A stretch of DNA of 64,000 bases from Guyparkeria hydrothermalis. Lineage in GTDB: Bacteria; Pseudomonadota; Gammaproteobacteria; Halothiobacillales; Halothiobacillaceae. The notes beneath the pieces are model-generated. The model did no database searches, was not told where the DNA came from, and was given only the letters and a program-made list of their open reading frames with translations. Position numbers and translations under genes: made by a program. Every line of letters starts with the position of its first letter. Within the stretch, counting starts at the first letter, position 1. The stretch is from the NCBI RefSeq assembly GCF_023555385.1, contig NZ_JAJSED010000001.1:744001-808000 (forward strand), in the 5' to 3' direction. Shown piece after piece: positions 1-64,000 of the stretch.

Positions 1-36
1 TCTTCCAACGCCCACTCGCAACCCGGTTCACGCCCC

Positions 37-1764
37 ATGAACAAGGTTTCGCTCTTCCTGGGTCGACTGTTCGGCGACGTCGGCACGGTCTTCTACCTTT
101 CCGTGCTGATCATCGGCGGCTTCGTCACACTTGCCGCCATGTACCCCGACGACGTCGAACGCGTCGCCCAGCAGGTGCTCGACTTCACCGCCAACAAGAT
201 GGGCTGGATGTACCTGCTGGCGACCACCGGGTTCGTCATCTTCGTCCTGTTCCTGGGGCTGTCGAAGTTCGGCAGCGTGCGTCTGGGGCCGGACGAGGAG
301 CCGCCGGAGTTCAGCTTCAAGAGCTGGCTTGCGATGATCTTCTCCGGCGGCATGGGCGTGGGCCTGGTCTTCTGGGGCGTGGCCGAGCCGATGATGCACT
401 TCAACGAGCCGCCGATGGACCTGAGCGAGCCGCGCTCGGTCGAGGCCGCCCAGATGGGCATGCGCTACGCCTTCTTCCACTGGGGGCTGCACCAGTGGGC
501 CAACTTCGCGCTGGTGGGCCTGGCGCTCGCCTACATCCGCTTTCGCCACAACGCCCGTGGCCTAATCTCCGAGACCTTCCGCCCGATGTTCGGCACCCGC
601 GTCGACGGCATCGGCGGCAAGCTGATCGACACGCTCGCGGTGGTCTCGACCATCTTCGGTGTCGCCACCACGCTTGGCCTGGGCGCGCTGCAGATCAACT
701 CGGGGCTGGCCCGCTTCGAAGGCATGGCCTACGGACCGAACTCCCAGATGCTGATCATCGCGGGACTGGGCGTGCTGTTCACCATTTCGGCGATGACGCC
801 GCTCAAGTGGGGCATCCGCTACCTCTCCAACCTGAACATGATCATCGCCGTGGGCCTGTTCACCTATGTGCTGGTCCTCGGGCCGACCTCGTTCATCTTC
901 CAGGAATTCACCCAGACCATGGGCGAGTACCTGGGCAATATCGTTCAGATGAGCCTGGTGACCACGCCCTACTCCAGCGAGCACTGGGTGCAGCAGTGGA
1001 CGATGTTCTACTGGGCCTGGGGTTTGAGCTGGGCGCCGTTCGTCGGTTCGTTCATCGCGCGGATCTCGCGCGGGCGGACCATCCGCGAGTTCGTGCTCGG
1101 CGTGATGGTCGTGCCGGTGCTCCTGTCGGTGCTGTGGTTCTCGACCTTCGGCGGCAGCGCGATTCACCTCGAGCTCTACCAGGGGGCGGGCATCGCCGAC
1201 GCGGTCGCCCGCGAGGTGCCGGCCGGGCTCTACACCCTGTTCGATCAGCTGCCATGGGGCACCTACGCCGGTCTGCTCGCCATCGCGCTGGTGTGCGTGT
1301 TCGTGGTCACGTCCGCGGATTCGGCGACCTTCGTGCTGGGGATGTTCACCTCCAAGGGCGTGCTCAACCCGACACGCTTCGTGCGCGTGCTGTGGGGCTT
1401 TCTGCAGCTGGCGATGGCGGTGGTGCTGCTGCTCTCCGGGGGGCTGGAGGGCTTGCGGACGGTGTCGATCATCGCCGCCTTCCCCTTCATGCTCCTGATG
1501 GTGCTGATGGCCTTCGCCCTGCACCGGGATCTGACGCAGGAGTTCTGGCAGCGCGAGGAGAAGGAGCGTCTGATCCGCCAGCGGATCGAGGCCATGCTGA
1601 TGCGCGAATCCGAGCGCGAGGCCGAGCGCGCCGCCGCCGAGGAGGTCCACCCGACCGCGCCCGACACGGTGCTCGGGCCAGAACCGCCGCATCTGGCCTC
1701 GGTCGGCCAGCAGGTCGAGATACCGAAGACGCCGGACGGCAGCGACGATACCAAGGGGAAGTGA
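37..1764 (+). CDS. BCCT-family osmolyte (betaine/choline/carnitine) transporter
   Basis: A 575-residue integral inner-membrane carrier for trimethylammonium osmolytes such as glycine betaine, expected to import compatible solutes under salt stress. Family marks seen: the glycine-rich TM3 segment GGMGVGLVFWGVAEP (about residues 104-118) and the aromatic substrate-binding helix FYWAWGLSWAPFVGS (about 325-339), with about 12 hydrophobic segments. The C-terminal 70 residues are hydrophilic and rich in Glu and Arg, as in osmosensing members. No ribosome-binding site is visible before the ATG, and the frame has no stop back to the window edge, so a slightly earlier start is possible. The exact substrate and coupling ion cannot be told from sequence. 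Confidence 0.93.
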   Translation: MNKVSLFLGRLFGDVGTVFYLSVLIIGGFVTLAAMYPDDVERVAQQVLDFTANKMGWMYLLATTGFVIFVLFLGLSKFGSVRLGPDEEPPEFSFKSWLAMIFSGGMGVGLVFWGVAEPMMHFNEPPMDLSEPRSVEAAQMGMRYAFFHWGLHQWANFALVGLALAYIRFRHNARGLISETFRPMFGTRVDGIGGKLIDTLAVVSTIFGVATTLGLGALQINSGLARFEGMAYGPNSQMLIIAGLGVLFTISAMTPLKWGIRYLSNLNMIIAVGLFTYVLVLGPTSFIFQEFTQTMGEYLGNIVQMSLVTTPYSSEHWVQQWTMFYWAWGLSWAPFVGSFIARISRGRTIREFVLGVMVVPVLLSVLWFSTFGGSAIHLELYQGAGIADAVAREVPAGLYTLFDQLPWGTYAGLLAIALVCVFVVTSADSATFVLGMFTSKGVLNPTRFVRVLWGFLQLAMAVVLLLSGGLEGLRTVSIIAAFPFMLLMVLMAFALHRDLTQEFWQREEKERLIRQRIEAMLMRESEREAERAAAEEVHPTAPDTVLGPEPPHLASVGQQVEIPKTPDGSDDTKGK

Positions 1765-1800
1765 CCGTTACCGGTTCCGGGGCCTGCCCTGGGAACAACA

Positions 1801-1836
1801 AAGCGGCCCGCGATGAGACATCGGGGCCGCTTTTTT
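1801..1836 (+). terminator. Rho-independent terminator of the BCCT gene
   Basis: A 9-bp arm AAGCGGCCC (1801-1809) pairs with GGGCCGCTT (1824-1832). Inside it CGATG pairs with CATCG around an AGA loop, with a single bulged G. The stem runs into a T6 tract. It lies 37 bases after the BCCT stop and just before the 3' end of the convergent sensor gene. Confidence 0.9.
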
Positions 1837-1862
1837 CGTTAGGAAACCAGCTCCGGGTGGGG

Positions 1863-4520
1863 TCAGCCGCGCCGGTAGCGGCAGGCCCGATTGCGCCCAC
1901 CCTGCTTGGCTTCGTACATGGCCGAGTCGGCCTGCTTGAGCAGCTCCTCGTCGTCGATGCCGTTGGCCTGCGGGTAGAAGGTGTAGCCGATACTCGCGGT
2001 GACGTGCAGGGAGACGCCGTCGATGACGCGCTCCTCGGCGGCTGTCTCGACCAGGCGCTCGATGATCGGCTCGGCATCCCGTTCGTGGCTGATCCCGCCC
2101 AGCAACACGATGAACTCGTCCCCACTGATGCGTGCGAGGGTATCGGTCTCGCGTAGCTGCTCGCCGAGATCGTGCGCCATGTCGATCAGCAGCTTGTCGC
2201 CCATGTCGTGGCCGTGCTCGTCGTTGACGGCCTTAAAGCCGTCCAGATCCAGGAACAGGACGGCCAGCATGCCGCCGCGACGGCGCACCGCCGCCATGCC
2301 CTGTCGCAACCGGTCGGCCATCAGCACCCGGTTGGGCAGACCGGTCAGTGCATCGTGGTTCGCCCGATGCTCGAGCACCTTCTGATAGTTCTTGAGGTCG
2401 GTAATGTCGGTGGCCAACGCAATGTAGTTTCGCGGCTGGCCAGCCGCATCGCGTACCAGGCTGATTGTCAGCCGCTCGGCGAACAGCCGACCGTTCTTGT
2501 GACGGTTCCACACCTCGCCGGTCCAGAAGCCGACCGTGCGCAGACGCTCGCGCATCCGGCGGTAGAACGCCCTGTCGTGGCGGCCGGACTGCAGGAACTT
2601 CGGCGTATGCCCGATCACCTCCTCCCGCTGCCAGCCGGTCATCTCGGTGAAGGCGGCGTTGACGTCGACGATGCGAGCGGCAAGATCGGTGATCAGGATC
2701 CCCTCGCGGGCGTGGACGAATACCGACGCGGCCAGTTGCAGCTCCTGTTCCATCTGCTTGCGTGCGTTGATGTCCTGGTGCGTGCCCCACATGCGTAGCG
2801 GCTTGCCGTCGTCGGTCCACTCGAGCACCCGCCCCCGGTCGAGCACCCAGACCCAGTGGCCGTCCCGGTGACGCATGCGGACCTCGATCTCGTAATAGTC
2901 CCGCTCGCGGCGGAAACAGGCCTGCAACATCCGGTTGGATGCTTCCAGGTCGTCCGGGTGGGCGAAATGCTTCCAGGTCTCGATGCTGATCGGCTGCAAT
3001 TCGGCCAGCTCATAGCCGATGATTTGTGCCCAGCGCTCGTTGAACACCGTCTCGCCGGTCTGGATGTTCCATTCCCAGGTGCCGACATTGGTGCCCTCAA
3101 GAACATTGTTCAGGCGTTCGCGTTCCCGCTTTAGCCCCGCCTCGGCGCGTTCGCGCTCGGTGATGTCATGCACGATGACGAACATGCGCCCGCCGTGGCG
3201 TGGATCGTTGAGCGGCGTGGCATGCACCTCCACCCGGCGTTCCTCGCCACTGCGCAGGCGGTGGCTGTGCTGGTGAGTCGTACCACCCTGCGAATGCCCC
3301 TGACGAATGTCGCTGAAATGGCGACAGCGCGTCACCCACAGGTCCGCGATCGGCCGCCCCTTGAGCTCGTCGCGCGACCAGCCGTAGAAGGCGGCCGCGG
3401 CGGCGTTGGCCGCGACGATCTCGCCTTGGTCGAAGTCGATCACCAGCATCACCGAGGCGTTGTCCTCGAAGAAGCGGCGGAAGCGCCCCTCGCTGCGAAG
3501 CACCGCGACATGGCGCATCAGTAATGCCAGCGACAGGAGCGTGATCGCAAGAATGGAAACACCGACAACCATCGCGAGCAGCCGATACTGCTCCCAGATA
3601 TCGGCCAGGGTGATCTCGCGCGGGGTATCGAACGGCGGCAGCTTCAGCCGCCGGCTCAACTCCTCCACGGGCGCGTAATCGCCCGGCGGGCCGAACCCGG
3701 CAATGCCCGAGAGCATCGCTGCCGGATCACCCGGGTCCAGCGAGAACAGCGCGGCCGCGATCCGGCGTTCCAGGTCAGCGCCCATGTGCGGCATGGTCAC
3801 CATCGGCCACTCGGGGTAGAGCCGCGTGGACACCTGGTAGGGGTAACTGCCCACCGCCTGCGGATGTACCACCCGTAGCTCGTCGATGTGCGCGGCACCC
3901 AGCTCGGCCAGGTTCTCGAGCACGCCGGTACGGATGAAACCCACGTCCACCCGGCCGTCGAGCACCGCCTGGATCACCGCGTCGTGCGTGCCAACGAACG
4001 CAAAAGTGGCCTCCTCGCGCAGGTCGATGCCGGCATCGAAGGCCTCGTACAACGGGGCCCGGTAGCCGCCGAGAAAGCGCGTGTCGGGCGCGGCGATCCT
4101 CTTGCCGGCCAGATCCTCGAGTCGCTCTATGCCGGTCCGGTCCTTGCGCGTGATGATCACGCCGCCCAGGCTGCGCGTGATGGTGCCCTCGTGGCGGGCG
4201 ACCAGGGTGGAGAGCACCCCGGAGAGCGTGTTCTCCGAGCGGACCATGATGTAGTGGGTCGGGTTGGTCAGCAGCAGATCGACCTCGTTGCGGCGGATCG
4301 CGAGATCGAGTTCGTCCGGCGGCATTACCTTAAGACGGAAGGTGACCCCCTCGACCGAATCGTTGAGATAGTCCACCAGCGGCTGGAACCGCTGTTCCAT
4401 GATCGGTGCCGGGCGCATGCCGAACACGCCCACGAGCACCTCCTCCTCGGCGGCCAACGTCGACCCGCTCCAGAGGAGCAACCCGACGAGCATCGGGATC
4501 AGCGGGACACGCGGGCTCAC
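1863..4520 (-). CDS. PhnD-like periplasmic sensor with PAS domains and GGDEF diguanylate cyclase
   Basis: An 885-residue membrane sensor predicted to make cyclic di-GMP in response to a periplasmic ligand. Order: signal peptide (1-23), PhnD-type phosphate/phosphonate-binding domain (about 24-290), one transmembrane helix (about 313-335), three PAS/PAC modules (about 345-715) and a C-terminal GGDEF domain (about 720-885). The signature is SGDEF (about 798-802) rather than GGDEF. The metal and substrate segment FLDLDGFKAVND is intact, and an RETD motif five residues upstream fits an inhibitory I-site. It starts with GTG and overlaps the upstream lipoprotein gene by 4 bases (GTGA), so the two are probably translationally coupled. 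The Ser-for-Gly change may weaken catalysis. The ligand is unknown. Confidence 0.88.
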   Translation of the reverse strand: MSPRVPLIPMLVGLLLWSGSTLAAEEEVLVGVFGMRPAPIMEQRFQPLVDYLNDSVEGVTFRLKVMPPDELDLAIRRNEVDLLLTNPTHYIMVRSENTLSGVLSTLVARHEGTITRSLGGVIITRKDRTGIERLEDLAGKRIAAPDTRFLGGYRAPLYEAFDAGIDLREEATFAFVGTHDAVIQAVLDGRVDVGFIRTGVLENLAELGAAHIDELRVVHPQAVGSYPYQVSTRLYPEWPMVTMPHMGADLERRIAAALFSLDPGDPAAMLSGIAGFGPPGDYAPVEELSRRLKLPPFDTPREITLADIWEQYRLLAMVVGVSILAITLLSLALLMRHVAVLRSEGRFRRFFEDNASVMLVIDFDQGEIVAANAAAAAFYGWSRDELKGRPIADLWVTRCRHFSDIRQGHSQGGTTHQHSHRLRSGEERRVEVHATPLNDPRHGGRMFVIVHDITERERAEAGLKRERERLNNVLEGTNVGTWEWNIQTGETVFNERWAQIIGYELAELQPISIETWKHFAHPDDLEASNRMLQACFRRERDYYEIEVRMRHRDGHWVWVLDRGRVLEWTDDGKPLRMWGTHQDINARKQMEQELQLAASVFVHAREGILITDLAARIVDVNAAFTEMTGWQREEVIGHTPKFLQSGRHDRAFYRRMRERLRTVGFWTGEVWNRHKNGRLFAERLTISLVRDAAGQPRNYIALATDITDLKNYQKVLEHRANHDALTGLPNRVLMADRLRQGMAAVRRRGGMLAVLFLDLDGFKAVNDEHGHDMGDKLLIDMAHDLGEQLRETDTLARISGDEFIVLLGGISHERDAEPIIERLVETAAEERVIDGVSLHVTASIGYTFYPQANGIDDEELLKQADSAMYEAKQGGRNRACRYRRG

Positions 4521-5476
4521 GTGCTCGACTCCCGTGGCAGGTAGTCCGACGTGACCCAGGTTTCGACCTCGCTCACGGAGGGCGGCTCGTCGCCGTTGGA
4601 CAGGCGCGGGTACAGGGTGCGAATGGCGTCGATCAGGCGTGACTCGTGTGACAGGTAGCGACGGTTGCTCTCCAGACCGGGCAGCAGCACGCCACCGATC
4701 GAGCGACTTACCGCCCGTTCACTGACCTGGTGGGCGTCGGCGATTCGGTACACGGCATCCTGCAGGTTGGTTTGCAGGTGATGCAGACCGCGGAAATGCG
4801 CGCGGATCACGTCGGTCAGGACCCGGTCGACGGCATCGAGGCGCTCGCGGCGGATGGCGAGCACGTCGAATATCAGGTCGGGGAAATCGCGGCTGTCGAT
4901 CAGCTGCCGGGCACCGGCTGCCCGCAATCGCGACGCGACGGGCTCGTAGCTGACCACGGCGTCCAGTTCGTCCTCGCGCCAGGCGTTCAGGTGCTGATCG
5001 ACGGAACGGTTGACGATGGTGACGTCACCCCAGTCGAGACCGGCCCGGGCGAGCACCCGGTCGAGCAGCATCTCGCCCACCCCGCCCAGTTCGACGCCGA
5101 TGCGCTTGCCGGCCAGATCCTCCGGCGAATCGATACCCGGCCCGACCAGTAGCGCGTCCCCACCGGCGGAGACGTCGAACACCATGACCACGACCAGGTC
5201 CATGCCCCCGAGCCGCGCCCGGATGACTTCGTCGAGGGTCAGGGCGGCGCCGTCGACCTCGCCGCGCCGCAGCGCCGCGAGCGACTGGCTGGCCGAACCG
5301 AGGCGCTTGAGCGAGACAGTCGGCGGCAACCAGCGGAATTGCGAGCCGAGCAGCAGCGTCTCGTAACCGACCCATGGGTGGTAGGCAAGCCGGATAGGCT
5401 GCTCACGAGCCCGGCAACCGCCAACGAATGTGGCAACAGCCAACGGCGCGCTGATCAGAAAGGTGCGTCGTTGCAT
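4517..5476 (-). CDS. Orphan substrate-binding lipoprotein (NrtA/SsuA/TauA-like)
   Basis: A 319-residue periplasmic binding protein of the NMT1/SsuA-like class. The N-terminus combines a twin-arginine-like motif (QRRTFLI, residues 2-8) with a lipobox VGGC ending at Cys21, so it may be a Tat-exported lipoprotein. The body has typical binding-fold phrases such as LAYHPWVGYE and DLAGKRIGVELG. No ABC permease or ATPase is nearby. Its stop overlaps the start of the sensor cyclase by 4 bases. The likely role, by inference, is to deliver a ligand to that sensor rather than to a transporter. Possible ligands are sulfonates, nitrate-like anions or a pyrimidine. None can be chosen from sequence. Confidence 0.8.
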   Translation of the reverse strand: MQRRTFLISAPLAVATFVGGCRAREQPIRLAYHPWVGYETLLLGSQFRWLPPTVSLKRLGSASQSLAALRRGEVDGAALTLDEVIRARLGGMDLVVVMVFDVSAGGDALLVGPGIDSPEDLAGKRIGVELGGVGEMLLDRVLARAGLDWGDVTIVNRSVDQHLNAWREDELDAVVSYEPVASRLRAAGARQLIDSRDFPDLIFDVLAIRRERLDAVDRVLTDVIRAHFRGLHHLQTNLQDAVYRIADAHQVSERAVSRSIGGVLLPGLESNRRYLSHESRLIDAIRTLYPRLSNGDEPPSVSEVETWVTSDYLPRESST

Positions 5477-5687
5477 GCGATTCGTGCGATATCCCTGGTT
5501 CCCTGGGGAAAACCCCGGCGTTTTGGCGGCTGACCGCCACCCCTGCCCTCAACGAGCAAGAAGCGTTCCGCGGGAACCTCGGCCTGAGGTGGCGTCTGGA
5601 TTCAAGCTATCCAAAATCAGGGAAAAACACCACAAGGGAGCGCTGATATTTATCCGATACGTCGCATACGCATGAAAAGCGGGCGCA

Positions 5688-5720
5688 CAAAAACAACGAC
5701 CGGCGCGTGTGGCCGGTCGT
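5688..5720 (-). terminator. Terminator of the rhodanese gene
   Basis: On the minus strand, ACGACCGGC (5720-5712) pairs with GCCGGTCGT (5704-5696) around a 7-base loop, followed by TGTTTTTG. It lies about 30 bases after the rhodanese stop. The rest of the gap to the lipoprotein gene (5477-5687) is locally AT-rich and probably holds that operon's promoter, but no convincing -35/-10 pair was found. Confidence 0.82.
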
Positions 5721-5751
5721 GCACTTGCTTCGGAACGGGCAGCGGACGGGG

Positions 5752-6408
5752 CTAGGACGGGTCCACCGTCGTCAGCCCGAGCGTGTGCCACATCTGCATG
5801 CCGCCGCGATACCAGTAGATCTTGTCGGCCGGGTAACCGTAGGACACCAGCGCCTTGATGTTGGTCGGCGACTGGCCACACCACGGGCCGTTGCAGAACA
5901 GCACCAGTTTCTTCGCCTGACGGAAGTCGAACAGACCTTCGTCCTTCTTCACTCCAAACTCGTCGAGCAGCAGCGTCTCGGCGACGAAGGGGTCATAGGA
6001 GGAGGAGCCCGGGTAGAGCCGGGTCCAGGGAATATTGACAGCACTGGGAATGGTGCCCTTCTCGAACCAGTCAGGCGTACGCGAATCGATCAGCAGGAAG
6101 GCATCCTCGCCGTTGGCGCGGGCCTGGAGCATCTTGAGCAGCTCGATCTCGCCGATGGTGTGCACGCCCGGGAGCAGCTGGATCGGCTGCACGCAGAACG
6201 GCGGGCATTCACGAGCGGTCTTGGTGTAGTCCTCGGCGATCCGGTTGTCCGGGTCCTGGTTGCGCTTGATGACGACCGGCTGGCCGTTGTGCTCGACGGT
6301 CACCGAGCCGAGATCCCGGGTGACCTTGACCTTCATCTCTTCCTCGGCGCCGGCGAGACCCGCCACACCGAGCAGCGCGATACCGACAATCCAGTGACGT
6401 GCGTTCAT
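5752..6408 (-). CDS. Exported rhodanese-domain protein
   Basis: A 218-residue protein with a signal peptide (cleavage near residues 20-21), so it acts in the periplasm or at the membrane. The C-terminal half is a rhodanese domain: LLIDSR (105-110) begins the fold and FCNGPWCGQS (171-180) is the active-site loop. Cys172 is the expected persulfide-forming residue and Cys177 is a second Cys in the loop. Two more cysteines lie at 68 and 72. Rhodaneses move sulfane sulfur from thiosulfate or persulfides to thiol acceptors, and such periplasmic forms are common in sulfur-oxidising bacteria. The start has a good ribosome-binding site (GGGAGATCGCT before ATG). The gene follows ugd by 56 bases. Substrate is unknown. 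Confidence 0.85.
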   Translation of the reverse strand: MNARHWIVGIALLGVAGLAGAEEEMKVKVTRDLGSVTVEHNGQPVVIKRNQDPDNRIAEDYTKTARECPPFCVQPIQLLPGVHTIGEIELLKMLQARANGEDAFLLIDSRTPDWFEKGTIPSAVNIPWTRLYPGSSSYDPFVAETLLLDEFGVKKDEGLFDFRQAKKLVLFCNGPWCGQSPTNIKALVSYGYPADKIYWYRGGMQMWHTLGLTTVDPS

Positions 6409-6464
6409 AGCGATCTCCCGATGTTGTTGTTTTACCGGAAGTCTAGTCGCTCACTTATCAAGGT

Positions 6465-7820
6465 TCAGGGAAGTCTCGGTTGGCGGACCGTCTCGCCCCG
6501 TCCAATGCCGTAGTAGTGCCAGCCGGCGGCCTTGAGACGATCGGGATCGTAGAGGTTGCGGCCGTCGAAGATCACCGGCTCTGTCAGCGAGTCGCGCATC
6601 AGATCGAAGTCCGGCGCCCGGAAGGCTTTCCACTCGGTGCAGATGATCAGTGCATCGGCCCCCTTGAGCGCCGCATCACGTGTCCCGACCAATGCCAGGT
6701 CGTCTCGTTGCCCGTAGATACGCTGGGTCTCTTCCATGGCCTCGGGATCGAAGGCCTGCACCCTCGCCCCCGCCGCCCAGAGCGCTTCCATCAGCACCCG
6801 GGACGCGGCCTCGCGCATGTCGTCGGTGTTGGGCTTGAAGGCCAGGCCCCACAGCGCAAAGGTCTTGCCGGCGAGATGCTCCCGGCCACCGTAGTGCTCG
6901 ACCAACAGTTCGAACAGGCGGCGCTTCTGGCGACGGTTGACCGCCTCGACCGCATCGAGAAGCAGCGACTCATGGTCGACGGCGTGGGCGATGCGCGAGA
7001 GCGCCTGGACGTCCTTGGGGAAGCACGAGCCGCCGTAGCCACAACCGGGATAGATGAAGTGATAGCCGATGCGCGGGTCCGAACCGATCCCCAGGCGCAC
7101 CTGCTCGATATCCGCGCCAAGACGCTCGGCGAGATTCGCCAGTTCGTTCATGAAGCTGATCTTGGTGGCGAGCATGGCGTTGGCGGCGTACTTGGTCAGC
7201 TCGGCCGAACGCAGATCCATCACGATCACGCGGTCGTGATTGCGGTTGAACGGCGCGTACAGCTCGCGCATCACCGCCTCGCTGTGTTCATCCGAGGTAC
7301 CGACGATGATGCGATCCGGCTTCATAAAGTCGTTGACCGCCGCCCCTTCCTTGAGAAATTCGGGATTGGAGACCACGTCGAAATCGAACGCCACGCCCCG
7401 GCGCGCCAGCGTGTCGCCAACCACGGCACGCACCTGGTCGCCGGTGCCGACCGGCACGGTCGACTTGTCGACGATGATCTTGGGCGCGTCCATGTGCTCG
7501 GCGATGGTCGCCGCCACGGCGCGCACGTATTGCAGATCGGCGGAGCCGTCCTCGTCCGGCGGTGTACCGACCGCGATGAACTGGAGCTCGCCGAACGCCA
7601 CCCCCTCGGCCGAATCGGTAGTGAAGTGCAGCCGGCCCTGGGCATGATTCTCCCGGACGATCGGTTCGAGACCGGGCTCGTAGATCGGGATCACGCCATC
7701 GTTGAGCCGTGCGATCTTGTGCGGATCGACGTCGACGCACATGACATCGTGCCCCACCTCGGCCAGGCAGGCGCCCGTGACGAGCCCAACGTAGCCGGTG
7801 CCAAAGATCGTTACCTTCAT
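6465..7820 (-). CDS. ugd: UDP-glucose 6-dehydrogenase
   Basis: A 451-residue cytosolic enzyme that oxidises UDP-glucose to UDP-glucuronate with two NAD+, supplying uronic acid for LPS or exopolysaccharide. The N-terminal Rossmann motif is [20 protein letters not shown] (7-26). The conserved Lys/Asn segment is [14 protein letters not shown], and the catalytic cysteine lies in [12 protein letters not shown] (near residue 263). Length is normal for the bacterial family. The ATG overlaps the stop of darP by 4 bases (ATGA), so the two are probably cotranscribed. The nearby ArnT-like and GT2 glycosyltransferases may use related sugar donors. Confidence 0.96.
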
Positions 7821-8389
7821 TCGTTGCCGATTCCTTCGGATGGGTTCGCGTCCCGCGCGGCCTCGATTTCGGCACGTACGGCCTGGAATAGCGCACGGGT
7901 CGCCTTGCCGTATTCCTCGCGCTTGGCCTCGGCGCGCGCGTTGCGCTGCAGTTGCCGCAGTTGCTGCACGTCCACCGTGGGAAAATCATCGATGAAGCGC
8001 GTAATGGCGTCGGCGTCGTTCTCGTCGATCAGCGCGTCGCGCCACGCCTCCGCCTGCATCTGCAGGCGCTGGTTCTCCGGCGAGTTCGGATCCAGTCGCC
8101 GTAGCGCCGCCTCGATCGCCTCGACGTCCTCCTCGCGCATCAGCTTGCCGATGTACTGGCGCTGGCGTTTGCCCGCCCCGCGCGAGCGGATCCGCTGGAG
8201 GTCCTCGACCGCCTCGCGCAGCCGGTCGCTGAGCGGCAGCTGATCGAGCGTTTCGGCATCCAGCTCGGCGAGGCTCACCCCCACCTGCTGGGCGGCATGC
8301 GCATCGCGCTTGACCTGGGACTTGCTCGGCCCCCAGTACTCCTCGTCGTGTTCGTCCGCGAGGTCATTCGGCAGATTCGGATCGGACAT
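7817..8389 (-). CDS. darP: Ribosome-associated protein DarP (YjgA/DUF615)
   Basis: A 190-residue cytosolic protein of the DUF615 family, known in E. coli to associate with late 50S ribosomal precursors. Visible: an acidic start with [19 protein letters not shown], then [17 protein letters not shown] and [11 protein letters not shown], all typical of the family, and a long helical highly charged C-terminal half. The open frame extends further upstream to 8770 but runs through tspO. The start at 8389 matches the family length (E. coli 183 residues). It overlaps ugd by 4 bases downstream. Confidence 0.92.
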
Positions 8390-8472
8390 GGCGGTACTCG
8401 GGTTTGGCGGAAAGGCGTCGATTCTACCCAATTCCCCGTGCCCGCGACGAGACAGCCTGCCGGACGCACATG

Positions 8473-8952
8473 TCAGGTCGATGACGCCGCGGGGTTGAGC
8501 TTCCACAGCCGGGCGTTGAGCAGCGCGGCGAAGGCGACCCAGAACCAGTACGGCACCAGCAGGATCGCGGCCGGCACGCTTGCCTGGAAAAACAGCAGGA
8601 TCACCAGCGACAGCAGCATCCACAACAGCAGGATGTCGACCAGCGCCGCCACCATGCGCCGACGGCCGAAGAACAGCCACGACCAGGCGGCATTGAAGAT
8701 CAGGTGGATCAGGTAGAGCACCAGACCGGCATCGCGCGCCGCCGAGGGCTCCGCCAGATACACGCGCCAAGCGGCGATGGCCATCAGCAGGTAGAGGACG
8801 GCCCAGGCGATGGGAAAGACGCGATTCGGTGGCGTCCAGTCCGGCTTGCGCAGGGCGCGGTACCAGTTATCGGGGCGGAACAGCCCGCCGGTGAGCGCAG
8901 TCAGGGCGACCAGGACAACGGAGCCCATCAGGGCGGCGACGGATTCGAGCAT
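8473..8952 (-). CDS. tspO: TspO/MBR family membrane protein
   Basis: A 159-residue protein with five hydrophobic segments, matching the tryptophan-rich sensory protein/translocator family, which binds porphyrins and related ligands in the membrane. Family marks: NWYRALRKPDWTPPNRVFPI (29-48) in the first loop, the WAVLYLLMAIAAW helix and FNAAWSWLFF (about 86-95). An AGGAG ribosome-binding site precedes the ATG. In bacteria TspO has been tied to tetrapyrrole export and stress. hemA and hemL are elsewhere in the window, but not in the same operon. The gene sits 83 bases upstream of darP. Confidence 0.9.
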   Translation of the reverse strand: MLESVAALMGSVVLVALTALTGGLFRPDNWYRALRKPDWTPPNRVFPIAWAVLYLLMAIAAWRVYLAEPSAARDAGLVLYLIHLIFNAAWSWLFFGRRRMVAALVDILLLWMLLSLVILLFFQASVPAAILLVPYWFWVAFAALLNARLWKLNPAASST

Positions 8953-9001
8953 GCGGGGCTCCTCGTAAGAGGTGGACTTGCCGTGCAGGGCAGCAGCAAG
9001 C

Positions 9002-10147
9002 CTAGTCGCCCGATTCCTCGCCTGCCTCGAGCGGAGCGAACAGCTCGGCCACCAGCTCGGTCGCGTAGCTGCCGGGCGGCAGCGAAAACTCGAGCGTCAA
9101 CCGACTTTCATCGATGCGGTAGTCGAGATCGGTCACGCGCACCGCCAACGGGCGCCGGTCGGAGGCGACCCGCCGAGCGGCGAACCAGTTGACCCACGCC
9201 TCGCCCCCGAGCCGGTCGATCATCTCGGCAGCCCGTGTCGATTCGGATTGCGCCACGCCGTCTCCGGCCTGGCTGCCCTGCTCGCCCCACAACGGACCGG
9301 TCGGTACCACGTCGCCCTCCTCCAGCCGTTGCTGCAGGGCATCGAGCTCGTCCGATTCGGCGAGAAAGCGGCTGCGCGAGCCGGCCAGCTGGAGCAGATC
9401 GCCGGGCAGGACGCGATCGAGCGTGCCCTCATCGAGGCGGGCGGCGAGCACGTGGTCAAAGATAGCGCTGCGCAAGGTGGAGATCAGCCAGTTGCGCACC
9501 GAGCGCTTCGGCTTGCCCACCCGCTCGCCGGTGCCCCACTCGACCAGCCCGCGCAGGTTGGAGTAGCCCCGCCCGTAGCGTTGCTCGCCAAAGTAGTTGG
9601 CCATCCCGCGCTCGGCCAGGAGGCCAACGCGTTCGTCGAGGTAGCTCGAGAGTCGTTCAGTCGAGGCCTGTGCATCGGTAACGGGGGAAACATCGTTCAG
9701 GACCAGACGGAACCGATTGGCGCGATGGGTGCCGCGACGCAGCTTGCGGTCGTGGCGATCGAGGGCCAGTACGCCGATACCGGCCTCGTCGCACTGCGCC
9801 TTAAACCCCTCCGGATCAAAGGTTTCATGCGGAAAGCTCAACCACTGCGTGGTGACGGCAAACCGGTCCTTGAGTCCGGAGAAGCCGATATCGCGTGCAC
9901 GCGTCCCGGTGGCCTTGCCGGCCCAGTCGACCAGCGCGCCGGTTGTCATGTCGCGCTTTTCCAGCCGCACCAGCCAATGATTGCCGGCACCGCTGGGTTC
10001 GAAACCCAGCTCCTCGTCGACACGGAAGGATTCCGGAGACGCCTTCAGGCCGGCCCGCCATTGCGGTTGCCCGCAGACACGGGGGCGCACGGTGCCTGGT
10101 GCGCCCAGCCAGTCGCGTGGCGCCGGCGCTGCCTCGGAATCACTCAT
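9002..10147 (-). CDS. truD: tRNA pseudouridine(13) synthase TruD
   Basis: A 381-residue enzyme that converts uridine 13 of certain tRNAs to pseudouridine. The catalytic aspartate is Asp94 in GFSGLKDRFAVTTQW, the TruD version of the pseudouridine synthase motif. Early residues FRVDEELGFEPSGAGNHWLV are also typical (KE/DF-V and GxGxHxW-type motifs). The second half holds the TRUD insertion domain, including ANYFGEQRYGR. The start overlaps the end of pyrC by 8 bases, so the two genes form a short operon. Confidence 0.95.
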   Translation of the reverse strand: MSDSEAAPAPRDWLGAPGTVRPRVCGQPQWRAGLKASPESFRVDEELGFEPSGAGNHWLVRLEKRDMTTGALVDWAGKATGTRARDIGFSGLKDRFAVTTQWLSFPHETFDPEGFKAQCDEAGIGVLALDRHDRKLRRGTHRANRFRLVLNDVSPVTDAQASTERLSSYLDERVGLLAERGMANYFGEQRYGRGYSNLRGLVEWGTGERVGKPKRSVRNWLISTLRSAIFDHVLAARLDEGTLDRVLPGDLLQLAGSRSRFLAESDELDALQQRLEEGDVVPTGPLWGEQGSQAGDGVAQSESTRAAEMIDRLGGEAWVNWFAARRVASDRRPLAVRVTDLDYRIDESRLTLEFSLPPGSYATELVAELFAPLEAGEESGD

Positions 10148-11183
10148 CCAGGAGGGTCGCGGTCCAGTCGATCGACTCGCCGCTCAGGAACGGCACCACC
10201 GTGTCGTCGCCGGCGCTCACGGGCGCCGGCACCGTCTGGGACCGACGCTCGAGCTTCAGGCGTCGCTCGTTGACCGGCAGGCCGTAGAAGCGCGGGCCGT
10301 TGAGGCTGGTGAACGCCTCGAGACGGTCCAGCGCACCGAGCTGGTCGAACACCTGGGCGTAGAGCTCGACCGCCACAGGCGCGGTGAAGGCGCCGGCACA
10401 GCCACAGGCGGATTCCTTGGCGCCCTTGGGGTGCGGGGCGCTGTCCGTGCCCATGAAGAACTTGCCGGACGGGTCGACTGCCGCCTCGAGCAGCGCCTCG
10501 CGGTGCTTTTCCCGCTTGAGGATCGGCAGGCAGTAGTAGTGCGGGCGGATACCGCCGGCCAGCATGGCGTTGCGGTTGAACATCAGGTGATGCGCGGTGA
10601 TCGTCGCACCGAGGCGGTCGCCCTGCGAGCGTACGAAGGCAACGGCCTGGGCGGTGGTGATGTGCTCCATCACCACCTTGAGTTCCGGGTAGCGCTCCAG
10701 CATCGGCGAGAGCACCCGCTCGATGAACACCGCCTCACGGTCGAAGATGTCCACGGCCGGATCGACCACCTCGCCGTGCACCAGCAGCGGCAGACCGGTG
10801 CGCTCCAGCGCACCCAGTACCGAATCGATGGCGAGCGGATCGGTCACGCCGTTTTCCGAGTTAGTCGTGGCCCCCGCCGGATACAGCTTGACCGCGTGGA
10901 TGTGCGGGTCGTTGGCCGCCTGCTCGATCTCCGCTGCCGTGGTCTGGTCGGTGAGATACAGCGTCATCAACGGCTGGAAGTCGTGTGCCGGTCCCACCGC
11001 CGCCAGCACCCGATCCCGATAGGCATTCGCCTCGGCCACGGTGGTCACCGGTGGCACCAGGTTGGGCATGATGATCGCCCGACCGCACTGGCGAGCGGAG
11101 AAACCGGCGACCGCGTCGAGCATCGCGCCATCGCGCAGGTGGAGGTGCCAGTCGTCCGGCTGGCGAATGGTCAGCTCATTCAA
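10140..11183 (-). CDS. pyrC: Dihydroorotase (class II)
   Basis: A 347-residue zinc enzyme of pyrimidine synthesis that interconverts carbamoyl-aspartate and dihydroorotate. The metal-binding HxH is in DDWHLHLRDG (His13 and His15). The lysine that is carboxylated in the family lies in HAVKLYPAGATTNSE (near residue 101). The only workable initiation codon after the in-frame upstream TAA is TTG (11183-11181), with a weak AAGAG sequence 9 bases before it. The 52-base gap upstream is unusually AT-rich and may hold a promoter. pyrD, the next pathway enzyme, lies 2.4 kb away on the other strand. Confidence 0.95.
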   Translation of the reverse strand: MNELTIRQPDDWHLHLRDGAMLDAVAGFSARQCGRAIIMPNLVPPVTTVAEANAYRDRVLAAVGPAHDFQPLMTLYLTDQTTAAEIEQAANDPHIHAVKLYPAGATTNSENGVTDPLAIDSVLGALERTGLPLLVHGEVVDPAVDIFDREAVFIERVLSPMLERYPELKVVMEHITTAQAVAFVRSQGDRLGATITAHHLMFNRNAMLAGGIRPHYYCLPILKREKHREALLEAAVDPSGKFFMGTDSAPHPKGAKESACGCAGAFTAPVAVELYAQVFDQLGALDRLEAFTSLNGPRFYGLPVNERRLKLERRSQTVPAPVSAGDDTVVPFLSGESIDWTATLLDE

Positions 11184-11235
11184 AAGACAAACTCTTAATT
11201 AATCAGTGATTTGAAAAAACATTCGTGACGTATTA

Positions 11236-11727
11236 TTACCACGCGATGTAAGCGTAGCCGTCTTCCTGATATTCCATCAGGGCCGCGGCGCCCACTTGCT
11301 CGATGCGGGCGAATTCACGCATGTCTTCCTCGGCATAGCCGACGGTGTTCATGGTATTGCCGCAGGCAATCCATTCGACGTCGTAGTTCTTGGCGAAGCC
11401 CTCGACGCGGGCGTAGATCTCCGGGTCGACCTCACGCTTTGGCTCTTTGGCCAGCAGGTGGACCCCGCCGGCGAAACACGCGACGGCGATCTTCACGTTG
11501 CCGCCGTATTTGCCGATCATGGCGTTCATCGAGTTGAGCACGTGGGTCTGGTAGTCCACGTCGGCGTGATTGAGCTGGTAAATGACCCGGTGGGCCGGCT
11601 CGTCGCCCGGAAAGTACAGATCGTCCTGCCCCTCCTCCTGGGCATGGACACGGCCGATGCCCAGCGCCGCGCCGGCACCTGCCAGCGCTGTTATGAAACG
11701 GCGTCGATTCTTGAGAAAATCCTGCAT
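11236..11727 (-). CDS. Tat-exported DsrE-family protein
   Basis: A 163-residue protein with a twin-arginine signal (NRRRFITALAGAGAAL, residues 7-22), so probably folded before export to the periplasm. The mature part has the DsrE/F-like alpha/beta fold: VIYQLNHADVDYQTHVLNSM, VKIAVACFAGGVHLL and EWIACGNTMNTVG. Two cysteines (in VACFAG and IACGNT) are candidates for sulfur handling. DsrE-family proteins relay sulfur or bind persulfides in sulfur metabolism. A strong ribosome-binding site (GAGGTGAGGA) precedes the ATG. Neighbours (pyrC downstream, ArnT-like gene upstream) give no functional hint. The exact role is unknown. Confidence 0.82.
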   Translation of the reverse strand: MQDFLKNRRRFITALAGAGAALGIGRVHAQEEGQDDLYFPGDEPAHRVIYQLNHADVDYQTHVLNSMNAMIGKYGGNVKIAVACFAGGVHLLAKEPKREVDPEIYARVEGFAKNYDVEWIACGNTMNTVGYAEEDMREFARIEQVGAAALMEYQEDGYAYIAW

Positions 11728-11860
11728 TCCTCACCTCGTAAAGCCGCAGGCCTGGCCTGCTCTCGAATGGTTTCCACGCTCCGTCGCACCGCTCTATCGG
11801 GCGATCCTCGCCCTTTGCTGCTCATGGTAGCCCATCCCGCCGCCGGGACGAGCGCGACAC

Positions 11861-13426
11861 TCATTCCGCCTGACCGACGCGCAGCAGCACGACACCGCCC
11901 TCGGCGTAGATCACGTCACCCGGAATACCCTCAACCCGCTGAGCACGGGTCAGCAGCAGATCGCCCGGGCGCGTGTCGCGGCGCTCCACCACCTGCTGGG
12001 CGTAGACGCCGAAGCTGGGCGTGTTCATGCCGCGCATCACCAGCGGGCCCGGCAGGTCGCGGGCGATCAGACCGGCCTCCTTGACCGGCCCCTGCTGCAT
12101 CTGGCCGACGGCGTTGAGCACCAGCGCATTGACCACCAGCGAGAACGACAACGCCACCGGGATCATGATCCGCGGCAACGACCAGCGGCGGGCCATCCCG
12201 GCGGCCACCACCAGCAGCAGCGTCCCGCCGACGATCAGGTACCAGGACAGGCCGAAGAACCGGTCGCGCTCGGCCAGCATGTCCTGTACGTAAGCGGGCT
12301 TGATCTGATCGAAGTTGATCTCCACCAGCCACGGCAGCAGCAGCACGAACAGCAGGAAGGCCGCCGGCGGCAACAGGTGCAGCCAACGATTCCTGATCTG
12401 CGGCAGGTGCGAGGCCATCACCAGCATCAGCCCGATCAGCCCATAGTTGAGGTAATGCGGCAGCTTGGTGCCGGAAAACGAGAACAGCAGCAGGGTGAGG
12501 CCGAACCAGATCCAGCCGAAGCGCCGCAACGCCAGCGGAATGGAAGGCGGGTGACCGTAGCCGTTCTGCCAGTCGGAACGCAGATAGCGCAGCGACGTCA
12601 GCACCGCGCCGGTGAACGGCAGCAGGGCGACGAACGTGACCACCGGGTAGTACCACAGCCCGCCGGAATGCCCCTCCATCGCCTCGCCGAAGCGCCCGAC
12701 GTTGTTCTTGAGGAAGAACTCGTCGATGAAGTGCTGGCCGTGTTCGATCCACACCGCCACGTACCACGGCACGGCCACGACCAGGAAGAGCAGGATGCCC
12801 TGCCAGTCGAGCACCGCCCGCCACCAATCGCGTCCGCGCGCGGTGGCGAGGTAGAAGAAGAAACTCGCGGCCGCCGGGATGACCACCGCCACCGGCCCCT
12901 TGGTGAGAAACCCGAGCCCCATGGCCAGATACGCCCAGCGCACCCAGCGCCGCTCGCCGGTCACCCAGTGGTTGAAGGTGGCGAACGTCGCGCCGGTGAG
13001 GAAGAACAACAGCACCGCGTCCGAGATCGCCGCCTTGCCCACGACGGTCGTCATCAGCGATGTGGCCGCGATCAGGGCGGCGAAGAAGGCCTGCCGGGCG
13101 CCCAGATGGCGATCGGCAAAGACGTAGATCATCCCTACCCACGCGGCCGAAGCGATCACCGAGGGCAGGCGGAAGGCCCACTCGGTGAAGCCGAACAGCC
13201 CCACCGAGATCGCCTGCAGCCAGTAGATCAGCACCGGCTTGGCGAAGCGCGGCTCGTCATTGAGATACGGCGTCAGGAAGTCGCCACGCTCGAACATTGC
13301 CCAGGTCGCGCCGGTGAACGCGCCCTCGTCGAGGTCGAACAGCGGCAGGCTGCCGATACCCCAGACGTAGCCGATCGCCACGGCGATGGAGAGGACGATC
13401 AGGTGGAATCGACGGGAATCGAGCAT
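11861..13426 (-). CDS. ArnT-like membrane glycosyltransferase (GT83/PMT family)
   Basis: A 521-residue protein with about 11-12 hydrophobic helices. The first periplasmic loop holds LPLFDLDEGAFTGATWAMF (about 27-45), the acidic DE motif of the PMT/ArnT superfamily, followed by YLNDEPRFAKPVLIYWLQ. Such enzymes move a sugar from a polyprenyl-phosphate carrier to lipid A, protein or another periplasmic acceptor. Whether this one adds aminoarabinose or another sugar is not known. A carrier-loading GT2 enzyme is present at 23.7-24.8 kb, though not in the same operon. The gene is transcribed away from pyrD across a 149-base divergent gap. Confidence 0.87.
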   Translation of the reverse strand: MLDSRRFHLIVLSIAVAIGYVWGIGSLPLFDLDEGAFTGATWAMFERGDFLTPYLNDEPRFAKPVLIYWLQAISVGLFGFTEWAFRLPSVIASAAWVGMIYVFADRHLGARQAFFAALIAATSLMTTVVGKAAISDAVLLFFLTGATFATFNHWVTGERRWVRWAYLAMGLGFLTKGPVAVVIPAAASFFFYLATARGRDWWRAVLDWQGILLFLVVAVPWYVAVWIEHGQHFIDEFFLKNNVGRFGEAMEGHSGGLWYYPVVTFVALLPFTGAVLTSLRYLRSDWQNGYGHPPSIPLALRRFGWIWFGLTLLLFSFSGTKLPHYLNYGLIGLMLVMASHLPQIRNRWLHLLPPAAFLLFVLLLPWLVEINFDQIKPAYVQDMLAERDRFFGLSWYLIVGGTLLLVVAAGMARRWSLPRIMIPVALSFSLVVNALVLNAVGQMQQGPVKEAGLIARDLPGPLVMRGMNTPSFGVYAQQVVERRDTRPGDLLLTRAQRVEGIPGDVIYAEGGVVLLRVGQAE

Positions 13427-13539
13427 GGCAGGCGGTCTCGTGACGGTCGGATGGCCCCAACGGCGTGGGCAATAGCGATGGCGCGGCAGTATATCAACCG
13501 CGCCGCCGGGTTCGACCGCAAGAAGTCCCTCGAACTCGC

Positions 13540-13545
13540 TACAAT
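13540..13545 (+). promoter_or_regulatory. Candidate -10 box for pyrD
   Basis: TACAAT lies 30 bases before the pyrD ATG, in the 149-base gap between divergent genes, which would give a leader of about 24 bases. No good -35 sequence stands 16-18 bases upstream, so this rests on the -10 match and position only. Confidence 0.35.
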
Positions 13546-13575
13546 GGCCTTTTGCCTTCAGATCGCGAGCCCATC

Positions 13576-14613
13576 ATGGATCTTTACCCCCTGCTCCGCC
13601 CGCTCCTGTTCCGACTCGAGCCCGAGACGGCCCATCGCGTCACGCTCTCCCTGCTCGACCTGGCCGCGCGTACGCCATGGTGCGGCATGCAGCGGAACGG
13701 CGTGACCTCGGACCCGGTGACGCTGATGGGACTGGAATTCCCCAACCGGGTCGGTCTGGCCGCCGGGCTGGACAAGAATGCCGCCCATATCCGCGGGCTT
13801 GGCTGCCTGGGCTTCGGCTTTATCGAGGTCGGCACGCTGACCCCGCGGCCGCAGCCGGGCAACCCGGCCCCGCGCCTGTTCCGCCTGCCGCAGGCCGAGG
13901 CCCTGATCAATCGGATGGGTTTCAACAACGACGGCGTCGAGGCCGCGCTGGCGAATATCGCCGCGGCTCCGCGCAACGTCCCGCTGGGGATCAATCTGGG
14001 CAAGAACTTCGACACGCCGATCGAGGATGCGCTGGATGACTATCGCGCCGGGCTCGCCGCCGTGTACGCGCACGCCGATTACGTCACGATCAACATCTCC
14101 TCGCCCAACACCGCCAACCTGCGCAACCTGCAGGGAGGCGAGGCGTTCACCGCCCTGCTCGCGGGCCTGGCCGAGGAACGCGCCCGTCTGACCGAACAGC
14201 ACGACCGCCATGTGCCGCTGGCCATCAAAATTGCCCCGGACATCGAGGACGACGAACTGCCGGCACTGACCGATGCGCTGGTCGAACACGGTATCGATGC
14301 GGTGATCGCGACCAATACCACGGTCGGTCGGCCTATGGTGGAAGGCCTGCCTCAGGCCGACGAGGCCGGCGGTTTGAGTGGCGCGCCGGTGCGCGAACGC
14401 TCGACCGAGGTAATCGCCGCCCTGCGCGAGCAGCTACCGGAGGGATTCCCGATCATCGGCGTCGGTGGCATTGATTCCGGCGAGGCCGCGCTGGCGAAGA
14501 TCCGGGCAGGCGCCGACCTGGTGCAGGTTTACACGGGGCTCATCTACCGCGGACCCGCCCTGGTCGGTGAAGTCACTCAGGCCCTCGCGCAATCGGGTCA
14601 CGCGTCGGATTAG
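13576..14613 (+). CDS. pyrD: Dihydroorotate dehydrogenase (quinone), class 2
   Basis: A 345-residue membrane-associated FMN enzyme that oxidises dihydroorotate to orotate and passes electrons to quinone. Class 2 features: the N-terminal helix [34 protein letters not shown] (FMN site), the active-site serine segment [16 protein letters not shown], and late [13 protein letters not shown] with [13 protein letters not shown] (phosphate binding). The open frame begins at 13465, but this ATG gives the usual family N-terminus and length. Confidence 0.96.
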
Positions 14614-14687
14614 GTGCCTTGCCGCAAACCTCTGGCGCTTTCTCCCTGATTTAGCAAAATAATTTTCTCCCGCGACTACACTCACTC

Positions 14688-14720
14688 ACCGGCCGCCGAC
14701 CCGTTCGTCGGCCTGCCGGT
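14688..14720 (+). other. Stem-loop in the leader of the GT4 gene
   Basis: ACCGGC (14688-14693) pairs with GCCGGT (14715-14720), and inside it CGAC (14697-14700) pairs with GTCG (14707-14710). No T-run follows, so it is a poor intrinsic terminator. It lies between pyrD and the glycosyltransferase and could be a leader structure or the end of pyrD mRNA. Confidence 0.4.
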
Positions 14721-14788
14721 GTTTCGCCGACTCCGGGGGCTAGCCACCGTCTGCCACCGGAGGGCATCTCAAGATGCCGGCCAATGGT

Positions 14789-14793
14789 GGAGG
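14789..14793 (+). promoter_or_regulatory. Ribosome-binding site that fixes the GT4 start at GTG
   Basis: A GGAGG sequence stands 7 bases before GTG 14801. An in-frame ATG at 14774 lies upstream of this site and has no comparable signal, so the GTG is the preferred start. Confidence 0.8.
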
Positions 14794-14800
14794 TGGTGCG

Positions 14801-15832
14801 GTGAGAATTGCGCAGGTCGCCCCGTTACACGAAAGCGTTCCGCCCCGTACCTATGGGGGAACCGAGCGCATCGTGCACTACCTCACCGAAGCACTGGTGA
14901 AACAAGGACACGAGGTGACCCTCTACGCCAGCGGCGATTCCCGAACCAGCGCGCGTCTGCATCCAGGCGTGAGGGAATCCCTAAGGGTCTCGACGACACG
15001 ACGAGACCCCCTTGCGTGGCACGTCCTGCAACTCGCCCTGGTGGCCCAGGAAGCGGCGGATTACGATCTGGTCCATTTCCATACCGACTTCCTACACTTC
15101 CCGCTCTGGCGCCGGATGTCGGTCCCTCAACTGACTACTCTCCACGGGCGCCTGAACCTCCCGGACCTCCTCCCCCTGTTCGAGGAATTCAGCGACATCC
15201 ACGTCGCCTCCATCTCCGATAATCAGCGCGGCGCGCTACGGGACGTCGCCCGGTGGGCGGGGACCGTCTACAACGGCATCCCGGCCGGTTCCTACACGTT
15301 TCGGCACGAACAGGGACGCTACTTGGCCTTCCTCGGGCGGATCTCGCCGGAAAAGGGACCCGAAGCGGCGATCGACATCGCCATCCGGGCGGGTATCCCA
15401 CTGAAAATGGCCGCCAAGGTCGACCCGGTCGACCGGGACTACTTTGAGGCCCGCGTCCGGGACCGCCTGACGCATCCGCTGATCGAGTACGTGGGCGAGA
15501 TTGACGAGCAAGGCAAGAACGAATTGCTAGGCGGGGCGCTGGCCCTGTTGTTCCCAATCGACTGGCCGGAGCCATTCGGACTGGCCATGGTCGAGGCGAT
15601 GGCGTGCGGCACGCCGGTTATTGCCTACCGCCAGGGCGCCGTACCCGAGGTCATGAGCGAAGGCGTAAGCGGCTTCGTGGTCGCGTCGGTCGACGAGGCG
15701 GTAAGCGCCCTCGACCGGATCGACCGGATCGATCGCTCCGCCTGCCGTGCCTATTTCGAGCAGCGCTTCACCGTCGATCACATGGTTCGCGGGTATCTGG
15801 ATCTTTATCGGCAGCTTGCCGCGCCCGCGTGA
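14801..15832 (+). CDS. Glycosyltransferase family 4 protein
   Basis: A 343-residue cytosolic GT-B fold enzyme that moves a sugar from a nucleotide-sugar donor. Seen: the N-terminal PPRTYGGTERIVHYL loop, the second-domain opening LAFLGRISPEKGPEAAIDIA, and the donor-binding E-x7-E motif in EPFGLAMVEAMACGTPVIAY. A tandem 9-base repeat (DRIDRIDR near residues 304-311) lies in the C-terminal helix. The next gene, a debranching-like enzyme, begins 42 bases downstream with its own good ribosome-binding site, so the two probably form a two-gene operon. The acceptor and product are unknown. A stored or exported glucan or a glucoside osmolyte is possible. Confidence 0.88.
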   Translation: MRIAQVAPLHESVPPRTYGGTERIVHYLTEALVKQGHEVTLYASGDSRTSARLHPGVRESLRVSTTRRDPLAWHVLQLALVAQEAADYDLVHFHTDFLHFPLWRRMSVPQLTTLHGRLNLPDLLPLFEEFSDIHVASISDNQRGALRDVARWAGTVYNGIPAGSYTFRHEQGRYLAFLGRISPEKGPEAAIDIAIRAGIPLKMAAKVDPVDRDYFEARVRDRLTHPLIEYVGEIDEQGKNELLGGALALLFPIDWPEPFGLAMVEAMACGTPVIAYRQGAVPEVMSEGVSGFVVASVDEAVSALDRIDRIDRSACRAYFEQRFTVDHMVRGYLDLYRQLAAPA

Positions 15833-15873
15833 GCGCAATGTTTCTTTCGAACCGACTGATGGAGGGGTAACCG

Positions 15874-18033
15874 ATGGACGACGCGATTCAGATCGACAAC
15901 CGCTGGTATATCCCGGCCATGTCGGCCCGAGCGGACGACCGCAACCGCGTGCTGAAGTCCGGGGATGGCTTCGTGGTGTTCAGCCGTCATGGGGAAATGG
16001 GCCATGCCGGCTTCGGCGACCAAGGGTTTTACTACCGCGGCACCCGGCATGTGTCCTACTGGCACCTTCTGCTCGCCGGGCGAGAGCCGGTATTATTGAA
16101 TTCCATGGTCCATCTGGACAACAGTCGACTGGCGATCGACCAGACATCACCTGACCTGTTCGTCGACGGAAGATGCTGGTTGCCGAAGGGCAGCCTGCAC
16201 ATACGTCGGGAGCTAGGGATCCACGATTACGTCCTTACCGAGCAGCTGTCGCTGACCAACTACCACCAGGAAACGCGTGCCTTCGAGCTGACCTACGAGA
16301 TCGGCGCGGACTTCCGCGATATCTTCGAGGTCCGAGGCAACACACGGCCCCGCCGAGGCAATGATCGGACACCCCAGATCGAGGCGAACGCGATGATATT
16401 CGGTTATGACGGACTCGATGGCGTGACCCGGCGCACACGAGCCGGCTTTTCGCCCGCCCCAAGCAGGATTGACGCGAACACGGCCAGTTTCGACATCGAA
16501 CTCGGACCGGGCGAGAGTTGCCACATCGAGACAACGATCTCCTGCGATATTGGAGAGGCCGGGTTTCTCGTCCCGGACCACGATCGGACCATGCAGGCAA
16601 TCGAGGCAGAGGTCGCCGCCGACCGGGAATCACGTACCGAGGTAATCACCGACAACGAACAATTTAACGACTGGATCAACCGCTCGGTGGCCGATCTCCA
16701 GATGCTTACCACCCGGACACGCCACGGCCCCTACCCCTATGCCGGGGTGCCGTGGTTCTCGACCCCATTCGGTCGCGACGGCATCATCACCGCGCTACAG
16801 ACGCTCTGGACGCAGCCCGAGATCGGACGGGGCGTGTTGACCTTCCTGGCCGATACCCAAGCCGACGGCGAGGATCCGGCCAACGAGGCCGAACCGGGGA
16901 AGATCATTCACGAAATGCGCGATGGCGAAATGGCGGCGCTCGGTGAAGTACCCTTCCGCCGCTACTACGGCTCGGTAGATGCCACGCCGCTATTCGTGAT
17001 GTTGGCGTATAAATACTACCGCCGGACCGGCGATCGCGAATTCATCCGGGGGATCTGGCCCAATATCTCACGGGCGCTGGCATGGGTCACCGGACAGTTG
17101 TCACAGCATGGATTTCTTGTCTACTCACGGCATGACGCCAAGGGCCTGGTCCAACAGGGCTGGAAGGATTCCGATGATGCCGTCTTTCACGTTGACGGAC
17201 AGCCGCCCCGGCCACCGGTCGCGATATGCGAAGTACAGGGCTATGCCTTCGATGCCCTGCGCCGGGGAAGCGAAATGGCTGACCTTCTCGGTCTCGCCCC
17301 CCTGGCGTCCGACTGGCGCCGATCGGCGGAGGAACTGCAGGCTCGTTTCGAGCAGCGCTTCTGGCTCGAACAGATCGGGACGTACGCCCTGGCGATCGAC
17401 GGGGACGATCGACCCTGCGCGGTGCGCAGCTCCAACCCTGGTCATCTGCTCTATTCGGGTATCGTCTCCCCCGAACGGGCGGCCCGGGTCAGCGCGGGGC
17501 TGATCTCGCCAGCGGCGTTCAACGGCTGGGGCGTACGCACCATCTTCGAGAAAGAATGCCGCTATAACCCGATGTCCTACCACAACGGGTCTGTCTGGCC
17601 CCACGATACCGCCATCGCGGCAGCGGGCATGGCGGCCTACGGTCACAAGGACGACGCCTTGGTGCTACTCGAAGGGCTGTTCAACGCCGCCATTCACTTC
17701 GATCTACATCGCCTGCCGGAGCTGTTCTGTGGGTTTGAGCGCATATCGGGACAGGCGCCAACCCAGTACCCGGTGGCCTGCTCACCGCAAGCCTGGGCCA
17801 GCGGCACCGTGTTCATGTTCCTGGAGGCGATGCTCGGATTGCACGTTGACCCGGACGCGGCTCGCGTCTCACTCGACCATCCGCGCCTACCGGATTACAT
17901 CACCTGGCTGCGCATACGACGTATTCGACACCGGAACGCAGAACTCGACCTGATCGTTCGTCGGCACGGCAAGGACATCGCGGTCAATATCGAGCGACGA
18001 GCAGGCCCGATGGAACTCAATGTGACGGTGTGA
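15874..18033 (+). CDS. Glycogen-debranching-like amylo-alpha-1,6-glucosidase
   Basis: A 719-residue cytosolic enzyme. The N-terminal half (about 1-265) is the beta-rich domain found before debranching-enzyme catalytic domains (FSRHGEMGHAGFGDQGFYYR, SYWHLLLAGREP). The rest is an (alpha/alpha)6 barrel with GVPWFSTPFGRDGIITALQ, the acidic segment KIIHEMRDGEMAAL, QGWKDSDDAVFH (likely catalytic Asp) and NGSVWPHDTAIA. It is expected to cut alpha-1,6 or related glucosidic links. A strong ribosome-binding site (GGAGGGG) precedes the ATG. The GT4 gene directly upstream suggests a shared saccharide. No glycogen synthase, branching enzyme or phosphorylase is in this window, so a glycogen role is not certain. 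Confidence 0.88.
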   Translation: MDDAIQIDNRWYIPAMSARADDRNRVLKSGDGFVVFSRHGEMGHAGFGDQGFYYRGTRHVSYWHLLLAGREPVLLNSMVHLDNSRLAIDQTSPDLFVDGRCWLPKGSLHIRRELGIHDYVLTEQLSLTNYHQETRAFELTYEIGADFRDIFEVRGNTRPRRGNDRTPQIEANAMIFGYDGLDGVTRRTRAGFSPAPSRIDANTASFDIELGPGESCHIETTISCDIGEAGFLVPDHDRTMQAIEAEVAADRESRTEVITDNEQFNDWINRSVADLQMLTTRTRHGPYPYAGVPWFSTPFGRDGIITALQTLWTQPEIGRGVLTFLADTQADGEDPANEAEPGKIIHEMRDGEMAALGEVPFRRYYGSVDATPLFVMLAYKYYRRTGDREFIRGIWPNISRALAWVTGQLSQHGFLVYSRHDAKGLVQQGWKDSDDAVFHVDGQPPRPPVAICEVQGYAFDALRRGSEMADLLGLAPLASDWRRSAEELQARFEQRFWLEQIGTYALAIDGDDRPCAVRSSNPGHLLYSGIVSPERAARVSAGLISPAAFNGWGVRTIFEKECRYNPMSYHNGSVWPHDTAIAAAGMAAYGHKDDALVLLEGLFNAAIHFDLHRLPELFCGFERISGQAPTQYPVACSPQAWASGTVFMFLEAMLGLHVDPDAARVSLDHPRLPDYITWLRIRRIRHRNAELDLIVRRHGKDIAVNIERRAGPMELNVTV

Positions 18034-18047
18034 GGTTGACCGCTGCC

Positions 18048-18066
18048 AGGTCCGCCGTCTGGACCT
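18048..18066. other. Inverted repeat between convergent genes
   Basis: AGGTCC (18048-18053) and GGACCT (18061-18066) can pair around a 7-base loop in the 47-base gap between the convergent debranching and moeB genes. No T-run follows on either strand, so it is only a weak terminator candidate. Confidence 0.3.
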
Positions 18067-18080
18067 CACCGTGCCGAGGT

Positions 18081-18845
18081 TCACCGACCCTTGGCGCTGC
18101 GACGGGAGGCGCAGATGGGGCAATCGGGATCCTGACGATACTTGATGGTACGCCACTCGGCATCCTTAAGATCGAACAGCGCCAGGCGGCCGATCAGGGG
18201 CCACCCTGACCCGGCCAGCACCTTGATCGCCTCGGCGGCCTGCAGGCTGCCGATCATGCCCACCAGCGGCGAGAGCACGCCGGTTTCGGCGCAGCGCAGC
18301 TCGTCGCCACCCTCCTCGCGGTACAGGCAGCGATAGCAGGGCGCATCTACGTCGCGGTGATCGAAGACGGTCACCTGTCCGGCCCACTGGATCGCGGCAC
18401 CGGAGACCAGCGGCACCCGTTTGTCGGCACAGGCGGCATTGAGGGCAAAACGCAGCTCGAAGTTGTCCGAGCAGTCGACCACCAGATCGACGCCGGCCAC
18501 CGCCTCGACCAACCGCGCGCCCGCCAGCTTGGTCTCGATCGGCACCAGACTCACCTCGGGGTTGACCTCGTGCAGGCGTGCGGCGGCCGAGGCGACCTTG
18601 CTCTGCCCCACGCGTGCCTGATCGTGCACCACCTGGCGCTGCAGGTTGGACAGATCGACCTGGTCGAAGTCCGCCAGGTGAAGCTCGCCCACCCCGCTCG
18701 CGGCGAGGTACAGCGCTACCGGCGAGCCCAGCCCACCGAGACCGACGACCAACACCCGCGCGGAAAGCAGGCGTTCCTGGCCCTCGTAATCCAGGCCGTC
18801 GAGCATGATATGGCGCCCGTAGCGCAGCAGTTGATCGTCGTTCAT
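18081..18845 (-). CDS. moeB: Molybdopterin-synthase/ThiS-type adenylyltransferase (MoeB/ThiF family)
   Basis: A 254-residue cytosolic E1-like enzyme that adenylates the C-terminal Gly-Gly of a sulfur-carrier protein (MoaD or ThiS). Features: RYGRHIMLDGLDYEGQERL (about 8-26), nucleotide loop VLVVGLGGLGSPVALYLA (31-48), the arginine segment DLSNLQRQV (64-72), and the zinc-binding pairs CYRC and CPIC near the middle and end. The open frame extends upstream to 19022, but that part crosses a terminator and does not match the family, so ATG 18845 is used. Sequence does not separate MoeB from ThiF firmly. thiE elsewhere in the window shows the cell makes thiamine. Confidence 0.9.
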   Translation of the reverse strand: MNDDQLLRYGRHIMLDGLDYEGQERLLSARVLVVGLGGLGSPVALYLAASGVGELHLADFDQVDLSNLQRQVVHDQARVGQSKVASAAARLHEVNPEVSLVPIETKLAGARLVEAVAGVDLVVDCSDNFELRFALNAACADKRVPLVSGAAIQWAGQVTVFDHRDVDAPCYRCLYREEGGDELRCAETGVLSPLVGMIGSLQAAEAIKVLAGSGWPLIGRLALFDLKDAEWRTIKYRQDPDCPICASRRSAKGR

Positions 18846-18889
18846 CGTCTCGTCGTGGATCTCTTGCGGTAATACGGCCGCGGCAACGC

Positions 18890-18911
18890 AAAAGCCCGGC
18901 CGAAGCCGGGC
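18890..18911 (-). terminator. Intrinsic terminator before moeB
   Basis: On the minus strand GCCCGGC, loop TTCG (a stable UUCG tetraloop) and GCCGGGC are followed by TTTT. It lies 31 bases after the stop of the 138-residue unknown gene and upstream of moeB, so it separates these two units. Confidence 0.85.
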
Positions 18912-18942
18912 ATCGTTGCCAGATCGCGCCTCAAGGCAGTCT

Positions 18943-19359
18943 TCAGAGGTAGTGACGCCAGGGGTCGTCCGGGCGTTCGGCGCTCTCCTCGACATGGCGA
19001 TCGCGGATAACACCCGCCTCACCGGTAGCGCGATACTTCTGCAGCGGCAGGTTGCAGCCCTCGATGCCCAACGCCTCGCGCTGGCTCTGCTCGGTGTAGT
19101 CGACCAGCGCGCACTTGAGCTTCTCCATCAGGGCGGCATCCAGATGGAACCCGCCGGCCTGCAGCGCCAACCGGATCGACTTGAGGCAGATGGCGGCCAG
19201 GTCGTACTCCACCTCCAGGCAGAACGGACCGCGCCGCCGGGCCTCGATCACGCCGGGAAGCCACCGGGCGAAGTGCTCTGCGCCTCGAGCCGGTTCACCT
19301 TCCTGGTGCGGGCCTCGAAACCAGATTTCGTGCGTCTTGATCAGTTGTCTTTCGTCCAT
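18943..19359 (-). CDS. Uncharacterised 138-residue protein
   Basis: I do not recognise this gene. It has a GAGG ribosome-binding site, a dedicated terminator and coding-like composition, so it is probably real. The protein lacks a signal peptide or membrane segment. The central part (about 40-95) reads beta-alpha-beta-like: FCLEVEYDLAAICLKSIRLA, then LDAALMEKLKCALVDYTEQ. This loosely recalls small ferredoxin-like domains such as heavy-metal-associated folds, but no CxxC metal motif is present. The N-terminal 35 residues contain a Trp/Arg-rich stretch (IWFRGPHQEGEPARG). It lies between prmC and moeB as a single gene. Confidence 0.65.
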   Translation of the reverse strand: MDERQLIKTHEIWFRGPHQEGEPARGAEHFARWLPGVIEARRRGPFCLEVEYDLAAICLKSIRLALQAGGFHLDAALMEKLKCALVDYTEQSQREALGIEGCNLPLQKYRATGEAGVIRDRHVEESAERPDDPWRHYL

Positions 19360-19461
19360 GCCGCCGCCTCGGGTTCGTCCCGGTCTGGGCTTTCACGGAC
19401 TCAAGACTAGCGCAGTTGGCAGGGCGAACCAAGAACGGCAACGTCGCCCGATGAGCAGGTC

Positions 19462-20346
19462 TCAGCGCGGGCGTCGCCCCCCCGTAACCCGGTGATGACC
19501 GCCGACATCCCGCCGTGTGTCGATCGCCTCGAAACCGGCCTCACGGAGAAGCCCGGCGACTGCCTCGGCCTGCCCGAAGCCGTGCTCCAGCAGCAGCCAC
19601 CCGCCCGGACGCAACGCTCCTTGCGCCTCGGAGACGATGCGCCAGTAGTCGGCCAGACCGGCGTCGGCGGCTACCAGTGCCTCCACCGGCTCGTGCCGCA
19701 GGTCACCCTGTTCGAGATGGGGGTCATCGGGCGCGATGTACGGCGGATTGCTAACGATCAGGTCGATCGAGCCGGGCGCGATGGCAGTCAGCCAGTCTCC
19801 CCGCCAAACGCCCATGCGTACCGCGGCACCCTGCCCGGCCAGAAAGGCTCGGTTCCGTGCTGCCAGATCGATTGCCACCGCACTGCGATCGACGGCATGC
19901 ACGTCGGCATCAGGTCGTTCGGCCGCAATCGACAATCCGATCGCCCCCGTACCGGTGCCGAGGTCTAATACCCGGAAAGACACCGTCGGCGGAATCAGTT
20001 CGAGGGCCCATTCCACCAGTATTTCTGTATCGGGGCGCGGGATGAGCACCCCGGGCGCGGTCCGAAAGCGATATCGCCAGAAGCCGCGCTCGCCAACAAG
20101 ATAGGCGACCGGTTCGCCCGCGGCTCGTCGAGCGCAGAGTGCCTCCAATCGCTCGCGTACTTCGGGCTCGGGTGCACGATCGCCCTTCAGCATCAGGGCG
20201 GTAGTGTCGTCGCCGGTGACGAAACCGGCCAGCAGACGGGCCTCGAACAGGGCTTCGGTGCGGTCACATCCTCGGCCGGCCGCGATCGTGCCCGCGCAAC
20301 GACGCAGCAGCGCATCGAGAGATGCGTCGATGGCCGACGAGCTCAC
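19462..20346 (-). CDS. prmC: Release-factor glutamine methyltransferase PrmC
   Basis: A 294-residue SAM-dependent enzyme that methylates the glutamine of the GGQ motif of peptide release factors. SAM-binding motif [13 protein letters not shown] (128-140); the substrate-glutamine motif is NPPY (200-203). The helical N-terminal domain is typical. It begins with GTG and overlaps the prfA stop by 4 bases (GTGA), so the modifying enzyme is coupled to its substrate protein RF1, as in many bacteria. Confidence 0.96.
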
Positions 20347-21434
20347 GCGCCTTCCTGGGCCAAGGCCTCGAGTTGGGCGGCCTGATCTGCCTGACGCAGC
20401 GGAACCACCACCTGGGCCAGATCGCCACCGAGGATCTTTTCCAGCTGATGGACGGTGAGATTGATGCGGTGATCCGTGACACGACCTTGCGGGAAATTGT
20501 AGGTACGGATGCGATCCGAGCGGTCACCGGTGCCGACCAGGGCCTTGCGATTGGCCGCCGTCGCCTCGGCTTGCTCGCGGCGCGCCTCGTCGGCGAGCTT
20601 GGCCGCCAGCAGGTCCATCGCCCGGGCGCGGTTCTTGTGCTGCGAGCGTTCCTCCTGACATTCGACCACCGTGCCAGTGGGCAGGTGGGTGATGCGGATC
20701 GCCGAGTCGGTCTTGTTGACGTGCTGACCGCCCGCGCCCGAGGCCCGGAAGGTATCGACGCGCAGGTCGTTCGAGTTGATCTCCGGCGCATCCGCCGCCG
20801 GGATGACGGGCATCACGGCCACCGTGGCCGCCGAAGTATGGATTCGCCCCTGGGTCTCGGTCACCGGCACTCGCTGCACGCGGTGCGCGCCCGACTCGAA
20901 CTTGAGCCACGAGTAGACCCCGTCGCCGCTGACCCGCGATATCAGTTCGCGGTAGCCACCATGTTCGCCCTCGGAGGCCGAGAGCACCTCGACTTTCCAG
21001 CCCTGGGCCTCGGCAAACCGTCCGTACATGCGGAACAGGTCGCCGGCGAAGATAGCCGCCTCGTCACCGCCAGCCCCGGCACGAATCTCGAGGAAGACAT
21101 CTCCCTCGTCGTTGGGGTCTTCGGGCAGCAATTGGCGCTCGATCTCGGCGTCGAGATCGGCGTGACGCGCCTCGAGCTCGCCCAGCTCCTCCCGCGCCAT
21201 CTCGGCCATCTCCGGGTCGCCGCCATCGACCAGTGAGCGGGCCTCCTCGAGGTCCTTCTCCACCGCGCGGAAGGCATCGACGGTCTTAACCAGCGCCTCA
21301 AGACGACCGTACTCGCGCGACAGGCGCTGGAAACGCTCCTGATCGGCGATGACATCGGGGTCCGCCAGCAGCGCGGTGACTTCCTCGAAACGTTCCACCA
21401 GGTTATCGAGACGGGCGACGAGGGCTTTGTGCAT
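20343..21434 (-). CDS. prfA: Peptide chain release factor 1
   Basis: A 363-residue translation factor that ends synthesis at UAA and UAG. The stop-codon recognition tripeptide is PVT in [13 protein letters not shown], the RF1-type PxT rather than the SPF of RF2. The catalytic GGQ is in [15 protein letters not shown] (near residue 235). Length equals the usual 360. It lies 112 bases downstream of hemA, a common gammaproteobacterial order (hemA-prfA-prmC). Confidence 0.97.
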
Positions 21435-21546
21435 AAGGTGCGCGGTAATCGAAAACGAAAAATAAGCGGAGCGGGGTCAGGCGACGAGCTTCGACATCGC
21501 CCGTGGCTCCCCGACGGGATACGGACGCGTCAAGAGGATCGGCCGG

Positions 21547-22875
21547 CTAGGATTCCCGGTCGTCGTCGGCCGAGCGTCCGCCCCACTGCCCGACGGGCAA
21601 GGCACGCTGAGCGAGGGACTCGGCGTCCTCGTCCAGCCCGACCACGTGGGAGACGCTCTGTACGGTGGCCAGATCGCCACTGACGCAGGCCTGACGCAGA
21701 ACCACCGTCGGCTGGTGGATCAAGCGATTCGTGAGGGTGCGCGCGAGATAGTCAAGTGCGTCTTGCGGATCGCGACCCGATTCGATCATCGAGCGGGCAC
21801 GGGCAAGCGTTTCATCACGCATCTGCTCGGCCCGCTGACGATAGTTGCGGATCAGCTCGGCGCCGGTCTGCAGTTGGACCCACTGCAGGAAGTGTTCGAC
21901 CTGGACCTCGATGATCTCCTCGGCCTGCTCGGCGGCCTCGCGACGGCTGCGCTGGCCTTCGTCGATGACCGTCTTGAGATCGTCGACGGTGTAGAGATAG
22001 ACGTCCTGGAGCTTGCCCACCTGCGGCTCGATGTCGCGCGGCACGGCAATGTCGACCATGAAGATCGGCCGGCGCTTGCGCTCGCGGATCGCCTGTTCGA
22101 CCGCGCCCTTGCCCAGCACCGGCAGCGAACTGGCGGTCGAGGAGATCACGATATCCGCCCGGTGCAGGTGGGCCGGGATGTCACCCAGCCCGATGGCGCT
22201 CCCTTCGTACTGCTCGGCGAGCATGTGGGCGCGCTCGATGGAACGATTGGCGACGATCACCCGCGACAGGCCCGCCGACTGCAGGTGACGAGCGCACAGC
22301 TCGATGGTTTCGCCCGCGCCGATCAGTAGCGCGGTCTTTTCCTCCAGCGAGCCGAAGATCTGCCGAGCCAGGCTGACCGCGGCGAAGGCGACGGAGACCG
22401 GCGAGGCACCGATCTGCGTGTCGGTCCGCACCTGCTTGGCCACCGCGAAGGTGTTCTGAAACAGCCGGCCGAGGATCGGCCCGAGGGCGTTGGCGTCCTG
22501 GGCCAGGGTGAAGGCGTCCTTGATCTGGCCGAGGATCTGCGGCTCGCCCAGTACCATGGAATCGAGCCCGCAGGCCACCCGCATCAGGTGGCGGATGGCC
22601 GACTCGTCGGTGTGGGCATAGATGTACGGGCGCAGCGTCTCGGGCGACATCCGGTGGGAAGTCGCCAGCCATTCGACCAGTGCATCGACCAGGCACTCGG
22701 AATGCGTGTAGATCTCGGTGCGGTTACAGGTCGAGACGATTGCCGCCTCGCGCGCGCCGCAATCGTCGATGAGATCCTTGAGGGCTTCCTGCACGCGATC
22801 GGGGCCGAACGCGATCCGCTCGCGCACGTCCACGGGTGCGGTCTTGTGGTTAACCCCGAAGGCGATCAGTGACAT
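21547..22875 (-). CDS. hemA: Glutamyl-tRNA reductase
   Basis: A 442-residue enzyme that reduces glutamyl-tRNA(Glu) to glutamate-1-semialdehyde with NADPH, the first step of C5 tetrapyrrole synthesis; the partner hemL lies at 60-61 kb. The active-site cysteine is Cys50 in VSTCNRTEIYTHSE. SEILGQIKDAF-type text is seen as GEPQILGQIKDAF, and the NADPH domain contains LIGAGETIELCARHL. A longer open frame runs upstream to 23121, but residues from MSLIAFGVNHKTAPVDVRE match the family start. The ATG has no ribosome-binding site and sits right after a TATAAT box (see promoter). Confidence 0.96.
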   Translation of the reverse strand: MSLIAFGVNHKTAPVDVRERIAFGPDRVQEALKDLIDDCGAREAAIVSTCNRTEIYTHSECLVDALVEWLATSHRMSPETLRPYIYAHTDESAIRHLMRVACGLDSMVLGEPQILGQIKDAFTLAQDANALGPILGRLFQNTFAVAKQVRTDTQIGASPVSVAFAAVSLARQIFGSLEEKTALLIGAGETIELCARHLQSAGLSRVIVANRSIERAHMLAEQYEGSAIGLGDIPAHLHRADIVISSTASSLPVLGKGAVEQAIRERKRRPIFMVDIAVPRDIEPQVGKLQDVYLYTVDDLKTVIDEGQRSRREAAEQAEEIIEVQVEHFLQWVQLQTGAELIRNYRQRAEQMRDETLARARSMIESGRDPQDALDYLARTLTNRLIHQPTVVLRQACVSGDLATVQSVSHVVGLDEDAESLAQRALPVGQWGGRSADDDRES

Positions 22876-22881
22876 GGCGGA

Positions 22882-22911
22882 ATTATATCCCCGGACGCCC
22901 CGATTTGACGA
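22882..22911 (-). promoter_or_regulatory. Strong promoter candidate at the hemA start (leaderless geometry)
   Basis: Minus strand: TCGTCA (22911-22906, four of six matches to TTGACA), 18 bases, then a perfect TATAAT (22887-22882). The expected transcription start is 6-7 bases on, at or next to the hemA ATG (22875). No Shine-Dalgarno sequence precedes the ATG. Confidence 0.65.
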
Positions 22912-22924
22912 TCCCCCGGCGTGC

Positions 22925-23752
22925 TCATCGCTTCGGCATCCCGAGGCGACCGGCGCGACCGGGCCAGTAACGCAGGGTGGCGACGAACAGTGACAGCACG
23001 CCCACCAGCGCGACCAGCCAGTTGGCCCATACCCCCTGCGGGTAGCCGACGTCCACCCACGGCGCGCCCAGGGCGCAGATCGCGCACACGACCACGGCCA
23101 CCGGCACGGGCCAGCGGGCATGCCGGGCAGCCGGCCAGCGATCGGTCAGGCGCGCGGCCGCCCAGGCGGATACCAGGCCGATGATCGAGCCGGCGAGCAC
23201 GTCTGTCGGCCAATGGACGCCGGCGATCATCCGACCGGCACCCATCACCGAGGCCAGCACCAGCAGACCGGCCACCCACGGCCAGCGCAGCCGCAGGCCG
23301 AAAATCAACAGTCCTGCCAGCGTGAAGGCCGTGACCGTGTGCCCCGACGGGAACGCCTTGCTCGAGATCGAGTGACCGATGAGGTTGAAATCGCCCGGGC
23401 CGAACACCGCCGGGGGGCGCATGACATCCAGCGCCGGCTTGAGCCCATGAGTGATAGCCGTGGCAATAATCACGGCGAACAGGGTGAGGATGGCCAGCCG
23501 CGGGCGCCACAGAACGAATGGCAGAAGCAGACCCAGCGCGAGCCAGGTGTCGGCCAGCGCATTGATCCCGGCCCAGAACGGCACCGTCGCCTCGACGCCA
23601 CCCAGACCATTGAACTGATGGAACACGACCTCTCGGCCGCCCGGCCAGGCGAACACCGCCACCAGCAGCACCGCCGCCGTCACGATGAAGGCCAGCACCA
23701 GCTGGGTGGCCGGATCGGGGTCACGATATTGCTCGACCGAGGCGGTCATCAC
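22925..23752 (-). CDS. PAP2-family membrane phosphatase
   Basis: A 275-residue inner-membrane protein with about six hydrophobic segments and all three phosphatase motifs of the PAP2 superfamily: KPALDVMRPP, FPSGHT and GRMIAGVHWPTDVLAG. Members remove phosphate from lipid phosphates such as undecaprenyl pyrophosphate or phosphatidic acid, or transfer it to lipid A. The start is GTG 23752 or ATG 23749, both overlapping the end of the GT2 glycosyltransferase gene. The pairing with a polyprenyl-phosphate-type glycosyltransferase suggests carrier-lipid recycling or lipid A modification, by inference. Confidence 0.88.
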   Translation of the reverse strand: MMTASVEQYRDPDPATQLVLAFIVTAAVLLVAVFAWPGGREVVFHQFNGLGGVEATVPFWAGINALADTWLALGLLLPFVLWRPRLAILTLFAVIIATAITHGLKPALDVMRPPAVFGPGDFNLIGHSISSKAFPSGHTVTAFTLAGLLIFGLRLRWPWVAGLLVLASVMGAGRMIAGVHWPTDVLAGSIIGLVSAWAAARLTDRWPAARHARWPVPVAVVVCAICALGAPWVDVGYPQGVWANWLVALVGVLSLFVATLRYWPGRAGRLGMPKR

Positions 23753-24789
23753 CGATCCCCCTCGGTATTCGTCTTGGCCGGACTGGTGCCCCCCGGCTCG
23801 AGGAAGGCGTCATGCTCGCCCTCGGCATCGAATCGTACCGGCAAGTGGTAGGTGCGCACGTTGCGGGACTCGTAGTAGGTGCGCGACAACATCTCCGAGA
23901 GCACGCCGGTGGTCAGGATCTGCACCGCGATCAGCACGAACAGGATCGACACCAGCAGTAGCGGCCGGTCGCCGATGTCGTGCCCGAGGAGCTTTTCGAT
24001 CAGTAGGTAGAACATGCCCAGCCCACCGAGCAGGCCGAAACCGGTCCCGAGCAGACCAAAGAAGTGCGCCGGCCGGGCCGAGAACCGCATGAAGAAGTAA
24101 ACGCTGAGCAGGTCGATCACCACGCGGAAGGTGCGCGACAGGCCGTACTTGGACGTGCCGGCGGTACGCGGGTGGTGGGTGACCACCTCCTCGGCGATGC
24201 GGCTGGGCGCGGTCTGGGTCGCCAGCCACGCCGGGATGAAACGGTGCATCTCACCGTAGAGACGCACGCCTTTGATCACCTCGGCACGGAATACCTTCAG
24301 GCTGCAACCGTAGTCGTGCAGGTTCACGCCCGTCAGGCGGCGGATCAGCCGGTTGGCAAGCCACGATGGCACCTTGCGCACCCAGAGGTTGTCCTTGCGA
24401 TCGCGTCGCCAGCCGGCAACCAGATCCAGGTCCTCGCGCAGCAGCCGATCGACCATGCGCGGAATGTCGATCGGGTCGTTCTGCAGGTCGCCGTCCATCG
24501 TGACGATCACCTCGCCGCGCGCCAGGTCGATGCCCGCCTGCATCGCAGCGGTCTGACCGAAATTGCGCGTCAGCGGAATCGGCCGCACGTGCGTGCCATA
24601 CGATTCACGCGCCTTGCGGGCGCGGGCGACCGTCGCGTCCGAGGAGCCATCGTCGACCAACAGCAGTTCCCAGGCTCCGTTATACTGGGCGAGTGCCTCG
24701 TGGACTCGGTCGACCAGCGGTGCCACGTTCTCCTGCTCGTTGAACATCGGCACGACGATCGATAGCGGCGCGGCAAGCATGGTCGACAT
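23749..24789 (-). CDS. GT2 glycosyltransferase (polyprenyl-phosphate sugar transferase type)
   Basis: A 346-residue enzyme with an N-terminal GT-A domain and two C-terminal transmembrane helices, like DPM1/GtrB/ArnC proteins that load a sugar on undecaprenyl phosphate. Seen: IVVPMFNEQENV (about 10-21), LLVDDGSSD, the metal-binding MDGDLQNDP and HDYGCSLKVFR. The membrane helices are FGLLGTGFGLLGGLGMFYLL and a following LLVSILFVLIAVQI segment. It starts a minus-strand unit with the PAP2 phosphatase. Donor sugar is unknown. Confidence 0.9.
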   Translation of the reverse strand: MSTMLAAPLSIVVPMFNEQENVAPLVDRVHEALAQYNGAWELLLVDDGSSDATVARARKARESYGTHVRPIPLTRNFGQTAAMQAGIDLARGEVIVTMDGDLQNDPIDIPRMVDRLLREDLDLVAGWRRDRKDNLWVRKVPSWLANRLIRRLTGVNLHDYGCSLKVFRAEVIKGVRLYGEMHRFIPAWLATQTAPSRIAEEVVTHHPRTAGTSKYGLSRTFRVVIDLLSVYFFMRFSARPAHFFGLLGTGFGLLGGLGMFYLLIEKLLGHDIGDRPLLLVSILFVLIAVQILTTGVLSEMLSRTYYESRNVRTYHLPVRFDAEGEHDAFLEPGGTSPAKTNTEGDR

Positions 24790-25129
24790 CGGATGGGTTC
24801 CTCGGGAACGAATAATCGTGCGGTACGATACAGACCGTATGACGGGCCAGAAGAAGACGATCGCACGTCAGAACGCGGGCAGTGTACGGCAGGAGCCTCA
24901 TCGATCGCCAGCCGCCACCCCGGACCAGGCCCACGAAACGCCCCACTCCGACCAACCGCGATAGGGCCATTCGCCGAACGACGCGCCTGGCCAGCCGTCC
25001 TCACGACCTGATGCTCCGGAACATCATGACCTGCTGTCATCCTGCTCAGAACCCGTTGACACCCCGCCGTGAGCATCTCCGCTTGTGCGGTTCTCGTATC
25101 ACCGCGTCCGCCGTAGGCCCGAGTCGCTA
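24790..25129. other. 340-base divergent intergenic region
   Basis: No gene, tRNA or repeat is seen between the divergent GT2 and GGDEF-globin-EAL genes. It holds a perfect 5-bp inverted repeat ATGAC-N5-GTCAT (25026-25040) and a consensus -35-like TTGACA (25056-25061) on the plus strand, but no fitting -10 stands 16-18 bases after it. Regulation of the downstream c-di-GMP gene is likely to sit here. Confidence 0.5.
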
Positions 25130-28100
25130 ATGGCCTTGCCCCTCTCCACGACGCACCTGTCGGCCCTGGCCCGCTCGCTCGCCGCCCGTCTGCCCCGCGA
25201 CGAAGCACTGGCCACGCTGCTGGAAGCCATCGCCGCCTGTTACCCCGGTCTGAGCCGAACCGCCGTGTTCCTGAGCGAGGCCGGCCGGCTGGTAGCCGCG
25301 AGCACCGAATTCGATCACGATCTGCTGCCCGATCACTCCCTCGCTGACGCACCGGTCGACTTTCAGCCCGACCACGAGGACCGGCTGCTGCTCCAGGCGC
25401 TCACATCGGACGAGGAGGTGCCCGGCTACTGGGCAATCGAAGTGCACGATGCCCTGCCGGAGATGCAAACCCTCGACTCGCTGCGAGAACTCGTGCGACA
25501 GGTCTTCGAGAGCCGGCACGACGATGCGGCCGAAACCGAACAGCGCCAGAGCCGGCGCATCGAGAGACTGGAACGGGACCAGGCACTGATGCAGTCGCTG
25601 CTGGCCCAGATCGACACCCTGATCCTGGCCAAGGACGAGCAGCACATGCTCGACGTCGTCTGCACCCAGCTGGTCGAGACCGGGCTTTTCCTCGGCGCGT
25701 GGGTCGCTCCGGCCGAACACGGCATCACACCGATCGCCACCGGCGGCGACAGTGAGCTGATCAATCACCCCGACGAGACGGTCCGGTCGATTCTGGCCGC
25801 GGCTGTTCGCCGCGCCCACGCCCTGGTCGACGCAGGCCGCCCGATCGTGCTCGACGAGCGGATCGCCGAACCCTTCGCGCGGCTGTCCTGGTTCGACACA
25901 CCGCCGCTGGGCGCGCTGATCCCGCTGTTCCGCGATAGTCACCTCTGGGCCTTCCTGGTCGTGGTCGCCGCCACCGAATCCGACCTTGACCGGCAGGTCA
26001 CCGACGTGCTCACCCACCTGGGCGAGTTGGTCAATCGCAGTCTGACGCAACTCGATCTGCGTGCACGCCTCGACGAGGAACAACAGCGCAATACCTTCCT
26101 CGCCTACCACGACCCGCTCACCAACCTGGCCAACCGGCGCGCAGTGGAGGCAGAGTTGCCGAAGGCCATCGGTCGCGCCGATCGCCACCAGCAGATGCTG
26201 GCCGTCGCCCTGCTCGACCTCGACGACTTCAAGCCGATCAACGACCGCTTCGGCCACGCCGCCGGCGACCATCTGCTCATGACCATCGCCGCCCGGCTCA
26301 AGGGCGCGATCCGCGAAACGGATACCGCGGCACGCCTCGGTGGCGACGAGTTTCTCCTGATCCTCGAGGACATCGAGGACGACGGGGGCCTGACACGCGT
26401 ACTCGAACGGGTTGCCACGACGATCCGCCAACCGATCCACCTCGATGACGGCATCGAAGTCCACGCCAACGGCTCGATCGGCGTGACCCGGTACCCGATC
26501 GACGACAGCGCCCCCGAGCAGCTCATCCGGAACGCCGACGCCGCTCTCTATGCAGCCAAGAACAGCAAGACCCTGCGCGAGCACGACTGGATCATCTGGG
26601 AAAAAGAGCCCGACGACGGCGACGGTGAGACGCCCGACCTCACGGGCACCGTCTCTCCGTACGGCGAGCGGGCGCAACTGCTGCTGGACCGCATCCAGCC
26701 CGAACTGGAAACGCTCACGGGACACTTCATCGACCGTTTCTACCGCGAACTGGCTCAGCAGCACTCGATCTGGCGGGTACTCGATCGGCTCACCCCGGCT
26801 CAGTTCGAAGACCTGAAGACGGTTCAGGCCGGTCACCTTGCTTTCCTGCTCGACCCGGCGCTCACCGAGGAGGCGCACGCGAGCCGCGCCCGCCAAATCG
26901 GCCACATTCACGCCCTGTCGGGGGTCTCGGCAAGCGATCTCGTACGCGCGATCACCGTCTACATGCACGAGTTCAACGAGACCTTCACTCGGACTCACCT
27001 GAACCAGCGTCATCAGAACCAGCTGGAACGCGTGTTCACCGAGCGGCTGAGCCGCGAGCTCTCGCACGAGCTCGATGCCGGGCAGGCCGTCGACGACGAA
27101 TTCCAGGGCGCACTGACGGAGCTCGATCGACGCCGACGACACGAGCGCAACTGGCCGGCGTTCAACGAACACCTGATCGACACACTCGCCGCACTGCCGG
27201 GCATCCTCGGCGTAAGCATCCTGTCGCCCAACGCCGACGGCCGATTCGTCGCCAACTACGCCGAAGGAGCGGATCTGTTTGGCGGCACGGCGGGAGAAAG
27301 CGAGCGTTACGCCTCGCTCGACCTCAAATGCCCGGAGTCCGATCACCCGGTGTCTCACGCCTACCGCGAGGCACGCATCGCGACGATCGACAACTACCGC
27401 GAGGACCCCGCCGGGCAGCCGTGGCGGACGCGTGCCGAATCCCGGGAGATCGCCGCCTCGGTGGCCGTGCCGATACTCGACAACCGCGATCAGCCCATCG
27501 CGGTGATCTGCCTGCACAGCTGGGTTACCGGCATGTTCTCCACGTCCCTCGCGCAAGGTTTCGTCAGTCAGATGATGGCGCTGGTGAGCCAGACCTGGCG
27601 TCAGATTCGCAGCCCATCGACCTTGCTGTACGCCAAGGGCGACTACGACCGCTGGCGCCAGGCCTTCTACGACGATGGCCTGGAGATGAGCTTCCAGCCG
27701 GTGATCGACGTACAGAGCGGTCAACCAACCCATGTCGAGGCACTTGCGCGCCTGTACCTCCCGTCCGGCGAGGAAATCCTGCCCAACATGTTCATTCCCT
27801 GGCTGAACGACGGGCAGATCATGCGGTTGTTCGAACAGGGGCTGGACCAGTCACTCGACTGCCTACGGCAAGTCGAGCAACACAACGGTCGGCGGCTGTC
27901 GGTAGCGATCAACCTACCCGTCAGCGTGCTGATCGATCCGTCCACCCCAAGGCACATCCGCGCAGCACTGGACCGGCACGGCATCAGCCCCGGCCGGGTC
28001 TCGCTGGAACTCCTCGAACAGGGGGACACCGGCATCGAACCCGGCGAGCTGGCGCAGCCCATGGAGCGGATCGGGGAACTGGGCGTGAATCTCGCGATGG

Positions 28101-28714
28101 ACGACCTGGGCTCGGGCTACAACAACCTCTTGCGCCTGCGCAGCCTGCCGTTCAATACGGTCAAGGTCGACCAGGGCATGGTTCGTGCGGCCCAGCACGA
28201 GCCGGCGCGCGTACTGACATTCATCGCCTCCATGATCCAGATGGCCCACGCCCTGGAACTGCGCACCGTGGTTGAAGGCCTGGAAACACGGGACCTGATC
28301 GAGGCTACCGCCCTGCTCGGCGGGCAGCTCGGCCAGGGGTTCGCCATCGCCCGCCCGATGCGCAGGGCCCAGCTGGCCGAATGGTTGGACAACTTCAACT
28401 TCGTCGTCAATCCAGCCAAACCCCAGACTGCACTCGGCGCCATGGCGGCACTCTGGGGACTGCGAACGCTCGGCCGGGCCCACCTCGAGCATTCGACCCG
28501 CCATCACGAGTTGCGCGCCGCGGCGGCCTGGTGGGCGACCGAGCAGTTGGACCGACACCGCGTGCTCGCGACCGACATCCTCTCCCTGCTACAGGACTTC
28601 CACGACGGCAGCCTGGCCGCGGAGGCGTTCGAACGGCGTCTTCAGGGATTCATCGATGCGCTCGACCGCCTGATTCGCGACATGGCGGCCGACGGCATCA
28701 CCGAGGGCGTCTGA
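25130..28714 (+). CDS. GAF-GAF-GGDEF-globin-GAF-EAL cyclic di-GMP protein
   Basis: A 1194-residue soluble protein with both synthesis and breakdown modules for cyclic di-GMP. Proposed order: GAF-like (about 20-130), GAF (about 150-300), GGDEF (about 315-480; GGDEF at 404-408 with I-site RETD), a globin-coupled-sensor-type globin (about 500-640), GAF (about 670-810), EAL (about 840-1080) and a helical tail. The globin's likely haem ligand is His594 in IGHIHALSGV. EAL motifs are HVEALARL (near 868), AINLPVSV, MDDLGSGYNN, VKVDQGM and VVEGLET, close to active types. No membrane segment is seen. The frame extends 15 codons upstream to GTG 25085. The 3' end overlaps the convergent gene by 17 bases. 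Confidence 0.9.
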   Translation: MALPLSTTHLSALARSLAARLPRDEALATLLEAIAACYPGLSRTAVFLSEAGRLVAASTEFDHDLLPDHSLADAPVDFQPDHEDRLLLQALTSDEEVPGYWAIEVHDALPEMQTLDSLRELVRQVFESRHDDAAETEQRQSRRIERLERDQALMQSLLAQIDTLILAKDEQHMLDVVCTQLVETGLFLGAWVAPAEHGITPIATGGDSELINHPDETVRSILAAAVRRAHALVDAGRPIVLDERIAEPFARLSWFDTPPLGALIPLFRDSHLWAFLVVVAATESDLDRQVTDVLTHLGELVNRSLTQLDLRARLDEEQQRNTFLAYHDPLTNLANRRAVEAELPKAIGRADRHQQMLAVALLDLDDFKPINDRFGHAAGDHLLMTIAARLKGAIRETDTAARLGGDEFLLILEDIEDDGGLTRVLERVATTIRQPIHLDDGIEVHANGSIGVTRYPIDDSAPEQLIRNADAALYAAKNSKTLREHDWIIWEKEPDDGDGETPDLTGTVSPYGERAQLLLDRIQPELETLTGHFIDRFYRELAQQHSIWRVLDRLTPAQFEDLKTVQAGHLAFLLDPALTEEAHASRARQIGHIHALSGVSASDLVRAITVYMHEFNETFTRTHLNQRHQNQLERVFTERLSRELSHELDAGQAVDDEFQGALTELDRRRRHERNWPAFNEHLIDTLAALPGILGVSILSPNADGRFVANYAEGADLFGGTAGESERYASLDLKCPESDHPVSHAYREARIATIDNYREDPAGQPWRTRAESREIAASVAVPILDNRDQPIAVICLHSWVTGMFSTSLAQGFVSQMMALVSQTWRQIRSPSTLLYAKGDYDRWRQAFYDDGLEMSFQPVIDVQSGQPTHVEALARLYLPSGEEILPNMFIPWLNDGQIMRLFEQGLDQSLDCLRQVEQHNGRRLSVAINLPVSVLIDPSTPRHIRAALDRHGISPGRVSLELLEQGDTGIEPGELAQPMERIGELGVNLAMDDLGSGYNNLLRLRSLPFNTVKVDQGMVRAAQHEPARVLTFIASMIQMAHALELRTVVEGLETRDLIEATALLGGQLGQGFAIARPMRRAQLAEWLDNFNFVVNPAKPQTALGAMAALWGLRTLGRAHLEHSTRHHELRAAAAWWATEQLDRHRVLATDILSLLQDFHDGSLAAEAFERRLQGFIDALDRLIRDMAADGITEGV

Positions 28715-29612
28715 TCAGCAGGGAAGCCGCCGCGGCAAGGATTGCCGTCCCGAGCACGAACAGGTGCAGATTGACCGCGGCGGCCAACACCGCCTTGGCC
28801 TCGCCAACCATCGGGCCAAGAAGGACGGCCACCCCGGCCTCGTAGGTGCCGAAACCACCCGGCGCGTGGATCGGCAGCACGGTGGTCAGATCCCCGCCGA
28901 TCGCGCCGAGCACGCCCTCGGCGAATGTCAGCGGCGCCAACGAGGCCAGCACCCACCCCAGGGCCGCGAGCTTCACCAGCCAGTTGGCCCAGGTCCAGAA
29001 CAGCGTGGCAATGAAGCGCGACGGCCGATCAGGCAGGCTCTCGAGGACGGAAACCAGCGTCTCGGCCCATCGACCGTCGCGCCCGTCGATCCATCCGCGC
29101 AGCCAGCCACGAACCCCGTAGACGGCCAGCGGCGCGAGCAACAAGGCCAGGGTCAGCAGCACCAGCCACTCTAGCTCGATGCCGAGCAGATGCCCCCCGG
29201 CGGCCAACCCGATCAGCAGCACCACCTGCAGGTCCAGCAGGCGGAACCAGAGCAACACCGGCACGCTCTTCATGGCAGGCAGCCCGTAATACCGCTGCAT
29301 CAGCACCGGGAAGGCGACCTCCCCCGAGCGCATCGGCAACAGGTTGTTCATCAGGTTGTGCCAGCTCGACAGCCGGAAGGCCGACCAGAAGTGTCCGGCC
29401 AGCGCGGTCTCGAAATAGCGAGTGATGCGTAGGGTGCGGATCAGGTAACTGGCGAACATCAGGGCCAGCGCGATCAGCAAGGATCGGGGGTCGATGGCCC
29501 GCCACGGCGCCACCAGCCGCTCCGGACCGACCCAGGCGATTGCGGAGGTCAACAGGACCAGGACGGCCAGCCAACCCAGAACGGCCGCGAGGCGCGCACG
29601 CACTGCCGTCAC
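28698..29612 (-). CDS. YbhN/LPG-synthase-like membrane protein (UPF0104)
   Basis: A 304-residue polytopic protein with about seven to eight hydrophobic helices, matching the family named after the flippase domain of lysyl-phosphatidylglycerol synthases. Typical segments: YLIRTLRITRYF, WHNLMNNLLPMRSGEVAFPV and LPIHAPGGFGTYEAG. Biochemical roles in this family are mostly unproven; lipid or polyprenyl movement is suggested. The longer upstream frame (to 29948) is less likely; GTG 29612 with GGAG about 10 bases before it begins at the first hydrophobic helix. Its stop lies inside the end of the convergent c-di-GMP gene. Confidence 0.8.
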   Translation of the reverse strand: MTAVRARLAAVLGWLAVLVLLTSAIAWVGPERLVAPWRAIDPRSLLIALALMFASYLIRTLRITRYFETALAGHFWSAFRLSSWHNLMNNLLPMRSGEVAFPVLMQRYYGLPAMKSVPVLLWFRLLDLQVVLLIGLAAGGHLLGIELEWLVLLTLALLLAPLAVYGVRGWLRGWIDGRDGRWAETLVSVLESLPDRPSRFIATLFWTWANWLVKLAALGWVLASLAPLTFAEGVLGAIGGDLTTVLPIHAPGGFGTYEAGVAVLLGPMVGEAKAVLAAAVNLHLFVLGTAILAAAASLLIRRPR

Positions 29613-29660
29613 GGGCGCTGCTCCACGTGGCCGAATCCGGTCGTCTCGGACGTGACTGCC

Positions 29661-29689
29661 TTGGGCGGCATGGGGTATTTGGGCATAAT
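29661..29689 (+). promoter_or_regulatory. Promoter candidate for holC-valS
   Basis: TTGGGC (29661-29666), 17 bases, CATAAT (29684-29689). This is the best match in the 241-base gap. It would give a leader of about 155 bases before holC. Confidence 0.5.
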
Positions 29690-29853
29690 GCTCGTTTGCT
29701 CCGTGACGTGGCCCTGACATGGCCGCTACCGGCCGTTTCCGACTGGCAGGATACCGAGAGATGGCCCCTGCCGCAGGTCCGCGATTCCGGGACGGCCGCA
29801 CGAGATCCACCGACGACGACACACCCAGCACCAGCGACCACGCCAAAGACCCG

Positions 29854-30297
29854 ATGAGCGAGATTGCATTCCACCTGATCGACGACCCGGCCGACGATGC
29901 CTTCTGGTATTTTGCCGCCGAACTCTGCGCCGAGCAGGCGGAAGCCAAGCATCCGACCTACGTGGTCTGTGCCAATCTGGCTCATGTCGAGGGCTTCGAC
30001 GACTACCTGTGGTCGTACCGCGACGATCGCTTCGTGCCGCACACCGCCGACCCCGAAGATGCGGCCCACGCGCCCGTCTTCATCGGCTGCGACCCGGAGG
30101 CCGGCGGCTTTGCACGTGTGATCAATCTCTCGGGCGCCCCCATCCCCCGCCCGACCGAGCGGGAACATATCGACGAGGTCGTGCCGGCCGGCGACCAACC
30201 CCGCGACGAGGCCCGTAGCCGCTGGCGGCAGTACAAGGCGGCCGGCGCCACGATCCGCCATCAACGAATCGAGTCGGTCCGACCGGCGGAAGCCTGA
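29854..30297 (+). CDS. holC: DNA polymerase III chi subunit
   Basis: A 147-residue subunit of the clamp-loader complex that links it to single-strand binding protein. Matches: [20 protein letters not shown], the [19 protein letters not shown] block (typical LW-(S/T)-F/Y-x-FxPH) and [13 protein letters not shown]. Length equals E. coli chi (147). The frame is open for 45 codons upstream (to 29719), but the family start fits ATG 29854. Just 55 bases upstream of valS, the same order as in E. coli. The usual upstream partner pepA is absent here. Confidence 0.92.
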
Positions 30298-30352
30298 AGC
30301 CGTCCCACGACCCGACCTACCTACCCGACGACAAGCGAACCAGACCTTACGC

Positions 30353-33205
30353 ATGGACAAGACCTACGACCCCCGACAGATCGAACAGGACTGCTACTCG
30401 CGCTGGATGGAAGGCGGTCATTTCCGCCCGGACATGCAGGCCGACGGCGGCTACTGCATCATGCTGCCGCCGCCGAACGTCACCGGTCGCCTGCACATGG
30501 GCCATGCCTTCCAGGACACCCTGATGGACACGCTGACCCGCTGGCATCGCATGCGCGGCGAGGCCACGCTGTGGCAGCCCGGGACCGACCACGCGGGCAT
30601 CGCCACGCAGATGGTCGTCGAGCGCCAGCTCGAGGGTCAGGGCATCTCGCGCCACGACATCGGCCGCGAGAAATTCCTGGAGAAGGTCTGGGAGTGGAAG
30701 GAGCAGTCCGGCGGCTTCATCACCGAGCAGATGAAGCGCCTGGGCGCCTCCTGCGACTGGTCGCGCGAGCGCTTCACCATGGACGACGGCCTGTCCGAAG
30801 CGGTGCGCGAGGTCTTTGTCCGCCTGTACGAGGACGGGCTGATCTACCGCGGCAAGCGTCTGGTCAACTGGGACCCGGTGCTGCGCACTGCAGTCTCCGA
30901 TCTCGAGGTGGTCAGCGAGGAGGAGAAAGGTCATCTGTGGCACATGCGCTACCCGCTGACCAATGGCGAGGGCCACCTGGTGGTCGCCACCACCCGCCCG
31001 GAGACCATGCTGGGTGATTCGGCCGTGGCGGTCCACCCGGAGGACGATCGTTACAAGCACCTGATCGGCGAAACCATCACCCTGCCGCTGGTCGGCCGGC
31101 GCATCCCGATCATCAGTGACGACTACGTCGACCCCGAGTTCGGCTCGGGTTGCGTCAAGATCACCCCGGCGCACGACTTTAACGACTACGCCATCGGCCA
31201 GCGCCACGATCTGCCGATGCTCAACATGCTCACCGAGACGGCCGCTATCCGCGAGACAGCCGAGTGCGTCGGCGAGGCCGCGCGCGACATCGATCCGCAC
31301 ATCCCGGAGCGCTACCGGGGGCTCGACCGCTACGAGGCCCGTCGCCAGATCGTGGCCGACCTCGAGGCCGAGGGCCTGCTGGTGCAGATCGACGATCACA
31401 AGCTGATGGTGCCGCGCGGCGATCGCAGCGGCACGGTAATCGAGCCGCTGCTGACCGACCAGTGGTTCGTCGACCTGACCCGTGACGAGACCACCACCGG
31501 CAAGCCCGGCGGGAAGAAGGCGATCACCGAGCCGGCCATCGACGCGGTCCGCTCCGGTGACATCCGCTTCGTGCCGGGCAACTGGGAGAACACCTACTTC
31601 CAGTGGCTGGAGAACATCCAGGACTGGTGCATCAGCCGGCAGCTGTGGTGGGGTCATCGCATCCCGGCGTGGTTCGACAAGGATGGCAACATCTTCGTCG
31701 GTCGCGACGAGGCCGAGGTGCGCGCCAAGTACGAGATCGGCCCGGACGAGGAGCTGACCCAGGATGAGGACGTGCTCGACACCTGGTTCTCCTCGGCGCT
31801 GTGGCCCTTCTCCACCCTCGGCTGGCCGGAGCAGACGCCGGAACTCGAGCGCTTCTACCCCACCAGCGTGCTGGTCACCGGCTTCGACATCATCTTCTTC
31901 TGGGTCGCCCGGATGGTGATGATGGGCAAGTACTTCGGCAAGGACGTGCCGTTCCGCGAGGTCTACGTCCACGGCCTGGTGCGCGACGCCCACGGGCAGA
32001 AGATGTCCAAGTCCAAGGGCAACGTGCTCGACCCGATCGACATCATCGACGGCATCGATCTCGAGTCGCTGGTGGAAAAGCGCACCACCGGCCTGATGCA
32101 GCCGAAGAAGGCCAAGCAGATCGAGAAGCACACCCGCGACGAGTTCCCGGACGGCATCGATGAGCACGGCACCGATGCGCTGCGCTTCACCTTCGCCGCC
32201 CAGGCGACCACCGGCCGGGACATCAGCTTCGACCTCGAGCGGGTCAAGGGCTATCGCAACTTCTGCAACAAGCTCTGGAACGCCAGCCGCTTCGTGCTGA
32301 TGCAGTGCGAGGGCGAGGACACGGGCCTGGGTGACGAACCGGTCACGCTGGGCACCGCCGACCGCTGGATCATCGGCGCGCTGCAGGAGTGCGAGGCGAC
32401 GGTCACCAAGCACCTGGAGACCTACCGCTTCGATCTCGCCGCGCAGACGCTCTACGACTTCACCTGGAGTACCTACTGCGACTGGTATCTCGAGCTGACC
32501 AAGCCGGCAATCAAGCACGGCGACGAGGCCGCCCGACGCGGTACCCGGCAGACGCTCGTACGCGTGCTCGAGACGCTCCTGCGCCTGCTGCACCCGTTCA
32601 TCCCCTACATCACCGAGACCATCTGGCAGCGGGTCGCGCCGCTGGCCGGCACCAAGCAGTCGGATGGCGATACCATCATGACCGCGCCCTTCCCGGTCGC
32701 CGACGAGTCACGGATCGATACCGAGGCGCGCGAGGCGATCGACTGGCTGCAGACCTTCATCCTCGGCGTGCGCCGCATCCGCGCGGAGATGGACATCGCC
32801 CCGGGCAAGCCGCTGCCGGTGCTGGTGACCGAGGCGAATGACGCCGATCGGGCCCGCATCCGCGAGCTCGAGCCGCTGCTGACCGCCGTGGCGCGCATCG
32901 AGTCGATTGAGGAGGCCGGCGACGAACTGCCGGAGTCGGCCATGGCGCTGGTGGGCAAGATGCAGGTGCACATCCCGCTGGCCGGGCTGATCGACGTCAC
33001 CGCCGAACTCGAGCGCCTCAACAAGGCGGTCGAGGGCGTGGAAAAGCAGATCGAAAAGGCCCGCGGCAAGCTGTCGAACGCCAACTTCGTCGAGCGCGCC
33101 CCGGAAGCAGTGGTCAATCAGGAGCGCGAGCGACTCGCGGGCTTCGAGACCGAACTCGAAGAACTGGCTGCCCAGCGCGAACGGATCCGCCGGCTGGCCG
33201 ACTGA
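30353..33205 (+). CDS. valS: Valyl-tRNA synthetase
   Basis: A 950-residue class I synthetase that charges tRNA(Val). The HIGH motif is HMGH in [15 protein letters not shown] (about 39-53) and the KMSKS motif is KMSKSKGN (about 549-556). Between them lies the CP1 editing domain that hydrolyses mischarged Thr-tRNA, with [17 protein letters not shown]. The anticodon-binding domain follows, then a C-terminal coiled coil (about 880-950) rich in Glu, Lys and Arg. Full family length. Cotranscribed with holC. Confidence 0.98.
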
Positions 33206-33222
33206 CCGGCCGGGGGCTCGGG

Positions 33223-35178
33223 TCAGCCGCCCTGCCCACGCGTCGCTCGGGCCGCCTTGCGCGCCGCCCGTTCGTCGAAACGCATCGGGTCGAGCCCCTC
33301 CGCCAGATCGCGTGGCAACGGCGAGGGAGTACCCTCGATGCGCGAGGCGAGGTATTCGGCCAGCCAGGCCGACCAGGTGAGTCCGCGGGCGCCGTGACCG
33401 GTAGTGACCCACAGCCCCTCGCTCAGCCGGCCGACGATGGGCAGCCGATCGGGCGTGGTCGCCCGCAACGAGGCACGGCCGGCAAGGCACTCGGTGGCCA
33501 GCGCCTTGGCGAGTGACGGGGCGATCGCCGCCAGGCGGCCGCGGTTGTCCTCGTGCTCGGCACCGCGTTCCTCCAGGCCCTCGTCGCCCGGCAGGAAGCT
33601 CGCGCCGAACAAGCGCTCCCCACCGGGAAGATCCAGCGCATAACCCTCACGCATCAGCGGCCGACCTTGCTCGGGTGGATGCCCGGTAGCGGCCGGGCGC
33701 CCCCAACTGACCTGGCCCCGGCAGGGTTCGATCCATCGACCCAGCCATTCGATCAGTCGGCCGGTGTCGGGCCCGGCGGCAACGACAACCTCGGTAAACG
33801 GGCCGTGACGCTCCCCGTCGAGCGTCTCGATCCACCACTGCCCCGGCTCACCGTCGATGCGGCTCACCGGCTGTTTCAGCCGCGTTTCGATCCCCGAATC
33901 GCCAAGCCACTGTTCGACAATCGCCCGCGGTCGGAGCCAGCCGGCGGTCGGGAACCACCAGCCGGGGGAATCGATGTCCGCCACCCCCGACAGGACACGG
34001 AGTTCGTCAGCCCCAAGCCAGGCGGCAAACGTGGGGTCCGGCTGCAGTTCCGCCGCGATGCCGGCTTGGCGTTCGGCGTGGCGCTCGCTACGCGCGAGCT
34101 TGATCACCCCATCAAATCGCGACTGCTGCCCGTCGATTAACTCGCCTAGCGCAGCACGCATGAAACCCATGCCGGTGGCCGTCAGTTGCGAGAGGCGGTT
34201 CCAGTCCCGACTGATCACCGGGGCAACCAGACCGGCCGGATTTCCCGACCCGCCGCCGGCCGCCCGGGGACCGGCCTCGAACACCGCCACCTCGCGCCCA
34301 CGCCGGGAAAGCTGACGGGCGACCGTCGTGCCGGCCATCCCGGCGCCGATCACCGCGATGGCACCCTCCCCGCCAGGTTGTGCCGTGGCTGCTTTGGCGG
34401 CAACGTCCGGGCTGCGGGCACTGAGCATTTCGCGCTTGCGGCCGAAACCGGGACGCTTTTCGGTCACGAAGCCGGCCACACTGAGCGCATCACGCACCCG
34501 ACGGGCCGCCGAATAGGTCGCCACAGTCGCGCCGGGAGCGGCACGCTCGCCCAGACGGGCGATCAGGGTATCGCGCCACAACGCGGGGTTGCGATCCGGG
34601 GCGAAGCCATCCAGATAGAAGGCATCGAAATAACCGTCGAGACGAGGCAACTGGTCATTCGCGTCGCCCCAGATCATGGTCAGCCGGATACGCCCGCCGG
34701 CCAGCAAGCGGCGATGAAAGCCGGGAACCGGATCCGGCCACTGATCGTGCAGCGAGGCCTGCAGTGAACGAAGCCGAGCACCGGCGCGCTCCGACAGCAA
34801 AGCGTGCGCCTCGAGCCACCGATCGGCGAGGCGTTGCTGCGACGCGGCCAGACCAGGCAGGGCTGCTGCGGCAATCGGGTGTTTCTCGAAGCTGACGAAG
34901 TCCAGCGAGGCATGCGGTGGTGCGGTTTCGAGGAACCACAGGGCGGTGGCGAGGAAGTTCCGCCCGGTCCCGAACCCGGTCTCGAGAATGCGCGTCCCCT
35001 GTCCGAGGGGAAACCGGTTCAACAGGTCGTTGCCGGCCAGGAAGACATGTTCGCTTTCAGCAAAGCCCCCCTCGCGGGAAAAATACACATCATCGAAGAA
35101 CGCACTGCTCGGGGTGTCGTCGTCGGCCCACGACAGGCGGGCCATCTCCAGCGGCCAGCCGCTCGCCGACTCGCTCAT
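33223..35178 (-). CDS. mnmC: Bifunctional tRNA wobble-uridine enzyme MnmC
   Basis: A 651-residue enzyme completing 5-methylaminomethyl-2-thiouridine in tRNA. The C-terminal FAD domain (from IAVIGAGMAGTTVARQL, about residue 272) removes the carboxymethyl group. The N-terminal methyltransferase (RILETGFGTGRNFLATALWF, about 62-81; LDGFAPDRNPALW) then adds a methyl from SAM. Both domains look complete and length matches E. coli (about 668). The ATG overlaps the stop of yjbQ by 4 bases. Confidence 0.95.
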   Translation of the reverse strand: MSESASGWPLEMARLSWADDDTPSSAFFDDVYFSREGGFAESEHVFLAGNDLLNRFPLGQGTRILETGFGTGRNFLATALWFLETAPPHASLDFVSFEKHPIAAAALPGLAASQQRLADRWLEAHALLSERAGARLRSLQASLHDQWPDPVPGFHRRLLAGGRIRLTMIWGDANDQLPRLDGYFDAFYLDGFAPDRNPALWRDTLIARLGERAAPGATVATYSAARRVRDALSVAGFVTEKRPGFGRKREMLSARSPDVAAKAATAQPGGEGAIAVIGAGMAGTTVARQLSRRGREVAVFEAGPRAAGGGSGNPAGLVAPVISRDWNRLSQLTATGMGFMRAALGELIDGQQSRFDGVIKLARSERHAERQAGIAAELQPDPTFAAWLGADELRVLSGVADIDSPGWWFPTAGWLRPRAIVEQWLGDSGIETRLKQPVSRIDGEPGQWWIETLDGERHGPFTEVVVAAGPDTGRLIEWLGRWIEPCRGQVSWGRPAATGHPPEQGRPLMREGYALDLPGGERLFGASFLPGDEGLEERGAEHEDNRGRLAAIAPSLAKALATECLAGRASLRATTPDRLPIVGRLSEGLWVTTGHGARGLTWSAWLAEYLASRIEGTPSPLPRDLAEGLDPMRFDERAARKAARATRGQGG

Positions 35179-35579
35179 TGACGCTCAGGCAGTTGGGTGA
35201 TCACGACACGTCGACGATGCGGATGGGCACGGTGCTCCCACAGAAAGACGCCCTGCCACGTACCAAGCATCAGGCGCCCGTCGGCCATCGGCAGGGACAA
35301 CTCGTGCCCGGCCAGCAGCGTGCGGAAGTGCGCGGCCATGTCGTCCGGCCCCTCATCATCGTGCAGGTACGCCGGATCGCCGTCGGGGGCGACCCGGCCG
35401 ATGAGCGTCTCGAGGTCGGTGCGCACCTCGGGCGAGACATTCTCGGTAAGAATCAGCGAGGCACTGGTGTGCTGAAGGAAGAGATGACACAGACCGCTAC
35501 CCGACAGCTCGGCCTGCACCTCGCGCGTGATGTTGATGAAGCCCCGGCCCGGGGTGCGGATTTCGATCACTTTCGGCAT
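35175..35579 (-). CDS. YjbQ/UPF0047 family protein
   Basis: A 134-residue protein with the UPF0047 signature: FLQHTSASLILTENVSPEV (about 34-52), a central DD-rich metal-like segment AYLHDDEGPDDMAAH, and GTWQGVFLWEHRAHPHRR. The family adopts a beta-barrel trimer, and some members show weak thiamine-phosphate synthase activity; the physiological job is unsettled. It overlaps mnmC by 4 bases and is divergent from the PilZ gene. Confidence 0.9.
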   Translation of the reverse strand: MPKVIEIRTPGRGFINITREVQAELSGSGLCHLFLQHTSASLILTENVSPEVRTDLETLIGRVAPDGDPAYLHDDEGPDDMAAHFRTLLAGHELSLPMADGRLMLGTWQGVFLWEHRAHPHRRRVVITQLPERQ

Positions 35580-35716
35580 GAGCGCATTCTACCAGTTGCC
35601 CGCTTGACGCGAGCTCCAGAGAAGCGCTTCGGCAGTGGCACTTCGAATGGGAAAAAAGTATGCTTTCCCACCACGCGGTTCAGTGCGCCCAGTTCGCTTA
35701 GGAGCAGTACAAAGGA

Positions 35717-36088
35717 ATGATCACGCAACGCCGCTTCGCCCGTGTCGAGATCCCGCTCCCAGTGCGCATCCGCTGCCCCGGAGAGACGCTGCGGGGCACC
35801 ATTCTCGACGTCTCTCTCAAGGGCATCCTGATCGAGCTGGAGGCCCCCGGCCCGATCAGTGACGACTGCGTCGCCGACCCGCTGGACGTCCAGATCCTTT
35901 CCGATCCGGATCAGACCGTGCTCGTCGAGCTCAACGCTCGTGTCATCCGCGAGGACGACCGCACACTGGCACTGGCCTGGTCGACCATCGAACTGGACGA
36001 ACTGACCCACCTGCGCGAGTTGCTGCAGTACAACGGCGTGGAAGAACACCAGTTGAGCCGGGAACTCTCCGAACTCCTCGACGACTGA
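35717..36088 (+). CDS. PilZ-domain cyclic di-GMP receptor
   Basis: A 123-residue protein made of a single PilZ domain. The cyclic di-GMP contacts are present: the arginine switch QRRFARVE (residues 4-11) and the DVSLKGILIE segment (about 32-41, D-x-S-x-x-G). The last 35 residues form a Leu/Glu-rich helix (LRELLQYNGVEEHQLSRELS), a possible partner surface. A diguanylate cyclase gene follows 100 bases downstream in the same direction, suggesting a local signal-maker and receptor pair. Target process is unknown. Confidence 0.92.
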   Translation: MITQRRFARVEIPLPVRIRCPGETLRGTILDVSLKGILIELEAPGPISDDCVADPLDVQILSDPDQTVLVELNARVIREDDRTLALAWSTIELDELTHLRELLQYNGVEEHQLSRELSELLDD

Positions 36089-36188
36089 CAAGACATCCTC
36101 GCCGGGTGCGACGCACCTAGCAACTTGGCTACATCACATACCAAACGACCCCGTCACCCCGCGGGCACACGACATACCGGAAAATTCC

Positions 36189-37274
<1,086 letters not shown>

Positions 37275-37298
37275 TCTGACTACGGCCCGCGGGCCGGC

Positions 37299-37901
37299 TC
37301 AGCCGTCGTGTTCGCGGCGCCCCTTCAGGGCGAGACTCAAGGTGCTCGCGTCGATGTACTCCAGCTCCCCGCCCATCGGCACGCCCTGTGCCAGGCGGGT
37401 CACCCGCAGGCCGCGCGCACGGGCCAGTTCGGTCACGTAACCCGCGGTGGCTTCGCCCTCAATCGTGGCGCTGGTCGCCAGTATCACTTCCTCGAGACCG
37501 GCCTGATCCAGGCGACTCTCGAGCTGATCGAGGCGCAATTCCTCCGGTCCGATACCGTCGAGCGGCGAGAGCCGCCCGAGCAGCAGGAAATAGCGCCCCT
37601 GGTAGGCCCCCGATTGCTCGATTGCGATCCAGTCGGCCGGCGATTCCGCCACACACAGCAGCCGCTCGTCTCGTTCGGGGTCGCGACAGATCGGGCACAG
37701 CTCGCCCTCGGTGAACACCCGGCAGGACGCACAGTGACCGAGCTTCTCCAACGCCTCGCCGATGGCCTGTGAAAGATGCGCCGCCCCGGCACGGTCCCGC
37801 TCCAAAAGGTGCAGTGCCATACGCTGGGCGGTCTTCTGTCCCACCGTCGGCAGGCAACGCAGGGCGTCGATCAGTTGCTGAAAGCTGGGCGAGAATTGCA
37901 C
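37299..37901 (-). CDS. recR: Recombination mediator RecR
   Basis: A 200-residue DNA-binding repair protein of the RecFOR pathway that helps load RecA. Parts: N-terminal helix-hairpin-helix (LRCLPTVGQKTAQRMALHLL), a four-cysteine zinc finger (CASC and CPIC, about 57-73), a Toprim domain (LLCVAESPADWIAIE) and the C-terminal Walker-B-like strand. It starts with GTG, with GGAGG 10 bases before. A terminator-like hairpin lies between ybaB and recR. Confidence 0.96.
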   Translation of the reverse strand: MQFSPSFQQLIDALRCLPTVGQKTAQRMALHLLERDRAGAAHLSQAIGEALEKLGHCASCRVFTEGELCPICRDPERDERLLCVAESPADWIAIEQSGAYQGRYFLLLGRLSPLDGIGPEELRLDQLESRLDQAGLEEVILATSATIEGEATAGYVTELARARGLRVTRLAQGVPMGGELEYIDASTLSLALKGRREHDG

Positions 37902-37920
37902 GGAACGGTCCTCCGGAACG

Positions 37921-37950
37921 AAAAACGCCCGACCCGTAACGGATCGGGCG
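37921..37950 (-). terminator. Terminator-like hairpin between ybaB and recR
   Basis: Minus strand: CGCCCGA pairs with TCGGGCG, extended by CCG/CGG past a mismatch around a TTA loop, then TTTTT. It lies 22 bases after the ybaB stop and 20 bases before recR begins, so it should reduce read-through from dnaX-ybaB into recR. Confidence 0.75.
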
Positions 37951-37971
37951 GCGTAGACAGGCGACGCCGGC

Positions 37972-38295
37972 TCAGAACGGCATCTTGAAGCCCGGCGGCA
38001 GATTCATGCCGGCAGTCATGCCCGACATCTTCTCCTGCTGCTCCTGCTCGATGCGCCGCGTGGCGTCGTTGATCGCCGCGGCAATCAGGTCCTCGAGCAT
38101 CTCCTTGTCGTCTTCCATCAGGCTGGGGTCGATCGTGACACGACGCGCTTCGTGCTTGCCGGTCAGCGTCACCTTGACCAGACCGCCGCCGGACTGACCC
38201 TCGACCTCCATCTTGGCGACTTCTTCCTGCATGCGCTGCATGTTTTCCTGCATCGCCTGCGCCTGCTTCATCAGGTTGCCCATACCACCTTTCAT
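37972..38295 (-). CDS. ybaB: YbaB/EbfC nucleoid-associated protein
   Basis: A 107-residue DNA-binding protein that forms a tweezer-like dimer. Marks: [20 protein letters not shown] at the start (long helix), [20 protein letters not shown] in the middle and a C-terminal helix [16 protein letters not shown] followed by a Pro/Gly-rich end. An AGGAG ribosome-binding site precedes the ATG. It follows dnaX by 20 bases, the standard dnaX-ybaB-recR order. Confidence 0.96.
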
Positions 38296-38315
38296 CTGCG
38301 GTCTCCTGCTGGCTA

Positions 38316-40106
38316 TTACTGGTTGACTGTGCCGTGTCCGTCCAGCGGACGCACGGATTCTCGAATCAGTTCGGCTCCCGCCCGCTCGGCGAGCACGCCG
38401 GCCGCCGGGTGCTCACGAAGCGACGCCACGCGGGCTTCGGACTCCGCCTGTTCGTTACGTTCGCGGATCTCTGCCGGGGTCTCCACGGCCGCCTCGGGGA
38501 ATGCCTCCGGCGGCGCGGGAGGCGTGTCGGCCGGCACCGGGGCGTCCATGGGCGCTACGGGAGCCGGGTCCGGGCTCGCGATCGGCGCTGGGTTCGGCGT
38601 CGGCGCCGCACTCGATGCATCGCCGATCACGAACCGGACCGGCTGCTTCACACCCAGACGCTCGAGCTGTCCGACCAGCCGTTCCTGTGTTGCCTTGGAG
38701 GCCATGGAGCGGAAGCCTGGGTCAATGACCAGCACGACCGAGTCGTTGTCGTTGGTCGCGCGGCATCGCTCGGCCAGGCTGCGCGCCGGCATGGTCAGCC
38801 GACCGACGATCTCCGCCCAGTTCTCGGGCTTGATCGTCAACCCGCCGGCTGCCTGATCGGCTGTCGGTGCGGGTGGCGTATCGGCCACCGGGGCAGCTGA
38901 AGGCTGCGCCCCGGATGTGATCGGTTCGGCCGGCTCGGGCGGAGACACGCGGTAGTCCGCAGTCTCGTCACGATCGCTGACCACCGGCGGTACTTGAGGG
39001 CGCGCGGGCTGCTTTCGCCCCGTGGTCTCACCCTGTCCGCCGACAGCAGCCGGAGCAACGCCGGGCTCGAAGGCGAGCATGCGAAGCAGCGTCATCTCGA
39101 GGCCAACGCGGGGCGACGGTGCCCAACCGATGTCGCGCCGCCCGGCTAGAGCAATCTGGTACCACAGCTGCAATGTCTGCGGATCGGCATCGAGCGTCGT
39201 TCCCGCATCCGGCAGCCACTGCGCCAATGCGGCCTGGTGCACCGCCTCGGCCAGCTCGGCGAGCAGACGGGCCGGGTCGACCGAGCGCTCGAGCGCCTGA
39301 TCGACCAGCGAGAAGAGTCGCTCGGCCTCGCCGGCCGCCAGGGCTTCGAGTAGCGAATGCAACAGCCGACGATCGGTCACGCCGAGCATGTCGGCGACGG
39401 CCTCGGCCTCCAGCCGTCCATCGCAGAAACCGATGGCCTGATCGATCAGACTCAACGCGTCACGCATCGAGCCGCCGGCCGAGTCTGCGACGAGTCGCAA
39501 CGCCTCGGCATCGGCCTCGATACCCTCACGCTGGAGGATATCGGCGAGGTAGTTCTGAATATGCGCCTGCGGCAACGCACGCAGATTGAACTGCAGGCAA
39601 CGCGACAGCACCGTGACCGGCAGTTTCTGCGGGTCGGTGGTCGCGAGCAGGAACTTGACGTGCTCCGGCGGCTCCTCGAGCGTCTTCAACAGGGCGTTGA
39701 AGCTGGCCTGAGAGAACATGTGCACTTCGTCGATCAGGTAGATCTTGAAGCGCCCCTTGACCGGCAGGTAGACGACGTTGTCCAGCAGTTCGCGGGTGTC
39801 GTCGACCTTGGTGCGGGAGGCGGCATCGACCTCGATCAGGTCGACGAAGCGCCCGGAATCGATCTCGCGGCAGGCGGCGCACTCGCCGCAGGGCCGACTC
39901 GAGACGCCCTGCTCGCAGTTCAGTGCCTTGGCGAAGATACGGGCGACCGTCGTCTTGCCTACGCCGCGGGTACCGGTGAACAGGTAGGCGTGGTGGAGAC
40001 GGTCGCGATCCAGCGCGTTGGTGAGTGCCTGGAGCACGTGACCCTGACCGACCATGTCGTCGAATCGCCGGGGGCGCCACTTACGTGCCAGTACCAGATA
40101 ACTCAT
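38316..40106 (-). CDS. dnaX: DNA polymerase III tau/gamma subunit
   Basis: A 596-residue clamp-loader ATPase. Walker A is [15 protein letters not shown] (about 45-59), the zinc module is [16 protein letters not shown] (about 64-79), Walker B is LIDEVHMF and the sensor SRC motif is [11 protein letters not shown]. The middle of the C-terminal part is Pro/Ala-rich and low in complexity, followed by a tail expected to bind polymerase and helicase. I saw no poly-A/G slippery heptamer, so the E. coli-type frameshift to gamma is not apparent. It begins 17 bases after the SRP RNA gene. Confidence 0.96.
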
Positions 40107-40122
40107 AGCGCGGGATCCAATT

Positions 40123-40239
<117 letters not shown>

Positions 40240-40283
40240 TTGGGTGGCGTCGCAGCCAGTTCGACTGGCCAGAACGCGAACGA

Positions 40284-40289
40284 AGAATA
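40284..40289 (-). promoter_or_regulatory. Candidate -10 box for the SRP RNA
   Basis: TATTCT lies about 45 bases before the predicted 5' end of the RNA, allowing a short processed leader. The -35 region (TGTTTT at 17 bases) is poor. A perfect 6-bp inverted repeat (GCCAGT-CGA-ACTGGC, 40254-40268) follows within the leader. Confidence 0.3.
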
Positions 40290-40329
40290 ACACGCGTGCC
40301 GACCCGAAAACAGGCCGCGAGGCAGATCA

Positions 40330-41412
40330 TCAGCCCTGCAGGACCTTATCGAGCGCGGCCAGCAGTGCGGCATTCTGCGCCTCGCTGCCGACGGTGATCC
40401 GCAGGTGATCGCCGATGCGCGGTTTGTCGAAATGGCGGACGATCACGCGCCGTTCCCGCAACCCGGCAGCCAGGTCCGCGCCGGCGCGACTGGCATGACG
40501 CGCGAGGACGAAGTTGGCCGCTGACGGCAGCACCTCGAAGCCCCGCGCCTCGAGATCGACGGTCAACTGCTCGCGCATGGCCACGACCGCATCGCGCGTC
40601 TCGCGGAAGTAGTTTTCGTCAGCGAAGGCGGCGATCGCCCCGGCGCTCGCCAATCGATCGACGGGATAGGAGTTGAAGCTGTCCTTGACCCGGGTGAGTC
40701 CCTCGATCAGGCCGGCATCACCGATCGCGAAGCCGAGCCGCAGACCGGCCAACGAACGCGACTTTGACAGCGTCTGTGTAACCAGCAGATTGGGATAGCT
40801 GTCCACCAGCCCTACCGCGGACTCGCCGCCGAAGTCGACGTAGGCCTCATCAATCACCACCGCGCAATCACTGAAATGCGCCGCCAGACGCTCGACCTGG
40901 TCGATCGCAAGCAAGCGGCCGGTCGGCGCGTTCGGGTTGGGCAGGATCACGCCGCCAACCGAGGCCGGGTCGATGGCGCACATCGCTTCGACGTCCACGG
41001 CCAGTTCGTCATCCAGCGGGACGATCTGCGGCTCGATGCCGAACAGGCGACAGTAGACCGGGTAGAACGAGTAGGTGATGTCGGGAAAGACCACCGGCCG
41101 GCCGCGCTGGAAAAGTGCGCGAAACAGGAAGCCCAGCACCTCGTCCGAGCCGTTGCCGACAAATACCTGGGCTTCATTCACCCCGTAATAGTCGGCGATG
41201 CTTTCGCACAGTGCGTGGCTGCTTGGGTCAGGGTACAGGCGCAGGCCATCGCCGGCGGCATCGTGAATCGCTTCGATCACGCGCGGCGATGGCGGGAACG
41301 GGTTCTCGTTGGTATTGAGCTTGACCAGATCGGCGATCTTGGGCTGCTCGCCCGGTACGTAGGGGGACAGTTCGCCCAGATCGTCGGACCAGAAGCGGTT
41401 TGCTTGCGCCAT
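40330..41412 (-). CDS. hisC: Histidinol-phosphate aminotransferase
   Basis: A 360-residue PLP enzyme that makes histidinol phosphate. The PLP lysine is in [20 protein letters not shown]. Also seen: [13 protein letters not shown] near the start, [11 protein letters not shown] and [11 protein letters not shown]. It begins 3 bases after hisD and is the last his gene of the block; the rest of the pathway is not in the window. Confidence 0.95.
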
Positions 41413-41415
41413 GTC

Positions 41416-42717
41416 TCAGCCCCCGGATTCGACCCGGTAGCGGGCGGACTGCGCGTGCGCCTCCAGCCCCTCGGCACGGGCGAGCCGGTCGGCGACCTGC
41501 CCCAGTTCGGCCGCGCCTTCGGCCGAGCAGTGGATGATGCTCGAGCGCTTCTGGAAGTCGTAGACGCCCAGCGGCGAGGAGAAGCGCGCCGTACCGGAGG
41601 TCGGCAGGACGTGGTTCGGCCCGGCGCAGTAGTCGCCCAGCGCTTCGGCGGTGTAGCGACCGACGAAGATCGCGCCGGCATTGCGGATGTCGCCGAGGCG
41701 CTCTTCGGCGCCCGCGAACGACAGCTCGAGGTGCTCGGGGGCGATGCGGTTGGTCAGCTCGATCGCCTGGTCGATGTCGGCGACCTCGATCAGCGCGCCG
41801 CGTGATTCGAGTGCCTTGGCGATGATCTCGGCGCGCGGCTGCTCGGGCAGCAGGCGTTCGATCGACGCGGCAACCGTGTCGAGGAAATCGGGGTCGTGCG
41901 CGACCAGGATCGCCTGCGCCTGCTCGTCGTGCTCGGCCTGCGAGAACAGGTCCATCGCGATCCAGTCCGGATCGGTATGACCGTCGCAGACGATCAGGAT
42001 CTCGGAGGGGCCGGCGATCATGTCGATGCCCACGCGGCCGAAGACCTCGCGCTTGGCCGCGGCGACGAAGATATTGCCCGGACCGACGATCTTGTCGACC
42101 GCCGGAATCGTCTCGGTACCGAAGGCCAGCGCGGCCACGGCCTGCGCCCCGCCGACGGTGAACACGCGATCCACACCGGCAATGCGCGCGGCGGCGAGCA
42201 CGGTGTCGTTCTGCACGCCGTCCGGTGTGGGCACGACCATCACCACCTGCCCCACCCCGGCAACCTTGGCCGGGATGGCGTTCATCAGCACCGACGACGG
42301 GTAGGCAGCCTTGCCGCCCGGCACGTACAGGCCGACCCGGTCGAGCGGCGTGACCTGCTGACCCAGCACATTGCCGTTGGCCTCGGTGTACGACCAGCTC
42401 TCGCCCTTCTGCCGTTCGGCATAGGCGCGCAGGCGTTGGGCGGCCAGTTCGAGGGCCTCGCGTACGTCGGCCGGAATTGCCTCGAGGGCCTGATCGAGCC
42501 GCTCGGCCGACAGCTCCAGCGCGGAGGCACTGTCCACGTCGACCCGGTCGAGTCGGCGGGTATGCTCCACCACGGCAGAATCACCGCGCTTGCGCACGTC
42601 GGCGAGGATGTCGCGGACAATCCCTTCGACCCGGTCGTCGGCCACGCCCGACCAGTCGAGCAGTTCATCCAGCTGGCGATCAAAATCCGCCGCGCGGGCG
42701 TTCATCCGACGGATCAT
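41416..42717 (-). CDS. hisD: Histidinol dehydrogenase
   Basis: A 433-residue zinc enzyme that oxidises histidinol to histidine in two NAD+ steps. Family text: [64 protein letters not shown] and APEHLEL. The frame runs upstream to 42894 inside hisG, but ATG 42717 (or GTG 42720) overlaps the hisG stop and fits the family length. Confidence 0.96.
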
Positions 42718-43358
42718 CACTGCCCCTCCAGGTACTTCTCCACCCGGTCGACGAAGTCGGTCACCCGGGCGTGCTTGAGCTTCTGCGCCGCGCGATTGAC
42801 GATCAGGCGCGAGGAGATGTCGGCGATGTGCTCGAGCGGCTCCAGCCCGTTGGCCCGCAGGGTATTGCCGGTATCGACCACGTCGACGATGCAATCACCG
42901 AGATCGACCAGCGGCGCGAGCTCCATCGAGCCGTACAGCTTGATCAACTCGATCTGTCGGCCACGGTCGGCAAAGTACGACTCCGCCGAGCGGGTGTACT
43001 TGGTGGCCACACGAATGCGTCCGGCCCGATCCAACACACCGGGCTTGCCGGCAACCATCAGCTTGCACTGGGCGATCTTGAGGTCGACCAGCTCGAACAG
43101 ACCCTCGCCACCGTGCTCGACCAGTACGTCCTTGCCGGCCACGCCGATGTCGGCGGCGCCATGCTGGACGTAGGTGGGCACGTCGGAGGCACGCAGGATC
43201 AGCAGGCGCACGCTCGGGTCACTGGTCTCGAGGATCAGCTTGCGGCTCTTGTCCGGGTCCTCGAGGGGCTCGATGCCCACGGACGCTAGCAGCGGCAGGG
43301 TTTCCTTGAAGATGCGCCCCTTGGAGAGCGCGACGACGATCTGGTCGGATTGGGACAT
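42717..43358 (-). CDS. hisG: ATP phosphoribosyltransferase, short form
   Basis: A 213-residue enzyme for the first step of histidine synthesis, joining ATP and PRPP. It matches the catalytic core: [35 protein letters not shown], and [19 protein letters not shown] (PRPP loop). It lacks the C-terminal regulatory domain of the long form (about 300 residues), so it should need the HisZ regulatory subunit, which is not in this window. It overlaps hisD and follows murA by 5 bases. Confidence 0.96.
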
Positions 43359-43363
43359 GGTGA

Positions 43364-44970
<1,607 letters not shown>

Positions 44971-44981
<11 letters not shown>

Positions 44982-45639
44982 TCTGCTCGCGCAGCGTGCG
45001 GATCAATCCCTCGATGCCATCGCGCTGAATCTTCTGCGCGAAGCTGCCTCGGTAGTTGTTGACCAGGCTGATGCCGTCGACGATCACGTCGTACGACTTC
45101 CACTCGCCATCGACGGGCGCCATGCGATAGGCCACCGGCACGATGCCGAAATCGCCGCCCGAGACTTCGGACTCGACGATCAGCTCGCCCTCGCCACCAC
45201 CCGGCTTCGTCCCGACGATGCTGATGGTCTGGTCACCCAGCTCCGACAGCGGGCCGGCATAGGTGCGCACCAGCAAACGCTGGAATTCCTTGGTGAAGGC
45301 GTCCCGCTGCGCCGGCGTGGCACGGCGGTAATAACGCCCCAAGACCAGGCGGGTCATGCGCTCGGCATCCACGTGCGGAAGCAGCAGACGATCCACGATC
45401 GCCAGCAGCATTTCAGGGTCCTCCTTGACCTCGGCCTGGTGCTCGCGGATCTCGCGGATCACCGCCTCGGCGGTGGACTCGACCAGCTCCCGGGCTTCAG
45501 CTTCGGTCGGCGCGTCGACATTCGCCTGCACCAGCCCCGAGGCACCGGCCGTCACGACCGCAACAAGGGCCATGAGCAGGCGTTGCAGGGAGAACGACGA
45601 GGAAACGGCGGGAATCGCGAACGGCATGGGAAAACTCAC
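44971..45639 (-). CDS. mlaC: Periplasmic phospholipid carrier MlaC
   Basis: A 222-residue soluble periplasmic protein that carries phospholipid between the outer-membrane and inner-membrane Mla parts. It has an N-terminal signal segment (about 15-40) and the Tol-tol/MlaC body: ILLPHVDAERMTRLVLGRYY is seen as LLLPHVDAERMTRLVLGRYY, plus FTKEFQRLLVRTYAGPL and YDVIVDGISLVNNYRG. It starts with GTG overlapping the TolC-like stop by 4 bases. Confidence 0.93.
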
Positions 45640-47039
45640 TGCGGGTAGTCACCGGTCGCCACGGCCAGGCGGGCGACGCTCATGTTGTAGTCGTTAATGG
45701 CACGGAAATAGTCGGCCTGCGCCTCGGTGTTGGCCTTGACCGCCTCGGCCACTTCACCGCCGTCGATCAACCCCGCCTGGAAGTCGAGAAAGCTCGACAC
45801 CATCCACTTGCGGGTGTTGTCCTTGGCCGTATCGAGGGCACGGATCTGCCGATCGAGCCCGTGGGCCTGGTGGTAGGCCTCGGACACCTGGAACGGGATG
45901 CCCTGGCGGGCCAGTTCGGCCTTCGCCACCACCTCCTGCAGCTGGGCTTCCGAGTCGCTGATGTTGGCCCGGACGACGCCGGGATTGAAATCCCACTTCA
46001 GGCCCACGACCGGGGTGGCATACGTCTGGTTCAGCGGCTGGTTGATATAGGGATTGTTGAGGCGCTCCCGACCTGGCGTGTAGGTGGCGCCGGCAATCAC
46101 GCCGGCATACAGGTTCGGGTAGCGTTCGCTCTTGCGCGCGGCCACGTAGTTGCGCATCGCCGCCTGGCCGTTTTCGGCCATCGCCATTTCGGGACGCTGC
46201 GCCAGCGCCCGGTCCGCCAGCTCGGCCAGCTCACGGTCCGGCAGCGCGACCGGCTCGATCCGCCGCTCGGCCACCTCGATCTCGGCGGTGATCGGCACGC
46301 CGATAATGGTCTTGAGGCCGTCGATGGCAATCGACTCGACGCTCTCGGCCTCGGCGAGGTAACGCTCCAGGCTCGCCGCACCACTCTCGATCGCGTAGAG
46401 CTGGCTCATCGTCGCCCGACCCTCGTCGACATCCTCGCGCAGGTCGTCACGGGTGCTATCGACCTTGCGCTTGACGCCCGCGAGCATGCGCCGCGTATCG
46501 CGAGCGGCCAGGTAGCCCCAATAGGCCCGCCGAACGGTCAGCCACGTCTCGGCGCGCGCCAGGGAGACCTCCGATGCTTTCACATCGCGATTCAACCGCG
46601 CGGCGTCGCCGTAGTTTTCCAGCTTGCCGAAAGTATAGAGGGGCTGGATGATCGAGGCGGTAAGCCCGGTGGTGACGGTGATGCCCTCGTCGAGCTCGTT
46701 GCCGTCGTCACGCAGCGTGCAACCCGAATCCGGGCAGGTATTGGTGCCATTGGTAAAGATGCCGTCGGACGCCTTGGGGGCCAGACCAGCGAACAGGTTG
46801 GCGGACATGCGGACGCCGCCCTCACCCTGCACCCGCTCGATCAGCGCCTGCGCCCGGGCCACGTTGGCCCGCTGCTCGTCGATGCGCGGGTCGCTGTTCA
46901 GGGCCATCTCGGTGGCCTGCTCCAGCGTGATCGGCTCGTTCGGCACCGCGGCGGCTACCGGGCCGGCTACGAGCGCAACCAGGGAAAGTGCCATGACACC
47001 CCGGCAGCCGCGGGCAATGATTCCGTTACGTTTGTTCAT
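45636..47039 (-). CDS. TolC-family outer-membrane protein inside the mla operon
   Basis: A 467-residue protein with a signal peptide (cleavage near residue 30, PVAAAVP) and the outer-membrane efflux protein repeat: TLEQATEMALNSDPRIDEQR begins the first repeat, and PELADRALAQRPEM-type text (ELADRALAQRPEMAMAE) marks the second. Long amphipathic helices fit the periplasmic tunnel. It would form a trimeric channel in the outer membrane. Its start overlaps mlaD and its stop overlaps mlaC by 4 bases each, so it is an integral part of the operon. The usual outer-membrane partner MlaA is not in this window. A role in lipid movement is inference. Confidence 0.9.
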   Translation of the reverse strand: MNKRNGIIARGCRGVMALSLVALVAGPVAAAVPNEPITLEQATEMALNSDPRIDEQRANVARAQALIERVQGEGGVRMSANLFAGLAPKASDGIFTNGTNTCPDSGCTLRDDGNELDEGITVTTGLTASIIQPLYTFGKLENYGDAARLNRDVKASEVSLARAETWLTVRRAYWGYLAARDTRRMLAGVKRKVDSTRDDLREDVDEGRATMSQLYAIESGAASLERYLAEAESVESIAIDGLKTIIGVPITAEIEVAERRIEPVALPDRELAELADRALAQRPEMAMAENGQAAMRNYVAARKSERYPNLYAGVIAGATYTPGRERLNNPYINQPLNQTYATPVVGLKWDFNPGVVRANISDSEAQLQEVVAKAELARQGIPFQVSEAYHQAHGLDRQIRALDTAKDNTRKWMVSSFLDFQAGLIDGGEVAEAVKANTEAQADYFRAINDYNMSVARLAVATGDYPQ

Positions 47040-47494
47040 TCTTTTGCCTTGTCGAACAAGAACTTGGACACAACACTTTCGAGGATGATCGCGGACTGGG
47101 TCATCGTGATCCGGTCGCCGTCCTCGAGTGATTCGAGCGCCCCACCGGGGGAAATCTCGACGTACTGCGCCCCCAACAGACCGGCAGTATAAATATTGGC
47201 AAACGAATCTGTCGGCAGGTTGTCGTATTTGTCGGCGATCACCATGTGGACTTCCGCCTGGAACGTCTCGGGGTCCAGTTCAATCGAGTCGACCCGGCCG
47301 ATGGTCAATCCGGCCAGCTTGACCGGCGACTGCACCGTCAAGCCGCCGATGTTGTCGAAGCGGGCAGTGATCTCGTAACCGCTAACCCGGCTGGCGCCGA
47401 AGTTGCTCCACTGCAGCGCCATCACCATCAGGGCGGCGATCCCGGCGAGCACGAACAGCCCCACCACCAGCTCGACTCCGCGTTGCACATTCAT
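47036..47494 (-). CDS. mlaD: MlaD, membrane-anchored MCE-domain subunit
   Basis: A 152-residue protein with one N-terminal transmembrane helix (VGLFVLAGIAALMVMALQW) and one MCE domain (ITARFDNIGGLTVQSPVKLAGLTIGRV), which forms the hexameric lipid channel of the Mla complex. ATG 47494 is chosen, 4 bases after the mlaE stop; the frame also offers a TTG at 47509. It is somewhat shorter than E. coli MlaD (183), mainly at the C-terminus. Confidence 0.94.
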   Translation of the reverse strand: MNVQRGVELVVGLFVLAGIAALMVMALQWSNFGASRVSGYEITARFDNIGGLTVQSPVKLAGLTIGRVDSIELDPETFQAEVHMVIADKYDNLPTDSFANIYTAGLLGAQYVEISPGGALESLEDGDRITMTQSAIILESVVSKFLFDKAKE

Positions 47495-47498
47495 TCCA

Positions 47499-48287
47499 TC
47501 ACGCCCCAAACATGAAAGCAGTCATTACAAAGTCCAGCCCCAGCACGGCCAGCGAGCTCAGGACCACCGTCTGCGTCGTCGCCCGTGCCATGCCGCTGGC
47601 CGTGGGTTCGGCCCGATAACCCTCATAGACGGAGATCAACGCGATCACCGCCCCAAACGCCAGCGATTTCACTGCCCCGCCACCGACATCCTCCCATGCC
47701 TCCATCTGCTCGGCGATCTGACCCCAGTAGGATGCCTGGTCGACGCCCAGCACCACCACGCCGATCAGATAACCGCCGATGATCCCCACCAGGGAGAACA
47801 GCGCGGCCAACAGCGGTACCGAAATCATCGCCCCCCAGAAGCGCGGCCCGATCACCCGACGCAACGGATCAACCGCCATCATCTCCAGTGCGGCGAGCTG
47901 CTCGGTGGTCTTCATCAGCGCGATCTCCGCGGTGATGGCGGACCCCGCCCGGCCGGCGAACAGCAAGGCGGCTACCACCGGCCCCAGCTCGCGGACCAGC
48001 GACAGCGCCACCATCACGCCAAGCGACTCGCTGGCATTGAAGTTCGAGAGGATGTTGTAGCCCTGCAGGCCCAGCACCAGGCCGACGAACCCGCCGGCAA
48101 CCAGGATGATCGCGAGCGACAGCACACCGGCGGCGTAGACCTGCTGGGCGATGTCACGCGGACGAGCCCAGGTCGGCATCAGCACCCAGGAAAGCTCGAC
48201 GGCAAACAGGGCCATCGCGCCGGCGTGGTGCACGCCACCAATCACCTGGCGCCCAAGTCGGGCGATCGCATCAATCAGCCGGTTCAT
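47499..48287 (-). CDS. mlaE: MlaE, phospholipid ABC permease
   Basis: A 262-residue inner-membrane permease of the Mla transporter. Conserved parts: LSLVRELGPVVAALLFAGRA, AITAEIALMKTTEQLAALEM and DPLRRVIGPRFWGAMISVPL. About six hydrophobic stretches. It overlaps mlaF by 4 bases (ATGA). Confidence 0.96.
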   Translation of the reverse strand: MNRLIDAIARLGRQVIGGVHHAGAMALFAVELSWVLMPTWARPRDIAQQVYAAGVLSLAIILVAGGFVGLVLGLQGYNILSNFNASESLGVMVALSLVRELGPVVAALLFAGRAGSAITAEIALMKTTEQLAALEMMAVDPLRRVIGPRFWGAMISVPLLAALFSLVGIIGGYLIGVVVLGVDQASYWGQIAEQMEAWEDVGGGAVKSLAFGAVIALISVYEGYRAEPTASGMARATTQTVVLSSLAVLGLDFVMTAFMFGA

Positions 48288-49111
48288 CGTACCGCTCCCA
48301 GCCCAAGTTCGGCGGCCAGGGACGTGTCGGAATCGCCGGCGTTGAGCGGGCCTTCCGCCGCCCCGTCGAGGAACTGCGCCAGCGCCGGCTCGTGTTCCCG
48401 CTGGGCGAGCACCTCATCGGGCGAACCCTGCCCGATGACCCGCCCACCGGCGATCACAATCACCTGATCGGCAATACTCAACGCTTCGCTTACGTCATGC
48501 GTGACGACGATGCTGGTCAGCCCGAGGGCATCGTTGAGTCGTCGTATCAGTCGCAGCAGCACACCCATGCTGACCGGGTCTTGCCCGGCAAACGGCTCGT
48601 CGTAGAGCATGATCTCCGGATCGAGCGCCATGGCCCGCGCGAGCGCTGCCCGCCGGGCCATCCCCCCGGAGAGCTCGGCCGGGTACTTGCCGCGGGCCGC
48701 GCGCAGGCCGACGGCCTCCAGCTTGAAAAGCACGATGCGATCAATCAATGCCTCGTCGAGTTTCGAGTGTGCCCGCAGGGGAAAGGCGACGTTCTCGCCG
48801 ACGGTCAGATCGGTGAACAGCGCCCCGTTCTGGAACAGGACACCCATGCGACGACGTAGCGCGTACAGTGCCTTGCGGCGCACCCGCGAAACATCAGTGC
48901 CATCGACGACGACCCGACCACTGGAAGCGCGCACCTGGCCACCGATCAATCGCAGCAGGGTCGTCTTGCCGGTACCCGACGGCCCAAGCACAGCCGTGAC
49001 CTGCCCGCGCGGGAACCGCATGTCGACGCCGTCGAAAATCACTTGGCGCCCGCGAGCGAAGTGAACGCCGTCGAGCTCGATCATGTCGGCTTGCTCTTGT
49101 GTCGCGCTCAC
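48284..49111 (-). CDS. mlaF: MlaF, phospholipid ABC ATPase
   Basis: A 275-residue ATP-binding subunit. Walker A GPSGTGKTTLLRLIGG (about 43-58), signature LSGGMARRAALARAM and Walker B IMLYDEPFAGQDP are intact, with the switch histidine in IVVTHDVSEAL. It powers lipid transport with MlaE, MlaD and MlaB. It starts with GTG and overlaps the upstream unknown gene by 4 bases. Confidence 0.96.
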   Translation of the reverse strand: MSATQEQADMIELDGVHFARGRQVIFDGVDMRFPRGQVTAVLGPSGTGKTTLLRLIGGQVRASSGRVVVDGTDVSRVRRKALYALRRRMGVLFQNGALFTDLTVGENVAFPLRAHSKLDEALIDRIVLFKLEAVGLRAARGKYPAELSGGMARRAALARAMALDPEIMLYDEPFAGQDPVSMGVLLRLIRRLNDALGLTSIVVTHDVSEALSIADQVIVIAGGRVIGQGSPDEVLAQREHEPALAQFLDGAAEGPLNAGDSDTSLAAELGLGAVR

Positions 49112-49596
49112 AACCCGATCAACTCGGCAAGCGTCTTGAGGCGGTCGACCGTGGTCACGGACGGCGGCTCGCCGTCGACGAACAGGGCCGCCTCGGCCGG
49201 AGCCTGTTCGACGAAGCGCTCGAGGCCATCGCGCAACGCAGAAGCATCGTCACTAGCGGGAATCAGGCCGACCACCGCACGGTCTGCCTCATTGTCCGGT
49301 CGCCAGACCGGGGTGTTGTCGTCCAATCGGACCACCCGGTGGTATCCCGCCTGCGCAACAGCCTCCCAGTCCCGCGACCAGGCGACCGACTCGACCACCA
49401 CGAATACCGGCGCCGGTGCATCGGCAAGCTCCTCGAGCACCGTCTCGGCATCCGGATCTTCACCGGCAACCCAGAGGGCATCCTGCTCGTTAAGCAGAAA
49501 GGCCACTCGCCATTCCGGCGGCATGTCCGGATCGAAGAAACTCGATGCCAATGCCGGCGAATGCCGGTAGCGCAGACCGAAATGTACCGCCTTCAT
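49108..49596 (-). CDS. Unknown protein heading the mla operon
   Basis: I do not recognise this 162-residue gene. It is the first gene of the mla unit and overlaps mlaF by 4 bases. The protein has no signal peptide or clear membrane helix, is acidic and alpha/beta-like. Notable stretches: HFGLRYRHSPALASSFFDPD near the start, VFVVVESVAWSRDWEAVA and a C-terminal helix TVDRLKTLAELIGL. Context suggests a link to the Mla system, but coupling alone does not prove function. The 75-base gap upstream contains a TATCAT box (49667-49662) but no good -35. Confidence 0.7.
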   Translation of the reverse strand: MKAVHFGLRYRHSPALASSFFDPDMPPEWRVAFLLNEQDALWVAGEDPDAETVLEELADAPAPVFVVVESVAWSRDWEAVAQAGYHRVVRLDDNTPVWRPDNEADRAVVGLIPASDDASALRDGLERFVEQAPAEAALFVDGEPPSVTTVDRLKTLAELIGL

Positions 49597-49671
49597 GTCA
49601 GTTCGCCCACGGGTGGAAACGGTGGCAGCACAGGCCGTGACCGGCCGCCTCGAGGTCGCGAATGATACACG

Positions 49672-50538
49672 TCATGCCGGCCCCTCGAGCTCGCGCACCA
49701 GGCGAAATCCCAGGTTCAGATCGAATTCGTTGGCCTGGCGCGGTGCCCGGGACGCGCTCCGGCAGGCACCGGGGGAATCGAACCAGGACCCGCCTCGCAC
49801 GGCCCGCAGGTGCTTATTACGGGGATCGACACTGCGGTGGGGTTGCGATACCGACCGCGGCCCGACCAGGTACCGTTCACTCCACTGATCCTGCGTGAAT
49901 TCCTGAACATTACCGTGCACCTCGTAGAGCCCCCAGGGATTGGCCGGCAGGCTGCCGACGGCCACCGGCTTGCCCGGCCCGCAAAGGAACAGACCGCGGG
50001 TGCAGTGAAGTCCGCCGGCGCAGTTCACTTCCTGGCGGCGGATGCGGTCGCCGAAGCAGAACATCGTGTCGGTACCGGCCCGTGCCGCGTATTCCCACTC
50101 CGCCTCGGTCGGCAGGCGGTAGCGCGCGCCGGTCAGCTCGCTTAGCCATGCGGCGTAGGCCTCGGCATCCGTCGCCGAGACGTTGTACATGGGAAATTCA
50201 GGGTCGTTCCAGGTGTAGGGCCGTGGTCGACGATGGCCGCTCGCCTCGAGAAAGGCGAAATATTCGCACCGACGGATCGTGCCACGCGTCATCGCGAATG
50301 GCCGCTCGACATGCACCTCGTGGCGCGGCTGCTCGAACGAGCGGGCCTGATGCTCGCTCGCCCGGCTCCCCATCCAGAACCCGCCCTCGGGAATGACGGC
50401 CAGTTCCGGCGCCGGCTCGTCCCCGGCCGGCGGATCCCGGAAGAAAACGTCGAGCCCGAGTCGATCCGCGGCATCGCGCTGCCGCTCGATTACCCCATCG
50501 ACGGACCCTGCCTGCGCGGCCGTGGCTGCCGATTGCAT
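49672..50538 (-). CDS. SUMF1/formylglycine-enzyme-fold protein
   Basis: A 288-residue protein of the SUMF1 fold (formylglycine-generating enzyme and relatives). Marks: IPEGGFWMGSRASEH (about 50-64), RYRLPTEAEWEYAARAGT, NPWGLYEVHGNVQEF and RAVRGGSWFDSP. The catalytic CxxxC of true formylglycine enzymes is not seen: only one cysteine (GACRSASR) follows the RGGSW motif. A cluster of four cysteines (CFGD, NCAGG, HCTRG, LCGPG) lies in the middle. No signal peptide. It may be an accessory or binding member rather than a sulfatase activator. A GGAGG site 7 bases before ATG 50538 fixes the start. Confidence 0.85.
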   Translation of the reverse strand: MQSAATAAQAGSVDGVIERQRDAADRLGLDVFFRDPPAGDEPAPELAVIPEGGFWMGSRASEHQARSFEQPRHEVHVERPFAMTRGTIRRCEYFAFLEASGHRRPRPYTWNDPEFPMYNVSATDAEAYAAWLSELTGARYRLPTEAEWEYAARAGTDTMFCFGDRIRRQEVNCAGGLHCTRGLFLCGPGKPVAVGSLPANPWGLYEVHGNVQEFTQDQWSERYLVGPRSVSQPHRSVDPRNKHLRAVRGGSWFDSPGACRSASRAPRQANEFDLNLGFRLVRELEGPA

Positions 50539-50545
50539 TCGCTCA

Positions 50546-50550
50546 CCTCC
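50546..50550 (-). promoter_or_regulatory. Ribosome-binding site fixing the SUMF1-like start
   Basis: Minus-strand GGAGG followed 7 bases later by ATG 50538. It rejects the longer upstream frame (to 50613). Confidence 0.8.
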
Positions 50551-50645
50551 CGGGATTGATTTACCGACAGCGGAACCGGGCTGCATCGTGCCGGTCTGCC
50601 CGCTTGGCAGCACCCGACGCGACCATTTCGGCCACGGCGGGCTGA

Positions 50646-50651
50646 TATACT
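50646..50651 (+). promoter_or_regulatory. Candidate -10 box for the kdsD-lpt cluster
   Basis: TATACT lies 21 bases before ATG 50673 in the divergent gap. The -35 is poor. The expected transcript start near 50658 leaves only about 15 bases of leader and no clear ribosome-binding site. Confidence 0.45.
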
Positions 50652-50672
50652 CCGAAACCCGAAAATCTTAGC

Positions 50673-51677
50673 ATGCCGACCGGATCCCTCATGGAGCAAA
50701 AAGCCCTGCATCCCGACAACCTGCTGCGCATGGCCCACGAAGTCGTCGACATCGAACGTGACGCCATCGGGGCGTTGACCTCACGCCTCGACGAGACCTT
50801 CGTCGAGGCGTGCCGTCTGATGCTCGCCTGCGAGGGACGCGTGATCGTTACCGGCATGGGCAAGTCCGGGCACATCGGGGGCAAGATTGCCGCCACGCTG
50901 GCGAGCACCGGCACCCCCGCGTTCTTCGTGCACCCCGGCGAGGCCAGCCACGGCGATCTGGGCATGATCACCGAGCGCGACGTGGTCATGGCCCTGTCGA
51001 ACTCCGGGGAAACCGCCGAGATGCTCGCCATCCTGCCGGTGATCAAGCGCCTCGGCGTCGGCCTGGTAGCGATGACCGGCCGCCCCGATTCCACCCTCGC
51101 CCGCTCCGCCGATGTGCACCTGGACGTCGGCGTCGAACAGGAAGCCTGCCCGCTCAACCTCGCACCAACCGCAAGCACCACCGCGACGCTGGTGATGGGC
51201 GATGCACTGGCCGTCGCTCTGCTCGACGCGCGCGGCTTCCAGCCCGAAGACTTTGCCCTCTCCCACCCGGGCGGATCACTGGGGCGCCGCCTGCTACTGC
51301 ACGTGCGCGACGTCATGCATACCGGCGAACGTCTCCCAAAGATCGGCCCGCAGCAGAGCGTCAAACAGGGCCTGCTGGTGATGACGTCCGGTGGACTCGG
51401 CATGGCCGCGATCGTCGATGACCAGGACCGCCTGCTGGGCCTGTTCACCGACGGCGACCTGCGCCGCCTGCTCGACAGTAGCGACTTCGACCTCGACTCG
51501 GCCATCGAGCGGGTGATGACACCCGACCCGCGCACCTGCCGCGACAACATCCTCGCCGCCGAGGCCATGGCGATCATGGAACGTGACAAGATCAACGGCC
51601 TGCTCGTCGTCGACGAGAACCGGAAACTGAAAGGAGCCCTCAACATGCACGACCTGCTTCGCGCGGGGGTGGCCTAA
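50673..51677 (+). CDS. kdsD: D-arabinose-5-phosphate isomerase
   Basis: A 334-residue enzyme that turns ribulose-5-phosphate into arabinose-5-phosphate, the precursor of the LPS sugar Kdo. It has the SIS sugar-isomerase domain (VIVTGMGKSGHIGGKIAATL, VHPGEASHGDLGMI, LSNSGETAEML) and two C-terminal CBS domains (from about 210). The start may instead be ATG 50691. Its TAA overlaps the kdsC ATG by one base. Confidence 0.94.
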   Translation: MPTGSLMEQKALHPDNLLRMAHEVVDIERDAIGALTSRLDETFVEACRLMLACEGRVIVTGMGKSGHIGGKIAATLASTGTPAFFVHPGEASHGDLGMITERDVVMALSNSGETAEMLAILPVIKRLGVGLVAMTGRPDSTLARSADVHLDVGVEQEACPLNLAPTASTTATLVMGDALAVALLDARGFQPEDFALSHPGGSLGRRLLLHVRDVMHTGERLPKIGPQQSVKQGLLVMTSGGLGMAAIVDDQDRLLGLFTDGDLRRLLDSSDFDLDSAIERVMTPDPRTCRDNILAAEAMAIMERDKINGLLVVDENRKLKGALNMHDLLRAGVA

Positions 51678-52210
51678 TGCGCCACGATGACAGGAACTGG
51701 ATCGAGCGCGCCCGCGAGGTGCGCCTACTGGTGCTGGATGTCGACGGCGTGATGACCGACGGCCGACTGCATCTCACCGAGAACGGCGAGGAGCACAAGA
51801 TCTTTCACAGCCGCGACGGCCACGGCATCAAGCTCATCCAGGAGCTGGGAGTGGACGTGGCCATCATCACCGGGCGCGCCTCGGAGGCCGTCACGCGGCG
51901 GGCCAAGAGTCTCGGCATCCAGCACGTGGTACTGGGCGCGACGGACAAGGGCCAGGCGATCGAGGAGCTCTCGCAGCTGGTGAATGTGCCGCTGGCGCAG
52001 ATGGCCGCCATGGGTGACGACGTCCTCGATCTGCCCATGCTCAATCGCGCCGGCCTGTCGGCCACGGTCTGCGATGCCCCCATGATGATTCGCAGCCGCG
52101 TCGACTGGGTGAGCCCGCTCCCGGGTGGCTCAGGCGCAGTGCGCGCGCTGATCGACACGCTGATCGACGCCCGCGGCCAGTGGGGCGACGTGCTGGCGCG
52201 GTATACCTGA
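51677..52210 (+). CDS. kdsC: Kdo-8-phosphate phosphatase
   Basis: A 177-residue HAD-family phosphatase that releases Kdo from Kdo-8-phosphate. The nucleophile aspartate is in LLVLDVDGVMTDGRLHL (about 17-33), then FHSRDGHGIKLI, ITGRASEAV and the metal aspartates MAAMGDDVLDLPML. Lacks a cap domain, as usual. Directly follows kdsD. Confidence 0.96.
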   Translation: MRHDDRNWIERAREVRLLVLDVDGVMTDGRLHLTENGEEHKIFHSRDGHGIKLIQELGVDVAIITGRASEAVTRRAKSLGIQHVVLGATDKGQAIEELSQLVNVPLAQMAAMGDDVLDLPMLNRAGLSATVCDAPMMIRSRVDWVSPLPGGSGAVRALIDTLIDARGQWGDVLARYT

Positions 52211-52212
52211 CG

Positions 52213-52818
52213 ATGAAGTGGCCCCTCCCACCGCAGGCCAACCGTGCCCTGCTGGCCGTGCTCGGCATCGGCCTGCTGGGCCTGTTGACCTGGGAGAACC
52301 TGTCGGACGAGTTCCTGCCGCAGCTCGAGGCGACCGGCGGTTACGCCCAGCGGCTGGATCAGGTGTCGAGCTGGCAGTACGACGAGGAGGGTCGATTGTC
52401 CTATCAACTCGCCACCCCGCGCGCCATCCAGCGCGATGCCGAGGATCGTTACGAGCTCGAGGCTCCCGAGGCGGCACTGATCGACGAACCGGACACGCCG
52501 CCCTGGACGATCGACGCCGCGCGCGGCACTCTGCTCGACGGAGGCAAGAGCATCCGATTGGATGGCTCGGTGGTTGCCGCACGCGCGCCCCATCAGGACC
52601 GTGGTCGGCTGGAGCTGCGCACCGACCGGCTCTGGGTCTACCCCGAGCGCTACGTGGCCCGAACCGACCTCCCCAGCACGCTGCAGGAGTTGGGGGCATC
52701 CGGCGAGCGCCGTTGGACCAGCAAGTCCGACGCTTTCCACCTCGACTGGGACGAGCGGATCTTGACGCAATCCGACCGGATACGGGATCGGATCGAACCG
52801 CAGGCACAGCGCCAGTGA
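52213..52818 (+). CDS. lptC: LPS transport protein LptC
   Basis: A 201-residue inner-membrane-anchored protein that takes LPS from LptBFG and passes it to LptA. One N-terminal hydrophobic helix (LLAVLGIGLLGLLTW, about 13-27), then a periplasmic beta-jellyroll domain, with ATPRAIQRDAEDRYELEAPE and LTQSDRIRDRIEPQ. The family is poorly conserved; position between kdsC and lptA supports the call. It begins 2 bases after the kdsC stop. Confidence 0.9.
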   Translation: MKWPLPPQANRALLAVLGIGLLGLLTWENLSDEFLPQLEATGGYAQRLDQVSSWQYDEEGRLSYQLATPRAIQRDAEDRYELEAPEAALIDEPDTPPWTIDAARGTLLDGGKSIRLDGSVVAARAPHQDRGRLELRTDRLWVYPERYVARTDLPSTLQELGASGERRWTSKSDAFHLDWDERILTQSDRIRDRIEPQAQRQ

Positions 52819-52859
52819 GCGCATCCGCACAGACACGACGCGCAGACAGGAAATACATC

Positions 52860-53405
52860 ATGGCGATCATTCCGAATTCGACTTCTCGCTTGCAGGCAGC
52901 CGCTCTTCTTCCGGCCTTTTGCCTTTCGCTGGCCATGGCCGGGGCCACCTCACCGGCATTCGCCGCCAAGGCGGACCGCAACAAGCCGATCAAGGTGCAA
53001 GCGGACAAGAAGGTGACCAAGTATCAGGAAGGCACCAGCGTGTATACCGGTGACGTGGTCATCGATCAGGGCAGCCTGCATGCCACCGGCCAACGAGCCA
53101 CCCTGTATCTCGAAGACGGCCAGCTGGTGCGCGCCGTGCTCGAAGGGCACCCCGCGACCTTCCGCGAGCGCGACGAACAGGGCAACCTGGTCGAGGGCAA
53201 GGCCAACGAGGCCGACTACCGCACCGCCAACGGCAATGTGATTCTTACTGGCGATGCCTGGCTGAAGCGCACCGGCGACGAGATCCGCTCTGATCGCATC
53301 ACCTACGACCTCGACACCGAGGTGGTCGAAGCCGGCGAAAGCGATGGCGGTGCCCGCGTCGAGATGACACTGCAGCCACGCAACCGCGACGAGAAAGGGG
53401 ACTAA
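52860..53405 (+). CDS. lptA: Periplasmic LPS carrier LptA
   Basis: A 181-residue periplasmic protein that bridges the two membranes for LPS export. A signal peptide (about 1-36, ending SPAFAA) is followed by the OstA-type beta domain: IKVQADKKVTKYQEGTSVYT, GSLHATGQRATLYLEDGQLV and RSDRITYDLDTEVVEA. The ribosome-binding site AGGAA lies 8 bases before the ATG. It sits between lptC and lptB. Confidence 0.94.
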   Translation: MAIIPNSTSRLQAAALLPAFCLSLAMAGATSPAFAAKADRNKPIKVQADKKVTKYQEGTSVYTGDVVIDQGSLHATGQRATLYLEDGQLVRAVLEGHPATFRERDEQGNLVEGKANEADYRTANGNVILTGDAWLKRTGDEIRSDRITYDLDTEVVEAGESDGGARVEMTLQPRNRDEKGD

Positions 53406-53411
53406 GCGCTC

Positions 53412-54158
53412 ATGCCGCGAACCACCCGCCACGCCCCGCTGCTGGAAGCGCGCACCCTGTCGAAGAGCTATGGCTCGCGGCCGGTGGTGCGTGATGTCTC
53501 GCTGCACGTGGAAGCCGGCGAGATCGTCGGCCTGTTGGGCCCCAACGGGGCCGGCAAGACCACCAGCTTCTACATGATCGTCGGCCTGGTACCAGTCGAC
53601 CAGGGGGGCGTGTTTCTCGACGGCCGGGACATCACGCACACGCCGATCGACCGCCGGGCCCATCTTGGGCTCGGTTACCTGCCGCAGGAACCCTCCGTCT
53701 TCCGCAAGCTGACCGTGCGTGAGAACATCCTGGCCATCCTCGAGCTGCGCCGCGAACTTACGCGAAACGGGCGGCGACGGGCACTCGAGGAGCTACTCGA
53801 AGAACTCAACGTGACCCACATCGCCGATTCCAAGGGCCAGGCCCTCTCGGGTGGCGAGCGTCGCCGCGTGGAGATCGCCCGGGCGCTGGCGGCCAACCCG
53901 CGCGCCATGCTCCTCGACGAGCCGTTCGCGGGCATCGACCCCATCTCGGTGATCGACATCCAGCGCATCATCGAGCATCTGCGCGACCGGGGGATCGGCG
54001 TGCTGATCACGGATCACAACGTCCGCGAAACGCTCGGCGTCTGCAAGCGAGCCTACATCGTCTCCGACGGCGAAATACTGGCGCACGGCAGTGCCGACGA
54101 GCTGCTCGCCAACAAGTCGGTCCGCGATGTCTATCTCGGTCACGACTTCACCCTCTAG
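53412..54158 (+). CDS. lptB: LPS export ABC ATPase LptB
   Basis: A 248-residue ATPase driving LPS extraction by LptFG. Walker [17 protein letters not shown], signature [15 protein letters not shown] and Walker [17 protein letters not shown] are intact, with the long LptB-specific helix [18 protein letters not shown]. The LptF and LptG permeases are not in the window. Confidence 0.97.
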
Positions 54159-54182
54159 GCCCCGGATCCGGTGCGGGAACCG

Positions 54183-54213
54183 TTGGCACAACCGGGTGAC
54201 ATTCCGCTAAACT
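54183..54213 (+). promoter_or_regulatory. Promoter candidate upstream of rpoN
   Basis: TTGGCA (54183-54188), 19 bases, TAAACT (54208-54213), in the 178-base gap after lptB. A transcription start near 54220 would fall at a palindrome. Confidence 0.45.
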
Positions 54214-54219
54214 GACTCT

Positions 54220-54234
54220 CATGCAAATTGCATG
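54220..54234. promoter_or_regulatory. 15-bp palindrome at the predicted rpoN transcription start
   Basis: CATGCAA-A-TTGCATG, perfect 7-bp arms, located 7 bases after the -10 box. This is a typical place for an operator. The binding protein is not known. The rest of the gap to rpoN holds only a short open frame (54221-54349) that overlaps the rpoN start. Confidence 0.5.
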
Positions 54235-54325
54235 CTCACCCCGTTTTCAGCCCCTCTCCTGCGGGCCGACATCCCATGTTCCGCAAGGCGCCCGACGTGC
54301 GCCGATGCCGGCAATGGATCTCGCC

Positions 54326-54330
54326 GGAGG
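54326..54330 (+). promoter_or_regulatory. Ribosome-binding site fixing rpoN at GTG
   Basis: GGAGG (continued by TGA) stands 6 bases before GTG 54337. It favours GTG over the in-frame ATG three codons later. Confidence 0.8.
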
Positions 54331-54336
54331 TGACTC

Positions 54337-55821
54337 GTGGCAGGCATGAAGGCCGGACTCGAACTGCGGCTGGGCCAGTCGCTGGCAATGACGCCGCAGT
54401 TGCAGCAGTCGATCCGTCTGCTGCAATTGTCCACGCTCGAATTGAGCCTCGAGATCCAACAGGCGCTGGACACCAACCCCCTGCTCGAAGTGGCCGAGGA
54501 TGATCGGGGCGAGGAAGAGTCCGCCGAGACGCAGTCCACCGAGGATCAGGACCCCGGCGCCCAGGCCGGCGAGGAACTGCTCGAGGATCGCAAGGACAAG
54601 TCGGCGGACGAGGACCTGGTGGTCGACTCGTCATGGGACGACTACTACGAATCCGACGGTGCCACTGCGCTGAGCAGCAGCGCACCGAGCGAGGACTACG
54701 ACCCCTTCGCCACGCAATCCACCGGCGAGGACAACCTGCGAGATCACCTGCTCAGCCAGGTCCACCTCGCGTCGCTATCCGAATCCGACCGTCGCGTCGC
54801 CACCGCTCTGATCGAATCGATCGAGCCAACGGGCTACCTCGAAGAATCGCTCGACGAGATCGTCGCCCTTTTGCAGGACGAACTGCCGGAGCTCGACATC
54901 GAAGAGGCCGAGGCCACTCTGCACTACATCCAGCAGCTCGATCCGGTCGGCGTCGGTGCCCGGTCGCTGGCCGAATGTCTCACCATTCAGATTGATCAGA
55001 AATACGCGGACGACCCGGCGGCAGCCGATGCCCGGGCCGTGCTCGACGGCGACTGGCTCGAGGCAATCGCCCGGCGGGAACTGCCGCATGTCACCAAGGG
55101 GCTCGGCATCAGCCGCGAGCGACTCGAAGCCGCGCTGCGACTGATCCAGGTCCTCGATCCCCGCCCGGGGTTGTCCATCAGTGAGACGACAGCCGACTAC
55201 ATCCGGCCGGACGTGATCGTCACGCACCGTGAGGACGGCTGGCACGTCGACCTCAACCCCGAGATCGCGCCGCGGCTTCGTGTCAATCAGACCTATGCCA
55301 GCCTGATCGACCGTTCCAGCCGCGGCAAGGACGCGACCTACATCCGCAACCACCTTCAGGAAGCGCGCTGGTTCATCAAGAGCCTGCGCAGCCGCAACGA
55401 ATCGCTATTGAACGTCGCCCGCGAGATCGTTCGCCGGCAGATGGACTTCTTCGAGCAGGGCGAGATCGCGATGAAGCCGATGGTACTGCGCGAGATTGCC
55501 GAAGCGCTCGACCTGCACGAATCCACGGTCAGCCGCGTGACGACGAACAAGTACATGCTCACGCCCCGCGGGGTGTTCGAATTCAAGTACTTCTTCTCCA
55601 GCCACGTCGGCACGAGTGACGGCGGTGAGTGCTCGGCCACTGCCATACGGGCACGAATCAAGAAGCTAGTCGAGGAAGAAAATCCCAAGAAGCCCTTGAG
55701 CGACGCCAAGATTGCGACCATGCTTGGAGACGAGGGGATCGACGTCGCTCGACGCACGATCGCCAAGTACCGGGAAGCGATGGGGATCGCTTCCTCAACC
55801 GACCGTAAGCGGTTGATATAG
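54337..55821 (+). CDS. rpoN: RNA polymerase sigma-54 factor
   Basis: A 494-residue sigma factor for enhancer-dependent promoters (nitrogen, motility and other genes). The glutamine-rich activator region is at the start (LGQSLAMTPQLQQSIRLLQL, about 11-30), an acidic region follows (about 50-130), then the core-binding and helix-turn-helix domains (RQMDFFEQGEIAMKPMVLRE) and the C-terminal RpoN box ARRTIAKYREAMGI. Full length. Downstream genes hpf, ptsN, hprK and rapZ form the usual cluster. Confidence 0.97.
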   Translation: MAGMKAGLELRLGQSLAMTPQLQQSIRLLQLSTLELSLEIQQALDTNPLLEVAEDDRGEEESAETQSTEDQDPGAQAGEELLEDRKDKSADEDLVVDSSWDDYYESDGATALSSSAPSEDYDPFATQSTGEDNLRDHLLSQVHLASLSESDRRVATALIESIEPTGYLEESLDEIVALLQDELPELDIEEAEATLHYIQQLDPVGVGARSLAECLTIQIDQKYADDPAAADARAVLDGDWLEAIARRELPHVTKGLGISRERLEAALRLIQVLDPRPGLSISETTADYIRPDVIVTHREDGWHVDLNPEIAPRLRVNQTYASLIDRSSRGKDATYIRNHLQEARWFIKSLRSRNESLLNVAREIVRRQMDFFEQGEIAMKPMVLREIAEALDLHESTVSRVTTNKYMLTPRGVFEFKYFFSSHVGTSDGGECSATAIRARIKKLVEEENPKKPLSDAKIATMLGDEGIDVARRTIAKYREAMGIASSTDRKRLI

Positions 55822-55843
55822 ATACCATATAAAGGAGTCGTCT

Positions 55844-56137
55844 ATGCAGATTGACATCACCGGTCATCACGTCGATGTTACCGAGGCCCTCAAGGCCCAC
55901 GTCCACGACAAGTTCACTCGGCTGGAGCGGCACTTCGACAAGCTGGTAGACATCCACGTGATTCTCACCGTGGAGCGCAAAGAGGCCCAGAAGGCCGAAG
56001 CCAACCTCCACGTCAGCGGCCAGGACATGCACGCCGAAGCGGTCACCGATGACATGTACGCGTCCATCGACGCCATGGTGAACAAGCTGGATCGGCAGAT
56101 CGTCAAGCACAAAGAAAAACTCACCAGCCACCGCTGA
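55844..56137 (+). CDS. hpf: Ribosome hibernation-promoting factor
   Basis: A 97-residue short-form HPF that binds the 30S subunit and helps idle ribosomes pair in stationary phase. Text: QIDITGHHVDVTEALKAHVH, FDKLVDIHVILTVERK and DMYASIDAMVNKLDRQIVKH are characteristic. An AGGAG site precedes the ATG, 22 bases after rpoN. A 9-bp stem without a T-run (56143-56170) follows the stop. Confidence 0.95.
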   Translation: MQIDITGHHVDVTEALKAHVHDKFTRLERHFDKLVDIHVILTVERKEAQKAEANLHVSGQDMHAEAVTDDMYASIDAMVNKLDRQIVKHKEKLTSHR

Positions 56138-56229
56138 CCCTTCGCGGGGAGCGATACCAGACTCTCCGCGATACGCCGGGCGACGGCCCACGGCATGACC
56201 GTCGCCTGGCAGGAGCCACGAGGTCGGTG

Positions 56230-56257
56230 TTGCACCACGAATACAACAAGCTATGAT
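56230..56257 (+). promoter_or_regulatory. Promoter candidate for ptsN-hprK-rapZ
   Basis: TTGCAC (56230-56235), 16 bases, TATGAT (56252-56257). It lies in the 192-base gap between hpf and ptsN, about 70 bases before the ptsN ATG, and fits a separate start for this operon. Confidence 0.6.
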
Positions 56258-56329
56258 GCGCCCCGACTCGACCATTCCCGCCCCGACCCGCGAGCGATCC
56301 TCGCGGCAAGTCGACCGACAGGGTGCTTA

Positions 56330-56812
56330 ATGAATACTGCCGAGCTGTTTCCGATCCACCACATCCGGATCGACGAGCTGTACCAGAGCCGCAAGCGAGT
56401 ACTTGAAGTGCTCTCCGGCCTGCTTGCGGACGACGAACTCGGTGGCCAGCAGGCCACGCAAATCTTCGAGGCCCTGGTGGCCCGCGAACGACTCGGCTGC
56501 ACCGCGATCGGTCACGGCATCGCGGTCCCCCACGGCCGCGTCGACGACATTCTCACGCCCCGGGGGGCCGTGGTTCGCCTGCGCGAAGGGGTCGACTTTG
56601 GTGCGCCGGACGGGGCACCCGTCACGCTGGTCATTGGCCTGGTCATCCCGGAAGACTGCCCCGAGCAGCACCTGGAGATCCTCGGCCGGTTGGCGCGACA
56701 TCTCAACGACCCGGACGAGCGTGACACCATCATGGAGGCGCAAAGTGCCGAGCGCGTCCAGAACCTGATGATAGAGTGGCTAAAGGACAGTGCCGAGGCG
56801 ACAGCCGGCTGA
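56330..56812 (+). CDS. ptsN: PTS nitrogen-regulatory EIIA (PtsN)
   Basis: A 160-residue regulatory phospho-acceptor of the PTS-Ntr, known in other proteobacteria to affect potassium transport, carbon/nitrogen balance and envelope stress. The phosphorylated histidine is His68 in GHGIAVPHGR. LVIGLVIPEDCPEQHLEIL is also typical of the EIIA-fructose fold. The frame opens at 56195, but ATG 56330 gives the family start. It precedes hprK by 50 bases. Confidence 0.94.
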   Translation: MNTAELFPIHHIRIDELYQSRKRVLEVLSGLLADDELGGQQATQIFEALVARERLGCTAIGHGIAVPHGRVDDILTPRGAVVRLREGVDFGAPDGAPVTLVIGLVIPEDCPEQHLEILGRLARHLNDPDERDTIMEAQSAERVQNLMIEWLKDSAEATAG

Positions 56813-56862
56813 ACCGGGCACCGCGCCCGACCATCGAGCCATGAACGGCAAACGGGCAGGCC

Positions 56863-57831
56863 ATGATCCCGAGCTTCACCCATCATCACCTCTCATCGGA
56901 TGCCAGCGACGCCGACTGGCAGTGGGCCTTGCCCGACCAGTGGCAAGCCGGCGTCGCACCCGACCAGCGACGCATCGGGCCGGCCAACCCCTGGATCCCC
57001 ACCCGCCTGGCCCTGATCTCCCCCGCCCTGAGACGCTACCTGCAGTGCGGCGAGGAATGCCTGATACACGCCAACGGCCCGCTGCCGGCAAACGACGGCC
57101 CGCGCACCATCGTCCTTACCGAGGCCCACGCCGGAGCGGTCGATGAGTGGCTGGCCCACGTTCCCGTGGCCGAACCGGGCCATGGCACCCCGATCGTGGT
57201 CATCAGCACACCGGACGACGACGAGAGCGTCAGTCAGCGCCTGCAACGCCTCTGCGGCGCGCACGACGAGGACTGGCGTCATGGCGTGTTCATGGAGATC
57301 AGCGGGCTTGGCGTGCTCATCCGTGGCACCGCCGGCATCGGCAAGAGCGAAGTGGCGCTGGAATTGATCAGCCGGGGTCACCGCCTCATCGCCGACGACG
57401 CACCCTGCTTTATCGCACGTGGCGACGAGGTCACCGGTTCCTGCCCCGACCGGCTGTTCGGCCTGCTGGAGGTCCGCGGCATCGGTATCCTCGACATCCG
57501 CGAGCTTTTCGGCAGCAACGCGCTCAAGGCACGCAAGTACCTGCGCCTGATCGTCGATCTCTACCCGGCCGACAGCGAGCACCACATGGGTGCCGACGAG
57601 CGCCTTTTCGGCGACCGCGGCAACGAGCGCATCGCCGGTCTGTCGATTCCCGTCTGGCGCATGCCCGTGGCCCCGGGACGCAACCTGGCCGTACTGCTCG
57701 AGGCGATCGTGCGACAACGCAACCTCGAGCGCCAGCGCGGCGGCCAGCCCGTCAGCCCCCGGGTCGGTCGACTGTTGGCCGACGGCGAGATCCCCGACAA
57801 CCCCGACCAGAAGCCGGAGCCGTGGTCGTGA
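56863..57831 (+). CDS. hprK: HPr kinase/phosphorylase
   Basis: A 322-residue enzyme that phosphorylates a serine of HPr with ATP or pyrophosphate and can reverse it. The P-loop is RGTAGIGKSEVALELISRGH (about 149-168), followed by the second family signature LLEVRGIGILDIRELFG. The HPr encoded downstream keeps the target serine. The N-terminal domain is poorly conserved, as usual. It overlaps rapZ by 4 bases (GTGA). Confidence 0.94.
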   Translation: MIPSFTHHHLSSDASDADWQWALPDQWQAGVAPDQRRIGPANPWIPTRLALISPALRRYLQCGEECLIHANGPLPANDGPRTIVLTEAHAGAVDEWLAHVPVAEPGHGTPIVVISTPDDDESVSQRLQRLCGAHDEDWRHGVFMEISGLGVLIRGTAGIGKSEVALELISRGHRLIADDAPCFIARGDEVTGSCPDRLFGLLEVRGIGILDIRELFGSNALKARKYLRLIVDLYPADSEHHMGADERLFGDRGNERIAGLSIPVWRMPVAPGRNLAVLLEAIVRQRNLERQRGGQPVSPRVGRLLADGEIPDNPDQKPEPWS

Positions 57832-58709
57832 GCAGCCCCGCGCCACGTCTGATCCTGGTCACTGGACAATCGGGCTCGGGCAAGTCGGTGGCACTCGCTG
57901 CTCTCGAGGACAGCGGCTTCTATTGCATCGACAACCTGCCGCCCGACCTGCTCGATCACCTGGCCGAGAGCTATCTCAAAGGCAGCATCGCGGCCCGCGG
58001 CATCGCGATCAGTATCGACGCCCGTGCCCCGGAGCAATCGCTCGCCGACCTGCCGGATCGTATCGACCGCCTAAGGCAACGCATGCCGCAGCTGCGAATC
58101 AGCAGCCTGTTCCTAGAAGCGGATCGCCAGCGCCTGATCACCCGTTTTTCGGAAACGCGGCGCCGGCACCCCCTCTCCTACCAGATCGAGAACCTGGTCG
58201 AGGCCATTGCCCGCGAAGGGCAGCTGCTGATGCCGATCCGCGCCTATGCCGACCTGGTTATCGACACCAGTCTCACGACCGTGCACCAGCTGCGTGAGGA
58301 CGTGCGGTCGCGCCTGATCGGCGAAAAGGTGGTTGGCCCGCGCATCCTGATTCAGTCCTTCGGCTTCAAATTCGGCATCCCGCTGGACTCCGACTTCCTG
58401 TTCGACGTCCGGTTTTTGCCCAACCCGCACTGGGATACCTCGCTTCGGCCACACAGCGGCCTGGACGAGGCCGTGGTGAACTACCTCGAACAGCACCCGG
58501 TCACGCACGATACCCGCTCGCGCATCAGCGAGTTCCTGGCACACATGCTGGTTCAGGCGAGCCGCAGCGATCGCAGCTACCTCACCTGCTCGGTGGGCTG
58601 TACCGGCGGCAAGCACCGCTCGGTGTATATCGTCGAGCAGATCGCCCGTGACCTCCGCCCCACCTTCGGCAACCTGGTGGTCCGCCACCGGGATCTGGGC
58701 AACCACTGA
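57828..58709 (+). CDS. rapZ: RapZ/YvcJ-type nucleotide-binding protein
   Basis: A 293-residue P-loop protein. In enterics RapZ is an RNA-binding adaptor that targets the small RNA GlmZ to RNase E and so controls glucosamine-6-phosphate synthase; whether a GlmZ partner exists here is unknown. Walker A is VTGQSGSGKSVALAALEDSG (about 11-30), followed by FYCIDNLPPDLL. C-terminal marks: SFGFKFGIPLDSD, RFLPNPHW and CTGGKHRSVYIVE. GTG 57828 overlaps the hprK stop; the long upstream frame is not used. Confidence 0.95.
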   Translation: MSSPAPRLILVTGQSGSGKSVALAALEDSGFYCIDNLPPDLLDHLAESYLKGSIAARGIAISIDARAPEQSLADLPDRIDRLRQRMPQLRISSLFLEADRQRLITRFSETRRRHPLSYQIENLVEAIAREGQLLMPIRAYADLVIDTSLTTVHQLREDVRSRLIGEKVVGPRILIQSFGFKFGIPLDSDFLFDVRFLPNPHWDTSLRPHSGLDEAVVNYLEQHPVTHDTRSRISEFLAHMLVQASRSDRSYLTCSVGCTGGKHRSVYIVEQIARDLRPTFGNLVVRHRDLGNH

Positions 58710-58753
58710 CCGGTAACGTCGGGGAATCCCCCTGTTCCCACCCGGTTTTTCGG

Positions 58754-58759
58754 TATGAT
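58754..58759 (+). promoter_or_regulatory. Candidate -10 box before the EIIA-Man gene
   Basis: TATGAT lies 40 bases before the EIIA-Man ATG in the 89-base gap after rapZ. The -35 region is weak (CCTGTT at 17 bases). Confidence 0.35.
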
Positions 58760-58798
58760 GCAGGCTTTGCCGAACGCGATTGAGGAACCGTCCCTGCA

Positions 58799-59200
58799 AT
58801 GACCGTCGGAATCCTGCTCATCTGCCACAACGACATCGGTGCCCAACTCATCGAGACGGCCACCGACATGCTCGAACGGCTGCCCACGCCGCTCGAGCAC
58901 ATCGATGTGCGCCAGGACGATGACCCGATCGATCTGCTCAACGCCGCACGCCGCCGGGTTGCGGACCTCGACAGTGGCGACGGGGTACTGGTCATGACCG
59001 ACATGTACGGGTCGACCCCTTCCAACATCGCCCATCGGCTGCGCGATCAGCACACGGTGCAGGTGCTCTCGGGCGTCAACCTCCCCATGCTGATCCGCGC
59101 ACTGAACTACCCGCGCCTGGCGCTGCCCGAGATGACTGCCAAGGCCTGCAGCGGGGGGCGCGACGGCATCATCCAGGAAGGAGCCACCGAAGGGTCATGA
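58799..59200 (+). CDS. PTS EIIA component, mannose family
   Basis: A 133-residue cytosolic domain of the mannose-type EIIA. The phospho-acceptor is His10 in VGILLICHNDIG. Next comes GDGVLVMTDMYGSTPSNIA, the family's second conserved block (DMxGGSP-like). No EIIB, EIIC or EIID partner is present, so it is likely regulatory rather than a sugar importer. It overlaps the HPr gene by 4 bases. Confidence 0.92.
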   Translation: MTVGILLICHNDIGAQLIETATDMLERLPTPLEHIDVRQDDDPIDLLNAARRRVADLDSGDGVLVMTDMYGSTPSNIAHRLRDQHTVQVLSGVNLPMLIRALNYPRLALPEMTAKACSGGRDGIIQEGATEGS

Positions 59201-59490
59201 ACGACGAAACCAGCACCGCATCGATCAGTCGCGACCTCACCCTGCGCAACCGTCGCGGGCTGCACGCGCGCGCCGCGGCGCGCTTTGCCGCCACCGCCGA
59301 ACGCTTCGACAGCGACATCGAGGTGGCCTTCAACGGGCGAAACGTCAACGGCAAATCGATCATGGGGCTGATGATGCTGGCCGCCGCTTGCGGCAAGACC
59401 ATCACCGTCACCGTCACCGGTGGCGACGCCAACGAGGCGCTGGACGAGATCGCCGATCTCGTCGATGCGCGTTTTCACGAATCCGAATAA
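59197..59490 (+). CDS. ptsH: PTS phosphocarrier HPr
   Basis: A 97-residue HPr-like carrier. His23 (in NRRGLHARAAARFA) corresponds to His15 of classical HPr and Ser54 (in NGKSIMGLMMLA) to Ser46, the target of HPr kinase; their spacing of 31 residues matches exactly. It passes phosphate from enzyme I to EIIA proteins, but no enzyme I gene is found in this window, which is unusual since ptsI or ptsP often sits close by. Confidence 0.94.
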   Translation: MNDETSTASISRDLTLRNRRGLHARAAARFAATAERFDSDIEVAFNGRNVNGKSIMGLMMLAAACGKTITVTVTGGDANEALDEIADLVDARFHESE

Positions 59491-59509
59491 CAGATACACG
59501 GGACCAACG

Positions 59510-59836
59510 ATGCAACGCAGAGGCAATCAAGCGAAAGACAGCTACGTCGGGCTGGACAAGGACCGCGACGGCGGCATGACCTTCCTCGGCCGCCTGGTGC
59601 TCGATGCCCGGGTCTTCGGCCTCATCCCCGAGGACGAGACCTGCGAGGGCTGGGAACTCGGCCGCATGCAGGGGCTCGCCGACCGGGTCAATGCCGAATG
59701 GGACAAGCACGGCGGCGGCATCCCGAGCCTGCTGCCGGACGACCTGCGCGCCCGTCACGCGCAGGCCTACGAAGATCAGATGAACAAGGCACGCAAGGAA
59801 GGCTGGGATCCCGACGCCAACATGGAAGAGGACTGA
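59510..59836 (+). CDS. Unknown small protein after HPr
   Basis: I do not recognise this 108-residue protein. It starts 19 bases after ptsH and ends before a strong terminator, so it is the last gene of the PTS unit. No signal peptide or membrane helix. It is rich in charged residues and Gly; visible stretches are MTFLGRLVLDARVFGLIPED (about 23-42), ELGRMQGLADRVNAEWDKHG and LPDDLRARHAQAYEDQMNKA. Function cannot be assigned. Confidence 0.7.
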   Translation: MQRRGNQAKDSYVGLDKDRDGGMTFLGRLVLDARVFGLIPEDETCEGWELGRMQGLADRVNAEWDKHGGGIPSLLPDDLRARHAQAYEDQMNKARKEGWDPDANMEED

Positions 59837-59866
59837 TTCCTCCCGATCGGGACGAAAGCCCGCAGC

Positions 59867-59903
59867 AAAAAGGCCGCCGGTCGATGACCAGGCGGCCTTT
59901 TTT
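59867..59903. terminator. Bidirectional terminator between the PTS and hemL units
   Basis: AAAAAGGCCGCC (59867-59878) pairs with GGCGGCCTTTTTT (59891-59903). The loop itself can form GGTC/GACC. With A and T runs on both sides it can stop both the plus-strand PTS operon and minus-strand hemL operon. Confidence 0.92.
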
Positions 59904-59946
59904 GTTGCTGGCGGCCGACCCATCCGGGCCGGCCCGAGTGCCGCGA

Positions 59947-61236
59947 TCAGCCGGCCATTCGAGCGAAGACGCGCTCGGCCGCCTCGATGGTGGCGTGAAT
60001 CTCTTCCTCGCCATGTGCCATCGAGACGAACCCCGCCTCGAACGACGACGGCGCGAAGTACACGCCCTCCTCGAGCATGCCGTGGAAGAAGGTCTTGAAT
60101 GCCTCCTTGTCGCAGGCCGTGGCATCGTTGAAGTTGGCCACGCGGTCCTTGTCGGTGAAGAACAGACCGAACATGCCACCCGCGTTCTGGGTGATCATCG
60201 CGATGCCATGCTTCTTCGCCGCCGCGGACAGGCCGTCGCAGAGCGCCTGCGTCCGACGGGTGAGCACATCGAAGAAGCCCGGCACGCGGATCAGCTCGAG
60301 CGTCTTCACGCCCGCGGCCATCGCCACCGGATTCCCGGAGAGCGTGCCGGCGTGATAGACCGGCCCCATCGGCGAGATCATCTCCATGATCTCGCGGCGA
60401 CCGCCGAAGGCGCCTACCGGCATGCCGCCACCGATCACCTTGCCCATGGTAGTCAGGTCCGGCTTGATGCCGTAATGCTCCTGAGCGCCGCCCAGCGAGA
60501 CCCGGAAGCCGGTCATGACCTCGTCGAAGATCAGCACCGCACCGTGCTCGTCGCAGACCTGTCGCAGCCCCTCGAGGAAGCCCGGCTCCGGCGGGATGCA
60601 GTTCATGTTGCCGACCACCGGCTCGACGATGATCGCGGCGACCTCGTCACCCACTTCCTCGAAGACCTTTTTCACCTGATCGAGGTTGTTGTACTCGACG
60701 GTGGTGGTCAGGTCGGCAAATGCCTTGGGCACGCCCGGCGAGCTCGGCACGCCGTGAGTCAGCGCACCGGAACCGGCCTCGACCAGCAGCGAATCGGAAT
60801 GACCGTGGTAGTTGCCCTGGAACTTGACGATCCGATCGCGACCGGTGAAACCCCGGGCCAGACGGATGGCGCTCATGGTTGCCTCGGTACCCGAGGACGT
60901 CAGGCGCACCATGTCCATCGACGGCACCAGATCGCACAGCAGGTCCGCCATGCGGGTCTCGCTGACCGTCGGCGCACCGAAGGACAGACCATCCTTGGCC
61001 GCCTCGCGGACCGCCTCGATCACGTCCGGGTGCGCATGCCCGAGAATCATCGGCCCCCAGGAGCCGACGTAGTCGATGTACGGCTTGTCGTTCTCGTCAA
61101 AGAAACGGGCTCCCTCGGCGTGCTTGACGAACACCGGGTCGCCGCCGACCGAGCCGAAGGCGCGCACCGGCGAGTTCACCCCGCCGGGGATATGGGCCTG
61201 TGCCTTTTCGAACAGCTCGTGGTTGGATGCGGTCAT
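59947..61236 (-). CDS. hemL: Glutamate-1-semialdehyde 2,1-aminomutase
   Basis: A 429-residue PLP enzyme that makes 5-aminolevulinate, the second C5 step after hemA. The PLP lysine lies in [18 protein letters not shown] (about residue 270). Other marks: [35 protein letters not shown] and [17 protein letters not shown]. The ATG shares one base with the thiE stop (TGATG). The upstream frame extends to 61302 inside thiE and is not used. Confidence 0.97.
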
Positions 61237-61931
61237 CAAGATGTCTCCGGATCTTCGGTGGTCTGAATGGATTCGGTATTGTCGGCCGCCATCGCATGGC
61301 AAAGGGCCTCGGCGGCGGCACGGATGTCAGGGGCGGCGAACACTTCGCTGATCACCGCAATCATGTCGGGCCGGTGCGCCATCAGGTCGCGGACGTTCGT
61401 GGCGGTGATCCCGCCGATACCGCAGACCGGGCGTCCCAGTCGTTCGCGCGCCCAGCCAAGCACCTCGGCCGGGGCGCCGGGGGCATGGGGTTTGGTCGGC
61501 GAGGGAAACATCGCCCCGAAGGCGAGATAGTCGGCGCCTTCGGCCGCCGCCCGCTCGGCCCGAAGCCGGTCAGCATAGCAAGACACACCGATGATCGCAT
61601 CGAGCCCCTCGGCGGCGAATCGCGCGCGGGTCTCGGTCAGTGGTGCGTCGTCTCGCCCGAGGTGAACACCGTCGGCACCGACCTCGATCGCCAGCGCCAC
61701 GTCGTCGTTGACGATGAACGATCGCCCGTGTCGCCGACACAACTCGGCCAGGGCCGCCGCCTCCTCGCGGCGGCGTGCGACATCGTCGCTCTTGTCGCGA
61801 TACTGCACCACACGGGCACCCCCCGCGATTGCCTCGCTTACGGATTCGACCAGCGCCGCGCGCTGAAAGCGCGTGGTGTCGGTAATCACGTACAGGCCAG
61901 TCAGGTTCTCCCGGGTCATCATCTCGCTCAT
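61236..61931 (-). CDS. thiE: Thiamine-phosphate synthase
   Basis: A 231-residue TIM-barrel enzyme joining HMP-pyrophosphate and thiazole phosphate into thiamine phosphate. Marks: [21 protein letters not shown] (Q-x-R/K-x-K type), [14 protein letters not shown], the [11 protein letters not shown] loop and [10 protein letters not shown]. It overlaps glk by 4 bases and touches hemL, so it belongs to the glk-thiE-hemL unit. Confidence 0.95.
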
Positions 61932-62935
61932 CGTGACAGGGTTTGTTCCTCCGCGAGCCGTCGCGCACCGGCCAGCCCCAGACTCCCGTCCGGCACCACC
62001 CACAGCGGCATACGACCGAGCATGGTCGCAAAGCGGCCCTTGTCGAGAAAGCCCTCCAGCGTGTAATCACGCAGAAACGGCAGGATATGTCCGACGATCG
62101 CCCCGGCCAGGAACACCCCGCCCACCGGCAACGTCTTCAGGGCCAGGTTGCCGGCTTCGGCACCGAGAATCCGTGCAAACATCCGGCAGGCGATCATCGC
62201 GCATTCGTCTTCCCCGCGGCTCGCCCAGCGGGTGATCAGGGCGTTGGGGTCACTTGCCTCGGCAAGGCGCTGATCGGCATCGGCGGTCGGCCTACCGAGG
62301 CCCGACTGGCGGGCGAATGCGTACAGGGAAGAAAACCCGTCACCGCTCAGGATGCGTTCATAGCTGACATGCCCGCCGAACCGCCCGCGCAGGAAGGTCA
62401 GCAGGGCCGCCTCGCGATCATCGTTGGGGGCGAAATCGCAATGTCCGCCCTCGCTCGGCATCGGCCGGTGCCGCTCGCCATCGTCGAAAAAGATTGCCTC
62501 TCCCAGGCCGGTACCGGGTGCGATCACCGCGGCATGCCCCGCGTCGGTCGCGGCTTCGGGATTGAGATTGACGCGTCGGTCAACGGGACTGGCCAACGCC
62601 CCCATACCTACGGCGATCAGATCATTGGCCAGCCGCACGCGCGCGCCGCCCAACACGGCACTCAGTTCGGCCGCCGACAGCGTCCACGGCAGATTGGTCG
62701 CCTGCACGCGCGCCTCGTCACCGTCACCACGGACCGGTCCGGCCACCCCGAACGCGGCCGCCGATATACCGTCGAAGCGGCTTGCCTGGACCTCGTCCAG
62801 GAACGCTTGCAGAAGGGAGGCGAAGTCGTTGTATTCGCGGCTGTCCAGTGTCCGCTCGACTCCCGCGCCTTCCTCGCCTGGCGGGTAGAGCACCAGCCGC
62901 GAGCGCGTCCCTCCGATATCGCCAGCAAGAATCAT
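61928..62935 (-). CDS. glk: Glucokinase
   Basis: A 335-residue ASKHA-fold enzyme that phosphorylates glucose with ATP. Marks: AGDIGGTRSRLVLY (ATP site, about 4-17), LANDLIAVGMG, VIAPGTGLGEAIFF and PSEGGHCDFAPND (glucose-binding residues of the E. coli-type glucokinase). It follows the GH15/phosphorylase-kinase-like gene, with TAATG overlap, so it may take glucose from that enzyme. The upstream frame (to 63049) is not used. Confidence 0.94.
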   Translation of the reverse strand: MILAGDIGGTRSRLVLYPPGEEGAGVERTLDSREYNDFASLLQAFLDEVQASRFDGISAAAFGVAGPVRGDGDEARVQATNLPWTLSAAELSAVLGGARVRLANDLIAVGMGALASPVDRRVNLNPEAATDAGHAAVIAPGTGLGEAIFFDDGERHRPMPSEGGHCDFAPNDDREAALLTFLRGRFGGHVSYERILSGDGFSSLYAFARQSGLGRPTADADQRLAEASDPNALITRWASRGEDECAMIACRMFARILGAEAGNLALKTLPVGGVFLAGAIVGHILPFLRDYTLEGFLDKGRFATMLGRMPLWVVPDGSLGLAGARRLAEEQTLSR

Positions 62936-64000
62936 TACCCAACCCCCTCCTCTTGCAACGGTTCGGCATCGGCACGCAGCAGGTATTCGAGCGCTGCGGT
63001 CACCCATTCGGCCACCGCCGTCGGCGGCAGGCGATAGAACGCCTGCCAAGCATCCGCCCGGCGCTCGTCATAGCGATCCGCATCCTCGGGATGCTCGGCG
63101 AGCCAGGCCAGCCGCACGGCATGACCGGTGAGCACATCGAGCACCAGCGGTTCGGCAATCGACAGATCGGGCGTCCCCGCCGCGATCTCCGAGAGCGTCG
63201 CGAGTGTCTCGATGCACAACTGTCGGTATTCGGGTGCCTCGATCCGGTTCAGCCGGTGCTCGACGGCCAGGGCGAAGTTGTGTTCACCGGCCGTGTACTG
63301 GCCCCGATAGCGTTGGCTGTCGATCAGGCTGCGGGCATCGAACCGGTTACCGATCACCAAAGCCGGCACATGGCCCAACAGCTCCCAGACCCCGCGGAAG
63401 AAGACCTCGGGCAGCCGGCTCATCGCCCCGTCCACCTGTCGGCGATGGTACCAATCCACGTGACCAGTCTCGTTCGGGGTTGATTCGACCGCCGCGTAGC
63501 CCATGGGTTCGCCGGGCGCGCGAGCCAGGGACAGCCCGCCGCCGTCACGACGATGAAGCGCCTCGAGCCGCTCCGGATGGCCACGCCAGGTGATGGCCTC
63601 CCTCAGCCGCAGACGGATCTCGTGGGGCGGCATGGCGGCCAGGTCATCAAGCGCCTGCGACGGGCCGAGGTGTGCTTCGCGTGAGTGCAGCGCGACGAGA
63701 ATCTGCAACAACGGCCCGGTGCGCAGGGTAATGACGTCCTCGAACAGCCCGGGCTCGGCACGCAGCCAGGCGCCGAGATGGATGACCAGCTCCTGGGTCA
63801 GGGCGCGTTCCCGCCAGTCGTCACCACAGTACGCGGCGATACGCCGCAGGATTTCCTGGTTGGCGACCGGGGACTCGATTACCGCATCTCGGGTGTACGA
63901 ACGCCCCACCGCCACACGCTTCTGGTGCACGACCAGATCCATCATCGCCACCTCGAGAAAGGCATCGACCATGCCGGCCTTTTCGGCCGCCTGCCGCATA
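62935..64000 (-). CDS. GH15/phosphorylase-kinase-like protein, C-terminal part (cut by window edge)
   Basis: The last 354 residues of a protein that continues beyond the window end; the 5' part is missing. Recognised text resembles the bacterial family related to glycoside hydrolase 15 and to the alpha/beta subunits of phosphorylase kinase: VAVGRSYTRDAVIESPVAN, LTQELVIHLGAWLRAEPGLF, LVIGNRFDARSLIDSQRY and EHNFALAVEHRLNRIEAPEY. Such proteins are usually over 1000 residues long, and their roles in bacteria are poorly known. Any glucoamylase-like active site would be in the missing N-terminal half. It is followed directly by glk. Confidence 0.75.
   Translation of the reverse strand, partial: MRQAAEKAGMVDAFLEVAMMDLVVHQKRVAVGRSYTRDAVIESPVANQEILRRIAAYCGDDWRERALTQELVIHLGAWLRAEPGLFEDVITLRTGPLLQILVALHSREAHLGPSQALDDLAAMPPHEIRLRLREAITWRGHPERLEALHRRDGGGLSLARAPGEPMGYAAVESTPNETGHVDWYHRRQVDGAMSRLPEVFFRGVWELLGHVPALVIGNRFDARSLIDSQRYRGQYTAGEHNFALAVEHRLNRIEAPEYRQLCIETLATLSEIAAGTPDLSIAEPLVLDVLTGHAVRLAWLAEHPEDADRYDERRADAWQAFYRLPPTAVAEWVTAALEYLLRADAEPLQEEGVG

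Follow-up and report, generated by a model that had tools for sequence, protein, structure and literature searches.

In Guyparkeria hydrothermalis, a member of a genus of halophilic sulfur oxidizers within the Halothiobacillaceae (PMC9032823), we describe a solute-binding lipoprotein and a membrane sensor encoded by overlapping genes, which together probably constitute a binding-protein-dependent transmembrane receptor with the lipoprotein as its input subunit, a reading to which we assign a probability of roughly two in three. The lipoprotein belongs to a large family without a name, whose genes lie almost always beside a sensor gene and not beside a transporter. The features of the pair are given below in the coordinates of the window, i.e., the whole stretch of 64,000 nucleotides that was analysed.

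4517-5476, minus strand: orphan solute-binding lipoprotein, 319 aa, ATG start, NMT1/TauA-SsuA fold, 502 bits against the subfamily profile
5408-5476, minus strand: signal peptide (twin-arginine motif RRTFL, lipobox VGGC), read from the sequence
5416-5414, minus strand: codon of the lipidation cysteine, Cys21, read from the sequence
1863-4520, minus strand: membrane sensor, 885 aa, GTG start, with a PhnD-type periplasmic domain, a transmembrane helix, three PAS domains, and a GGDEF domain
4517-4520, minus strand: GTGA, stop/start overlap of the lipoprotein and sensor genes
4533-4529, minus strand: GGGAG, Shine-Dalgarno-like, inside the lipoprotein gene and a plausible ribosome-binding site for the sensor
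3687-4424, minus strand: periplasmic PhnD-type (PtxB/ArrX-fold) domain, residues 33-278 (Pfam Phosphonate-bd, AlphaFold2 model and fold search)
3516-3584, minus strand: predicted transmembrane helix, residues ~313-335 (hydrophobic stretch LLAMVVGVSILAITLLSLALLMR in the translation)
2397-3485, minus strand: three PAS domains, residues ~346-708 (domain search)
1887-2363, minus strand: GGDEF domain, residues 720-878, with SGDEF active-site motif and I-site RETD (domain search)
5696-5720, minus strand: terminator-like hairpin with a 9-bp stem, separating the pair from the rhodanese gene upstream

A preliminary description, made from the DNA letters, had reported two open reading frames sharing the four bases GTGA with no ABC permease or ATPase nearby, and both statements were borne out: the frames were recovered at exactly the same coordinates, no ABC permease was found among the ORFs of the 64-kb window, and the closest ABC ATPase-like ORF in the window is the one at 48284, more than 40 kb from the pair. 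The hairpin at 5696-5720 suggests a separate transcription unit for the pair, with about two terminator-like sites of this kind expected by chance in the region. On either side lie a BCCT transporter gene (37-1764, plus strand), convergent with the sensor gene, and a rhodanese gene (5752-6408); both are kept in several Guyparkeria genomes, and these flanks probably represent synteny only.

The lipoprotein opens with a Tat-like N-terminus (MQRRTFL) followed by the lipobox VGGC21, and its Pfam matches are NMT1 and NMT1_2. Its AlphaFold2 model (pLDDT 93) has TauA as top PDB fold and SsuA next, with Foldseek ranks 1-8 taken by TauA/SsuA entries barring one from S. aureus, and it scores 91.7 bits against the NCBI SsuA family TIGR01728, under the cut-off of 163.5; the initial label of an NrtA/SsuA-like orphan lipoprotein keeps its orphan binding-protein type, with TauA rather than SsuA as the nearest fold. 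For the sensor, Pfam gives PhnD, PAS, and GGDEF domains, in agreement with the original reading of a sensor with its own PhnD-type domain and a cyclase output. The model of the PhnD domain (pLDDT 89.5) has PtxB/ArrX as top fold, and the protein scores 109.9 bits against the NCBI TtrS model NF040750 (cut-off 750) through its N-terminal domain alone. The GGDEF domain match is 158.6 bits, and the SGDEF variant motif and intact I-site RETD are conserved in orthologs of the sensor; with domain, active-site motif, and I-site all present, the sensor is predicted to be an active diguanylate cyclase.

The pairing is conserved. In a first comparison, 57 relatives were searched for the closest lipoproteins, which were found (55-77% identity) in eight other Guyparkeria genomes, and the PhnD-PAS-GGDEF sensor adjoins the lipoprotein gene in 8/8 of these orthologs. 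The same genome and its relatives also encode a second lipoprotein, 41% identical, which precedes a HAMP-PAS-GGDEF-EAL sensor without PhnD, and these two genes likewise overlap by 4 bp. A profile built from 11 lipoproteins was then searched in 369 genomes of the class, and the neighbourhoods of about 100 matches were read. Among family members of at least 225 bits, a membrane sensor directly follows on the same strand in 52 of 54 (49 by automatic reading and L071, L105, and L119 on inspection), usually with a 4-bp overlap, the search profile and HMMs having been made partly from sequences that were then counted. Guyparkeria supplies 14 of the 54, and the sensor pairing outside the genus stands at 38/40; the high-scoring members without an adjacent sensor are L094 and L114. 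Lipoprotein-sensor fusion was considered at L071 and L107 and rejected, as the long frames there are upstream extensions without a recognisable domain. Lower-scoring relatives at 100-165 bits (n = 36) lie with permease or ATPase genes in 24 cases and with sensors in 2, and from a wider phylum sample 20 loci were fetched and 17 resolved, 15 of them with a sensor and 2 with ABC genes. The linked permease and ATPase expected of an ABC importer binding protein were not found within 40 kb on the downstream side of the window and are almost never seen across the subfamily. The lipidation cysteine, Cys21, is invariant in 55/55 family members of at least 225 bits and mostly missing from ABC-linked relatives, which also favours a receptor subunit. 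Adjacency in related genomes had been proposed as the check on a sensing module, with an unconserved pairing, or a lipoprotein gene usually sitting with ABC genes, named as the outcomes that would speak against it; neither was seen.

The sensors that partner these lipoproteins end in GGDEF, GGDEF-EAL, histidine kinase, or hybrid kinase outputs. Several kinase loci have an EAL response regulator downstream, and one encodes a protein related to the NosR family, whose members are c-di-GMP phosphodiesterase response regulators, so c-di-GMP is the commonest destination. The c-di-GMP output first proposed is predicted for the cyclase here and is not universal, since some relatives pair with histidine kinases. 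Two kinds of input occur among the partners, namely, the PhnD-type domain or a TM-flanked segment of ~155 residues that precedes HAMP. These ~155-residue segments are homologous to one another whether the partner is a cyclase or a kinase (36/36 beat all shuffles in leave-one-out profile tests). Their Pfam matches (CHASE8, Cache) are weak and scattered, nothing in the PDB matches them significantly, and the shared periplasmic domain of L035, L047, L104, L115, and other partners (residues ~30-190) is probably Cache-like. Both kinds of sensor accompany one lipoprotein in a three-gene operon (L046:1182-7134; lipoprotein, HAMP-PAS-GGDEF-EAL, and PhnD-PAS-GGDEF). Elsewhere in the G. hydrothermalis genome (L036:6166-11880, i.e., C1:612165-617879), two tandem PhnD-GGDEF-EAL genes occur without a lipoprotein; a search of their GGDEF domains found no G-[DE]-E-F motif, so these proteins may act as phosphodiesterases. 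Separately, NMT1 domains in one further genome (G243; L241, L250, L258, and L264) lie within very long open frames of 1040-2267 aa, a sign that another NMT1 subfamily may be fused directly to further domains.

Lipoprotein and PhnD domain also appear to be inherited together. In the lipoprotein tree, all members with a PhnD partner fall in one clade of 19 (support 100/88), whose exceptions are L046, where the three-gene operon includes a PhnD-GGDEF sensor; L091, with an in-frame deletion of most of the PhnD domain, and its sister L089, truncated within PhnD; and L094, an orphan lipoprotein gene in a genome (G274) with a PhnD kinase gene of matching subtype at an unlinked locus. At L091:3033-6002 and L089:5345-5941, which come from two sister species, the PhnD domain has been lost or truncated and the lipoprotein gene is intact. 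In the PhnD tree, a 98% branch separates two groups: one holds the 16 linked domains, the domain from G274, and only 2 unlinked domains, and the other holds 19 unlinked PhnD sensors. Such shared clades of lipoproteins and PhnD domains would be expected of a working pair; within the PhnD-partnered clade, the PhnD domain is joined to varying outputs.

Which ligand the lipoprotein might bind was approached through its pocket and its relatives. In a profile alignment at ~20% identity, D107 and D204 of the lipoprotein fall at the positions of TauA Glu106 and Asp205, whose carboxylates bind the taurine amine (PMC6906117). D107 is invariant in 55/55 members, D107 and D204 are both kept in almost every family member, and D82, E83, and E/D178 provide further acidic groups. 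In a tree with other NMT1 proteins, the lipoproteins stand, with moderate support, beside a larger group that includes guanidine importers and proteins without an assigned ligand. The ABC-linked relative in the same genome adjoins urea/guanidine carboxylase and UAAP genes, and in 12 of the 17 ABC-linked loci examined for RNA families a guanidine-I riboswitch lies directly upstream of the binding-protein gene, which is the arrangement of guanidine import operons (PMC12186494). No guanidine riboswitch was found in the window or at ~38 sensor-linked loci, and the pair itself showed no riboswitch when examined for one. Kinship with guanidine importers, taken with TauA-like amine-binding carboxylates, makes a small amine- or guanidinium-like cation the more likely ligand and our leading guess from these comparisons, with guanidine itself possible. 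Of the two-protein sensing module put forward in the preliminary description, the module gains from conserved adjacency and co-inheritance, and what looks less likely are the nitrate, sulfonate, or phosphonate ligands it listed for testing, which importer kinship and pocket residues disfavour for the lipoprotein. No metabolic neighbour that would name the ligand is conserved across genera; the BCCT, rhodanese, and UDP-glucose dehydrogenase genes were rejected as clues because they reflect genus synteny, and strict co-occurrence with guanidine use was rejected because several Guyparkeria keep the pair without a close guanidine-type binding-protein relative. The genome also carries (L037:887-8784, near C1:260000) an operon of guanidine import and carboxylase genes that has both a guanidine-I and a guanidine-II riboswitch; its products are still called urea transporter and urea carboxylase by annotation models.

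For physical docking, ligand class, and direction of response, we infer the following. The exported lipoprotein would serve as a Venus-flytrap input subunit that has lost its transporter service; its ligand would be small, most likely a cation of the amine or guanidinium type, and binding would close the flytrap. Once closed, the lipoprotein would dock onto the sensor encoded with it, at a periplasmic domain that is here of PhnD type and may additionally read a second, anionic ligand or offer no more than a docking surface. The signal would then travel via the membrane helix and the three PAS domains to the product-inhibitable GGDEF domain and alter its diguanylate cyclase activity. That the lipoprotein supplies the ligand specificity of a two-protein receptor is, in our judgement, the best explanation of the pairing.

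Three other readings were weighed. The PhnD domain could be the sole sensor, as in TtrS, and the lipoprotein a ligand scavenger or apo-state inhibitor that tunes this domain and presents no ligand. PhnD sensors without a lipoprotein are indeed common (most of ~100 in the 369 genomes by score tier, and 18 of the 20 read), so the domain can work alone; it resembles the TtrS sensor domain (110 bits), and YfiBNR offers a case in which an envelope lipoprotein indirectly controls a cyclase (PMC4655355). We nevertheless consider a sole PhnD sensor unlikely, since the same lipoprotein subfamily pairs with sensors having a different periplasmic domain and its pocket residues are strongly conserved, which suggests that the ligand binding of the lipoprotein is important. 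Quite improbable is an outer-membrane lipoprotein that reports the envelope state in the manner of YfiB or RcsF, its flytrap binding no ligand. Such a role would suit the invariant lipidation cysteine and the +2 residue, which is Arg here and rarely Asp across the family. By the E. coli Lol +2 rule, Arg at this position suggests sorting to the outer membrane, a point against the preferred reading in that an inner-membrane sensor would then be harder to reach; an envelope reporter would, however, leave the TauA ligand-contact equivalents D107 and D204, present in almost every member, to be accounted for. Least probable is that the lipoprotein feeds an unlinked ABC transporter in an operon that merely co-regulates uptake and sensor. 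In favour of this, the lipoprotein is folded and annotated like an ABC binding protein; against it, the subfamily is almost never beside ABC genes, its sensor partners occur in many bacterial families, and the guanidine-type binding protein of the same genome has its own permease and ATPase.

The preferred reading, a receptor with the lipoprotein as input subunit, has an established counterpart in NspS-MbaA, the binding-protein-dependent polyamine receptor of Vibrio (PMC8967002). Both combine a transporter-less binding protein with a transmembrane c-di-GMP enzyme, probably with a cationic ligand in each case, and the pair belongs to this kind in that it encodes a binding protein and a transmembrane sensor without transporter genes. 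It is not NspS-MbaA proper, as MbaA is a GGDEF-EAL protein without PhnD, whereas the sensor here is PhnD-PAS-GGDEF without EAL; NspS is PotD-like, in contrast to the NMT1/TauA-like lipoprotein, whose family also drives histidine kinases. Among the transport relatives whose ligand can be inferred, the closest are the binding proteins of guanidine ABC importers (TIGR03427 type), which share T80, S103, G105, D107, D204, and an S-x3-P-x2-I-x-D signature with the lipoprotein but differ from it at pocket residues 38, 61, 82, and 178, are usually not lipoproteins, and are encoded by genes linked to permease and ATPase; the guanidine riboswitch or guanidine operon that would mark a guanidine-binding protein does not accompany the lipoprotein gene. 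Alkanesulfonate-binding proteins of the TauA/SsuA type have the same fold as the lipoprotein, at ~20% identity, and here there are no ABC genes. AioX and ArrX, binding proteins of the PhnD family with links to As-sensing histidine kinases, also employ the PhnD-type fold in sensing; in those systems the free partner is the PhnD protein, whereas here PhnD is a sensor domain and the free partner is TauA-like. TtrS/ThsS-type sensors (PMC5408782) join a PhnD-type periplasmic domain to a membrane sensor as well, with a kinase output where the present sensor has GGDEF and is accompanied by a binding lipoprotein.

Our literature search, with partial journal coverage, found no paper on NMT1-type lipoproteins paired with GGDEF sensors, and according to a 2022 review of c-di-GMP sensing, SBP_bac_3 alone within the periplasmic-binding-protein clan had been studied in c-di-GMP networks (PMC8846402). 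Few cases of receptor-dedicated binding proteins are on record; genome context now allows a whole TauA/NMT1-like subfamily, with the simple signature of lipobox Cys, TLDE, DxSxGxD, and E/D-P, to be assigned to signalling. Given a family that sits beside sensors and not transporters, many proteins labelled as parts of transporters probably belong to receptors as subunits, and many genes now called "ABC transporter substrate-binding protein" would become receptor subunits on re-annotation; a pair in the alphaproteobacterium Niveispirillum, for example, is annotated as "ABC transporter substrate-binding protein" and "EAL domain-containing protein". More speculatively, and with considerable doubt, these widespread proteobacterial lipoproteins, kin of guanidine importers, might be exchangeable inputs of c-di-GMP enzymes and kinases that sense guanidinium-like cations, with the PhnD subtype responding to two ligands. 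If true, that subtype would stack two different flytraps into a two-ligand receptor, and guanidinium-like cations would be sensed outside the cell.
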